Source of the DNA: Bdellovibrio sp. ArHS
GTDB lineage: Bacteria; Bdellovibrionota; Bdellovibrionia; Bdellovibrionales; Bdellovibrionaceae
Direction: 5' to 3'
Assembly: GCF_000786105.1 (NCBI RefSeq)
Contig: NZ_JTEV01000027.1
Coordinates: 1-42,803 of the forward strand
Length of the DNA: 42,803 nt
Made by a program: the position numbers and the translations under genes. Numbering within the stretch: the stretch's first letter is position 1; each line of letters begins with the position of its first letter. Shown piece after piece: positions 1 to 42,803 of this stretch. Under the pieces are notes generated by a model. That model saw only the letters and a program-made list of their open reading frames with translations, had not been told where the DNA came from and did no database searches.

Positions 1-57
1 ACTAAAAGCAGACTGCTTGCTTTTTTCGGTTCTTGCTTGATACTGTTAGACACCATT

Positions 58-133
58 GCAGTCGTAGTTCAATGGATAGAGCACTTGGCTTCGAACCAAG
101 GGGTTGCAGGTTCGAGTCCTGCCGACTGCACCA
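58..133 (+). tRNA. tRNA-Arg (anticodon TCG)
   Basis: A complete 76-nt cloverleaf is visible. The acceptor stem gcagtcg (58-64) pairs with cgactgc (123-129), followed by discriminator A130 and an encoded CCA. The anticodon stem cttgg/ccaag encloses loop cttcgaa, which gives anticodon TCG and decodes the Arg codon CGA. The T arm is gcagg-ttcgagt-cctgc. The gene stands alone, with no adjacent tRNA, integrase or direct repeat that would mark it as an attachment site. Confidence 0.97.
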
Positions 134-322
134 TTTTTTATCGCGATTCTAGTTTTTCTAAATAGCAAACCAATATCAATGTAAATAAAATAACGGGCGA
201 ATGCTGGATTGAATTGGGCTTCAATCACGCTGAATACTTCCACCTCTTTTGCATGGACATGGATTAAGGGGCGGCACTATCATTGCGGGGTGCAATAATG
301 CATCTGTGCTGAGAGGATGCCG

Positions 323-1663
323 ATGAAAAGTATTAAAATAGCATGGTGGTTGAGCCTTCTTGTTCTAAGTACCGCTTGGCTCATGGTTGAACCTGGCGTT
401 TTCACCACCAACGAATTCATTCCCCTAAGAAATCTGTTAGTTCAATATAGTGGTGCTCTTGCGATGGGCTGGATGAGTTTGGCCATGCTGCTGGCGGCAC
501 GGCCGAAGTTTGCTGAAGCTTGGTTCGGCGGTCTTGATAAGATGTATCGCTTTCACAAGTGGCTAGGAATAAGCGTCGCCGTGATCAGTGTCTTCCACTG
601 GTTTATGAGCAAAGCACCGAAGTGGGCGGTGGCTCTCGGACTCCTTGAGCGTCGTCAAAGAGGTCCTCGCCCCGAAGCCGCGAATCAGATCGAACAATGG
701 TTTTCCGGGTATCGTGGTTTGGCAGAGTCTATCGGTGAATGGATGTTTTATGGAACGCTGATCCTCATCCTGATTGCGCTCGTAAAAAAGATCTCTTATC
801 GGTCGTTTTATAAAACCCATCGCCTCTTTGCTCTCGTCTATCTTGGCCTCGTTTTTCATACTGTTATCCTGACGAAATTTTCGTATTGGACTTCGCCCGT
901 GGGTCTAATCCTGTTGCCGCTTTTAATGGGAGGTGTCGTTGCCGCCGTTCTTTCGCTCTTCAAAAAAATCGGCTTCAGTCGCCAAGGGCACGGAATCATC
1001 GAGCACATCGAATATTATCCAGGCGTCAATACACTCGAAGTTGGTATCAAAGATCTTCAGGGATGGAGGGGGCATCAACCTGGCCAATTTGCTTTTGTGA
1101 CCTCGGATGCGGCTGAAGGTGCACACCCGTTTACGATAGCCTCCTCGTGGCGAGAGAGCGACGCCAAGATTACTTTCATCGTGAAAGAGTTGGGTGACTA
1201 CACGGCAAGCCTCAAGGAGGCACTTCATGTCGGACAAAAGATGCGGATAGAGGGCCCCTATGGCTGCTTTACTTTCGATGACGATCGCTCTACGCAAGTG
1301 TGGATTGGGGGAGGCATCGGCATCACCCCCTTTGTCGCACGGATGAAATTTCTTGCTGAAAACAAAGCTTCTTTTCCTCAAACCATTTATCTGTTTCACT
1401 CAACGGGCCAGGCAGACGAAAGTGCCCTGGCCAAGCTGACGGCTGATGCAAAAGCGGCCGGGGTTCACCTGCATATCTTCGTTGATGTCCGGGGTGATCG
1501 TCTGACTGGCGAAAAAATCCGCGAACTCGTAAAAAACTGGCGGGAGTCGAGCTTCTGGTTCTGTGGTCCCGTGGGACTTGGGAATGCATTGAAAGCAGAT
1601 TTTGCGACGGCAGGAGAAGCCATCGATAGTCGCTTCCATCAGGAACTCTTCAACATGCGATAG
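323..1663 (+). CDS. NOX/ferric-reductase-like transmembrane flavocytochrome
   Basis: This is a membrane flavocytochrome that should pass electrons from NAD(P)H through FAD and two hemes across the membrane, to ferric iron, oxygen or another acceptor. From the upstream in-frame ATG at 317, the N-terminal half carries several hydrophobic helices with His80/His94 and His168/His181, the paired heme-ligand spacing of the ferric reductase/NADPH oxidase family. The C-terminal half has the FAD motif HPFTI (270-274), the nucleotide motif GGGIGITPF (331-339) and a late CGP motif. ATG 323 is preferred because gagagg (311-316) lies 6 nt before it but directly touches ATG 317. The gene is monocistronic, followed by a hairpin. 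The family is clear; the physiological acceptor is not. Confidence 0.85.
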   Translation: MKSIKIAWWLSLLVLSTAWLMVEPGVFTTNEFIPLRNLLVQYSGALAMGWMSLAMLLAARPKFAEAWFGGLDKMYRFHKWLGISVAVISVFHWFMSKAPKWAVALGLLERRQRGPRPEAANQIEQWFSGYRGLAESIGEWMFYGTLILILIALVKKISYRSFYKTHRLFALVYLGLVFHTVILTKFSYWTSPVGLILLPLLMGGVVAAVLSLFKKIGFSRQGHGIIEHIEYYPGVNTLEVGIKDLQGWRGHQPGQFAFVTSDAAEGAHPFTIASSWRESDAKITFIVKELGDYTASLKEALHVGQKMRIEGPYGCFTFDDDRSTQVWIGGGIGITPFVARMKFLAENKASFPQTIYLFHSTGQADESALAKLTADAKAAGVHLHIFVDVRGDRLTGEKIRELVKNWRESSFWFCGPVGLGNALKADFATAGEAIDSRFHQELFNMR

Positions 1664-1702
1664 GTCGCCAAGCGGGTCGACCTCTGTGTCGCTTTGGGCG
1701 AC
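1664..1702 (+). terminator. hairpin after flavocytochrome gene, possible terminator
   Basis: gtcgcc-aagcg (1664-1674) can pair with cgctt-tg-ggcgac (1690-1702), giving an 11-bp stem with a 2-nt bulge just after the stop codon. There is no clear T-run, so intrinsic termination is uncertain. Confidence 0.4.
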
Positions 1703-1743
1703 TCAGAATTCTCAAGAGTTCTCTTATTCTGGATTTAAGGTGA

Positions 1744-1751
1744 GCCGATAA
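1744..1751 (+). promoter_or_regulatory. sigma-28-like -10 element GCCGATAA
   Basis: An exact match to the FliA (sigma-28) -10 consensus GCCGATAA lies 19 bp before the lipoprotein ATG at 1771. The expected TAAA at a 15-nt spacer is only TATT (1725-1728), so the -35 side is weak. It could also act as a loose sigma-70 -10 (GATAAA). Confidence 0.35.
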
Positions 1752-1770
1752 ATTCAGGAAGGGGATCATC

Positions 1771-3948
1771 ATGAGAATATCTTTGTTATTTTTGGCCATT
1801 GCTGGTTTGACGATGTCTTTTCAGAACTGTGGTCAGAGTTCGATGGATTCAACTTCTTTCGAGAGTGCCGACTCTGCAAGTGAAGCGTATCGGAGCATGG
1901 CTTCTTCGGCCGCGCCCACGTTGGATAACTTGTGGAAGGGGGAGGCTTACTTTCGGCCCTACAGAAAGACGGTTTTTAGTTCGAACTCTGAATTCGCAGA
2001 TGGGGATCCCTCAAAAGTTTTTGTAAAAGACGGCGTTTGGTATGCCGTGGTTCGCAGTCAGTATCATACTTCAAACTCCACTTGCGGGACGCGCATTGCT
2101 TCTGTTTTATACGCCTCTTACGACAAAGGAATCACGTGGTCGCAAAGACAGGTGGTCGCCGATCCGGGCAACCAGTCTTCGATGTGCGCGCACGTGGATG
2201 GCTCGATCTATTACGAGGCTGCGGAAAAAACCTGGTACTATCTAGGCCAGTGTCTTTCCCTCAAAAGACGCTGGGATCTTTGTTTATACACGCGCAACGC
2301 CGCAGATCCAATGGGCAGTTGGCAAGCCAGTTCGCGTAATCCCGTTGTGAAAAGTCAGGATCTTTGGTCGCAGATCTGCAGAAGTTCCGGAGCCTGTCCA
2401 ACCACGACAAGTGAAGAGGGAACTCCGCAAATCGTGAGTCGTTCCAATGGGTGGTTTTATGTCACCTTCCATGGGTTTAAAGATGGAATGGGATATCGAG
2501 GGATGGCGAAGACCCAAGATTTTTCGACGTGGGTGACGACGGACGCAGATCTTTCGCGGGGACCGTTGTTTAAGGCCAGCCATTGTCAGGGAGCGGTGCC
2601 TGGTTGTATTGGTGCGGGTTATGCCTCTATTTTGAGTGAGGGCTCTTACAACTATCAATTGATTGAAACGCCAACGGTCAGTCTGGCGTGTACCCAGGGG
2701 CAGCGATGGCCGTTTCTTTTGACTCGAACTGCGAATCTCTATGCGCAGTCAGTGACGTGGCAGACCTTGGCGAACAAAGCCTTTATCGAAAATTCGCTGC
2801 CGGGGCCCATAGGATGTCATCTTCAATACGCGCATCTGTTTAAAGATGGTGCGGAAATTTATTTGGGCGTGAGCTACTATACCGATACAGGCGATTGGTA
2901 TCCTTATGGACTCTATAAGTTGGAGTGGAATGGAACGCCTCTTCAAGACATTCCTTCTTTAAATGAACTGACGCGCATTCGTTTTCTGGGTGTTGATATC
3001 TCGGGCGGCGGTACCAATACCGGTTCTGGTTCTGGCGGACCGCCTTCTTCCGGTGGCAGTGCAGGTTCGCAAACCACCTTTCAAGCAGAAACGGAATTAA
3101 ATCATCAGATCGGCTATCTGGATGGTTTGGGATGGGCTGTGAATACGGCCTCCAATCCGCGGAAGGGTTATCTCAGTTATGGTCCCTACAAATCTTTTCC
3201 GGCAACAGTGAGCTCGGTGGATTTTTATTTGATGGTCGATAATAACAGTGCTGACAACGCGGTGGTCGCTTCTCTCGATGTGCATGATGCGACGGCGGGG
3301 CAGATTCTGGGAAAAAAAGACATCACTCGAAAAGAGTTTTTGGCGCCCCGCCAATATCAGAAGTTCTCTGTTCCAGTCTCTTTACAAGGGCGGGAAAACC
3401 ATCTGCTTGAAGCTCGCACCTACAGTCATGGTGTTTCGTATCTGAATATTGACGGAGTGATTTTTAGTTCCCCAGCCAGTGTGATACCGACACCTTCGCC
3501 AAGTCCAACACCTGTCGAGCCGCCACCGCCTGCGCCTTCGGAGAAGATTGTCTTTGAAGGCGAGGGGACAGGTGTTTTTCAGCATCAGTTGGGTTATGCT
3601 GATGGCAATGGCTGGTCGGCAAACACCGCTTCAAGTCCGCGTTCGGGATACCTTGCCTATGGACCTTATGCGACTTTGGCGGGAAAAAGCCGCGCCGATT
3701 TTTATCTTTTAGTGGATAACAACAGCGCGGACAATCTGGTGGTCGTCGTCATTGATATTCGGGATGCGACGACAGGCGAAGTGCTGGCGCGAAAAGAAAT
3801 TCGTCGCAAAGAATTTCCAGGGCCTTATATCTATGGGGCTTTCTCTTTGTCCTTTTCGACGGCGGGAAGAGATACGCATTTATTCGAAACTCGCGTCTAC
3901 ACTCAAGGTGTTTCTTACGTGAAGTTTGATGGAGTGGTGATTAATTAA
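1771..3948 (+). CDS. sialidase-like propeller lipoprotein with two C-terminal repeat modules
   Basis: A 725-aa predicted secreted lipoprotein. The signal peptide ends in SFQNC with Cys20 as lipidation site; Asn at -1 is unusual for a lipobox. Residues about 50-405 resemble five-bladed or sialidase/GH43-type propellers and contain one perfect Asp-box, SYDKGITW (116-123). A Gly/Ser-rich linker (about 410-432) leads to a first module of about 130 aa, then a Pro-rich linker, then a second homologous module ending at the C-terminus. Both modules share NHQ/QHQ-x-GY-DG, YGPY and VDNNSADN motifs, suggesting carbohydrate-binding domains. ATG 1771 has a strong RBS (aggaagggg). The 3' end overlaps the convergent gene by 8 bp. 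A glycan-binding or hydrolysing role is inferred; no catalytic residues were assigned. Confidence 0.7.
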   Translation: MRISLLFLAIAGLTMSFQNCGQSSMDSTSFESADSASEAYRSMASSAAPTLDNLWKGEAYFRPYRKTVFSSNSEFADGDPSKVFVKDGVWYAVVRSQYHTSNSTCGTRIASVLYASYDKGITWSQRQVVADPGNQSSMCAHVDGSIYYEAAEKTWYYLGQCLSLKRRWDLCLYTRNAADPMGSWQASSRNPVVKSQDLWSQICRSSGACPTTTSEEGTPQIVSRSNGWFYVTFHGFKDGMGYRGMAKTQDFSTWVTTDADLSRGPLFKASHCQGAVPGCIGAGYASILSEGSYNYQLIETPTVSLACTQGQRWPFLLTRTANLYAQSVTWQTLANKAFIENSLPGPIGCHLQYAHLFKDGAEIYLGVSYYTDTGDWYPYGLYKLEWNGTPLQDIPSLNELTRIRFLGVDISGGGTNTGSGSGGPPSSGGSAGSQTTFQAETELNHQIGYLDGLGWAVNTASNPRKGYLSYGPYKSFPATVSSVDFYLMVDNNSADNAVVASLDVHDATAGQILGKKDITRKEFLAPRQYQKFSVPVSLQGRENHLLEARTYSHGVSYLNIDGVIFSSPASVIPTPSPSPTPVEPPPPAPSEKIVFEGEGTGVFQHQLGYADGNGWSANTASSPRSGYLAYGPYATLAGKSRADFYLLVDNNSADNLVVVVIDIRDATTGEVLARKEIRRKEFPGPYIYGAFSLSFSTAGRDTHLFETRVYTQGVSYVKFDGVVIN
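3073..3945 (+). repeat. two homologous modules of ~400 bp inside the lipoprotein gene
   Basis: The stretches at about 3073-3471 and 3541-3945 encode two diverged copies of one ~133-aa domain, separated by a Pro/Ser-rich linker (PTPSPSPTP, PPPPAP). Shared motifs in order are LGY/IGY-DG-GW, NTAS-PR-GYL-YGPY, DFYL-VDNNSADN, RKEF and GVSY-DGV. This is an internal domain duplication, not a mobile repeat. Confidence 0.85.
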
Positions 3949-5098
3949 AACAAGCATTCGCGCGCACGGACTCAAAGCGGGGGTCTTGGATAATAGCGCC
4001 GTGGCCGTTGATTTCGGTGCCTTCGCGGTCGCGATAGGGGGCCCCTGAGACTTCGACCCAATGGGTGTTTTTAACCAGGCCCATGTATTGAAAGCTGGTG
4101 ATGAAGTTGCTGTAGGCACTATCGTCGATAGACAAAGCGGCCTTCATATTGGTGATGGGGGTTGCCGGGTGGGCTCTTTCTGTGAACCAGTCGGCGATCG
4201 GCGCGACAGGGGAAACCAAGTCGGCGATGTCGTAGGGGCCGCCCAGAAAACAGGCGCGACGGACTTGCACCCATAAAGCAATAAAGTAAGCATGGCCTGA
4301 ACCTTGCGAATGGCCACCGATGTTCAATGCGGAATAGTTGATGGCACCGGCCTTGGTTAAGGGAATTGGCAAAAAGACATTTGCAGAAATCAGATGGGCG
4401 CTTAATTTACGAAGACGCTGTTCAATGCTATCGGCAAGTGGTGTGTCGGCGTAGGGAAAAACATCCTGCCCCGTGATTTTTTCTTTGCGCAGAAGACCCG
4501 CACAGTTATTAAAATTTTTGTAGGTCATGCAGACATCTTCATTGACCATAAAACGATTATCATAGGCAAGTTGCACGACGATGAAGCCTTTCTTCATGCC
4601 CTCTTCCAGTAAAATGTCATTGTCAAACTTAGCTGTCCAAGGATTGTAGGGACGTCCGTAAGAGCCCACAAAATGAAGATAGGTTCCTTGAATTTCAGTC
4701 CCCGTGGGCGGAAAGCCGATGGCGTGATAACCAAAGCCAAACCGCTGATCGGCAAGTGTTCCCGTACCATAAATATCACGGGCGGAGGGATCGATGCGAC
4801 TGGGTTTGATGGCGCAGAAAAGACCATAAAGCCCGGCTTTGGCGACATCACAAATCGTCGCGGAAGGTTGCACATAGAATGCGTTTTCAGACGGTGGTAC
4901 TGGCTCACTGCCACTATCTGCGGGAGGATTTTCATCATCTGTCACCGGTTGTTCCGGGACCGGGTCCTTGCCCCCAGAAGAGGGTGGGCTTTCCATGACG
5001 GTGGTGAAGCCGCCGGAAGAGCAGTTGGTGAAACCCACCATCAAAAAATTCAGAATAAGAACGGAGAGGGCGCAGCCTCTCCATTTTTGCAAGTTCAT
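3941..5098 (-). CDS. alpha/beta-hydrolase-like lipoprotein
   Basis: A 385-aa secreted lipoprotein. The signal peptide ends in GFTNC (Cys26), again with Asn at -1, and is followed by a Pro/Glu/Asp-rich linker typical of a tether. The body contains GHSQGSG, a classic nucleophile elbow with Ser264, within a fold of hydrophobic strands, and a GHG motif near the C-terminus that could supply the catalytic His. It is probably a serine esterase or related hydrolase; the substrate is unknown. The start is placed at ATG 5098, one base after the stop of the upstream Cys-rich gene, which implies translational coupling. It is the last gene of the 9855-3941 unit. The stop lies within the convergent sialidase-like gene. 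Confidence 0.7.
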   Translation of the reverse strand: MNLQKWRGCALSVLILNFLMVGFTNCSSGGFTTVMESPPSSGGKDPVPEQPVTDDENPPADSGSEPVPPSENAFYVQPSATICDVAKAGLYGLFCAIKPSRIDPSARDIYGTGTLADQRFGFGYHAIGFPPTGTEIQGTYLHFVGSYGRPYNPWTAKFDNDILLEEGMKKGFIVVQLAYDNRFMVNEDVCMTYKNFNNCAGLLRKEKITGQDVFPYADTPLADSIEQRLRKLSAHLISANVFLPIPLTKAGAINYSALNIGGHSQGSGHAYFIALWVQVRRACFLGGPYDIADLVSPVAPIADWFTERAHPATPITNMKAALSIDDSAYSNFITSFQYMGLVKNTHWVEVSGAPYRDREGTEINGHGAIIQDPRFESVRANACFN

Positions 5099-5099
5099 C

Positions 5100-5327
5100 T
5101 TACCCCACACCTTTTTTCTTTTTCATTGCTTGAATGATTTTTTCTTTACAGGCTTGCGATAAATTTTCTCGATTGTCTTTAAGACATTTTTTTATCCGGC
5201 CATCTCCAGGTTGGACGTCGGGACAGAGCTTTTTTACATCTTCTTGGCATGGGCCGTCGCCTTGCGCGAGAGCGACTCCTGTGGTTAATAAATTGATCAA
5301 GGCAAGTAATAGGATTTTTTTCTTCAT
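5100..5327 (-). CDS. small secreted Cys-rich repeat protein (GLG1/Cys_rich_FGFR type)
   Basis: A 75-aa protein with an N-terminal signal peptide ending about ALAQG. The mature part contains PCQEDVKKLCPDV, GDGRIKKCL and LSQACKEKI, the four-Cys pattern of the cysteine-rich repeat found in Golgi apparatus protein 1 and in short bacterial exported proteins. It ends in a Lys-rich tail. ATG 5327 has RBS aaaggggga just upstream; longer in-frame extensions lack a signal peptide at the N-terminus. It is probably periplasmic or secreted and disulfide-bonded. It sits between two lipoprotein genes in a tight unit, with gaps of 16 and 1 bp. Function unknown. Confidence 0.75.
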   Translation of the reverse strand: MKKKILLLALINLLTTGVALAQGDGPCQEDVKKLCPDVQPGDGRIKKCLKDNRENLSQACKEKIIQAMKKKKGVG

Positions 5328-5343
5328 TGTTCCCCCTTTGATT

Positions 5344-5586
5344 CTATTGGTAAAAAACGGCCTGTATTTCGTAGTCATTCGCCAGACTTTTATTTTCTGT
5401 GATCTCTCCAAAAGCAGCTTGCACTTGATATTTGCCGGAATGACTTGTCGCAATTTCCGCGACAACTAAATCCGGTGTCAGACGAGGTTCCAGCGCAAAA
5501 GTTTGCGAGTCGCCGCTAAAGATGTGTGCTTCCATTGAGCAGGCAGTCAGTCCTAGAAATGCGATTAAAAGAAAAAGTTCTTTCAT
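5344..5586 (-). CDS. small lipoprotein, unknown function
   Basis: An 80-aa protein. The signal peptide ends in LTAC, a canonical lipobox with Cys16, and leaves a mature part of about 65 residues. It has no recognisable domain; the remainder alternates hydrophobic and polar residues as in a small beta-rich domain. RBS aaggga precedes ATG 5586. It starts 8 bp after the prepilin-like gene stop, so cotranscription is likely. It may be an accessory factor for export or anchoring of the neighbouring fibre or pilin-like protein, but this is guilt by association only. Confidence 0.65.
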   Translation of the reverse strand: MKELFLLIAFLGLTACSMEAHIFSGDSQTFALEPRLTPDLVVAEIATSHSGKYQVQAAFGEITENKSLANDYEIQAVFYQ

Positions 5587-5594
5587 ATGTTCCC

Positions 5595-6503
5595 TTATTT
5601 AAAACACGTACAACGAATTGAGGGGGGGCCGCTGACAGCGTTGCACTCTGACAAGACCCCCGTGGTGAAACGAAACATCGGATATTCGGGCCCGGCATTG
5701 GTGGCGCGGCAAGCGCCACTGGCTGACATCTCGGCGGAACAATCCTGTCGGCACCACCGCGAGCAGGCGGTATTAGCAAAAAAGTAGTGAGGTCCATTGG
5801 CTACTTCGGGACAGCTGATCGCCGGCGAGGAGGCCGGCATATATTGATTCAGTGTCGAGATCTGAACGACATACCCAACCACGCTGGCGTTCGCAGAAAC
5901 ACAGCTGCTGACAGTGCGGGCCACTTTAGGCTTTGACGTGTCGACTTGGACGGGAAATTCAAACGAGATCGGCTTCAAAGCCCGTCGGCTGGATTCGGGT
6001 TTAAAAGACACCGTGAGCTTCGCCATCCACTCAAGCTTATTTCCGGCAAGATCCACATAACTTGTGGGACGCAGATCAGTCACTTGCACTTTGTCGATGA
6101 TGAGCCCCGAAGAGAGCACTTGATTCTCCCGAACGATGATTCCGTCAGTGGGACTGCAACCCGCTCGAATGCGTCGCAGATTTAAAGACTCGCTGCCATC
6201 TTCTCGGTTGGCATTGAAGCGCAGATTGGCGTCGTTCCAATTGTCCACGGTCAAATCGGGATTGAGCTGACAGGTGCAAAGATCAGGATTTTGAAATGTT
6301 AACATCAACTGATTTTTAAGATCCAAAGAGTTCGCTTTTTGTTCCAGAAATTGGAACTCGCGCTGTTGATTTACGACGACCGAGGCTGACACCGTCGCCA
6401 GAAAGCCAAGCAGGCCGAAGGCCATTAAAAGCTGTACGATGCCTTGACCACGCTCATCAAATTCTGGAAACGGCAAGTGTGATATTTGTCGAACTGGTTT
6501 CAT
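5595..6503 (-). CDS. prepilin-like Cys-rich secreted protein
   Basis: A 302-aa protein. The N-terminus has a 19-residue leader ending in ERG followed by QGIVQLLMAFGLLGFLAT, a hydrophobic helix resembling a type IV prepilin/pseudopilin signal cleaved after Gly19. The residue at mature position 5 is Gln rather than the usual Glu. The mature part holds 12 Cys, concentrated near the C-terminus (CSRWC, RQDC, RCTC), which points to disulfide bonding outside the cytoplasm. ATG 6503 is preferred over an upstream TTG at 6533, because aaagga precedes it and the leader then has normal length. It lies 37 bp downstream of the fibre gene and 8 bp upstream of a lipoprotein. Family not identified. Confidence 0.65.
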   Translation of the reverse strand: MKPVRQISHLPFPEFDERGQGIVQLLMAFGLLGFLATVSASVVVNQQREFQFLEQKANSLDLKNQLMLTFQNPDLCTCQLNPDLTVDNWNDANLRFNANREDGSESLNLRRIRAGCSPTDGIIVRENQVLSSGLIIDKVQVTDLRPTSYVDLAGNKLEWMAKLTVSFKPESSRRALKPISFEFPVQVDTSKPKVARTVSSCVSANASVVGYVVQISTLNQYMPASSPAISCPEVANGPHYFFANTACSRWCRQDCSAEMSASGACRATNAGPEYPMFRFTTGVLSECNAVSGPPSIRCTCFK

Positions 6504-6540
6504 CGTACCGATATCCTTTTCTTTAAAAGGCAAATTCCAA

Positions 6541-9500
6541 TTATCTTTCGCTCAGTGAATTCTCAATCCGCTCAAGGCGGGCTTTGAGTTCTTCGATTTC
6601 TTTTGTCTTGGCGGCATTTTCTTGTTCCAGGACTTTGACTCGCGCATTCGTTCCTAAGACTTTGTCATAAAGTTCTTTGACCGAGTTAATGACCAGATAA
6701 ATCAGACCGTTGTAATTCACGATTTTGATCTCGGTTTCATCGAGGTCTTCGGAATGAAGCTTGACGAACTTCTTCGTGACCAATTCGGGGGCGGTTTTTT
6801 CGACATCCTGGGCGATCACGCCAAGTTCAAGATTTTCGCTAGAGGGCTGACCGCCAAGACCGTTATAGCGATAGTATTTGGGAGCGATTCCCTGCAAAGC
6901 CTCAAGGCCCAATTTAAAAGGCTGGATGTCTGTTTTTAAGCGTTCATCTGAAGCACAAGTTCCGCCGACGACGCCGACCCCGGCGCGATAGCAAGTGGTG
7001 GTGTGAATATCCCCATCGACATTGAAAGCATAGGTCGCCGCAAGTTTTCCGACAGCGACGTTACCGCCGTTAGGGTTTAAAAACAGGGGATAGTTCGAAG
7101 AAAGATCGGTCGACATGGCATTTTGAATCCAGGCTCCGCCCGTGCCGGCATAGCCAAAATCCAATGTGGTAGTGCCGATGGCGGACAATCTTAAAAACGC
7201 CCCACTCTGGGTGGTTCCCGAGGTCGCCGGAGCAGCGTAGCTTCCACTTGTTACTTGCAGAGGCGCCGTGGGTGCGGTCGTGCTGACACCGACGCGCCCA
7301 GCAGGGTCGACAGTCAACGCTGCTTTGGTAATGCCAGAAGCATAGTTGTTGGAGGTTCCAAAGTGCATATAAGAACCTGCACCCGAGAACAGCACACCAA
7401 TTCTTGCCAAGGGGGCCGTGCTGGTATTGGCACGGAAATCGATTCCCGAAAAATCATTGGTGGATGTCGGTCCTCGCAGTGTCACACCCAAAGGCGTTGT
7501 GCCGATAAAACTTGTCACTCCAGCCGGGCCGGCGACGTCAAGTTTAGAGGCTGGCGAAGTCACCCCGATGCCGACGCTTCCGCCCGAGCCGTTCAGAATA
7601 ATGGGGCCCTTCGTGGCATGCGACGTGGAATCCAAAGTTAAATTTTCCGAAGCAGCGGTTCCACCGCTCAGCGTTTGTCCCCCGGAACGTCCCGCAAGGC
7701 GCGCGTACTGAGTAAACGTATCATTCGACAAAGCACTCCAGGTCGGGACACCAGAACCATTTGTCGTCAGCACGGAACTGTTCGCTGTGGCTAAGCCTGT
7801 CACGACGTTAGTTCCCGATGAGTACAGCAATTGATTGATCGTCGTTGTCGCAGGAAAAGTGGCTGTCGTCCAAGCGGGGCCTGTGACGGTCCACTGCAAA
7901 TGCGATCCCGTCGTCGAACCCCCAAGAGCTGTTAAGACGCCGGAACTGTCTGCGGTGATAACACTGTTGGTGCCCCATCCGGTGCCCGAGATTTTGGCGG
8001 CAAGTTGCGTTTGAATGTTGGCGGTGACACCAGAGAGATATCCAAGCTCAGTATCCGTCACCGTGGCGGCTGCGGGAAGTCCGGTGGCATTAGTAACAAG
8101 CACTTTGTTAGCTGAGAGCGCCGTGTGTTCAACGATCGATCCTGAATTTGAAATCATGATTCGATTGTTGTTCAGCGCCGTTGTGGAATTTGTACCACCC
8201 CGAGCGATCGGCAAAATTCCAGATGTCAGTTTTGCGACGTCTAAACTGGGAATCATCGCGGTGGGCAAAAGACCGCTGGCGTTCATTTTGGCAATTTTAT
8301 TGGCGTCCGCAACGCCGCCTGTGGTTCCTGCATTCAAAGTCAGCGTCGGGGTCGTTGAACCATTGGCGACGGTGATATCTGTATTTGCTGAGCTGACATT
8401 AGTCACCGTTCCAGAATCTGCCCAGGTCAGTTCAACATTGGCGCCGCTGACACCAGAGATCTTAAGCATCTGTCCCGCAGCTCCTTTGTCGACAGGAAGT
8501 TTAAGGACATAGTCATTGCTGAAGCCCGCAGAGGGGGCAGCGATGGAAGCATATTTTCCTATGCCATCATAAATTCGCACCAGTGAAAACACACCAGAAC
8601 CCGCAGTCACACTTTGAGTTGTGGAAATAGTGGCTGTTGTAGATATCGGCGTATTCCCGCTCAATCCCCCGGCGGCGGTCACCAGAGTACTTACGGACGA
8701 GCAGATCCAGCCATTTGCAACCGTCCAACTCAAGACCTGATCGGCGGCACAGGCTTTGTTGTAGAAGTTTGTGCCATTAGAAACGATCACACCACTATTG
8801 ACGGCCATAGCTCCTGCAAAGTCTAAATTGCTGACTCCGAACGGGGGAAGAACCGAGGCACTGATCTTTCCGCTGCCATCCAGTTGAACGATTTTGCCGG
8901 CAGTAGTTCCGGAATCTACTTCAAGGTTGTTTGAACCATTCACGCGCAGGCCGGTCCCGACCGACGCTTTTGCGAAGTTTTGCACAGTGGGATCATTTTC
9001 AACACCGACGCCGGACTCGTCGCCGCAGGCCCAAGTTCCTGAGATCATCTTCAGAATCTTTCCGTTCACACAGGTTAATCCGGAAAGCTGGCCGACCGGT
9101 GTGGGAATCGAAGTGATTTTTGACCACGGCAGATCCGCGATCGCACTGCCGGGCACAGAGTTATTGTGCAAAGAAGAACCGTCCTGCGAATCGTAAGTTT
9201 CAAACGCACTTCCATTCCAGCGCACGGTTTCTCCAGTTGCCGACGTTAAGCTGGAAAAAAAAGACTCGAGCAGGGACTGGGTGACTTGGGCTGCGGGATT
9301 TGTCTGAATGAAGTCATTTTCATCCTTGCCATTTAGTTTTTCAGAGTTCACGGCATAAGGAACAGCTCGCATGTTCAGGTCAACAACCAGATTGTCTCCC
9401 GCCAAAGAAGTTCTTAAACGCAGTTTGCGACTGTGCGTAGAGTTAGGAACGTAAGAACCTGCGTTGTCCAAGATATTGTTATCCGCATCCACGCATTTTA

Positions 9501-9855
9501 AACCTGTTCTGGGGATGCTATTGTCGAAGACTTCAGCCAGAGTCAAAGTCGGTGAAGGATTGTAGTTTGCAGGGGCCGAAAAATCTCCCTGTCCTAAAAC
9601 CAAATTCAAATATCCATTTGTGATTGTGACATTGGAAAACTGTTCTTCACGAAGAACGCAGGCGCCTGTCGGGGACAGCACTTGCAAAGTGACGGTGAGG
9701 CCGGAAGCGGTGGGATAACTGCCGTCAGTTTTTTTAATAACCGCTTGAAATCCAATTCCTTTATGCTGAGACCAGGCAACAGAAGAGAATAAATAAATCG
9801 TCGCTCCGAAAAGCGCTAAAAGAGCATGTATTTTAAAGAGACGAGCCGAATACAT
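6541..9855 (-). CDS. large secreted fibre protein with C-terminal S74 chaperone domain
   Basis: A 1104-aa protein. A signal peptide (about 1-29) is followed by a beta-rich head region, then long Gly/Thr/Ser/Asn-rich low-complexity stretches typical of trimeric fibres (for example LPIARGGTNS). The C-terminal domain has SDERLKTDI starting at Ser969, with Lys974. These are the Ser-Lys pair of the peptidase S74 intramolecular chaperone, which trimerises and then autocleaves. A terminal coiled coil (about 1070-1100) follows. This layout matches the mosaic adhesive trimer fibres described in Bdellovibrio, which sit on the predator surface and bind prey. An RBS (agaggt) precedes ATG 9855. It is the first gene of a five-gene unit. 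The ligand cannot be told from sequence. Confidence 0.82.
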   Translation of the reverse strand: MYSARLFKIHALLALFGATIYLFSSVAWSQHKGIGFQAVIKKTDGSYPTASGLTVTLQVLSPTGACVLREEQFSNVTITNGYLNLVLGQGDFSAPANYNPSPTLTLAEVFDNSIPRTGLKCVDADNNILDNAGSYVPNSTHSRKLRLRTSLAGDNLVVDLNMRAVPYAVNSEKLNGKDENDFIQTNPAAQVTQSLLESFFSSLTSATGETVRWNGSAFETYDSQDGSSLHNNSVPGSAIADLPWSKITSIPTPVGQLSGLTCVNGKILKMISGTWACGDESGVGVENDPTVQNFAKASVGTGLRVNGSNNLEVDSGTTAGKIVQLDGSGKISASVLPPFGVSNLDFAGAMAVNSGVIVSNGTNFYNKACAADQVLSWTVANGWICSSVSTLVTAAGGLSGNTPISTTATISTTQSVTAGSGVFSLVRIYDGIGKYASIAAPSAGFSNDYVLKLPVDKGAAGQMLKISGVSGANVELTWADSGTVTNVSSANTDITVANGSTTPTLTLNAGTTGGVADANKIAKMNASGLLPTAMIPSLDVAKLTSGILPIARGGTNSTTALNNNRIMISNSGSIVEHTALSANKVLVTNATGLPAAATVTDTELGYLSGVTANIQTQLAAKISGTGWGTNSVITADSSGVLTALGGSTTGSHLQWTVTGPAWTTATFPATTTINQLLYSSGTNVVTGLATANSSVLTTNGSGVPTWSALSNDTFTQYARLAGRSGGQTLSGGTAASENLTLDSTSHATKGPIILNGSGGSVGIGVTSPASKLDVAGPAGVTSFIGTTPLGVTLRGPTSTNDFSGIDFRANTSTAPLARIGVLFSGAGSYMHFGTSNNYASGITKAALTVDPAGRVGVSTTAPTAPLQVTSGSYAAPATSGTTQSGAFLRLSAIGTTTLDFGYAGTGGAWIQNAMSTDLSSNYPLFLNPNGGNVAVGKLAATYAFNVDGDIHTTTCYRAGVGVVGGTCASDERLKTDIQPFKLGLEALQGIAPKYYRYNGLGGQPSSENLELGVIAQDVEKTAPELVTKKFVKLHSEDLDETEIKIVNYNGLIYLVINSVKELYDKVLGTNARVKVLEQENAAKTKEIEELKARLERIENSLSER

Positions 9856-10006
9856 TTAGTACCTCTTACTGTCTCTTTAACGGTTCTTTAATAAGCCTTA
9901 TGAAGATATCTCAAATAGAAACCGTGTCGGTTGTGTCGGATGTGTCTTTGATTCTTGCTTAAAAAGAAATAAGGCGGGAAAGGGAATTGTGAGCAGACTC
10001 AGATTC

Positions 10007-10030
10007 GAGGCCGGAGTTTTCTCCGACCTC
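10007..10030 (-). terminator. hairpin downstream of FGE-like lipoprotein gene
   Basis: On the minus strand, gaggtcggag (10030-10021) pairs with ctccggcctc (10016-10007) around an AAAA loop, a 10-bp stem with one G-U pair. It begins 12 bp after the stop of the 10042-12282 gene. There is no strong U-tract, so it is a candidate terminator or 3'-end stabiliser. Confidence 0.5.
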
Positions 10031-10041
10031 AAAGAACTATT

Positions 10042-12282
10042 TTAAGGACGATAGACGCAGCGATAGCCGACGTCGGTTCCCAAGTTGGTCGTGGCTGTGA
10101 CATTCTTCATTTTCAATGTGTAAATTCCGATGTCATCAGCCATCGCGTAAGAGCCGCCGCGCAGAAGCACTGAACTTGCGGTGTGCGGGAAAAAGACACC
10201 CGTGCCTTGGGTGTTGTTGTCGCTGGATCGAGCCGGAACATAGTGAGAGGAATCAATATTCGTGCACTGTGAATTCGCAGCCACAGAAGCAAGTTGATAA
10301 GAGGTCGTGCCGTCTCCCACTGTACAAGCGGGAGCCAATTGATAACTTGCGCCCGTGGTGCCAGAGTCATAATCAATGACTTCTTCGGCGTTGCCCGAAA
10401 AGTCCCAGATAACTTGCCCCGAAGGAAGATAGTGTGTGCGACGGTATTTGAACTCGGTGGTGGGGACGTGGTCAGCGGTCATGCCATCCCAGTGATTCGT
10501 GGTATCTGAAATCGCGCGGACAGTGTCGTTGGCATTCCAGTTGCCTTTGTTCATTTCGCCTGTGCCGACAACTCCTGAGGACCAATTTGAAGCGACAGAA
10601 GCGATCTGATCCGCAATAGTCATCCATTCAAGGTTGCTGATGAGATTGTATTTTGTGCCGCCCGAGTTCAGGCCCAGGCATGTATCTTTGGCAAAGCGTC
10701 CCGAGACATTCGTGGAAGGATAGCTGCTTGCCGTGGTTCCTCCATTGATGCGTGATTCATAGGCCATCACGCAAAAGGGGCTTACGTTTTTGACCTTATC
10801 ACCAGGGATGGGCAGATAGTCGGTAGGACAACTTGCCACCTCGTAGGCGATGGAGGTGACGGAACAGGCCGAAGTGACATCGTTGCGATCTTTTATTTTA
10901 TAATAAAAGTTGTAACTGCCAGCACTCAATGTGGACGTAGTCAACGTGACGCTCGTTCCCTGTGATTTTTTGCTGGCAACTAGAGTTGAACAGTTCGCAT
11001 CAGAATATAAAGAAACCGTGTGGCCGTACTGAACTCCTGATACCGTGATGTCAGGCGTGGAATCAAAATCCTTTGCCCAATCAAGACTCATTCGCACAAG
11101 CGGATTTAGACGATACACGCAACGAAAGCCAAAGATCGAACCTAAAGCGGTCGCGGTGTCTTGAGTCGAGTAGCGTAAACCATACAGACCTGAGCGGTTC
11201 ATGAAGTTGTATCCGCCACCGCGACTCAAAGCGCGGCCGGAATCAAGACTCCCATAGAACGACCCGACGTATTGAAGAGAGTAAGAATTACCGGGATTTG
11301 TCGGCATATAATGTGTCGTGCCTAGGGCGGGACAATAGTTATTGTCTAAAATACTTTTTGCGTCCCGGTCTGCATTTGCACCGACGACACACGCAGGTGG
11401 AGACGTGTAGGTTGATTGAGTTCCATAGTCGACGATTTCCGCCGCGTTACCCGCAAAGTCCCAGAGCACGGCCGCATTGGAAAGAACGTGAGTCCGACGG
11501 TATTCGTGATTGGTAGTGGGATTTCCCGCTAAAGTCACACCGGACCAAGGATCACTTTCATCGCTGACGGCCATCGGCGTTTTCTCATTATTACTATTGC
11601 CGTAACTCAAATAAGAATTGACGTTTCCGTTGTGCCAATTGTCAGCGACGGCGTAAGCGTCATCAGCAATCGTCATCCATTCTTGATTGCTGATAAGATC
11701 GTAGTAAGTGTTTCCGCCAGAATTCAAGGCGCGACAATTACTTTTGGCTTCTTCTGCGGAAACGTTGGTCCACGGGGCGAGGTTGGCCTGAGAGGTGGCC
11801 ACCGAAGAAACATTTTTTGCTTCAAACTGCATGACACAAAAAGGTGCGACACCTCGGCTGGGGGCTCCGGGGATTCTTATATATCCAGCAGGGCACTGAA
11901 CATATTCGTATGAAATCGTTGCCGTGGAGCATGCGCCACTTTCTGATTTTGCGTAAAAGTTGTGAACGCCACTCGAAAGTCCCGTCAACTCAAAATCGAT
12001 CGTGCTTCCTGAAGCGACTCCCTGCGCGAGCTGTGTCTGACAATTTGAATCCGAATACAACGCGACCGTCTGACCACTTAAGACACCCACTACAGTCACC
12101 GTGACATCGGCTTTGGTGTCGCGAGCATTTTCAACATAAAGTGCACTCGGGGTGCCATCGACAGGAGTCTCGGTCGAAGGATCGTCGCCAATTTCTTCCT
12201 CTTTAGGTGCGCAAGACGTTGCCATCAACGCGAAGCATGCCAGGCAAGAAATAAGTGAGTATTTTATATTTTTTTGTTTCAT
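10042..12282 (-). CDS. lipoprotein with two tandem Ig-like plus FGE/SUMF1-like units
   Basis: A 746-aa lipoprotein. The signal peptide ends in ATSC. The mature protein is a duplication: an Ig-like stretch of about 80 aa followed by a formylglycine-generating-enzyme-like domain, then the same again. Each FGE-like copy begins with CP-x-x-Y-I/L-x-IPG and PFCVM, has LISN-EWMTIAD and YRRTH, then WDF-GNA-E, and ends in RGG/S-Y and RCVYR. Neither copy has the Cys pair of true FGE after the RGGS-like motif, so enzyme activity is doubtful and a binding role is more likely. The start at 12282 is set by the signal peptide; no good RBS is visible. Such proteins are common in Bdellovibrio-like genomes. 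Confidence 0.75.
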   Translation of the reverse strand: MKQKNIKYSLISCLACFALMATSCAPKEEEIGDDPSTETPVDGTPSALYVENARDTKADVTVTVVGVLSGQTVALYSDSNCQTQLAQGVASGSTIDFELTGLSSGVHNFYAKSESGACSTATISYEYVQCPAGYIRIPGAPSRGVAPFCVMQFEAKNVSSVATSQANLAPWTNVSAEEAKSNCRALNSGGNTYYDLISNQEWMTIADDAYAVADNWHNGNVNSYLSYGNSNNEKTPMAVSDESDPWSGVTLAGNPTTNHEYRRTHVLSNAAVLWDFAGNAAEIVDYGTQSTYTSPPACVVGANADRDAKSILDNNYCPALGTTHYMPTNPGNSYSLQYVGSFYGSLDSGRALSRGGGYNFMNRSGLYGLRYSTQDTATALGSIFGFRCVYRLNPLVRMSLDWAKDFDSTPDITVSGVQYGHTVSLYSDANCSTLVASKKSQGTSVTLTTSTLSAGSYNFYYKIKDRNDVTSACSVTSIAYEVASCPTDYLPIPGDKVKNVSPFCVMAYESRINGGTTASSYPSTNVSGRFAKDTCLGLNSGGTKYNLISNLEWMTIADQIASVASNWSSGVVGTGEMNKGNWNANDTVRAISDTTNHWDGMTADHVPTTEFKYRRTHYLPSGQVIWDFSGNAEEVIDYDSGTTGASYQLAPACTVGDGTTSYQLASVAANSQCTNIDSSHYVPARSSDNNTQGTGVFFPHTASSVLLRGGSYAMADDIGIYTLKMKNVTATTNLGTDVGYRCVYRP

Positions 12283-12289
12283 CGGGAAA

Positions 12290-12297
12290 TTATCGGA
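12290..12297 (-). promoter_or_regulatory. TCCGATAA -10-like element close to start codon
   Basis: On the minus strand TCCGATAAT ends about 7 nt before ATG 12282. It matches 7 of 8 bases of the sigma-28 -10 and also contains GATAAT, 5 of 6 of a sigma-70 -10. Together with the missing RBS this suggests a leaderless or near-leaderless transcript. No convincing -35 was found. Confidence 0.3.
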
Positions 12298-12380
12298 TTC
12301 TTCAGAAAGCCCATGAGTCGAGGTTGTGAATCCAGGACCAAGAGGCTTCATGACTTTGGGCGAGGCTTGGAACGTTTGTT

Positions 12381-12407
12381 GGGGTTTCTAAAAGAGATAG
12401 AAACCCC
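12381..12407 (-). terminator. perfect 10-bp hairpin after lipoprotein gene
   Basis: ggggtttcta (12381-12390) and tagaaacccc (12398-12407) are perfectly complementary around a 7-nt loop. It lies 28 bp downstream of the stop of the minus-strand gene at 12436 and before the next gene's start. Only a weak U-tract follows. Confidence 0.55.
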
Positions 12408-12435
12408 CGAGGGCATTGAAGTCTTTTTTAGAAGT

Positions 12436-13197
12436 TCAGATGTCAACGTCAAGAGCGCTCTCTAAGTGAACTGTTGGGACCGCCACTCCATACTCCACTT
12501 TAAAGTTCGCCGCAGGTTGTGCAGACATCTTTCGCAGGTGGGCGATTTCAAGGCCGATAACAACAGCCGTCGCATTCGCATAATACGATTCACGTTGAGA
12601 GTTATAACCTGTCTCACTTTGAGGTAAACCGGCGACCGCGCAAAGAGTGAAGCCTTCTTCATAACAACTATTCAGAGCGCGGGCTAAAGCGGCATACTCT
12701 GCGGAAAGAAGATGAAGAGCGCTTTGTCGGCGTTGCGAGATCGAACTGCTTCCTTCGAATTTCTTTAAAGCTCCGTTGTCTAACTTTGAATCCACTCCCT
12801 GTATGATGACTTTGTAAGCGACCTCTCGCCCATAGTCAGGGGCCTGTGTTACATATTCTTGTCCCACAGATTTGACCACACACAAAGTGTACTGGCGTGA
12901 GCAGTCACTGTGGGCTTTGCGAACGGCATCCATGATAACTCCCAGAGTTTCTGTCTCGTTGAAGGTGCCGCCGTTGTAGCCTTTTTTCCAGAGGGACTTT
13001 CCCACAAAAATATCAGAGGGCCGGCCCTCTTTGTTACAGCCCAGCTTATTCAGCGCCGTCGGATCCGAGATTTGCGCGGATAACTTCGCGCAGACGTCCG
13101 AGACAGTGGCGACGTTTCTGTGACCCTTCTGAGGTCCACGCGTTGAACAGCCGGCGCTTATGGCAATGATCACGCTAATGCCTAACAGATATTTCAT
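12436..13197 (-). CDS. lipoprotein, unknown function
   Basis: A 253-aa protein. The signal peptide ends in SAGC (lipobox, Cys17). The mature part has several Cys (VCAKL, KLGC, DCSRQYTLC, SCYEEGFTLC) that could form disulfides, and two similar stretches, SRQYTLCVVKSVGQ and EEGFTLCAVAGLPQ, about 90 residues apart, suggesting an internal duplication. No known family was recognised. RBS aagggagaa precedes ATG 13197. The gene is separated from the FGE-like lipoprotein by a hairpin, so the two are probably transcribed separately. It is divergent from the PLP decarboxylase across a 218-bp gap. Confidence 0.65.
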   Translation of the reverse strand: MKYLLGISVIIAISAGCSTRGPQKGHRNVATVSDVCAKLSAQISDPTALNKLGCNKEGRPSDIFVGKSLWKKGYNGGTFNETETLGVIMDAVRKAHSDCSRQYTLCVVKSVGQEYVTQAPDYGREVAYKVIIQGVDSKLDNGALKKFEGSSSISQRRQSALHLLSAEYAALARALNSCYEEGFTLCAVAGLPQSETGYNSQRESYYANATAVVIGLEIAHLRKMSAQPAANFKVEYGVAVPTVHLESALDVDI

Positions 13198-13364
13198 TTA
13201 CTTCTCCCTTGGATGGATGTCTTTTAAAATAGGATACACGGCTTGTTTGAGTCCGCAGAATCCTGACACGAAAACCTCTACCCAAAATTGAAATATCCGC
13301 TCTGAATGACTGCAGAGCGACATGCTTTAAAGCGGGGGAAAGAAACGCGGATAAGCCCCCAGCC

Positions 13365-13380
13365 TATGAGAAAAGTCATG
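13365..13380. promoter_or_regulatory. CRP/FNR-type dyad (ATGA-N6-TCAT) upstream of decarboxylase
   Basis: ATGAGAAAAGTCAT (13366-13379) contains the TGA-N6-TCA core of CRP/FNR-family operators. Its centre (13372.5) lies about 43 bp upstream of ATG 13416, and a -10-like GATAGT sits at 13399-13404. It differs at one base from the dyad at 41382-41395, which has almost the same spacing to its gene. Confidence 0.5.
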
Positions 13381-13415
13381 CCAATAAAATGGCAGAATGA
13401 TAGTCTGCCGAGCAT

Positions 13416-15152
13416 ATGAAAGACTGTGCTCCGCAAGATTTATCTATCAAAAGTTTCTTTTTAGGTCCTCAATCCGAAAATGCCGATTGGTTGCGTTCGG
13501 AGTTTCTTTCAATCTTGGACCACTGGTTTACCTGGCGACAGGATCACTTTCCCGAGGATGGTAAGGCCATTTCGCGCGAAGATCAGAAGTCCCCCGAGTT
13601 TCAAGATAAGCGAAAAAAAATGCATGCGGCCATTCAAAGTCTGATGTCTCGCTTTGAAAACGAAATCCCGCAGTTCTCGCCTCGTTATGTGGGCCACATG
13701 TATTCAGAGGTTTCACTTCCAGCTTTAATCGGGCACTTCATTGCGCTTTTACAAAATCCCAATATTATTTCTACAGAAGCGGCGAAGGTCGGTTCTTTTG
13801 TCGAAGAAGAGGCGATCAAAGCCTTAGGGGAGATGGTTGGTTTTGACCGTAAAGACTGCACCGGGCATTTCACCAGCGGTGGCACCGTGGCGAATATCGA
13901 GGGACTGTGGCGCGCTCGTTATCGCATGGATCATTTTCTGTCTTTAGGGTCCTATTTGAATCAACATCACGGCTATGAATTTACTTATTTCTCGGCCGCG
14001 CACATGGGATGGAAGCAGTATAATGACCTTATTGAGAAGCACCACATACATGAGCCGGACTTAAGAGGTCACAGCATCGTGGCTTTGGGACCTTGGCGAG
14101 CGCAGACTGTGTATGGTCAGACTTTTGGTCATGTCTTTCAGGGGGCCGTCGTCTTGGTGCCCAACTCGAAGCACTATTCTTGGTTGAAGGCTGTTTCACT
14201 TTTGGGTTTTGGTGACGAGTCTTTTATTCCTATTGAGCTGGATTCTCAAGGTGTCTTAGACACGAAGGACCTGGCTAGAAAGATCGATCACTTCCGAAGT
14301 CAGAATCGCCCTATCGCTATGATTGTCAGTGTTGCCGGGACAACGGAGCTTGGAAAATGTGATCCGGTTCATGAAGTCCAAAATATTTTAGATCAACAGA
14401 TGGCTCAGCATGGCTATCATATCTGGCACCATGTCGATGCGGCTTATGGCGGATATTTCTGCACCTTGAAGGAAAAGTTGGATGAAAGAACCTGTGAGTC
14501 ACTGAAGGGGATTGCCCGAGTCAATTCAGTGACGGTGGACCCGCACAAACTGGGATACATTCCCTATGCCTGCGGAGCTTTTCTGGTACCCGATCCTATC
14601 AATGACCGTGTTTCCGCTTTTCAGGCCGAGTACATTCAGTCACCTCATCAAGGAATTGATCGCTGGTTAAAAACTCTGGAAGGATCGCGCGCGGCCTCTG
14701 GGGCGACCGCGACCTGGATGACGAATGAAAATATCGGACTGACTGAAGACGGGTATGGAAAGATATTAGAGAAAACCATTGCGGCTCGAGCCCAGTTGGA
14801 AGCTCTTCTAAGTAAAAGAACGCAGTTAAAATATTTAAGTCATCAGAATCTGAATCTGTTATGTCTGGTGAATTGTTCTGCGGATGGCAGTCTTGCGAAA
14901 ACCAACGCTTTGACGGAAAGACTTATTGAACGCATCAATGCCAATGGGCGGTTTATGGTGTCTAAGACCACTTTGAAAATGGAGCAGTACGCGGAGCTTA
15001 TTAAGCAGGAAGCCAAGAACATGAAGTTGAACGTGGACACGCAGCAAATGGTGCTGTTGCGGCTGACACTGATGAATCCGTTTTTGGTGACGAAAGAGAC
15101 AAATATTTCGTACTTACAGGAACTGGAAAAAGAACTTTACGAAAATGCGTAA
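13416..15152 (+). CDS. PLP-dependent amino acid decarboxylase (group II)
   Basis: A 578-aa cytoplasmic enzyme of the glutamate/aromatic/tyrosine decarboxylase family (fold type I PLP). Visible motifs are TSGGTVANIEGLWRAR (about 153-168), which contacts the phosphate; HVDAAYGG with His339, which stacks on the ring, and Asp341, which pairs with the pyridine nitrogen; and DPHKLG with Lys378 as the Schiff-base lysine. It is somewhat longer than typical GAD (about 460 aa), with extra N- and C-terminal helices. Substrate cannot be assigned; glutamate, aspartate and aromatic acids are all possible. ATG 13416 lacks a clear RBS and lies about 43 bp after a CRP/FNR-like dyad, hinting at control by a CRP/FNR-family regulator. 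It is monocistronic, closed by a hairpin. Confidence 0.85.
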   Translation: MKDCAPQDLSIKSFFLGPQSENADWLRSEFLSILDHWFTWRQDHFPEDGKAISREDQKSPEFQDKRKKMHAAIQSLMSRFENEIPQFSPRYVGHMYSEVSLPALIGHFIALLQNPNIISTEAAKVGSFVEEEAIKALGEMVGFDRKDCTGHFTSGGTVANIEGLWRARYRMDHFLSLGSYLNQHHGYEFTYFSAAHMGWKQYNDLIEKHHIHEPDLRGHSIVALGPWRAQTVYGQTFGHVFQGAVVLVPNSKHYSWLKAVSLLGFGDESFIPIELDSQGVLDTKDLARKIDHFRSQNRPIAMIVSVAGTTELGKCDPVHEVQNILDQQMAQHGYHIWHHVDAAYGGYFCTLKEKLDERTCESLKGIARVNSVTVDPHKLGYIPYACGAFLVPDPINDRVSAFQAEYIQSPHQGIDRWLKTLEGSRAASGATATWMTNENIGLTEDGYGKILEKTIAARAQLEALLSKRTQLKYLSHQNLNLLCLVNCSADGSLAKTNALTERLIERINANGRFMVSKTTLKMEQYAELIKQEAKNMKLNVDTQQMVLLRLTLMNPFLVTKETNISYLQELEKELYENA

Positions 15153-15154
15153 AG

Positions 15155-15177
15155 ACCCCGGCGAAGTTCACCGGGGT
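15155..15177. terminator. GC-rich hairpin between convergent genes
   Basis: accccgg (15155-15161) pairs with ccggggt (15171-15177) around a 9-nt loop. It lies between the convergent decarboxylase and small periplasmic protein genes. On the minus strand it is followed by CTTTACGCATTTT, so it probably serves mainly that gene, perhaps both. Confidence 0.55.
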
Positions 15178-15186
15178 GCGGTGGTC

Positions 15187-15624
15187 TTAAGCGCCTCGCG
15201 AAATTTCCGCGCGGTTGCTGATTGAGATCACTTCTTGTTTTTCATTCAACTCGACAGAGAAAATAATTGCTGTTTCACCCAAGGGTTTGAAGTTGATGAA
15301 GACGATACATTCGGCGCCTGTCTTCTGCGCGTTGATCTTGCATTGCGTGTCGACGGAAGAAACCGGGGATTTCATGTCTTCAATACTTTCACCGCGTTCC
15401 AGCAGATCCAGCATTTCCGCGTGATAGTCTTCGGCAGCTTTTAAAATCGTCGTTAATTTTTCACCTTCATGAATGTCACCCGAGATCGTGATATTCTGGG
15501 CTTCACTTAAAAGTTTTGAGTAGGCTTCCCCTTGAAGTTTTTGATCATTCAATGAATCAAAAGCGGAGGCGAAGGCCTGAGAAGAAAACATAAGCATCAG
15601 TAACGGAAGAATCATTTTTTTCAT
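15187..15624 (-). CDS. small exported protein, unknown function
   Basis: A 145-aa protein with a cleavable signal peptide (MKKMILPLLMLMFSSQAFA). The mature part is about 125 residues, helical at first (LNDQKLQGEAYSKLLSEA) and strand-rich later, with two Cys (QCKINAQKTGAEC) that could form a disulfide. No domain recognised. ATG 15624 is chosen over the TTG at 15630 because gggag sits 6 nt before the ATG. It is divergent from the chemoreceptor gene across a 240-bp region that contains an inverted repeat. Periplasmic location is inferred. Confidence 0.65.
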   Translation of the reverse strand: MKKMILPLLMLMFSSQAFASAFDSLNDQKLQGEAYSKLLSEAQNITISGDIHEGEKLTTILKAAEDYHAEMLDLLERGESIEDMKSPVSSVDTQCKINAQKTGAECIVFINFKPLGETAIIFSVELNEKQEVISISNRAEISRGA

Positions 15625-15690
15625 TTGCAACTCCCTGCACGCGGCTTTTTAAAGCAATTCGTGGGCCTTCCGGAATTGCCTTGAATGGTT

Positions 15691-15770
15691 TTAAATCCCC
15701 TTCGGGGTGTCGAAGACCTTAGCAGTTTCCCAGAATTGTCACTTAAGACTCCACCCCGAAGGTATTTAAG
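15691..15770. repeat. long-spaced inverted repeat CCTTCGGGGTG / CACCCCGAAGG
   Basis: ccttcggggtg (15699-15709) and caccccgaagg (15752-15762) are perfect 11-bp inverted copies 42 bp apart. Similarity extends outward into tttaaat/atttaag flanks. The pair lies between two divergent genes. It could be a paired operator or a long RNA hairpin. No repeat elsewhere in the window was noticed. Confidence 0.55.
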
Positions 15771-15864
15771 ATAAATAAACCTCGCCTTCGCATTCAGCCT
15801 CTTATGGGTGGCCATATAAACTCCGATTCGATTGGCAAATCTGCAATCCAGTCACGAGGTGGTT

Positions 15865-17331
15865 ATGGCAGCGGTCAGTTCATGGTTGCGAGGCGTTCGC
15901 TTTAAACTATTGGTTTTAATTCTGATTCCCAGTGCTCTTTTCATTGTCTTAAGTCTGACGGCTATCTGGGCATTGCGGGCGCAGTTTTCGAATAGTGCGA
16001 CTTTAGCCAATCAGCTGTTTCCCAAGAACCAGATCATCATGAATATCCGCGTGCATGGGAATGCGATGATGCGTTTTCTGTGGACGGCAGAGGCGGAAGT
16101 CGACAATCCCGTTGTGCGCAAGGAAAAATTAGAAGAGGTCCGCAAGCGCCATGCGCTTTTACTAAAGTTGACCGATGAATTTGGGCAAAAATATTTGACG
16201 GAGGATTTGAAGGAGAAGTTTCCCATAGTTCTTAATGAGCTTCAGAATTTAGATAAACCGCTTAACGAAATTATGACCTTACTGGAGGCTCACGATCCCG
16301 CAAATGCATTGAAAGCACGTAAGATCATGTTGGAGGTTCTTGTACCGCATGTGCAAGCGATGATTCAGGCGGCGATGGACTCCAGTGACATTATCGAAAC
16401 CGAAGTGGCCGCCGAAGTGAAGGATTCCCAGAACGTCGCCAATTGGGGAGAACGTATTGTCGTCGGCTTAAGTGTGCTGGGAATTGTGGGGATCGTATTT
16501 GTGGGAATTTGGATCGGTCAGACCCTGGCGCTGTCACTGACCCGGGTGTTAAAAGGTATTGAGCAGACGGAAGAACAGGTGTTGACCGTGAGCCAACAAT
16601 TAGCGGCGGCCAGTCATCAGGTTTCTTCCGGGGCCGTTCAGGCGGCAAGTTCATTGGAAGAAACCGTGGCTTCGGTTGAAGAGCTTTCCAGCATGGTGAA
16701 GAACAACGCAGAAAGCGCCTCGACGGCGTCGCATCTTTCCAAAGACAGTTTGAAGTCAGGGGAGCACGGTGAAAAAGAGATCAACCATATGATCGAGTTG
16801 ATGTACGAAATATCAGCCAGCTCCAAAAAAATCGAAGAGATCATTTCCATTATTGATGATATCGCCTTTCAGACGAATCTTTTGGCTTTAAATGCGTCGG
16901 TGGAAGCCGCCAGGGCTGGGGAGCACGGGCGGGGATTCGCCGTCGTGGCCGAAGCCGTGCGCAGTCTTTCGCAAAGAAGTTCTGTTGCGGCCAAAGACAT
17001 TTCGGATCTGATTCGAACCAGCGTCAGCAAAATTGATGAAGGTGAAAATGCCGCCAAAGAAAGTGGCGAGCACTTACAAAAAATCCTTCTTTCCATTCGC
17101 AAGATGACCAGTCTGACCGAAGAGATCGCCGCCGCCAGTAAGGATCAGGCCGAAGGAATATCTCAGATTTCCAAAGCCATGAACGAACTGGATACGTCAG
17201 TTCAGCAAAACGCTTCAGCCTCAGAGGAAGTTGCGGCGTCTTCTGAAGAAATGACCCAACAGGCGAAATACCTTGATGAATCCGTTTTGGAGCTGTCACA
17301 TTTGATTACAGGACACCCGCAAGCGTCCTAA
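15865..17331 (+). CDS. methyl-accepting chemotaxis protein without a full HAMP domain
   Basis: A 488-aa membrane receptor. TM1 lies at about 15-37, a periplasmic four-helix-bundle-like sensor follows, and TM2 is at about 196-218. The cytoplasmic signalling domain contains the conserved hairpin tip, [13 protein letters not shown] and [17 protein letters not shown], around residues 333-362. The segment between TM2 and the signalling helices (about 25 aa) looks too short for a complete HAMP domain. The start is ATG 15865 with RBS gagg 5 nt upstream; an upstream TTG (15832) has no RBS. No CheB/CheR-docking pentapeptide was seen at the C-terminus. It should signal through CheW/CheA encoded elsewhere. 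Ligand unknown. Confidence 0.88.
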
Positions 17332-17396
17332 AAACAACCTCCACCGGCGGGGGCGGAGCACTTCCAAATTGCTCAACGTGGCAAAGAATGTTAACA

Positions 17397-17420
17397 GAGT
17401 CTCTCTAGATCGAGAGGCTC
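17397..17420 (+). promoter_or_regulatory. 5'-leader hairpin burying the ribosome binding site
   Basis: gagtctctc (17397-17405) pairs with gagaggctc (17412-17420) around loop tagatc, a 9-bp stem with one G-U pair. The right arm contains the only RBS-like sequence, gagagg, and ends one base before ATG 17422. The structure would hide the RBS in the mRNA, as in translational switches. Drawn from sequence only. Confidence 0.5.
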
Positions 17421-17421
17421 C

Positions 17422-19761
17422 ATGGACACCAATGCCAGTATCCCCATTTTTCGGGATTTGACCAACGCCACCCCTTCTGAATTGCAGCTGATGGGAGGAA
17501 AAGCCTCCACTTTGGCTGTTCTTTTGCAAAAAGGTTTTCCGGTCCCCGGGGGCGCTGTTCTTTTTCATGAACCTGCGGACGCGCTCGCTTTGCAGGCCGT
17601 CACTGACTGGTGGGAAAAGCAGGGCGCTTTTCCGGTCGCGGTGCGAAGTTCTGCTTCCGGTGAAGACAGCCCTGATTTCAGTTATGCCGGTCAGTTCGTC
17701 ACGCTTCTTCATATTGCTACGGCCAAAGATTTGGCGGCCGCCATCAGAACCTGTTTTCAAGCGGTCCATCGCACCGCCAGTCGCGCTTATGCCGCGCATT
17801 TCGAGCGTGCGCAAGTTCCCATGCACGTTCTGATTCAAAGAATGATCAACTCGCAGTTTTCAGGTGTGTTCTTTTCTGTTGATCCGCGCAAAGAAAATTC
17901 GTCATGGCTGGTGGAAGTGGTTGAGGGCCAGGGTGAACAACTGGTTTCGGGCCAAGTGACTCCGTATCGCTTCAGTGCCGCGGATGAAATCCCTGTACCT
18001 GCGGCATGGAAAAAAGAATATTTGCAACAAGTCGTGCACTGGGGGCAAGAGGTTGAAAAGACCTTCGGCTATAAGGTGGATATGGAGTGGGCGATTGACC
18101 AGGAGGGCCGCTTCTGGATTCTGCAATCACGTCCTATCACGGCGCATGCGGCCCCATCAGCGCGCCGGAAAATTCTGGATCAAGAGTGGCAAAGAGTGCG
18201 CACAGACTTTCCTGAAGACAGTGTCTGGGACGGGCACACTTTTGCCGAGTGGACCGGAATTCCGACGGAATTGACCTTCGATATTTGGCAAAAAACGTTT
18301 CAAGAAGGACAGGCGTTTGATCTGGCGTTAAAGTCCCTCGGGTATGAGGGGTTGGGTCAGCAGCGAGCAGGATTCAGTCTTTTGGATCGCGTGTATGGAA
18401 GAGCCTATTTAAATTTAAAGTCTCTAGAGCCGGTGTATTTTGGCAGATCTCCTTATCGCTTGATTCCGCAGCCGCGACCACATCTCGAGTTTGATTGGAA
18501 AAAGTTAAGCCCCGCGATGCTGCTGCGAGCTCCTTTGGGATTGACGAAGATGTTGCAGGTGGCCTGGAAGATTCAAACCGGGCGCAGCGAATTGGCGCAA
18601 CAAGCGCTGTCTTATGTAAAGACGCCGGCTTTTTCCAAGGCGGATTCTTTTTCTCTTTTTGAGCAATACCGGGACCTTTCTCTCCAAGAGCAGCAAAAAA
18701 AATTAAGTGACCTTTGCCAGTCTTTTAGTAAAGACTATCTGCAGGGGACTTTTTTAATCACCCTTTTGCTTGAATCAACGACACAGGGGCTTTTTGCTCT
18801 TTTGGAAAAAGACTTGGGACCAGAGCGGGCCAAGGAAACGGTTCATCTTTTGACCGGCGAAGGTTTGCAAACCGTCGCTAGTCGCATGTATCAGGAACTT
18901 TCTCAGGTCGGGGACTCGCAGGATAAGTGGAAAAGCTTCTTAAGTCGCTACGGCCACCGCGGTGTCGGCGAGTTGGAATTATCGCATCCGCGTTGGCTTG
19001 AGACCGCCCAGCCACATCAAAAAAACAATCCGAAAAAGCCGGTATCCCCAGAGGCCGGGTCAAAAATTTTCCAAAGTCTTTTAGCGCAAATCTCGGCAAT
19101 TCGCCGCCCGGTGTTTCAACAGGAATGGCAGGACTTGCAAAAGCTCATGCAGATTCGTGAAGAAATCAAAATGGAGCTCATGAAACCCTATGCGCAGATT
19201 CGCTGGCTGGTTTTAGCCATTGCGGGAAGAATGAATCTGGAAGCAGAGATCTTTTGGTTGAAGTTGGATGAGGTCCTGTCGTTGCGGGAACATCAGGATT
19301 TGGAAAAACTAAAAGCGCTGGCCAAAGAAAGAAAGCAGACGGCCCATCATCTCAAGTCGGTGGATTTGCCAATGCTTTTTTCCCTGCAGGAATTGCGAGA
19401 GGTTCTGGACGAAGGAACTCCTCAGAAGAATTCTTTGCTGTTAACGGGCGTCTCGTTATCTCCCGGGGTCGCCAGCGGAATTGTTCATATCGTCAACGAT
19501 CCGGAACAAGAGGATCTAGAAGCCTGGCCGGAAAATTATATTTTGGTTGCGGAAGCCACTGATCCAGGCTGGACACCGCTGTTTCAACGAGCGCGCGCCG
19601 TGATCGTATCGCGGGGTGGTGTTCTTTCCCACTGTGCCATTGTGGCACGAGAAATGGGACTTCCCGCCGTCGGAGAAATCCGTGCGGCCAGTCAGATATT
19701 TAAGGAGGGCGAACGTGTTTGGGTTGATGGAAATCACGGTTCAATTAGACGAAGCAACTAA
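17422..19761 (+). CDS. PEP synthase / rifampicin phosphotransferase-like enzyme
   Basis: A 779-aa protein with an N-terminal ATP-grasp-like PPDK_N domain: GGKASTLAVLL (25-35, Lys27) and VAVRSSASGEDSP (72-84, Arg75), ending in WILQSRPIT. A long helical middle (about 240-670) follows, then a C-terminal swivelling phosphohistidine domain with GGVLSHCAIVAREMGLPAVG and His737. The PEP/pyruvate-binding TIM barrel of true PEP synthase is missing. The architecture is ATP-binding, central substrate domain, His domain, as in rifampicin phosphotransferases. ATP-dependent phosphorylation of an unknown small molecule is the best inference; rifampicin itself is not implied. An RBS-sequestering hairpin precedes ATG 17422. 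The 3' end overlaps the next gene by 47 bp. Confidence 0.8.
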   Translation: MDTNASIPIFRDLTNATPSELQLMGGKASTLAVLLQKGFPVPGGAVLFHEPADALALQAVTDWWEKQGAFPVAVRSSASGEDSPDFSYAGQFVTLLHIATAKDLAAAIRTCFQAVHRTASRAYAAHFERAQVPMHVLIQRMINSQFSGVFFSVDPRKENSSWLVEVVEGQGEQLVSGQVTPYRFSAADEIPVPAAWKKEYLQQVVHWGQEVEKTFGYKVDMEWAIDQEGRFWILQSRPITAHAAPSARRKILDQEWQRVRTDFPEDSVWDGHTFAEWTGIPTELTFDIWQKTFQEGQAFDLALKSLGYEGLGQQRAGFSLLDRVYGRAYLNLKSLEPVYFGRSPYRLIPQPRPHLEFDWKKLSPAMLLRAPLGLTKMLQVAWKIQTGRSELAQQALSYVKTPAFSKADSFSLFEQYRDLSLQEQQKKLSDLCQSFSKDYLQGTFLITLLLESTTQGLFALLEKDLGPERAKETVHLLTGEGLQTVASRMYQELSQVGDSQDKWKSFLSRYGHRGVGELELSHPRWLETAQPHQKNNPKKPVSPEAGSKIFQSLLAQISAIRRPVFQQEWQDLQKLMQIREEIKMELMKPYAQIRWLVLAIAGRMNLEAEIFWLKLDEVLSLREHQDLEKLKALAKERKQTAHHLKSVDLPMLFSLQELREVLDEGTPQKNSLLLTGVSLSPGVASGIVHIVNDPEQEDLEAWPENYILVAEATDPGWTPLFQRARAVIVSRGGVLSHCAIVAREMGLPAVGEIRAASQIFKEGERVWVDGNHGSIRRSN

Positions 19762-21145
19762 ACTTGCAATCATTCCCACGGTGGTTCTGCCTTTCACCAT
19801 TCTGGGCATGATTTTGACCAGTCTGGCGACGTGGATCGCGGCGTTCTTCGGTGTGGAACTGAAGGCCGAGGGACCGAAGAAGCTTTTTGAAGTGCTGGTG
19901 AAACCAAAAGTGCTTTTGTGGGCCTTGCTTTCCAATGCTCTGGTCTTTGGCGTAATCAAGGGGGGGCAATACCTTTCTAACGGATCTTATCCGCTGTGGT
20001 GGGTGAAGTTTCAGAATCGACACGTGCAAGCCTCTGGACAGGACTACACCGGCAAAGACGAAAGTATCGTGGAAACTGCTAAAAAAGTTTCCGCACTGGA
20101 GATGGTGTGGGAAAACCGACTTCATTCGGCTGTTTTTGGGACGCCCGTTTTCGGCGGGGCTTCGCTGTTTCTTGGCACCAATGCAGGCCGTTTGCTGGAG
20201 CTGGATCTAAAAACGGGAAAGACTCTTCGCCAATTCGAAATCGGTCAGCCAGTGATGACTTCTCCCGTCATCTGGGATAACAAAATCTTCGTGGGTGAAG
20301 GTGTGCACCTGACCCATCATGCTCGGCTTTATGCCTTTGATTTGCGCGAAGGTGTATTTATCAATGCCTTTCACACCGAGGGGCATATTGAAAGGGCCGC
20401 GGTCGTGGCATCGCATGCCGGGCAGACCCGGCTGTTGGTTCCGGCTGGCAAAGATGGCTTGTATGCGGTGGACGCTCGCTCTTTCAAAAAAGTATGGCAG
20501 TTTAATGCGGGCCATGTGGATTCCTATCCGCGGGTGGATTCAGAACGTGTCTACATCGGCACGGGTTTAGACATGGGCTACGAAGAAAAAGAAACCAAAG
20601 CCTACGCCTTGGATATTGAAACAGGCAAAGTGCTTTGGGAAAAAACTCTGCCGACCTCCGCTTGGGGCGTGCCTTCGTTGTGGCAAGACGTCGTCTGTTT
20701 TGGCGTTGGCGATGTTTATAAAAACACCCATTACGGACAACTGAGTTGTTATGAAAAGACCACGGGTAAAGACTACTTCACCTTTAACACGTCGGGCGCC
20801 CTTATCAGTCAGTCCGTTGTTCGTGGGGATCATTTGTTGATTGCGGATCTTCATGGTCAGATTTATCAGTTCAATCTGAAAGAGAAGAAATTAGAGTGGA
20901 TTTTGCCTGTCCCCACCAAGGGCATGAACTACGCCTCTGTCGTCGTGGACGCTGACAATCACGTTATTCTTCCGGGAGCGGAAGGACTTTATGTTTACAG
21001 TCGTGGTGATCAGAAGTTGCTTTTCACGTGGCGGCCAGAAGAGGGGTGGAAGGGCGCTTTCACCAACGTAGTGCTACAGAAAGATCTTTGGATATTGGCG
21101 GATCGCCAGGGAGTTGTCAGGGCCTTGAAACCACGTCGCGATTAA
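19715..21145 (+). CDS. membrane-anchored PQQ-like beta-propeller protein
   Basis: A 476-aa protein. Two hydrophobic segments near the N-terminus (about 15-37 and 60-75) are followed by a beta-propeller with PQQ/BamB-type blade motifs such as LLELDLKTGKTLRQF, LYAFDLREG, AYALDIETGKVLWEK and IYQFNLKEKKLEW. Propellers of this kind usually lie outside the cytoplasmic membrane as scaffolds or sensors; no enzymatic quinoprotein residues were identified. The start is set at GTG 19715, with aaggaggg 5 nt upstream; an ATG at 19727 is also in frame. It begins inside the PEP-synthase-like gene in another frame, so coupled translation is likely. The stop overlaps the convergent PAS gene within TTAA. Confidence 0.75.
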   Translation: MFGLMEITVQLDEATKLAIIPTVVLPFTILGMILTSLATWIAAFFGVELKAEGPKKLFEVLVKPKVLLWALLSNALVFGVIKGGQYLSNGSYPLWWVKFQNRHVQASGQDYTGKDESIVETAKKVSALEMVWENRLHSAVFGTPVFGGASLFLGTNAGRLLELDLKTGKTLRQFEIGQPVMTSPVIWDNKIFVGEGVHLTHHARLYAFDLREGVFINAFHTEGHIERAAVVASHAGQTRLLVPAGKDGLYAVDARSFKKVWQFNAGHVDSYPRVDSERVYIGTGLDMGYEEKETKAYALDIETGKVLWEKTLPTSAWGVPSLWQDVVCFGVGDVYKNTHYGQLSCYEKTTGKDYFTFNTSGALISQSVVRGDHLLIADLHGQIYQFNLKEKKLEWILPVPTKGMNYASVVVDADNHVILPGAEGLYVYSRGDQKLLFTWRPEEGWKGAFTNVVLQKDLWILADRQGVVRALKPRRD

Positions 21146-22371
21146 ACACCAACCATCGCCTTCGTTTTTAGCTCAATTTCGCCGTAGATTTGCTTGGTCA
21201 TGTCGCCTAAGTCCGTACATGCTTTTTGGATTTCCGCCAGGGTGAACTTCAAGGTGTTTTTATAGTGATTCAGATCGTCCATCAATTGCAGCAGACTTTG
21301 GATGTCCGTTTTTAGCTTAGCCACTTCTATCTTGCCGACGATACCCACGATTTCAAGAACCATCGCCAGTTTACGGACCTCTTCATATGAGATGCGGTAG
21401 GCCTCCAGCTCAGCTTTGACGGATTGAAGCTGCTCTTTGGCATATTGAATGGACTCGGTGGTCAGATCTTTGAGATATTTTTTTTCGATCTCGTGATCAA
21501 TTGATTCCGAATGGCGTTCCGTTAAAAAAAGGTCGGTCATTTCAGATTGCAACAAGAAGATACAAAGAGCGAACTGACAGCGTTGCACTTTTTGTATCAC
21601 TCGTTTGGTCAGAGCCACAAACTGCGCGATCTCGGTTTGAATCTCGTCAGAAACCTTTCGGTACTGAACTGACACAGCGGAAATAGCCAAAGCTTCGCTG
21701 CCGATTTTTGCGGATTGAAGATCCAGATTCAACGAAACCAAAGAACTTTTTCGATAGGCCAGATCTATCTGTTGCGCTTTTTCTTGAAGAATCTGACCCT
21801 TTTCCAGGAAATTCTTCAAAAGAACCAGAATACCCATTTCCGGCAGTTTAAGTTCGCGATGCCGCGACTCTAGTTCCAGGGCCAGCGCCTCGGAAACAAA
21901 AACATCGTAATTGGGAAACCCAAGGGACTCGATCACGCTTAAAAGAATCTCTGACGATTCTTTGGGTGAAATCTGTCGTTGGGTTTCGATCGCCAACAGG
22001 TCTTGGTATTTGTCTTTCACCAAGGTAAAAAAAGCACTGCTAGGTTTTAGGCGGATAGATAGATAACCTTCCGGAATTGGCAGCGCCAAAGCGAAAACCC
22101 AGTATTCACTTTGATCTTTCGCTAGATTTACGACGTAAGCGCCGATAGGGCGTTCCGCCTTCAGATAGTCCCACAACAGGTAAAAAACTCCTCGTGGCAT
22201 ATCGGGGTGACGAACGATGTTGTGAGGTTTGCCAAGCATTTCGGACAGATTGTACTTAGAGACTTTTTCGAAGACGCGGTTGCCAGAGGCAATGAGGCCT
22301 TTTTTATTCGTGCGCGAATAGAAAAGTTCATTAAAACTGAACTCACTCACTTTTCTTTTGATTTCTGCCAT
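21142..22371 (-). CDS. Aer-type PAS protein lacking an MCP domain
   Basis: A 409-aa soluble protein. The N-terminal about 120 residues match the Aer aerotaxis PAS domain: LGKPHNIVRHPDMPR (about 46-60), then LLWDYLKAERPIG, YWVFALALP and YLSIRLKP. In Aer this domain binds FAD and senses redox state. The remaining 280 residues are mostly helical and coiled-coil-like, without the MCP tip sequence or transmembrane segments, so it is not a complete receptor. It could relay to chemoreceptors or act as a free redox sensor. ATG 22371 is preferred; an in-frame GTG at 22377 lies between it and the ggggc RBS. Only 4 bp overlap the convergent propeller gene. Confidence 0.75.
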   Translation of the reverse strand: MAEIKRKVSEFSFNELFYSRTNKKGLIASGNRVFEKVSKYNLSEMLGKPHNIVRHPDMPRGVFYLLWDYLKAERPIGAYVVNLAKDQSEYWVFALALPIPEGYLSIRLKPSSAFFTLVKDKYQDLLAIETQRQISPKESSEILLSVIESLGFPNYDVFVSEALALELESRHRELKLPEMGILVLLKNFLEKGQILQEKAQQIDLAYRKSSLVSLNLDLQSAKIGSEALAISAVSVQYRKVSDEIQTEIAQFVALTKRVIQKVQRCQFALCIFLLQSEMTDLFLTERHSESIDHEIEKKYLKDLTTESIQYAKEQLQSVKAELEAYRISYEEVRKLAMVLEIVGIVGKIEVAKLKTDIQSLLQLMDDLNHYKNTLKFTLAEIQKACTDLGDMTKQIYGEIELKTKAMVGV

Positions 22372-22466
22372 GCTCACGCCCCGACGCGTTCAAGTTGTCT
22401 TATCTAAAAAGTGTATCGACTTCGGGGGGGAGCTGTTTATGATTAAGATCAGAATCAAGCCGAAAG

Positions 22467-22502
22467 AGAGACCTTCGTTTTCAATTCACGGCGAAGGTCT
22501 CT
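22467..22502 (-). terminator. perfect 11-bp hairpin after repeat lipoprotein
   Basis: agagaccttcg (22467-22477) and cgaaggtctct (22492-22502) are perfect inverted copies around a 14-nt loop, 54 bp downstream of the stop at 22557. On the minus strand CTTTCGGCTT follows. It is probably a transcription end. Confidence 0.5.
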
Positions 22503-22556
22503 AAGAGAGGGGAGGATGATTTCACCCCCCTGGGGCGGACATCGCTCTAACACATG

Positions 22557-23555
22557 TTAGCGGCCCATGTTCGCAAGAAGCATTTGCAGAAACAGCGCCA
22601 TGGTTTGTTGTTGGTTCGAGCCCAAGCCGATGTTCGGCAAAGCGGCATTTTGTCCCTGCATCAAACTGCCAAGCAAAGTTGAAATTGCCGAGTTGTTTAT
22701 CACTTGCGATCCTGCGAGTTGTCCTAAACCCAAATTCGAACCCGAAGTGAATGAGCCCAGCAAAGTCTGCAGCACTGACGTGTTCATGCCTCCAGGAAGT
22801 GTGATTCCCGAAATTCCTTGCACCGAGCCCGCACCAATTTGCGACAGAATGCTTGAAAACAATGCCGAGTTCATGCCGCCATTTCCATTGATGCCGCCGA
22901 TGCCCAAGACAGCTCCCGATGAAATACTTTGAATGACACTGGCAAGATCACCGGCACCTAGGCCCGTGGATCCCAAATTCCCGGTAAGGGAACCAATTAA
23001 CGAACCCGCCACCTGAGAAATATTTCCCGAAGAGATCCCCGCGGCAGGCAGATTCTGAAATAGAGAGCCCGTGAGGGTCTGAATAAGATCCGTGGAAACT
23101 CCAGAGCCTGAAGCAGAGCCAATACCGATGATCGAACCCAATGAACCGTTGCCAATCAGAGCTAACAAATCTGTGGTTTGCGCTGTCGGTAAGCCCAAAT
23201 TGCCAACGCCTTGAGAGGCTCCACCGATCAGCACGGGAAGAATGGCACTCAAGTCATTGCTATTACCAAGTCCGGCACCGCCCAACGCGGAACTTGCCAT
23301 GCCCAGAATGGTGCTGATCTGAGAGTTATTCAGGGCCAAGCCTGTGGTTGTCAGTTTTTGCTGAGTCGCGGCCTCTGAAGTTTGTGTGGCTCGCAAGGTG
23401 GCCTCAAGTTGCTGAAGCATCTTTTGCGACTCAGAAGTGTTTTGTACACTCTGAGGGCTGTTTTCGCTTGCGGTCTCGATGCCTGACATAGAGTTGTTGC
23501 ATCCTGCAAGAAATCCAATTGCTAACAATGCTGAAACAAGAGTTTGCTTGATCAT
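22557..23555 (-). CDS. Leu/Gly/Ser-rich repeat lipoprotein, unknown family
   Basis: A 332-aa lipoprotein. The signal peptide ends in LAGC (Cys19), and a polar, Gln/Thr-rich helix covers about 25-70. Residues about 76-318 consist of some nine degenerate repeats of 21-29 aa, each starting with a short polar triplet and a helix-like stretch of the form L-x-x-L/I-L/I-x-x-L, then a Gly/Ser-rich turn (for example NTSVLQTLLGS, NNSAISTLLGS, NSALFSSILSQ). Charged residues are almost absent from the repeats. I do not recognise the family; a solenoid or surface structural protein is possible. RBS aggaggga precedes ATG 23555. Monocistronic, closed by a hairpin. Confidence 0.65.
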   Translation of the reverse strand: MIKQTLVSALLAIGFLAGCNNSMSGIETASENSPQSVQNTSESQKMLQQLEATLRATQTSEAATQQKLTTTGLALNNSQISTILGMASSALGGAGLGNSNDLSAILPVLIGGASQGVGNLGLPTAQTTDLLALIGNGSLGSIIGIGSASGSGVSTDLIQTLTGSLFQNLPAAGISSGNISQVAGSLIGSLTGNLGSTGLGAGDLASVIQSISSGAVLGIGGINGNGGMNSALFSSILSQIGAGSVQGISGITLPGGMNTSVLQTLLGSFTSGSNLGLGQLAGSQVINNSAISTLLGSLMQGQNAALPNIGLGSNQQQTMALFLQMLLANMGR

Positions 23556-23969
23556 GGTGGTCCCTCCTCGTGAGATCCAAAAATAGATTAGAGGAAATTG
23601 CGGGAAATAAAAATGGGAGGAAAAAAATATAATTTTGTGTGTTTAGAGAAAACGCAGATTCCAAAAAATTTCTGTCAAAGGAATCTTCAGAAGACTTTGA
23701 ATAACATAAGAATGTCTGATGGGTGAACAGTTCTTAGTGCAATTCCCCCAAAAAAGGGTTTTCCGGGGTCGGCGAGTTTTCCTGAATTGAGACAACAGAA
23801 AGTAAAAAAGTCGGAATTTGGATCGGATTGAACTTGGCGACACCAATCGTCATGCGATTCTGCCCCGGGCTGAGCGGCTTTCTATTTCCCCTTCGGTCTA
23901 ACAAAAGTTAATTTAGAGGGGCAGTCTGAATAGACCTGTGAATTTCACTTATACCAAGGGAGGTTTTAG
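23556..23969. other. 414-bp intergenic region between divergent genes
   Basis: No credible gene. AT-rich near the lipoprotein side. A TTGACA-like -35 on the minus strand (tgtcaa, 23673-23678) lacks a matching -10 at 17 bp. A 67-codon minus-strand ORF (23643-23846) has no RBS or recognisable content. The right end carries a palindrome and the RBS of the CBS gene. Confidence 0.6.
23938..23948. promoter_or_regulatory. palindrome GTGAATTTCAC upstream of CBS gene
   Basis: An 11-bp palindrome ends 21 bp before ATG 23970. Its core TGAATTTCA also occurs in CTGAATTTCAG (26855-26865) upstream of the oxidoreductase operon. It may be an operator; evidence is two occurrences only. Confidence 0.25.
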
Positions 23970-24374
23970 ATGAAAGCAGCACCTACAATTCAGAAGTATA
24001 TGACAACTTCGCCTGAAACAATTGGCGCGCATCAAACACTGGCGAAGGCCGAAGAGCTTATGTTCGCCATGAAGATTCGCCACTTGCCGGTTTTAGATGC
24101 CAGTCGTCTGGTGGGAATTTTGTCTGACCGGGATATTAAACTTGTCTCTAGTTTCAAAGATGTCGATCCAGAAAAGGTGCGAGTGTCCGAGGCCTTTTCA
24201 GAAGACCCTTATACGGTTTCTCCGAATGCGTCCTTAGCCGAGGTCTGTGCCGAAATGGCTTCAAAGAAATTCGGATCGGCCTTGGTTGTCGATAATGGCA
24301 AACTGGTCGGTATCTTTACCTGGGTGGATGCGCTGACCGCCTTGACAGAGTTGTTAGAGACCAGATTGAAGTAA
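23970..24374 (+). CDS. CBS-domain pair protein
   Basis: A 134-aa protein made almost entirely of two CBS domains. The first has PETIGAHQTLAKAEELM, IRHLPVLD and LVGILSDRDIK; the second has PYTVSPNASLAEVCAEM, FGSALVVDNG and LVGIFTWVDAL. Such Bateman modules bind adenosyl ligands (AMP, ATP or NAD-type) and act as energy or redox sensors, usually on a partner protein. No effector domain is attached and no partner is adjacent in the same operon. RBS gggagg precedes ATG 23970. Hairpin sequence follows the stop. The family is sure; the ligand and partner are unknown. Confidence 0.9.
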   Translation: MKAAPTIQKYMTTSPETIGAHQTLAKAEELMFAMKIRHLPVLDASRLVGILSDRDIKLVSSFKDVDPEKVRVSEAFSEDPYTVSPNASLAEVCAEMASKKFGSALVVDNGKLVGIFTWVDALTALTELLETRLK

Positions 24375-24393
24375 GAAGGGTTATTCTAAGTCT

Positions 24394-24441
24394 TTTGTTG
24401 CACGCTCGCCTGAGCTCCGCTGTAGTTTGAGCTGCAACAAA
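24394..24441 (+). terminator. 13-bp interrupted hairpin after CBS gene
   Basis: tttgttgca-c-gctc (24394-24407) pairs with gagc-tgcaacaaa (24429-24441), with a single bulged c and a 21-nt loop. It begins 19 bp after the CBS stop. No T-run follows, so it may be a factor-dependent terminator or another structured RNA element. Confidence 0.4.
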
Positions 24442-24509
24442 GCTTGGCAAAGTCCGCAAGTTAATGCGTCCAATACTTGGTCAGTGGATTTTTTAGACAT
24501 GTATAAATA

Positions 24510-24541
24510 CTGAGAATTAGATCTCTATTTTTGTTTCTCAG
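24510..24541. repeat. inverted repeat CTGAGAA / TTCTCAG upstream of diiron gene
   Basis: ctgagaa (24510-24516) and ttctcag (24535-24541) are perfect 7-bp inverted copies 18 bp apart, about 75 bp before ATG 24617. An AT-rich stretch with TATAAA (24502-24507) precedes it. It may be an operator or leader hairpin. Confidence 0.3.
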
Positions 24542-24616
24542 AGTCGGTGGGTTTTACTTATTTTTTAGAATATATCGAAAAATAGGCAAACTTAATTTTT
24601 GACTACGAGGCTATAC

Positions 24617-25909
24617 ATGTCCGAAAGCATGACTAAGACGTTGAATTCATTTTTTCAGTCCATCTGTCATTCAGAGCGCCTAGAGGCTATTTTTCTTTTA
24701 TCTATGGCGGATCACGAAAGATTGGCCGGGGATCAGATTAGGGCCAATATTTCCGCAAAAACTCCAGCGGGTCTGGTGGCCGAGATTGAAGCCCATGCGG
24801 AAGATGAATATCGCCATGGCCGTCAGTTGGAGCAGTTGGCAATTCAGATTCTGGGATCTGATCTAAGTTTGCAGGAAAAGAATAAACTGCACAAGATCAA
24901 CGAAGTCATGAGAAGCTTTGTGGTGGGCTATTTTAGCAATCCGCACTTGATCGAAGCTGTCAATAAACACGTGGCCTATGTTCACGGCGCTTTGACGATT
25001 GAACAATTTCCTTTTCAGGTTTATTCCGCTTATTTATCGCATACGAAGTTAGACTGGGTTCGCGAAACCATAAATGCCATCGTTGCGGATGAGCATGACC
25101 ACATTCGTTTCGGCAGAACGATGCTGAATCAGCTTCCCGAAGAAAATAAGTTGGATCTTCCAGAGCTGCATCGAATTGAAAAGGATATGTGCAAAAGACT
25201 TTTTCAAAGATTGACGGCGATCTTCAACGAGACGTCATCCGAGTCCAGTGATTTGCATGATGAATTTTTGCAATCTTTAGACAGCGATGTCCGATCCAGA
25301 ACGGCGTGGGTTTATGCCGTCGGCTGCGCCGAGAAACACGCGGCGCTGGCGACCTACAAGTACTTTGAAGAATGCCAGGCCCAAGCACCTGACTTTATGG
25401 ATCAACATCTTCAAGATGAAATAAGACATCAAAAGATTCTTCATCGATCGGTCTCTTTGGGACGTTACACCTTGCGAGCCAACCCGGTTTACAACTTTTT
25501 GCAGGAAAAGATGTGCACGCAGATGTTGCGATATCAAAACAAGATATTTGCGAAAGTAAAACAGCAGGTGAGCGAACCTGAACTGGTTTACTTCTACTCG
25601 ACGACTTTGATCGAAATGAGGGTTTTTAAGCATTATTCCAAACTGGCCGCGACGACCTCTGATATTCTTGTTTCCCATGTTCTGGGGCGCATTTTGGATG
25701 ATGAAAAAGATCATGCTCAATTATTCCATCGCAATCTGGTGCAACACCCCTCTTACGATGAAGCCTACTTTGCCGAGTTGCGTGAGTTTGAACGAAGATG
25801 TTTTGAACGAGTTATGTTTGCGATGATGCCGCATTTGAAGAGTCTTTTGCCCGATGCCATTTTGGCAAGCGGTGCTGAGGATCAGCGGGAAGTGGCGTCC
25901 GTTTTATGA
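24617..25909 (+). CDS. duplicated ferritin-like diiron protein
   Basis: A 430-aa helical protein that looks like two four-helix ferritin-like bundles in one chain. The first has DEYRH (Glu64, His67), a helix-3 Glu129 (TIEQF) and DEHDH (Glu159, His162). The second has a possible helix-1 Glu239, DEIRH (Glu268, His271), Glu333 (LIEMR) and DDEKDH (Glu363, His366). Each set provides the two ExxH motifs needed for a diiron site, so two metal centres are predicted. Possible activities include oxygenation, desaturation or oxidation; none can be assigned. ATG 24617 has acgagg 6 nt upstream; an in-frame TTG at 24599 has no RBS. Its TGA overlaps the next gene's ATG, implying translational coupling. Confidence 0.7.
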   Translation: MSESMTKTLNSFFQSICHSERLEAIFLLSMADHERLAGDQIRANISAKTPAGLVAEIEAHAEDEYRHGRQLEQLAIQILGSDLSLQEKNKLHKINEVMRSFVVGYFSNPHLIEAVNKHVAYVHGALTIEQFPFQVYSAYLSHTKLDWVRETINAIVADEHDHIRFGRTMLNQLPEENKLDLPELHRIEKDMCKRLFQRLTAIFNETSSESSDLHDEFLQSLDSDVRSRTAWVYAVGCAEKHAALATYKYFEECQAQAPDFMDQHLQDEIRHQKILHRSVSLGRYTLRANPVYNFLQEKMCTQMLRYQNKIFAKVKQQVSEPELVYFYSTTLIEMRVFKHYSKLAATTSDILVSHVLGRILDDEKDHAQLFHRNLVQHPSYDEAYFAELREFERRCFERVMFAMMPHLKSLLPDAILASGAEDQREVASVL

Positions 25910-26817
25910 AGACCGTTTACATCTTTCCCGGTCTGAATGGTTTGTTGCGTAAAGCGGATCGCTTGCGGTTTATAGACTATCCGGAAGTGCAATCCTATTT
26001 TTCGCGCTCTGAGCGTGTCTTAAAAAATGATTTTGGTATGAATGTGAATCTGGTGGAATTTTTGCATTCTTCCACCGAAAACATCTATGCTATCGAAAAT
26101 ATCAGTTTGGCGGCAGTCGCAATTACGGCGACTCAATGTGGGGTTGCCGAGCATTTGCGACAAAAGTTGGGGACTCCCGACTGGGTTATGGGATGCTCCT
26201 TGGGTGATTTAGCGCGGGCGGTATTTGCGAAGGCTTATACCTTTGAGGACGCCATCTTCAATCATGTTTATTTCACGCAAAAGATTGACGGTATTGATAA
26301 GATTGGTGGCAACATCGGTGTGCTTGCCGGTAAGGGCAAGTCTTTTTCTGACGAAGACCATCTTTGGTTTGATTCCATTGAGGTCGATGTTTCCCAACTG
26401 ACCCCAAGATTTCTGAATATCGGTGGGCGCTTTGAAGATCTGAAAAAGGTCGAAGAAAGAGCTCGCCAAAGGGGCTGGGGCGTTATGCAGATTTTAAACT
26501 ATCCGGCGCACTCAAGATATATTGTACCCTATGTAAATAAAGTCGAGGCCGATATGTTGCGGGTGCGAATGCTGCCGCCACAGACGCCGATGTTTTCAAG
26601 CTTCTCGGTGAAGCCTTTGACAGACTGTGAAGAGATTAAATCCGAGTTTATATTGAGTATGACCAAAACCATTCATTGGCATCGTGCGGTGACCAAGCTT
26701 GTGCAGGATCATGAGGTTTCGCGATTTATCAACATCGGGCCTTGCCGAAGCCTGTCGGGGTTGATGAAGGACATTCCGGTCCATGTCGAAATGTTGGAAT
26801 CCTTCAATTTGGTCTGA
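25906..26817 (+). CDS. FabD-like acyltransferase with altered substrate residues
   Basis: A 303-aa protein with the malonyl-CoA:ACP transacylase fold signature: IFPGLNG near the N-terminus, GCSLG with nucleophile Ser98, YPAHSRY with catalytic His202, and a C-terminal FINIGPCRSLSG. Two canonical features are missing. The FPGQGSQ oxyanion motif reads FPGLNGLL, and the Arg about 25 residues after the Ser that holds the malonyl carboxylate is replaced by hydrophobic residues around 121-123. It may therefore carry a non-malonyl acyl group, act as a hydrolase, or be non-catalytic. It starts inside the diiron gene stop (ATGA), so the two proteins are probably made together and may modify an acyl chain. 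No carrier protein is nearby. Confidence 0.7.
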   Translation: MKTVYIFPGLNGLLRKADRLRFIDYPEVQSYFSRSERVLKNDFGMNVNLVEFLHSSTENIYAIENISLAAVAITATQCGVAEHLRQKLGTPDWVMGCSLGDLARAVFAKAYTFEDAIFNHVYFTQKIDGIDKIGGNIGVLAGKGKSFSDEDHLWFDSIEVDVSQLTPRFLNIGGRFEDLKKVEERARQRGWGVMQILNYPAHSRYIVPYVNKVEADMLRVRMLPPQTPMFSSFSVKPLTDCEEIKSEFILSMTKTIHWHRAVTKLVQDHEVSRFINIGPCRSLSGLMKDIPVHVEMLESFNLV

Positions 26818-26827
26818 TAAAATTCGG

Positions 26828-26871
26828 CCTCAGGTTTCACCTTCTAAATTTAGTCTGAATTTCAGCTGAGG
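26828..26871. promoter_or_regulatory. nested palindromes upstream of oxidoreductase operon
   Basis: cctcag (26828-26833) and ctgagg (26866-26871) enclose the palindromes ctaaatttag (26844-26853) and ctgaatttcag (26855-26865). The cluster lies in the gap after the acyltransferase stop and about 60 bp before ATG 26933. It may be a terminator for the upstream pair, an operator for the downstream operon, or both. Confidence 0.3.
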
Positions 26872-26932
26872 TTGGGTGGCGATAGTTCTTGGCAATAAGG
26901 GTCTCTGGTGGTGTTATTGAGTGGGGGCCATC

Positions 26933-27961
26933 ATGTGGATCTTTGGTCGAAAAGCAAAAGAAGAGCCCGCTTATTCGCGGAAAACTGTCAGCATCAGAAT
27001 GGAAGCCATCGGCGGCCAGGGTGCAAACTCTGCAGGAAAAATTTTCGCCGAAGCGGCGGTCCTGGGTAAAGGCTATACGGGAAATCACTTTTCAAGTTTT
27101 GGTTCTGAAAAAAAAGGCACTCCGGTCAAATCTTTCGTGCGCTTTTCGACGGAAGGTAAAATCATCCGTACCGCTTCTTACATCAAGCACCCTGACATTC
27201 TGGTGATCTTTCATGAGTCTCTTTTGCAAACTCATCCTGAATGTCTTGACGGGATCGACGCCCACACGGACTTACTTATCAACTCTACCAAAAGCCCTGA
27301 CGAGATTCAATTCCCGCAAGGGTTCAAGGTTCGAAAGTTCGCCACCGTAGATGCGACTTCACTGGCACTTAAGCATGAGTGCGGATTGAATGCCGTCATG
27401 CTAGGGGCCATCACAAAATTTTGCAGTGAGGTGCCGGCGGATCTTCTGCTAAAAACCTTTTTGCGTTTCTTCGCTCATTTGCCCGAACAAGTGCAAAAGA
27501 ATAATTCCGAAGGGTTTGAAGCCGGAATAAAAAAGACCAAAGAATATCTTTTTGATGAGTCTCAGGCCAGCGTGGAAAAGACCGCGGAAATTCTGCCGAA
27601 GCTTGGTTGGGAGAACGCGCCCTTAGGTGGTTTGATTGTGAATCCCGGCAACACGGTTTTGAAGGACAACAGCGCCAGTCGTAAGGGGCTGCTGCCTCGT
27701 TTCCTTCCCGAGATTTGTTTTAATTGCGGGTACTGCGACATGGTTTGTCCGGACTATTGTTTTGTGTGGGAGATCGACCCGGCGAAGAACCCGCCCCCAC
27801 AGTTAAAGGGTATTGACTATCAGTATTGCAAAGGTTGTCAGAAGTGTGTGGTGGCTTGTCCGGTGCAGGCCCTGGTCACCGTTCCCGAGGGGGATTTGAC
27901 CAAGGAAGAAAGAAGCCAGCATCTTTTTCCGCACCTCCATAAAAGAGATCAGAAAGATTAG
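26933..27961 (+). CDS. 2-oxoacid:ferredoxin oxidoreductase, fused gamma-delta subunit
   Basis: A 342-aa subunit. The N-terminal about 200 residues are the POR/KOR gamma domain, with the signature IGGQGANSAGKIFAEAA (about 26-42). The C-terminal about 80 residues form a delta-type ferredoxin with two CxxCxxCxxxCP motifs (Cys262/265/268/272 and Cys299/302/305/309), binding two [4Fe-4S] clusters that pass electrons to ferredoxin or flavodoxin. Fusion of gamma and delta in one chain differs from the four-gene form. ATG 26933 has ggggg 5 nt upstream and is preferred over GTG 26921. It is 3 bp upstream of the alpha-beta gene, so the two form an operon and a complex. Substrate (pyruvate, 2-oxoglutarate or branched oxoacids) is not fixed by sequence alone. 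Confidence 0.85.
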   Translation: MWIFGRKAKEEPAYSRKTVSIRMEAIGGQGANSAGKIFAEAAVLGKGYTGNHFSSFGSEKKGTPVKSFVRFSTEGKIIRTASYIKHPDILVIFHESLLQTHPECLDGIDAHTDLLINSTKSPDEIQFPQGFKVRKFATVDATSLALKHECGLNAVMLGAITKFCSEVPADLLLKTFLRFFAHLPEQVQKNNSEGFEAGIKKTKEYLFDESQASVEKTAEILPKLGWENAPLGGLIVNPGNTVLKDNSASRKGLLPRFLPEICFNCGYCDMVCPDYCFVWEIDPAKNPPPQLKGIDYQYCKGCQKCVVACPVQALVTVPEGDLTKEERSQHLFPHLHKRDQKD

Positions 27962-27964
27962 AAT

Positions 27965-30232
27965 ATGAACGCTGAACAATTGAATTGTTTTATGACCGGA
28001 AACGAGTTGGCGGCCGAAGCGGCAAAAGCCATCGAGTTCCATTTCATGGGTTACTATCCCATCACACCTTCTACCGAGATCGCACAAATCATTGACCGAA
28101 TGAAGGCGAAAGGCGAAATCTCAACAGTTCTTCTTCCTGCCGATGGTGAGCATGGGGCTGCGGGAGCATGCTTTGGGGCCACGACGGCGGGCGCGCGTGT
28201 ATTGAATGCCACCAGTGCCAACGGATTTCTTTACAGTCTGGAACAGCTTCCTGTGCAGGCGGGCAGTCGGCTGCCAATGGTTTTAAACCTGGTTACCCGA
28301 TCGGTCAGTGGGCCTTTGGATATTCGCTGCGATCACTCTGATTTAATGTACGCTTTGCAAACGGGCTGGATTATTCTTATGGCGTCCACGCCTCAGGCTG
28401 TCTACGACATGAATATCATCGCCGTAAAGTTGGGGGAACATCCTGACGTGCGTCTGCCGGTCATGGTTGTCAGTGACGGGTTCTTCACCAGTCATCAGCG
28501 CCAGTCGGCGAAGATTTTTAAAGACAAAAAGATAGTGCAGGATTTTTTAGGAAAATGCAGTTCGAGCTTTTCCACTTTGAATCCTCGCCAACCAGTGACC
28601 GTCGGGCCGTACATGAACGATCCGGATCTTATCAACAATAAATTTCAATTGCATCAAGCGCACGAAGCCGCGGCGAAGGTTTACCAGCAGATTGCGCGTG
28701 ATTACGAAGCGCTGAGTGGGCGAAGTTATCCGGCGTTGGAAGCTTATCAAATGGACGAGGCCGAAGCGGCCTTGTTCCTGCTTAACTCCGCCGCCGAAAC
28801 CGCTAAAGATGTTGTTGATCAAGCCCGCGCCGAGGGAAAAAAAGTCGGCGTGCTTCGGCCCAATCTGCTTCGCCCTTTTCCTGCCGAAGCACTGAAGGCG
28901 GCCGCACAGAATCTGTCCTCTATTTTGATCGGCGAAAGAAGTGACACTCCGGGCTCTTTAGGGGGGCCCCTCAGTCACGAAGTTCGTGGAACTCTTTTCG
29001 CGGACTCGGCATGCAGAATTAAAACGCTCAGCCGTATTTACGGTTTGGGCGGTAAAGACTTTCGTGAAGATGATGCCGCGGTTTTCATTAACGAAGCTTT
29101 ATCAGTGATTACCGACCCGCAGGCCGTTGCGGCCTTTGGATTTTTGGGAACAGAGGCGGGTAGCAAAAAAAATCTTCCACCACAGGTATTGCCACCACTT
29201 TCACGGGAAGAGATGAGTCAGGGGTTGACGCAAATTGAAGTCGTGAAAAGTGAAGGCAAAAATTCTCCATTGAAGGTGACGGTGGCGAACCCCAGTTTGT
29301 TGGTGGCGCGGCCCAAAAGAATCGCGCCGGGACATGGGGCCTGTCCGGGCTGTGGTATTTTTTCGGGACTGGATCAGTTCTTTAAAGGAATTGAAGGGGA
29401 CGTTGTGGTTCTATATCACACCGGTTGTGCGATGGTTGTCACTACCGATTATCCCTTTAGCGCTCATCGTGTGACGTACCTTCATAATCTTTTCCAAAAT
29501 GGCGCTCCCACCTTGTCTGGATTGGTTGAAGTTTTTTACGAGAAAAAACGCCGTGGGGAAATTGCTGTCGGCGAAGATATCACCTTCGTGATGATCACTG
29601 GTGACGGCGGCATGGACATCGGGATGGGACCAACTATTGGAACAGCCCTGCGTAATCATAAGATGATTATCTTAGAATACGACAACCAAGGTTACATGAA
29701 CACGGGCGGGCAATTAAGTTACACAACCCCGTTTGGAAAAGAGACGGTGACCAGTCATGTGGGTAAGGCCTCTTTTGGTAAGACCTTTCATCATAAGGAT
29801 ACGGCCGCGATCATGGCTGCGACAGGCATTCCCTATGTTTTTACTGCCATTGAATCCTATGGAACAGATCTTGTTGCCAAGGCGGCCAAAGCTCAGTGGT
29901 ACGCGAAAAACGAAGGTCTTGTGTTTGGCAAGATACTGATCAGTTGTCCGTTGAATTGGGCGTCTGAAGAAAAATACGGTCAGGATATTTTGCAGAAGGC
30001 GGCGGATTCCTGCTTCTTCCCACTCTATGAAATTGAGCATGGCCTGACTCGTCTTAGTTACGATCCGGAAAAAGAGGGACGGAAGCTTCCTCTGACAGCC
30101 TGGTTGGGAATGATGGGAAAATCGAAACATCTTTTAAAGCCGGAATATGCCGAAGCCCTCGGGGCCTTTCAAAATGAAGTCGATCGGCGTTGGGCGCGAC
30201 TGAAGGCCATGGCCGATCATCCGCTTCTTTGA
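27965..30232 (+). CDS. 2-oxoacid:ferredoxin oxidoreductase, fused alpha-beta subunit
   Basis: A 755-aa catalytic subunit. The N-terminal part is the alpha (pyrimidine-binding) domain, starting with MTGNELAAEAA and GYYPITPSTEI, followed by the domain-II region to about 400. From about 455 the beta domain begins with GHGACPGCGIFSG. It contains GDGGMDIGMGP with downstream Asn near 573 (about 546-575), the TPP/Mg2+ site. With the gamma-delta protein it should decarboxylate a 2-oxoacid oxidatively to acyl-CoA and reduced ferredoxin. Alpha-beta fusion plus gamma-delta fusion yields a two-polypeptide enzyme. The oxygen-sensitive chemistry is notable if the host is an aerobe. ATG 27965 follows the gamma-delta stop by 3 bp. 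Confidence 0.87.
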   Translation: MNAEQLNCFMTGNELAAEAAKAIEFHFMGYYPITPSTEIAQIIDRMKAKGEISTVLLPADGEHGAAGACFGATTAGARVLNATSANGFLYSLEQLPVQAGSRLPMVLNLVTRSVSGPLDIRCDHSDLMYALQTGWIILMASTPQAVYDMNIIAVKLGEHPDVRLPVMVVSDGFFTSHQRQSAKIFKDKKIVQDFLGKCSSSFSTLNPRQPVTVGPYMNDPDLINNKFQLHQAHEAAAKVYQQIARDYEALSGRSYPALEAYQMDEAEAALFLLNSAAETAKDVVDQARAEGKKVGVLRPNLLRPFPAEALKAAAQNLSSILIGERSDTPGSLGGPLSHEVRGTLFADSACRIKTLSRIYGLGGKDFREDDAAVFINEALSVITDPQAVAAFGFLGTEAGSKKNLPPQVLPPLSREEMSQGLTQIEVVKSEGKNSPLKVTVANPSLLVARPKRIAPGHGACPGCGIFSGLDQFFKGIEGDVVVLYHTGCAMVVTTDYPFSAHRVTYLHNLFQNGAPTLSGLVEVFYEKKRRGEIAVGEDITFVMITGDGGMDIGMGPTIGTALRNHKMIILEYDNQGYMNTGGQLSYTTPFGKETVTSHVGKASFGKTFHHKDTAAIMAATGIPYVFTAIESYGTDLVAKAAKAQWYAKNEGLVFGKILISCPLNWASEEKYGQDILQKAADSCFFPLYEIEHGLTRLSYDPEKEGRKLPLTAWLGMMGKSKHLLKPEYAEALGAFQNEVDRRWARLKAMADHPLL

Positions 30233-30352
30233 ATGGGAGTGCATTTTTTTTCGGCGCTTTTTAGTGGATTTGTATGAAGGAAGAACAGTATTAATTTGAG
30301 ATTTTGATTTGTGTGGTTAAGGCCCCGTTTAGATCAACCGAAAAGTAAAGGT

Positions 30353-32953
30353 ATGGTCAAGATCCTTTTCGGTGCGTTTCTACTTTTGCAGGTCTTTGCG
30401 CTGACGGCGTGTCAGATGGATCTGAACATCGCTGATTTAAATCCTTTAGAAAATGCCTCCACACCTCCACCGTCCTCATTTCAAGGAACATTGAAAAAGC
30501 AGAATGCTGTTTCTTTTTATGAGGACTTCGATGCCTCGGAAGAAGCCTCTTCGGTGATCTTGTTAGCGAATAATAAATATCTAGTTGCTGGTCTGCTTTA
30601 TAATAAGCCCGCGGTCTGGATGTACAATGCAGATTTTTCTATTAACACGGGATTCGCTCGTGATGGCTTTCTTTACCTAGCTTTGGAATCTGGAAAAAGC
30701 TATGAGCGAATCACTCTCTTTGAAGACTCTAATAATAAAATTCTGGTGATTCTGAATACCAGCCCTGTCGAGACCGGAAATAATTCGACTCGATATCTCT
30801 ATCGTTTGAACTTAGATGGCAGCCTGGATTCTTCTTTTGGCAACGGTGGGCAGTTGGTTCTTGAGACCAACACTCTGGTTCGTCGGACCTCTTTCATTTT
30901 ACAAAGTTCTTCGGGCTATTATTTTGTGAACACCGATTCAACCGGCACTCAGCTTACACCTTCTAGTTGGTCGTTTGACTGGCGCGCCTCTGTTTCACAC
31001 CTCCTTTATGACGGAAGTAGCGACGCTTCTTTTGGAAGTGGTGGAACGTACACTCTGCCCCTGCCTCCTGCCGCTGCGACTTATAAATTTCAGTCGCCAG
31101 GGCGAGCTGCTTTGGATTCTAACGGCGATTTATACATTGCCACGACCATCAGCCAAGATGGCTCTGATGCAGGATACATTTACAAAGTATTGCCATCAGG
31201 GAGCGTCGATGCGACCTGGGGGACCGCGGGAATTGTTTCGGAGATACAAAGTTTTCCCAACAGAATCTCTTTTTCAGGAGTTTTTATCTACAATAGCAAG
31301 CTCTATGTTTCTGCCATTAAGTCCCATCCTGATGATGACTTTAGAGTCTACCGCTACGATATAGATGGAACCTTGGACACGACCTTTAACGGTACGGGAT
31401 ACTATAATTTTGCGAACGTGTCTGGGGCCTCGGGGGCATACGATGGGGGAAGCATTGCCGGGTTTGATTCTTCAGGAAATATTTATGTGCAAGGACAAAG
31501 TACCGAAAGCGGTGTGCCGACGATCTCACTCTTCGTGGCAAGGTTGACGTCAGGGGGAGCGCTCGACATCAGTTACGGTAATAGCGGCTTTAATTTATAC
31601 GCCACTGGCATCACTAATTATGGCGGCATGACTCGCACCAGTCTGGTTAAATCTGACGGATCTATCATGGCTTTTTACGAGACCTATCATGAAGTCATGG
31701 GAGACAATCTTTTTAATTTAGTCACTGCAAAGATTCTTCCGACCGGGAATCTGGATAACACTTATGGCACTCTGGGCCTCAAAGAAGACGACGAGGTTCG
31801 CTCTTATTTAACGGACCTGAAAGAAAATGCCCAAGAAATTCTAAATGATACGGAAGGAAATTTTTATTCTGTCAGCTCCTTCTTCGGAGCGCACTCTGGC
31901 GACATTGTGCGCATTTCCAAGTATCTTTCCGCTGGAAGTGTTGATAGCGCCTTTGGTTCTTCAGGTGTTCTAAAAATTCCTCATTTCGCTTTGGGTGGAG
32001 TGGCGATTCAGGACGATAAACTTTATGTTTCTGGTTATGATTATGACGTCGTCACTAAAAATTTCGCCCTGACCATCTATGGGTACAACACCGACGGGAC
32101 CGTAAATAGCAGCTTTGGCGTAGCCGGAAAAGCGGTTGTGCCTTTGGGGGGCTATCACGTTATTTCGCACTTTCCCTCGGTGGCGAGTATCTTTCATAGT
32201 GACGGAAGTTTGACGGTGTCGACAGTGGTTGCTGACACGAACGATGACGCTTTCACCGCTCTTTGGCGATTGAATGCTCTTGGTCAGGCCGTGGCAAATC
32301 CTTCCACGCTTCAGAATATTACCATTGTAGGCCCTTGTGATTCATATCAAAAGTCTCTGTTAGTGGGTGTACCTGCGACAGATCAGTTCTATGTTTTGGG
32401 TCCTGACTCGAACAACATGAATGAAAATTCGCTCTATCTGTACAACCAGGATTTCAGTAAAGTGACTTCTTTTGGCAGTGCGGGGGAACGGGCCCTGTCT
32501 GGTTTGGGTGCTGATATTCCGGACTATTCGTTCCTGCAAGGTGCTTTCTTTTTTAAAGGTGCTTTGTATCTGACGATTTATCTTGTCGACGCTGATTCCG
32601 AAGTGATGGCCTTAGCAAAACTCGACAGTGACGGAAGTTTGAACACGAATTTCGGCAACTCGGGGACTCTTACTTTTGCTCATGACCTGTCCTACGCGGG
32701 CTATGAATGGGCGCAATTTATGCCCAACGAGTCTGAAGAAGAAATTGTGGTAATCAGCTTTAATGGTCAGGGGGACCCGTCAACCCTACAAATGATTTCG
32801 GCAGATGGCGTAACCCTAGACACGCCAATAAATCTGGCCACGTCCCAGAGCGACACCTATCTGGATAAATGCAGTTTTTCATCGCAGTCTGGAGCTCTGT
32901 GTACGGAGTTTGACGCGCAAGCAGGCAGTTTTAAAATAAACTTATATAAATAA
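30353..32953 (+). CDS. delta-60 repeat beta-propeller lipoprotein
   Basis: An 866-aa lipoprotein. The signal peptide ends in LTAC (Cys20 from ATG 30353). The mature protein carries about eleven copies of a short turn motif of the form DG-S-L-D-x-S/T-FG-x-x-G spaced 45-90 residues apart, the delta-60/DUF5122 repeat that builds beta-propeller blades. It is predicted to sit on an outer membrane or the surface; function unknown. The start is uncertain: ATG 30353 gives a textbook lipoprotein signal but aaagg lies too close, while an in-frame GTG at 30311 would add 14 basic residues. A hairpin follows the stop. It stands apart from both neighbours. Confidence 0.72.
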   Translation: MVKILFGAFLLLQVFALTACQMDLNIADLNPLENASTPPPSSFQGTLKKQNAVSFYEDFDASEEASSVILLANNKYLVAGLLYNKPAVWMYNADFSINTGFARDGFLYLALESGKSYERITLFEDSNNKILVILNTSPVETGNNSTRYLYRLNLDGSLDSSFGNGGQLVLETNTLVRRTSFILQSSSGYYFVNTDSTGTQLTPSSWSFDWRASVSHLLYDGSSDASFGSGGTYTLPLPPAAATYKFQSPGRAALDSNGDLYIATTISQDGSDAGYIYKVLPSGSVDATWGTAGIVSEIQSFPNRISFSGVFIYNSKLYVSAIKSHPDDDFRVYRYDIDGTLDTTFNGTGYYNFANVSGASGAYDGGSIAGFDSSGNIYVQGQSTESGVPTISLFVARLTSGGALDISYGNSGFNLYATGITNYGGMTRTSLVKSDGSIMAFYETYHEVMGDNLFNLVTAKILPTGNLDNTYGTLGLKEDDEVRSYLTDLKENAQEILNDTEGNFYSVSSFFGAHSGDIVRISKYLSAGSVDSAFGSSGVLKIPHFALGGVAIQDDKLYVSGYDYDVVTKNFALTIYGYNTDGTVNSSFGVAGKAVVPLGGYHVISHFPSVASIFHSDGSLTVSTVVADTNDDAFTALWRLNALGQAVANPSTLQNITIVGPCDSYQKSLLVGVPATDQFYVLGPDSNNMNENSLYLYNQDFSKVTSFGSAGERALSGLGADIPDYSFLQGAFFFKGALYLTIYLVDADSEVMALAKLDSDGSLNTNFGNSGTLTFAHDLSYAGYEWAQFMPNESEEEIVVISFNGQGDPSTLQMISADGVTLDTPINLATSQSDTYLDKCSFSSQSGALCTEFDAQAGSFKINLYK

Positions 32954-32959
32954 ATTAGC

Positions 32960-32982
32960 GAAGCCTCTTTAGCGGAGGCTTC
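32960..32982 (+). terminator. 8-bp hairpin after delta-60 lipoprotein
   Basis: gaagcctc (32960-32967) pairs with gaggcttc (32975-32982) around a 7-nt loop, 6 bp after the stop at 32953. Downstream bases aagttt are only weakly U-rich. Confidence 0.55.
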
Positions 32983-33112
32983 AAGTTTCACCGCTTTGGA
33001 ACCTGCCTTTGCGCGAGGTTCTCTTTCTTGGGTCATTTTGATGCGGCGTGGGCCAAAAAAAGAAACAGGCACCTTGTTGTTTTTTTGTTATGCTTTTCGG
33101 GGTGAGGTTTTT

Positions 33113-33892
33113 GTGAAACGACTGAAAGTTCTGTTGGTTTTGTCTTTAGTGGTGGTTGGACTTGTGATTTCAGGAATTGTGATTCAGCGAGTCCTGCAAA
33201 GTAAACGCTATACAAAAGTTCGACCGCAGACGGGAGAAGTGACAGAAGCGGTTTATGGTTTAGGCAAGGTGAAATCCAATCGTCGCTATGAAGTGAAGCT
33301 GGGTGTGATTTCAACAGTGCGCGAATTGTATGTGAACGAAGGTGATGTTGTTAAGGCGGGGCAAAATTTAGTCCGTATTGATAGCAATGTCGTGTTTAAA
33401 GCGCCTTTTGATGGCACGGTCACTATGATTAACAACTTCGAAGGTGAAACGGCTCTTCCCCAAAGTGTGATTTTGCGTATGGAAGACCTGAAAGATCGGT
33501 TCATTGAACTTTCGGTCGAACAAGAGGGCGCACTGCGTGTGCAAAAAGGACAGATGGCCCGCGTCTCGTTTGAGTCTTTACGGGGCGAGGTTCTGGTTGG
33601 CAAAGTCAAAGCCATCTTTCCAAAAGGGGACGAGTTTATTGCCGACGTTGAGATTTCCAACTTGGGCGCCAGCATTTTGCCAGGCATGACGGCGGATGTA
33701 TCAATTGAAATTGGCAAAATCAAAGGAACGCTGGTCCCCTTGAAGGCATTAAGAAATGGCACTCTGTCTGTCGAACGTGACGGGCATATCCAGAAAATCA
33801 AAGTGGAAGTGGGTTTGGTCGACGGACTTTCCGCGGAAATAAAAAGCGGCGATTTAATGCCCACTGACGAAATTTTAGTTCCTAAGGAGTAG
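33113..33892 (+). CDS. membrane-fusion/periplasmic adaptor of an ABC exporter
   Basis: A 259-aa HlyD/MacA-type adaptor. An N-terminal membrane anchor (about 5-27) is followed by a lipoyl/barrel-sandwich half motif, then VFKAPFDGTVT (about 92-102), then beta-barrel domains ending near LVP and ILVPKE. The usual long alpha-hairpin is almost absent, so it is short for the family. It should bridge the inner-membrane permease to periplasmic components. The start is GTG 33113, with ggtgagg 5 nt upstream; upstream in-frame codons give an implausible N-terminus. The permease ATG follows 4 bp after the stop, and its RBS aaggag overlaps this gene's end, so an operon is clear. Confidence 0.8.
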   Translation: MKRLKVLLVLSLVVVGLVISGIVIQRVLQSKRYTKVRPQTGEVTEAVYGLGKVKSNRRYEVKLGVISTVRELYVNEGDVVKAGQNLVRIDSNVVFKAPFDGTVTMINNFEGETALPQSVILRMEDLKDRFIELSVEQEGALRVQKGQMARVSFESLRGEVLVGKVKAIFPKGDEFIADVEISNLGASILPGMTADVSIEIGKIKGTLVPLKALRNGTLSVERDGHIQKIKVEVGLVDGLSAEIKSGDLMPTDEILVPKE

Positions 33893-33896
33893 CCGT

Positions 33897-35141
33897 ATGT
33901 TTTTTCTTTCATGGCGACAACTGATGTCCAGGAAGAAACAGACTCTTCTGATTCTTTTAGGAATCAGTTTTGGAACACTTTTATTTGTCAGCATCTCTGG
34001 CATTCAGTTGGGAATGCGTCAGTATATTTCTGAACAGCTTCTTAATAATACCGCGCATATTCTTATCTCGGGCGCGGAACAAGATATTCTCGCCAAAGAC
34101 GTGACCGAGGCCCTTTACGGCCCTCAAGAAAAAGTTTTTTGGCGGGTGCCACCAGCAGGGAAGCGGGACGAAGCTCGTCTACAAAATTATCAGGGATGGT
34201 ATCAAAGACTTTCCCAAGATCCGGATGTCTTTGATTTTTCACCTCGATTAAATACCAACGCTCTTTTAACCAATGGCAAGTTTTCGGTGTCAGTAGGTCT
34301 GTTGGGGACGATTCCAGAAAGACACACGCGATTAACGAATATTGAAAATTATCTTAAAGAAGGTTCGTTCACCGCTTTGCGCGGTGGTGGCAACAACCTG
34401 GTAGTGGGAAGTGGCGTCGCTGGCAAACTGGGGGCGCGTCTTAATCAGGTCATCAATATCAGCGTGGGCTCTGGCGGCAGCCGTCCCTATAAAATCGTAG
34501 GAATAGTTCACTTTGGAAATAAGCAGTTGGACGAGTCCATCGCATTTGCCCATCTTAAGAACGTTCAGACTTTGACGAAAAGCCCCGGACGAATTACCGA
34601 GATCGCCGTGGCTTTGTTGGATATCGATAAGTCAACCCAGGTGGCGGATTTTTGGCAGTTGATTAGTTCTGACAAAGTTGAAGACTGGCAAGAGGCGAAC
34701 AAGGCATTCATGGAGATGATCCAGGTGCAAGATTTCTCTCGCTACTTTATCACGACAGCGATTTTGATTGTCGCTGCGTTCGGAATCTACAATGTTTTGA
34801 CGATTATGATTAATCAAAAACGCCGCGAGATCGCGATTCTTAGAGCCATTGGCTATGCCCCGAAACGCATTCTGCAATTGATTCTTTATCAAGGCCTGAT
34901 GTTGGGTGTTGCTGGCGGTTTCCTTGGACTTCTTCTTGGATTTCTAATGTGCGTATGGGTTGGCTCCATTGATTTTGGTTTTGAAATCGGCGGCAGCAAC
35001 AATCTGATGATGAGCTATGACTGGTCTATCTACGTCACCGCCTTTATTACGGCGAATGTCGCTTCTTTAATCGCGAGTTATATTCCCGCCTGGGAGGCCA
35101 GCCGCATGACTCCTATTGATATTATAAGGTCGGAAACATGA
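33897..35141 (+). CDS. LolC/E- or MacB-like ABC permease (FtsX domain)
   Basis: A 414-aa inner-membrane protein. One transmembrane helix near the N-terminus (about 16-36) is followed by a long periplasmic MacB-PCD-like domain (about 40-275). Three more helices form the FtsX domain, with QKRREIAILRAIGYAP in the coupling region (about 310-325). This four-helix layout is shared by LolC/E, MacB permeases and other mechanotransmission ABC proteins. It probably moves a lipid-anchored or envelope substrate with the adjacent ATPase and adaptor. RBS aaggag precedes ATG 33897. The TGA overlaps the ATPase ATG (ATGA), so they are coupled. Confidence 0.82.
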   Translation: MFFLSWRQLMSRKKQTLLILLGISFGTLLFVSISGIQLGMRQYISEQLLNNTAHILISGAEQDILAKDVTEALYGPQEKVFWRVPPAGKRDEARLQNYQGWYQRLSQDPDVFDFSPRLNTNALLTNGKFSVSVGLLGTIPERHTRLTNIENYLKEGSFTALRGGGNNLVVGSGVAGKLGARLNQVINISVGSGGSRPYKIVGIVHFGNKQLDESIAFAHLKNVQTLTKSPGRITEIAVALLDIDKSTQVADFWQLISSDKVEDWQEANKAFMEMIQVQDFSRYFITTAILIVAAFGIYNVLTIMINQKRREIAILRAIGYAPKRILQLILYQGLMLGVAGGFLGLLLGFLMCVWVGSIDFGFEIGGSNNLMMSYDWSIYVTAFITANVASLIASYIPAWEASRMTPIDIIRSET

Positions 35142-35809
35142 TTGAGTGTCGAGGAATTATCAAAGAATTTGGCACACCTCCGCAGCGGATTCTGCATGAC
35201 CTCAGTTTTTCAATTGCAGATGGCGAGTTTGTCTCGATCTCAGGAAGATCGGGAAGTGGCAAAAGTACGTTATTATATATCATCAGCACGTTGGATTCAG
35301 CGACGCGGGGACAGGTGCTGATTGATGGGCGGGATGTTGCCACTTTAAATGTCGAACAGGTTCATCAATTTCGCAACCTGCACGTCGGTTTCGTGTTTCA
35401 GTTTCACTATTTATTGCCCGAACTGACTGCTTTGGAAAATGTTCTTTTGCCCGCGCGCAATGCCGGGGTCATGTCTGAAAAAAGGACTATGGCCGAATCG
35501 CTGTTGGAAGAGCTGAACGTTATCAAACAAAAGGACAAATTTCCCTCACAGATGTCAGGGGGGGAACAACAGCGCGTGGCCATCGCGCGTGCTTTGATTA
35601 TGCAGCCACGTTATATTTTTGCCGACGAGCCCACGGGAAATTTGGACACGCGCAATGCGGATATTGTGATGCAGATTTTAAAGCGCACTAACAAAGAGCT
35701 GGGAACCACAATTTGTCTGGTCACGCATGATCCTGACTTCGCGGCTATGGCAGAACGCGAGATCTATTTAATTGATGGACGTCTGGCCGATCGAAATCGC
35801 GAAAAATAA
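35138..35809 (+). CDS. LolD-like ABC transporter ATPase
   Basis: A 223-aa ATPase with Walker A GRSGSGKST (36-44), a Q-loop region FQFHYLLPELTALENV that closely resembles LolD, signature SGGEQQR (140-146) and Walker B FADEPTG (Asp163-Glu164). The H-loop His is in VTHDPDF. It should power the permease encoded just upstream. LolD normally works with LolC/E to release lipoproteins without an adaptor, so the upstream HlyD-like gene makes this closer to a MacAB-type system. Given the many lipoprotein genes around it, a role in lipoprotein or envelope-substrate export is reasonable but unproven. Confidence 0.88.
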   Translation: MIECRGIIKEFGTPPQRILHDLSFSIADGEFVSISGRSGSGKSTLLYIISTLDSATRGQVLIDGRDVATLNVEQVHQFRNLHVGFVFQFHYLLPELTALENVLLPARNAGVMSEKRTMAESLLEELNVIKQKDKFPSQMSGGEQQRVAIARALIMQPRYIFADEPTGNLDTRNADIVMQILKRTNKELGTTICLVTHDPDFAAMAEREIYLIDGRLADRNREK

Positions 35810-35813
35810 TCGC

Positions 35814-35830
35814 CCGCAGTTTTTTTGCGG
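35814..35830. terminator. short hairpin between convergent genes
   Basis: ccgca (35814-35818) pairs with tgcgg (35826-35830) around a T-rich loop in the gap between the convergent ATPase and Ig-repeat lipoprotein genes. The stem is only 5 bp, so it is a weak candidate. Confidence 0.3.
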
Positions 35831-38542
35831 TTAAAAACCATAGTAGATCACAATCCGACCCGAGGTGCCTACGGCATTCATGGCGCCTCCCAAGCCCGCG
35901 TTGGAACGATCCGCATCGCCAGAGTTTCCTGGCGTAGAGCCTGAGGCCGCCGTGGTACTTCCGTTTGCAACTCCACCAACATACGAAGAACCACCACCAG
36001 CAGAGAGCATATAGCCACCTCCGCCGCCATAGTATCCGCCGCCACCGCCAGGATAAGCGGTGAGTGAAGACCAGGTCGTAGAATCTCCTCCCACACCCCA
36101 TGTTCCCGGATTTCCTTGTGTGGGGCAGGCGCCAGGGGCGCAGGATTCGCCAAGCCCTCCCGCCGATTGACTTCCACCGGTCGCGGGATACACGTCTGGA
36201 TAAGCGCCGCTCGTGCCGCCGCCGGCACCTCCGCCGCCACCTCCCGGTGACATGATAAGGCCTCCATAACTGCCGCCGCCGCCGCCGCCAGCGACTAAGA
36301 TTCGGTTCGCTAGCGCCGCACCCTGATGACGAACATCCGAAGCTCCTCCGCCTGAACCGCTGTACATTGTTGAATCAAATTTTCCGCCGAGTCCTCCGCC
36401 ATTCCAACCGCGAACACCGGAAGCCGCAGCGCCGCCGACATAGATGCCCAGTTGTCCTCCGGGCTCTAAAGCAAAGTCGCCCGTGGCATAACCGCCCCCA
36501 CCACCGGCAGAGCCTATGGTTCCAAAGGCGCCGAACCAACCGCCGCCGCCGCCAGCACCCCAAGCTTTAATCGTCACTTTTGTACAGCCGGTTGGTTGTG
36601 TAAAAGTTTGCGCGGCCCCCGTGTAAGTAAAGACGATTTTTCCAGGAACACAGTCTGTGATGTTCAGAGTGGAATCGCTGGTATTTCCCAATGCATCTGT
36701 CACCCGCGCGGCGGCAGTTCCTGTTGTCGCGGGCGCCGAATACAGTCCCGACGAAGCATCAATACTTCCACCACCGCTGATGAGCGAAAAAGTATAAGGG
36801 CTGACACCGCCGGAAGCGCTCAAGGTCCTCGTGGTATTGATGTTGACCGTTGCCGTCGACGGAGAAATGGCCAGAGCGGCATTCACCGTCACCGTCACAG
36901 ACGCGGTGTTTGCTAAACTATCGGTGACTTTTAAAACACCACTTCCGCTAGAGCCTGGAGTATAAATTCCGGAACTGGAGTTTACCGACCCAGGGCCCGA
37001 GTCCTTCGAGTAGACATAGGGAGGGACACCGCCGGTCGCGCTGATCGTGGTCGTATTGTTGGCAGCGATGACAGAAAGACTCGCACTCAAAGAAAGAGAG
37101 GCATTGATCGTAACGGCAGCCGTTGCGACATTGCCTGCTGAATCTGCCACTGTGACTGTAGCGACACCACTTGCCGCAGGAGCGGAATAGCTTCCTGTGG
37201 AGGCATTGATGGCGCCATTGTTGACCGTATAGGAATAGGGCGGCACACCGTTGGAGGCGGTAAAAGCAAAAGTGTTGTTCACAGCTAGTATTTTACTGGC
37301 AGGTGTGATTTGCAGGGCGGGATTGATGGTCACTGTGGCTGAACTTGTATTCCCGAGGCTGTCAGTGACAGTCACCAAGGCGGAGCCACTTGTCCCTGGG
37401 GCGATGTATTCTCCTGACAACGCACCGATGCTTCCTGCATTGGCTGAAAATATATAAGGCGAAACACCGCCGGAGGCCGTGAAGGTCGTTTCATTCCCAA
37501 GAGCCAAGGTTTTTGCTGCGGGGCTGATTTGTAAGACCGGGTTGACTGTCACATTCAAGGTGGCTGTATTTCCCAGCGAGTCCGTCACTTGCAAAACTCC
37601 CGTACCACTGGCGCCTGGAGTATAAACTCCTGTGCTCGCATCAATGCTCCCCGGCCCAGAAACTTTTGCGTAGGTATAAGGAGGTGCTCCGCCCTGACCG
37701 GTCACGGTTGTACTATTGTTTTGCGCAATGATCAGAGAGTCTGAGGTCAATGACAGCGCCAGATCAATCGTCACGGTGGCCTGACTGGTGTTTCCCAAAG
37801 AATCGGCCACCACCAAAATGGCTGAACCTGCCGTGGCCGGGGCCTGGTACAGTCCGTCGGTTAAACCAATGCTGCCAAGGCCCGTAAGAACGATATAAGT
37901 ATAAGGGGGAACGCCATCGACTCCTGTAAATGTCTGCGTGGTGAGAGTCCACAACGTATGTGTTGCGGGCGTGATTTTTAGAGCGGGTTGAACGGTGATG
38001 GTATTAATCAAAACATTTCCCACCGCATCGGTTGTTTTGATGATGGCAGCACCCACATATCCATTTGGATTATAAAGACCCGTCTGTGGATCAATAGAGC
38101 CGCCGCCAGAGACGAGAGAGTATGTCAACGGCGCGACACCTCCCGAGGCATCGAAATCAAAAACATTGTTTTCCGCGATGACGGGCGCAGAGACCGCAAA
38201 TGAAAGTGGCGGCTGCACTCTGACTTCAAAGATAATAGAGTGACCGGAACCGTCTTTGATCTCAATTCGCGTAATGCCCGGAGTAGTTGGCGCGGTGAAA
38301 AGGCCTGTTTGTGGATCAATCGTGCCACCACCAGAAACAATGGTGAAAACATAATCGCCCGAGCCGCCCGTGGGACTGAGCTGATGCGTGTCGCCGATGA
38401 TCAGTTCATTTCTTTGGTCTTCCGCGACTTTCAGCGAGTTCTTAAGCCGAGAGCTCATCAAATCCAACTCGACATTTCCACAAGCCGTGAAAATGAAAAG
38501 GCTCAAAATGAGACAAAAGTGAGGCGCACAACGTTCCAACAT
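35831..38542 (-). CDS. lipoprotein with eight Ig-like repeats and Gly-rich C-terminal domain
   Basis: A 903-aa lipoprotein. The signal peptide ends in FTAC (Cys21). Residues about 45-631 hold eight consecutive repeats of 69-75 aa, each with GGV-PYTYS, GSID-TG-Y, a P-x-x-SG turn and VTDSLGNT. This is a bacterial Ig-like fold giving a long stalk. The C-terminal about 270 residues contain GCTKVTIKAWGAGGGGG and many Gly tracts, a glycine-rich domain seen in other secreted proteins of unknown function. It is probably a surface stalk with a Gly-rich head. ATG 38542 has no clear RBS and lies 6 nt after ACCGATAA. It is divergent from the trypsin-like gene. Confidence 0.78.
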   Translation of the reverse strand: MLERCAPHFCLILSLFIFTACGNVELDLMSSRLKNSLKVAEDQRNELIIGDTHQLSPTGGSGDYVFTIVSGGGTIDPQTGLFTAPTTPGITRIEIKDGSGHSIIFEVRVQPPLSFAVSAPVIAENNVFDFDASGGVAPLTYSLVSGGGSIDPQTGLYNPNGYVGAAIIKTTDAVGNVLINTITVQPALKITPATHTLWTLTTQTFTGVDGVPPYTYIVLTGLGSIGLTDGLYQAPATAGSAILVVADSLGNTSQATVTIDLALSLTSDSLIIAQNNSTTVTGQGGAPPYTYAKVSGPGSIDASTGVYTPGASGTGVLQVTDSLGNTATLNVTVNPVLQISPAAKTLALGNETTFTASGGVSPYIFSANAGSIGALSGEYIAPGTSGSALVTVTDSLGNTSSATVTINPALQITPASKILAVNNTFAFTASNGVPPYSYTVNNGAINASTGSYSAPAASGVATVTVADSAGNVATAAVTINASLSLSASLSVIAANNTTTISATGGVPPYVYSKDSGPGSVNSSSGIYTPGSSGSGVLKVTDSLANTASVTVTVNAALAISPSTATVNINTTRTLSASGGVSPYTFSLISGGGSIDASSGLYSAPATTGTAAARVTDALGNTSDSTLNITDCVPGKIVFTYTGAAQTFTQPTGCTKVTIKAWGAGGGGGWFGAFGTIGSAGGGGGYATGDFALEPGGQLGIYVGGAAASGVRGWNGGGLGGKFDSTMYSGSGGGASDVRHQGAALANRILVAGGGGGGSYGGLIMSPGGGGGGAGGGTSGAYPDVYPATGGSQSAGGLGESCAPGACPTQGNPGTWGVGGDSTTWSSLTAYPGGGGGYYGGGGGYMLSAGGGSSYVGGVANGSTTAASGSTPGNSGDADRSNAGLGGAMNAVGTSGRIVIYYGF
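36650..38410 (-). repeat. eight tandem Ig-like coding repeats, ~220 bp period
   Basis: Protein repeats of 75, 74, 74, 75, 73, 73, 74 and 69 residues follow each other without linkers. The conserved core is SGGV-P-YTYS...GSID-TG-Y...TDSLGNT. Repeats 4 and 7 and repeats 3, 5 and 6 look most alike, consistent with expansion by duplication. Confidence 0.85.
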
Positions 38543-38548
38543 GTATTT

Positions 38549-38556
38549 TTATCGGT
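38549..38556 (-). promoter_or_regulatory. ACCGATAA -10-like element next to start codon
   Basis: On the minus strand ACCGATAA ends 6 nt before ATG 38542, matching 7 of 8 bases of the sigma-28 -10. With no visible RBS, the transcript could begin at or very near the ATG. No TAAA was found at a 15-nt spacer. Confidence 0.3.
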
Positions 38557-38733
38557 TCTTGGTGAGCATGCCAAAAGAGTTTGCGAGAAAAATTTGGGAT
38601 AAAGTGTGGGCAATTTGGGGAAACGTCCAGAGCTCTACCAAGGTCTGGTTCTCATACAAACCTTTGTCGGAGTACATGGGATGCTGTGAAAATAACATCC
38701 AGTCGAATACTCATTACGATAGAGGGGAAAGTA

Positions 38734-39516
38734 ATGAAATTTTTAAATCATCTTGTGATGGTGGGTCTTGTTTTTGCGTCTACCGTTTCCGTTGCTAAGC
38801 CAGGAGACCTTCAAGCAAAAATTGTCGGAGGGTCAGAGGCGACTCCCGGTGAGTTTCCGTTTATCGTGTCCTTGCAAGGATCTTCTGGTCATTTCTGTGG
38901 CGGTTCATTGATTCGCAGCAACTGGGTTTTGACAGCAGCTCATTGTGTAAAAGGCGCTTCTGTCAAGAATGTGGTGATTGGACTGCATGATCAGAAAAAC
39001 CTGTCTAAAGCGGAAGTGATCAAACCAAAGCGCATCATCGCGCATCCCCTTTATAACGACAACACGGCGGACTTCGATTTTGCGCTCATCGAACTGCAAA
39101 AAGATTCTTCCTACGAACCCATTGCCATCAATACGTCAGAAATTGAAATTCCTGACGGTGCAAATGGACAAATTGTTGCCACCGTCGCCGGCTGGGGTGC
39201 CACCAGAGAGAACTCTTACAGTCTTCCATCACGCCTGCAAAAAGTGGATGTGCCATTGGTAGCTCACGATCTTTGCAGTAAGAACTATAAAAATACTATC
39301 ACATCTCGGATGTTGTGTGCTGGATATCCCCGTGGTGGGAAAGATTCCTGTCAGGGTGATAGCGGCGGTCCTCTTGTTGCTCGCGGAGGTATGATGGGAC
39401 AGAGTGTTCTTATTGGTGTTGTGAGTTGGGGTGAAGGTTGTGCTCGCGCGAACCTGCCTGGAGTTTACGCCAAAGTAAATGCCGAAACGACTTGGATTGA
39501 GCAAACGGCTCGCTAA
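38734..39516 (+). CDS. secreted trypsin-like serine protease (S1)
   Basis: A 260-aa chymotrypsin-family zymogen. A signal peptide (about 1-21) and short propeptide end at AK before IVGG (Ile30), the activation cleavage site. The catalytic triad is His70 (TAAHC), Asp115 (DFALIEL) and Ser210 (GDSGGP). Asp204, six residues before Ser210, corresponds to trypsin Asp189 and predicts cleavage after Lys/Arg; the activation site itself ends in Lys, so self-activation is possible. Cys pairs match the trypsin disulfide pattern. ATG 38734 has RBS gagggga; in-frame upstream codons from 38581 have no signal peptide at their N-terminus. A strong terminator follows. It could digest prey or extracellular protein. 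Confidence 0.92.
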   Translation: MKFLNHLVMVGLVFASTVSVAKPGDLQAKIVGGSEATPGEFPFIVSLQGSSGHFCGGSLIRSNWVLTAAHCVKGASVKNVVIGLHDQKNLSKAEVIKPKRIIAHPLYNDNTADFDFALIELQKDSSYEPIAINTSEIEIPDGANGQIVATVAGWGATRENSYSLPSRLQKVDVPLVAHDLCSKNYKNTITSRMLCAGYPRGGKDSCQGDSGGPLVARGGMMGQSVLIGVVSWGEGCARANLPGVYAKVNAETTWIEQTAR

Positions 39517-39523
39517 AAAAAAG

Positions 39524-39555
39524 AAAGGGAAAGGTTTGCGCCTTTCCCTTTTTTC
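39524..39555. terminator. strong bidirectional intrinsic terminator
   Basis: aaagggaaagg (39524-39534) pairs perfectly with cctttcccttt (39541-39551) around loop tttgcg, followed by a T-run to 39555 and preceded by an A-rich run. It lies between the convergent protease and heme A synthase genes and can serve both. Confidence 0.9.
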
Positions 39556-40530
39556 TTAGGGCTCCTCCGGCAAAACCCACAAAGCATATAGACACGATAA
39601 AAGCAGACACGCTGCTGTCAACTGATGAAGAATTCCCAAAAACACAGGAACCTTCAGAATCAAAGTCAAAACTCCCAATAAGATCTGCGAATGCAAAAGA
39701 ATATTAAACGTCGACCATTCAGGATGACGAACTGTTTTTTTATAGAAGAACAGAAACCAGAAGTACAGCATGACCGCGAAAGCCACCCAGCGATGAATAA
39801 ACTGGATATAGATGGGGTTGTGATAAAAGGCCCCCCATGACAGCTCGAAGTCCCAAGAGACCTGGGGCAAAAAACCTCCGGACATGTGCGGAAAAGTGTT
39901 TTCCAGAAAGCCCACACGAAAACCGCTGACCAGACAGCCAAGAAACACCTGCAAGGCCAATAACACAAATAAGCCCATCTCTAGGCGATGTCGGGATAAA
40001 ATCTCTGAGCACTTTCGTCGTCGTTTTTCCAGCAGATAAAATAGAGCGACGGACACCGTTGCTAAAGCCAAAAAGAAATGAATCGAGAGCATCAAGGGCT
40101 GCACCCGCGGCAAATCTCTTAGACCCGACTTCACCATGAACCAGCCCACAATGCCCTGAACCAAGACCAAGGCTGCCAATGAAATTATCTTCAAGGATCT
40201 TCTTTTCAGCAAATAGATCAAGCCAAAGCCCGCAAAATAAAGAAATATCACCCGCGCCAGAAGCCGATGAAACCATTCCCAGAAGTAAATCTTTTTGTAG
40301 TCTTTTAACGTGAAGTGTTTGTTGATAATTTGAAATTCAGGCGTGAGCTGATATTTAGCGAATTCCAATTGCCACTGGGTCTCGTGTAAAGGAGGCAGGG
40401 TGCCCATCACGACATTCCACTCCACAATGGAAAGTCCCGAGCGGGTGAGGCGGGTGGTGCCGCCAATAGTGAGGATCAGCAAGATTCCGATGATCCCCCC
40501 GAAAAGCAGGCGTTTTTCCATTCGGTCCAT
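39556..40530 (-). CDS. ctaA: heme A synthase, COX15/CtaA family
   Basis: A 324-aa membrane protein with about eight helices. It converts heme O to heme A for aa3-type oxidases. The N-terminus has GGTTRLTRSGLSIVEW (23-38), PP and FAKYQLTPEFQ, then EWFHRLLAR with Glu85 and His88. Later helices hold His in SIHF, FIHRW and LHQLTA, the expected heme ligands of the COX15 branch. It starts 8 bp after the NorF-like gene stop and is last in a three-gene minus-strand operon. Heme A points to an aa3-type oxidase elsewhere in the genome; its presence beside NorE/NorF-like genes is less usual. Confidence 0.9.
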   Translation of the reverse strand: MDRMEKRLLFGGIIGILLILTIGGTTRLTRSGLSIVEWNVVMGTLPPLHETQWQLEFAKYQLTPEFQIINKHFTLKDYKKIYFWEWFHRLLARVIFLYFAGFGLIYLLKRRSLKIISLAALVLVQGIVGWFMVKSGLRDLPRVQPLMLSIHFFLALATVSVALFYLLEKRRRKCSEILSRHRLEMGLFVLLALQVFLGCLVSGFRVGFLENTFPHMSGGFLPQVSWDFELSWGAFYHNPIYIQFIHRWVAFAVMLYFWFLFFYKKTVRHPEWSTFNILLHSQILLGVLTLILKVPVFLGILHQLTAACLLLSCLYALWVLPEEP

Positions 40531-40538
40531 GACTAAAA

Positions 40539-40751
40539 CTAAGTCCCTTTAAGAAAATAGATAGATGTGAAAAATAGGGCTAACACCAACGACGACGGCA
40601 GAATCCATTCTTTGGCTTTCCGTAAGTCCATAAAGTAAATCAAAATGACCAAGGCTTTGGTAAAACTAAGCACTAAAGCCGCTTGAAAGCTCGAATAAAT
40701 CATCATCAGACTTAGCGAAGAAAACAAAAGAACTAAAGCTAGGTAATTCAT
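40539..40751 (-). CDS. small membrane protein, NorF / COX4_pro-like
   Basis: A 70-aa protein with three predicted helices and the segment TKALVILIYFMDLRKAKEW, as in the prokaryotic cytochrome c oxidase subunit IV/NorF family. ATG 40751 overlaps the NorE-like stop (ATGA) and has ggag 7 nt upstream; in-frame extension to 40793 would lie within the upstream gene. It is probably an assembly or stability partner of the subunit-III-like protein. Short and poorly conserved, so the family call rests partly on context. Confidence 0.65.
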   Translation of the reverse strand: MNYLALVLLFSSLSLMMIYSSFQAALVLSFTKALVILIYFMDLRKAKEWILPSSLVLALFFTSIYFLKGT

Positions 40752-41329
40752 TGTTGGGCTCCGAAATAGAAAACGGGGAAGATCAAAATCCAAGCGAGGT
40801 CACACATATGCCAGAAAAGAACGCCGGATTCGTAGTCTTTGACGGTAAGATCCTCTGATGTGCTTGCAGAGGGAAAAGATCTTACCAGTAAATAAAATAG
40901 AATTCCTACGCCCACCAGGACGTGCACAAAATGAAAACCCATCGTCAGCCAGTAGTACTGCCAGAAGTCGTTCGCGACGAAATCAAACCCCAACGACCAT
41001 TTTTGTGCAAAGTCTTGCCACTTGTGAAAAAGAAAATAGATTCCTAAAAGTGCGGCCAAAAGAAAATGAATTCTTGCGATGGAAATTTTTTGCGCGTGAA
41101 GAAGACGGATGCCCTCGGCGGCGAAAAAACCGGCGACCAGCAAGCTGACCGTCGAGATCACACCGTGGGAGAGGCTGAGAGAAGCCTGACCCTTGATAAA
41201 TTCTTCGCTATTTCTGGTCTGATAAAGAATAAAAGCACCCAGTATTCCCACAAAAACTAAAAGCTCGTTGACTACGATCAGCCACATCAGAACAGAGCCG
41301 GGCAGGCGCTCGGGATTGTATTTTTTCAT
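40748..41329 (-). CDS. heme-copper oxidase subunit III-like protein, NorE-type
   Basis: A 193-aa membrane protein with five predicted helices: LPGSVLMWLIVVNELLVF near the start, NDFWQYYWLTMGFHFVHV in the middle and FWHMCDLAWILIFPVFYF at the end. The last motif and the overall length fit NorE, the subunit-III homologue beside nitric oxide reductase genes, better than standard oxidase subunit III (usually longer with a YWHFVD ending). A caa3-type subunit III remains possible. RBS aaggaag precedes ATG 41329. It is first in the operon with the NorF-like and CtaA genes, and a CRP/FNR-like dyad lies 60 bp upstream. Confidence 0.78.
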   Translation of the reverse strand: MKKYNPERLPGSVLMWLIVVNELLVFVGILGAFILYQTRNSEEFIKGQASLSLSHGVISTVSLLVAGFFAAEGIRLLHAQKISIARIHFLLAALLGIYFLFHKWQDFAQKWSLGFDFVANDFWQYYWLTMGFHFVHVLVGVGILFYLLVRSFPSASTSEDLTVKDYESGVLFWHMCDLAWILIFPVFYFGAQQ

Positions 41330-41379
41330 TCACCACTTCCTTGTCGAAACGGAAATTAGCACAGAGATAGACCCCCTTT

Positions 41380-41397
41380 TTATGAGAAAAATCATAA
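41380..41397. promoter_or_regulatory. perfect CRP/FNR-type dyad TTATGA-N6-TCATAA
   Basis: A perfect 6+6 inverted repeat with spacer gaaaaa and core TGA-N6-TCA. It sits between the divergent NorE-like and hemerythrin-PAS genes. Its centre is about 42 bp before ATG 41431, with TATAG-like sequence near 41422. The half-sites resemble FNR/Dnr-type operators with a variant outer base. Confidence 0.6.
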
Positions 41398-41430
41398 CTG
41401 CTTCTGTCGTGAGAGTTTAATTATAGCGTC

Positions 41431-42393
41431 ATGCAAGACTTAAATGAATTACCCGAATATGCCCAGAAGTTAGATGTAGATCATCCCGTCCGAGTCTATC
41501 TTGACGAAAATAATTATTTGAAAAAAATCTTGTTCGAGCTTTCAGAAGCGGACGCCGAAAAGGACTTTCAAGCCTTCTTCAACATATTTAATCAAGTTGC
41601 GCAGGTGGATATTCGCTATGTGCGCAAAGAAAATCAGTTGTTTCCATTTTTGGAAAAAAAAGGGTGGTTGGGCCCCAGTCATGGAATGTGGAGCTTTCAC
41701 GATCAGATTCGCCAACAGATTCGTGATATTCGAGCGAAGTTGGAAAAGAAAGATTTTAAAGAGTTGCGTCCCGATGTGACGATGTTAATAAGTGAAATGG
41801 CGCGCATGATACAAATTGAAGAAATGCGTCTTTTCCCCATTTCTCTGGACATTCTCGACGCAGAAGATTGGAAACAGGCCGCGCAAGGTGAACAAGAAAT
41901 CGGATGGATGCACAAAAAGATTGCTGTTGCGCCCACGCCGCCCCCCCCGCCGCCCATTTCAAAACCCGTCAACGCCGCGGGCGATTCTTTGCGAATGAAC
42001 GAAGGATATCTAAGTTTGGAACAGATCAACTTGCTTTTGCAAGTGGTTCCCTTGGATCTAACCTATGTCGACGAAAATGACAAAGTTCTTTTCTACAATC
42101 GGGGCGAGGAACGGGTCTTCCCGCGCAGTGCTGGTGTGATCGGTCGCGAAGTGCGTTTCTGTCATCCACCTAAAAGCGTCGGGACGGTTTTAAAGATTTT
42201 AGAAGAGTTTAAAGCCGGTCGCCAAAATACGGCAGAATTTTGGATTAACTATCGGGGCAAAACAATTCACATTCGATATTTCGCAGTCCGCGACGCCGAA
42301 AAGAAATATCGCGGTGTGATTGAGCTGTCCCAGGACATCACGGATATTAAGAATATCCAGGGTGAAAGAAGGCTTTTAGAGTGGGAAGCGTAA
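41431..42393 (+). CDS. hemerythrin-like plus PAS sensor protein (DUF438 type)
   Basis: A 320-aa protein. Residues about 15-145 form a hemerythrin-like bundle with His18 (DHPVRVYL), a Lys-Glu in YVRKENQLFPFLE, His in PSHGMWSFHDQIR and Glu in IEEMRLFP. A Pro-rich linker (PTPPPPPP) leads to a PAS domain (about 200-310) with VPLDLTYVDENDKV, REVRFCHPPKSV and WINYRGK. CHPPKSV is typical of the PAS part of DUF438 proteins. It may sense oxygen, NO or redox through iron. No output domain is attached. No RBS is seen at ATG 41431, which lies about 42 bp from a CRP/FNR-like dyad, suggesting a leaderless transcript. The stop overlaps the next gene. Confidence 0.8.
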   Translation: MQDLNELPEYAQKLDVDHPVRVYLDENNYLKKILFELSEADAEKDFQAFFNIFNQVAQVDIRYVRKENQLFPFLEKKGWLGPSHGMWSFHDQIRQQIRDIRAKLEKKDFKELRPDVTMLISEMARMIQIEEMRLFPISLDILDAEDWKQAAQGEQEIGWMHKKIAVAPTPPPPPPISKPVNAAGDSLRMNEGYLSLEQINLLLQVVPLDLTYVDENDKVLFYNRGEERVFPRSAGVIGREVRFCHPPKSVGTVLKILEEFKAGRQNTAEFWINYRGKTIHIRYFAVRDAEKKYRGVIELSQDITDIKNIQGERRLLEWEA

Positions 42394-42755
42394 AGGAAGA
42401 TAAGATTCCCCTGGTCTATTCCTGTTCGGGCTGCTCGTCGGCGGCCCAGATGGCCAATGCCTTGGCAGTGCGCCTGGATCGTGCGGGCCTGGCTGAAATG
42501 AGCTGTATCGCTGGCGTCGGCGGGGGCGTAAAGCCCTTGGTAAAAAAAGCCGGCTCAACCGAAGACATCATCGTCATCGATGGCTGTCCCTTGAAGTGTT
42601 CCGTTGCTTGTCTAAAGAATCAGAATCTCAAACCCAAAGTGGAAATCGAACTCTCTCAATGGGGTGTTGCTAAAACATATCATCAGGACTTTTCTGAAGA
42701 AGAGATGCAGGCTTCTTATCTGAAAGTTGTCGAGCTTATCAAGCAGTCTTTCTGA
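42381..42755 (+). CDS. putative zinc-binding protein, DGC domain
   Basis: A 124-aa protein matching the DGC-domain family (PF08859-like): YSCSGCSSAAQMANALAVRLDR, then EMSCIAGVGGGV, then DGCPLKCSVACL. The conserved Cys probably bind metal. The start is GTG 42381, overlapping the hemerythrin-PAS stop by 13 bp, with gaagg 8 nt upstream; no internal ATG gives a full domain. The overlap implies a coupled two-gene unit. DGC proteins are often near redox or respiratory genes, but their biochemical role is unknown. The final 48 bp of the window hold no further gene start that I can support. Confidence 0.8.
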   Translation: MGSVKEDKIPLVYSCSGCSSAAQMANALAVRLDRAGLAEMSCIAGVGGGVKPLVKKAGSTEDIIVIDGCPLKCSVACLKNQNLKPKVEIELSQWGVAKTYHQDFSEEEMQASYLKVVELIKQSF

Positions 42756-42803
42756 TACTTAGAAACTGATCCAGGAGTCTGGTTGTAGCGCGGGGGATTT
42801 GGT

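Follow-up and report, generated by a model that had tools for sequence, protein, structure and literature searches.

Gene Organization of the Locus

The question raised by this locus is which of five tightly packed genes belong functionally with the adhesive fibre encoded first among them. The window, i.e., the whole stretch of DNA analysed (42,803 nucleotides), is one whole contig of the 3.54-Mb draft genome of Bdellovibrio sp. ArHS. Five open reading frames, all on the minus strand, occupy positions 3941–9855, with gaps of 37, 8, 16 and 1 bp from the fibre gene to the hydrolase gene; these coordinates and this spacing, given in a preliminary description of the DNA, were confirmed. The features considered are the following:

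6541–9855, minus: mosaic adhesive trimer (MAT) fibre, 1104 aa; matches to S74 and the MAT N-domain
9256–9855, minus: fibre signal peptide and N-domain (first 200 aa), 'KGI.FQ' subtype; 41 matches
5595–6503, minus: pilin-like protein, 302 aa, ATG at 6503; helix/beta model, weak pilin matches
5344–5586, minus: LIP lipoprotein, 80 aa (LIP, a MAT-adjacent lipoprotein family defined in the present analysis); lipobox, family alignment, MAT linkage
5100–5327, minus: secreted Cys-rich peptide, 75 aa, ATG at 5327; PF00839
3941–5098, minus: alpha/beta-hydrolase-like putative lipoprotein, 385 aa, ATG at 5098; NF047580, GHSQGSG
9856–10041, minus: 186-bp gap 5′ of the fibre gene, likely promoter region of the unit judging by its position

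Purine-rich stretches precede the starts of the four genes that follow the fibre gene. Promoter-like sites at the unit do not exceed chance (6 found, 7.2 expected), and terminator-like sites are present in a pattern that does not settle co-transcription. A strong terminator-like hairpin with 10 pairs (5060–5085, minus; GGAGAGG-CTGCGC-CCTCTCC followed by a T-rich stretch) lies just inside the hydrolase start and could attenuate expression of that gene. On the upstream side, 186 bp from the fibre start, 10042–12351 (minus) encodes a 769-aa protein with two similar halves of ~330 aa. At the opposite end, the hydrolase stop overlaps by 8 bp a convergent plus-strand gene (1771–3948), whose product is a 725-aa putative lipoprotein with an FQNC lipobox and, in its C-terminal part, two similar ~130-aa repeats (IGYLDGLGWAVNTAS / LGYADGNGWSANTAS).

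The Fibre as a Mosaic Adhesive Trimer

The proposal that the largest gene encodes a secreted, trimer-type S74 fibre akin to Bdellovibrio adhesive fibres proved sound. Residues 20–186 match NF053851 (Bdello_MAT_N; E 4.1e-32, 111.2 bits, cut-off 60), the C-terminus matches the S74 family PF13884 (E 1e-12, 48.6 bits, cut-off 22), and the S74 motif SDxxxK is intact as SDERLK (residues 969–974). The protein comprises a signal peptide, a KGIGFQ-type MAT N-domain, a phage-tail-fibre-like shaft, an S74 autoprotease/chaperone (969–1026) and a coiled coil. Judging by these matches, it is a new member of the described MAT family with a divergent N-domain of the KGI.FQ type, and by MAT membership it is predicted to be trimeric and displayed on the cell surface.

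Caulton et al. (2024) reported 21 MAT fibres in Bdellovibrio bacteriovorus HD100 (PMC10769870). The window fibre shares with them the signal peptide, N-domain, shaft, C-terminal S74 with SDxxxK and the presence of many paralogues per genome; it differs in its divergent KGI.FQ N-domain, its longer gene cluster and the position of LIP downstream. NF053851 has 19 matches in the genome of ArHS and at least one in 36 of 40 relatives. A search with the first 200 aa of the window fibre reached 16 of 60 genomes, its own included (41 matches, E ≤ 1e-20). The closest MAT relative (77% in the N-domain) is found in genome G003, where the contig ends inside the gene. No near-identical stretch indicative of recent DNA exchange was found between the window fibre and the other MATs of its genome. 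The shaft and S74 are also common to phage tail fibres and tailspikes carrying an S74 intramolecular chaperone, and PHROG tail fibres match the protein down to 2.4e-20; unlike these, the window fibre is cellular and secreted and has an N-domain of its own, and no phage genes were noted beside it.

Pilin-like, Cysteine-Rich and Hydrolase Genes

The preliminary description joined the five genes into one fibre system, in which the pilin-like, Cys-rich and hydrolase proteins would assemble or arm the fibre. Tight same-strand spacing agrees with this, as does the possible interplay of MATs with type IV pili raised by Caulton et al. (PMC10769870). Pilin-like genes also show a mild enrichment around MATs: of 20 relatives, 6 are within 2.5 kb of one where 1 is expected, but the alignment used was partly seeded at MAT loci, and strand, order and distance vary; the pilin-like gene is thus only loosely linked to MATs.

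In the pilin-like protein a putative prepilin cleavage site (Gly19) is followed by Gln, not Glu, at position 5, and there is a long N-terminal helix. Its model (pTM 0.60) shows a helix at residues 17–71, a beta head and a Cys-rich C-terminus of low confidence; there are 12 Cys in total. A search with this model in Foldseek returned nothing significant, and VIA-align placed a chain of a T2SS pseudopilin (Z 4.2, 3.1 Å over 101 residues) among unrelated entries. The label "prepilin-like" is plausible insofar as the N_methyl domain is matched by 12 of 29 relatives, but the window protein itself matches nothing in Pfam or NCBIfam, N_methyl included. Its resemblance to minor pilins and pseudopilins is weak.

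The Cys-rich peptide matches PF00839 (Cys_rich_FGFR; E 8e-7, 29.4 bits, cut-off 22). Most of the genus has 1–4 copies of its family per genome, the majority of them without a MAT nearby; a weak match occurs immediately upstream of the MAT on contig G000:C21 of the ArHS genome itself. In the hydrolase, which has an FTNC lipobox, the GHSQGSG nucleophile motif noted earlier is real: alignment with six relatives shows invariant Ser264, Asp326 and His366 (alignment numbering). The protein scores against NF047580 (BPSS1187 family; E 2.8e-30) with 105.7 bits, under the cut-off of 125, and appears from this score to be a sub-threshold relative of the family, not a filed member. The hydrolase-family profile matched 9 of the 144 class genomes, including only one other from the genus, and no MAT lies within about 8 kb of the two copies read (the other same-genus copy and an order-level copy).

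No other genome searched, with or without the hydrolase, was seen to carry the five-gene set, and relatives possess numerous MATs without the hydrolase. Given where the hydrolase, Cys-rich and pilin-like genes occur in other genomes, we rejected the five-gene system and regard a single fibre apparatus as quite unlikely. The Cys-rich and hydrolase genes are proposed instead to be passengers specific to this lineage, probably co-transcribed with the fibre gene. The two lipoproteins, both originally taken as fibre partners, part ways here: the scarcity of the hydrolase within the class argues against it, while LIP, owing to its MAT linkage, probably does belong with the fibre, so that the idea holds for at least one of them.

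A Lipoprotein Family Paired with MAT Genes

The window LIP has the lipobox TACSMEAHI and a beta-rich C-terminal segment (FGEIT...YEIQAVFYQ), and is matched by the family profile in a search of its own genome (E 3.2e-25). Alignment A1 of the family, built in part from MAT-adjacent loci, shows an invariant Cys (C16) and a conserved C-terminal FGEIS...EG.FYE segment. The lipobox Cys is followed by Ser at +2; under the usual Lol rule Ser in this position leads to outer-membrane sorting, and LIP is therefore expected in the outer membrane. The structure model is weak, beta-type and of low confidence (pTM 0.29). No credible family for LIP was found in Pfam, NCBIfam or PDB, and profile comparison with the MAT N-domain revealed no resemblance (E 0.11). 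A C-type lectin match (3.6e-6) was dismissed, as it covers 20 residues and no stretch passes alone.

The start of LIP has counterparts elsewhere. An 880-aa ORF in the window (30311–32953, plus) possesses a similar start of the large-lipoprotein type (LTACQMDLNIADL), and LIP-like starts also occur on 800–2600-aa ORFs of other genomes. The lipobox pattern C[SG][MIL][ED]A was accordingly rejected as a MAT-specific signal, since large lipoproteins start likewise; this lipoprotein start is perhaps a genus-wide sorting signal.

A profile search of five genomes gave 24 LIP copies, 20 of which have a same-strand MAT gene no more than 500 bp away (0.58 expected); the window copy, at 954 bp, and one copy 2.6 kb away bring the MAT-linked total to 22. 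Over 12 genomes, 37 of 42 LIP copies stand beside a MAT and five are solo. Two separate genome-wide single-sequence searches, with the 80-aa window LIP and with the MAT N-domain, gave 29 LIP matches outside the ArHS genome, of which 25 are beside a MAT and 2 are solo, the remaining 2 falling outside the check. LIP mostly sits directly upstream of the MAT gene, often overlapping or coupled with it, and at some loci directly downstream. The window LIP is on the same strand as its MAT and downstream of it with the pilin-like gene between, suggesting a rearranged pair in which LIP moved downstream and the pilin-like gene was inserted. Solo copies at L135 3974–4258 and L141 4283–4573 have no MAT nearby and apparently occupy the same conserved locus in two species; solo copies may perhaps work in trans for canonical MATs.

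The pairing depends on the type of N-domain. LIP is found beside 17 of 24 MATs scoring below 150 bits against NF053851 (divergent, 'KGI.FQ'-like) and beside 5 of 77 canonical ones (Fisher p 7e-10); the other 72 of these canonical MATs, with an 'LTYQGRI' N-domain, have no LIP neighbour. Most canonical fibres have no lipoprotein gene of any kind beside them, and an adjacent anchor is therefore not a general need.

LIP and its MAT also diverge together. Pairwise distances of LIP and of the MAT N-domain correlate over 21 non-redundant pairs (r 0.86, p 2e-4), with signal sequences removed (0.84) and among seven paralogous pairs of the ArHS genome (0.91). Species history does not account for the within-genome correlation; co-duplication can. 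LIP and MAT could be mere neighbours, duplicated and transferred together as a cassette, LIP having a separate function, e.g., as a surface adhesin of its own: adjacency of a linked pair yields correlated trees, and solo LIP copies exist. However, the pairing outlasts deep N-domain divergence and changes of gene order and is largely limited to certain N-domain subtypes, and we hold such an arrangement to be quite unlikely. Within the KGI subclass, distances of the window LIP and MAT are uncorrelated (Spearman 0.11, p 0.63). Since the window pair is moreover rearranged, the case for a functional partnership is stronger for the LIP family than for the window locus.

Possible Role of LIP

MAT fibres allow Bdellovibrio to recognise a diversity of prey. 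According to their discoverers, the N-domain would attach to an element of the predator surface that has yet to be identified and that would hold the invariant fibre end (PMC10769870). LIP is a candidate N-domain partner because it is a putative lipoprotein, has Ser at +2 and a predicted beta-rich C-terminus, and accompanies one class of N-domain. We infer that it may be the N-domain-bound surface element for the divergent KGI.FQ-like subclass. On balance we favour a core of the cluster consisting of a MAT prey-adhesive fibre and its cognate LIP, the latter binding the N-domain and anchoring or presenting the fibre at the outer membrane. Both proteins would enter the periplasm by Sec, and LIP would be lipidated at the lipobox Cys and reach the expected outer-membrane location. 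Its C-terminal beta-rich segment would then bind the conserved N-terminal domain of the MAT trimer, so that the fibre is held or presented there with the S74-matured tip toward prey.

The main rival, which we consider unlikely though deserving of attention, is that LIP helps to assemble or export the fibre (as a periplasmic chaperone or an outer-membrane translocation helper), pairing with it only transiently. At many loci LIP is the leading gene, immediately ahead of the fibre gene and frequently with an overlap, the passage of MATs across the outer membrane is still without a described route, and subtype specificity would suit a dedicated chaperone. However, the small LIP protein, whose fold is only weakly predicted, does not resemble known chaperones, and LolB matches among PDB entries are marginal (E about 0.04).

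The proposed anchoring role would have a functional parallel. SadB-type trimeric lipoproteins accompany trimeric autotransporters, and LIP would similarly be the accessory lipoprotein of a trimeric adhesin whose gene is its neighbour; the analogy claims no homology, and MATs, unlike those systems, have no obvious autotransporter barrel. The preliminary description knew of no described system with this gene set. This is wrong for the fibre, which is a MAT protein (PMC10769870), but stands for the lipoprotein pairing: our literature search found no description of a lipoprotein partner of MATs, and the main text of PMC10769870 does not mention lipoproteins. If the anchoring reading is true, LIP is the surface anchor of those Bdellovibrio prey-recognition fibres with which it is paired; its recurrence beside fibres of the same type across the genus makes LIP the strongest candidate so far for the part holding such fibres on the predator surface. 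LIP pairing also offers a gene-neighbourhood criterion to sort MATs into attachment classes.

LIP and Other Lipoproteins at HD100 Loci

Genome G006 contains sequences 100% identical to PDB entries 8ol4 (Bd2439) and 8okw (Bd2734), and is therefore HD100 or identical to it at those loci. LIP lies directly upstream of both crystallised fibres, with a 4-bp overlap with Bd2734 and a gap of about 10 bp to Bd2439, taking its published 1107-aa start. These loci combine MAT and LIP as in the window, and Bd2439 has the same KGI.FQ N-domain type. They differ in that LIP is directly upstream and that the flanks read showed neither a pilin-like nor a hydrolase gene. The fibre ends differ as well: Bd2439 and Bd2734 are of the NS74 type and carry TNF-like tips, and the window fibre terminates in S74. 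The tractability of HD100 makes the attachment question testable there by single-gene deletion and co-purification.

Different lipoproteins accompany other HD100 fibres. One of 198 aa precedes, with a 4-bp overlap, a fibre we take to be Bd3182 from its 922-aa length, and one of 92 aa precedes the presumable Bd2740, recognised by length and place. The small lipoproteins directly upstream of Bd3182, its relative in the ArHS genome and Bd2740 (L130 3382–3978, L118 3542–4102 and L105 9397–9675) have CSD/CTD starts and are possibly partners of other N-domain subtypes. To a broader reading we give slightly less than even weight: each MAT with a divergent N-domain would have a dedicated outer-membrane lipoprotein docking that domain, with distinct lipoproteins per subtype (LIP for KGI.FQ, KGIQISG and ITYHGR; others beside Bd3182 and Bd2740).

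A C-terminal hairpin common to all MAT-adjacent lipoproteins was not established: the pattern caught 24 of 42 lipoproteins near MATs and 6 of 57 far from them, mostly LIP, and a blind prediction made from it, of a MAT beside a lipoprotein at G024:C1 about 246.7 kb, failed. Finally, a lipoprotein of ~210–230 aa with a LIP-like start (L129 4127–4759 and L115 2063–2758) has its gene in divergent orientation, one gene from a short MAT (601–626 aa), by its length presumably Bd2872.
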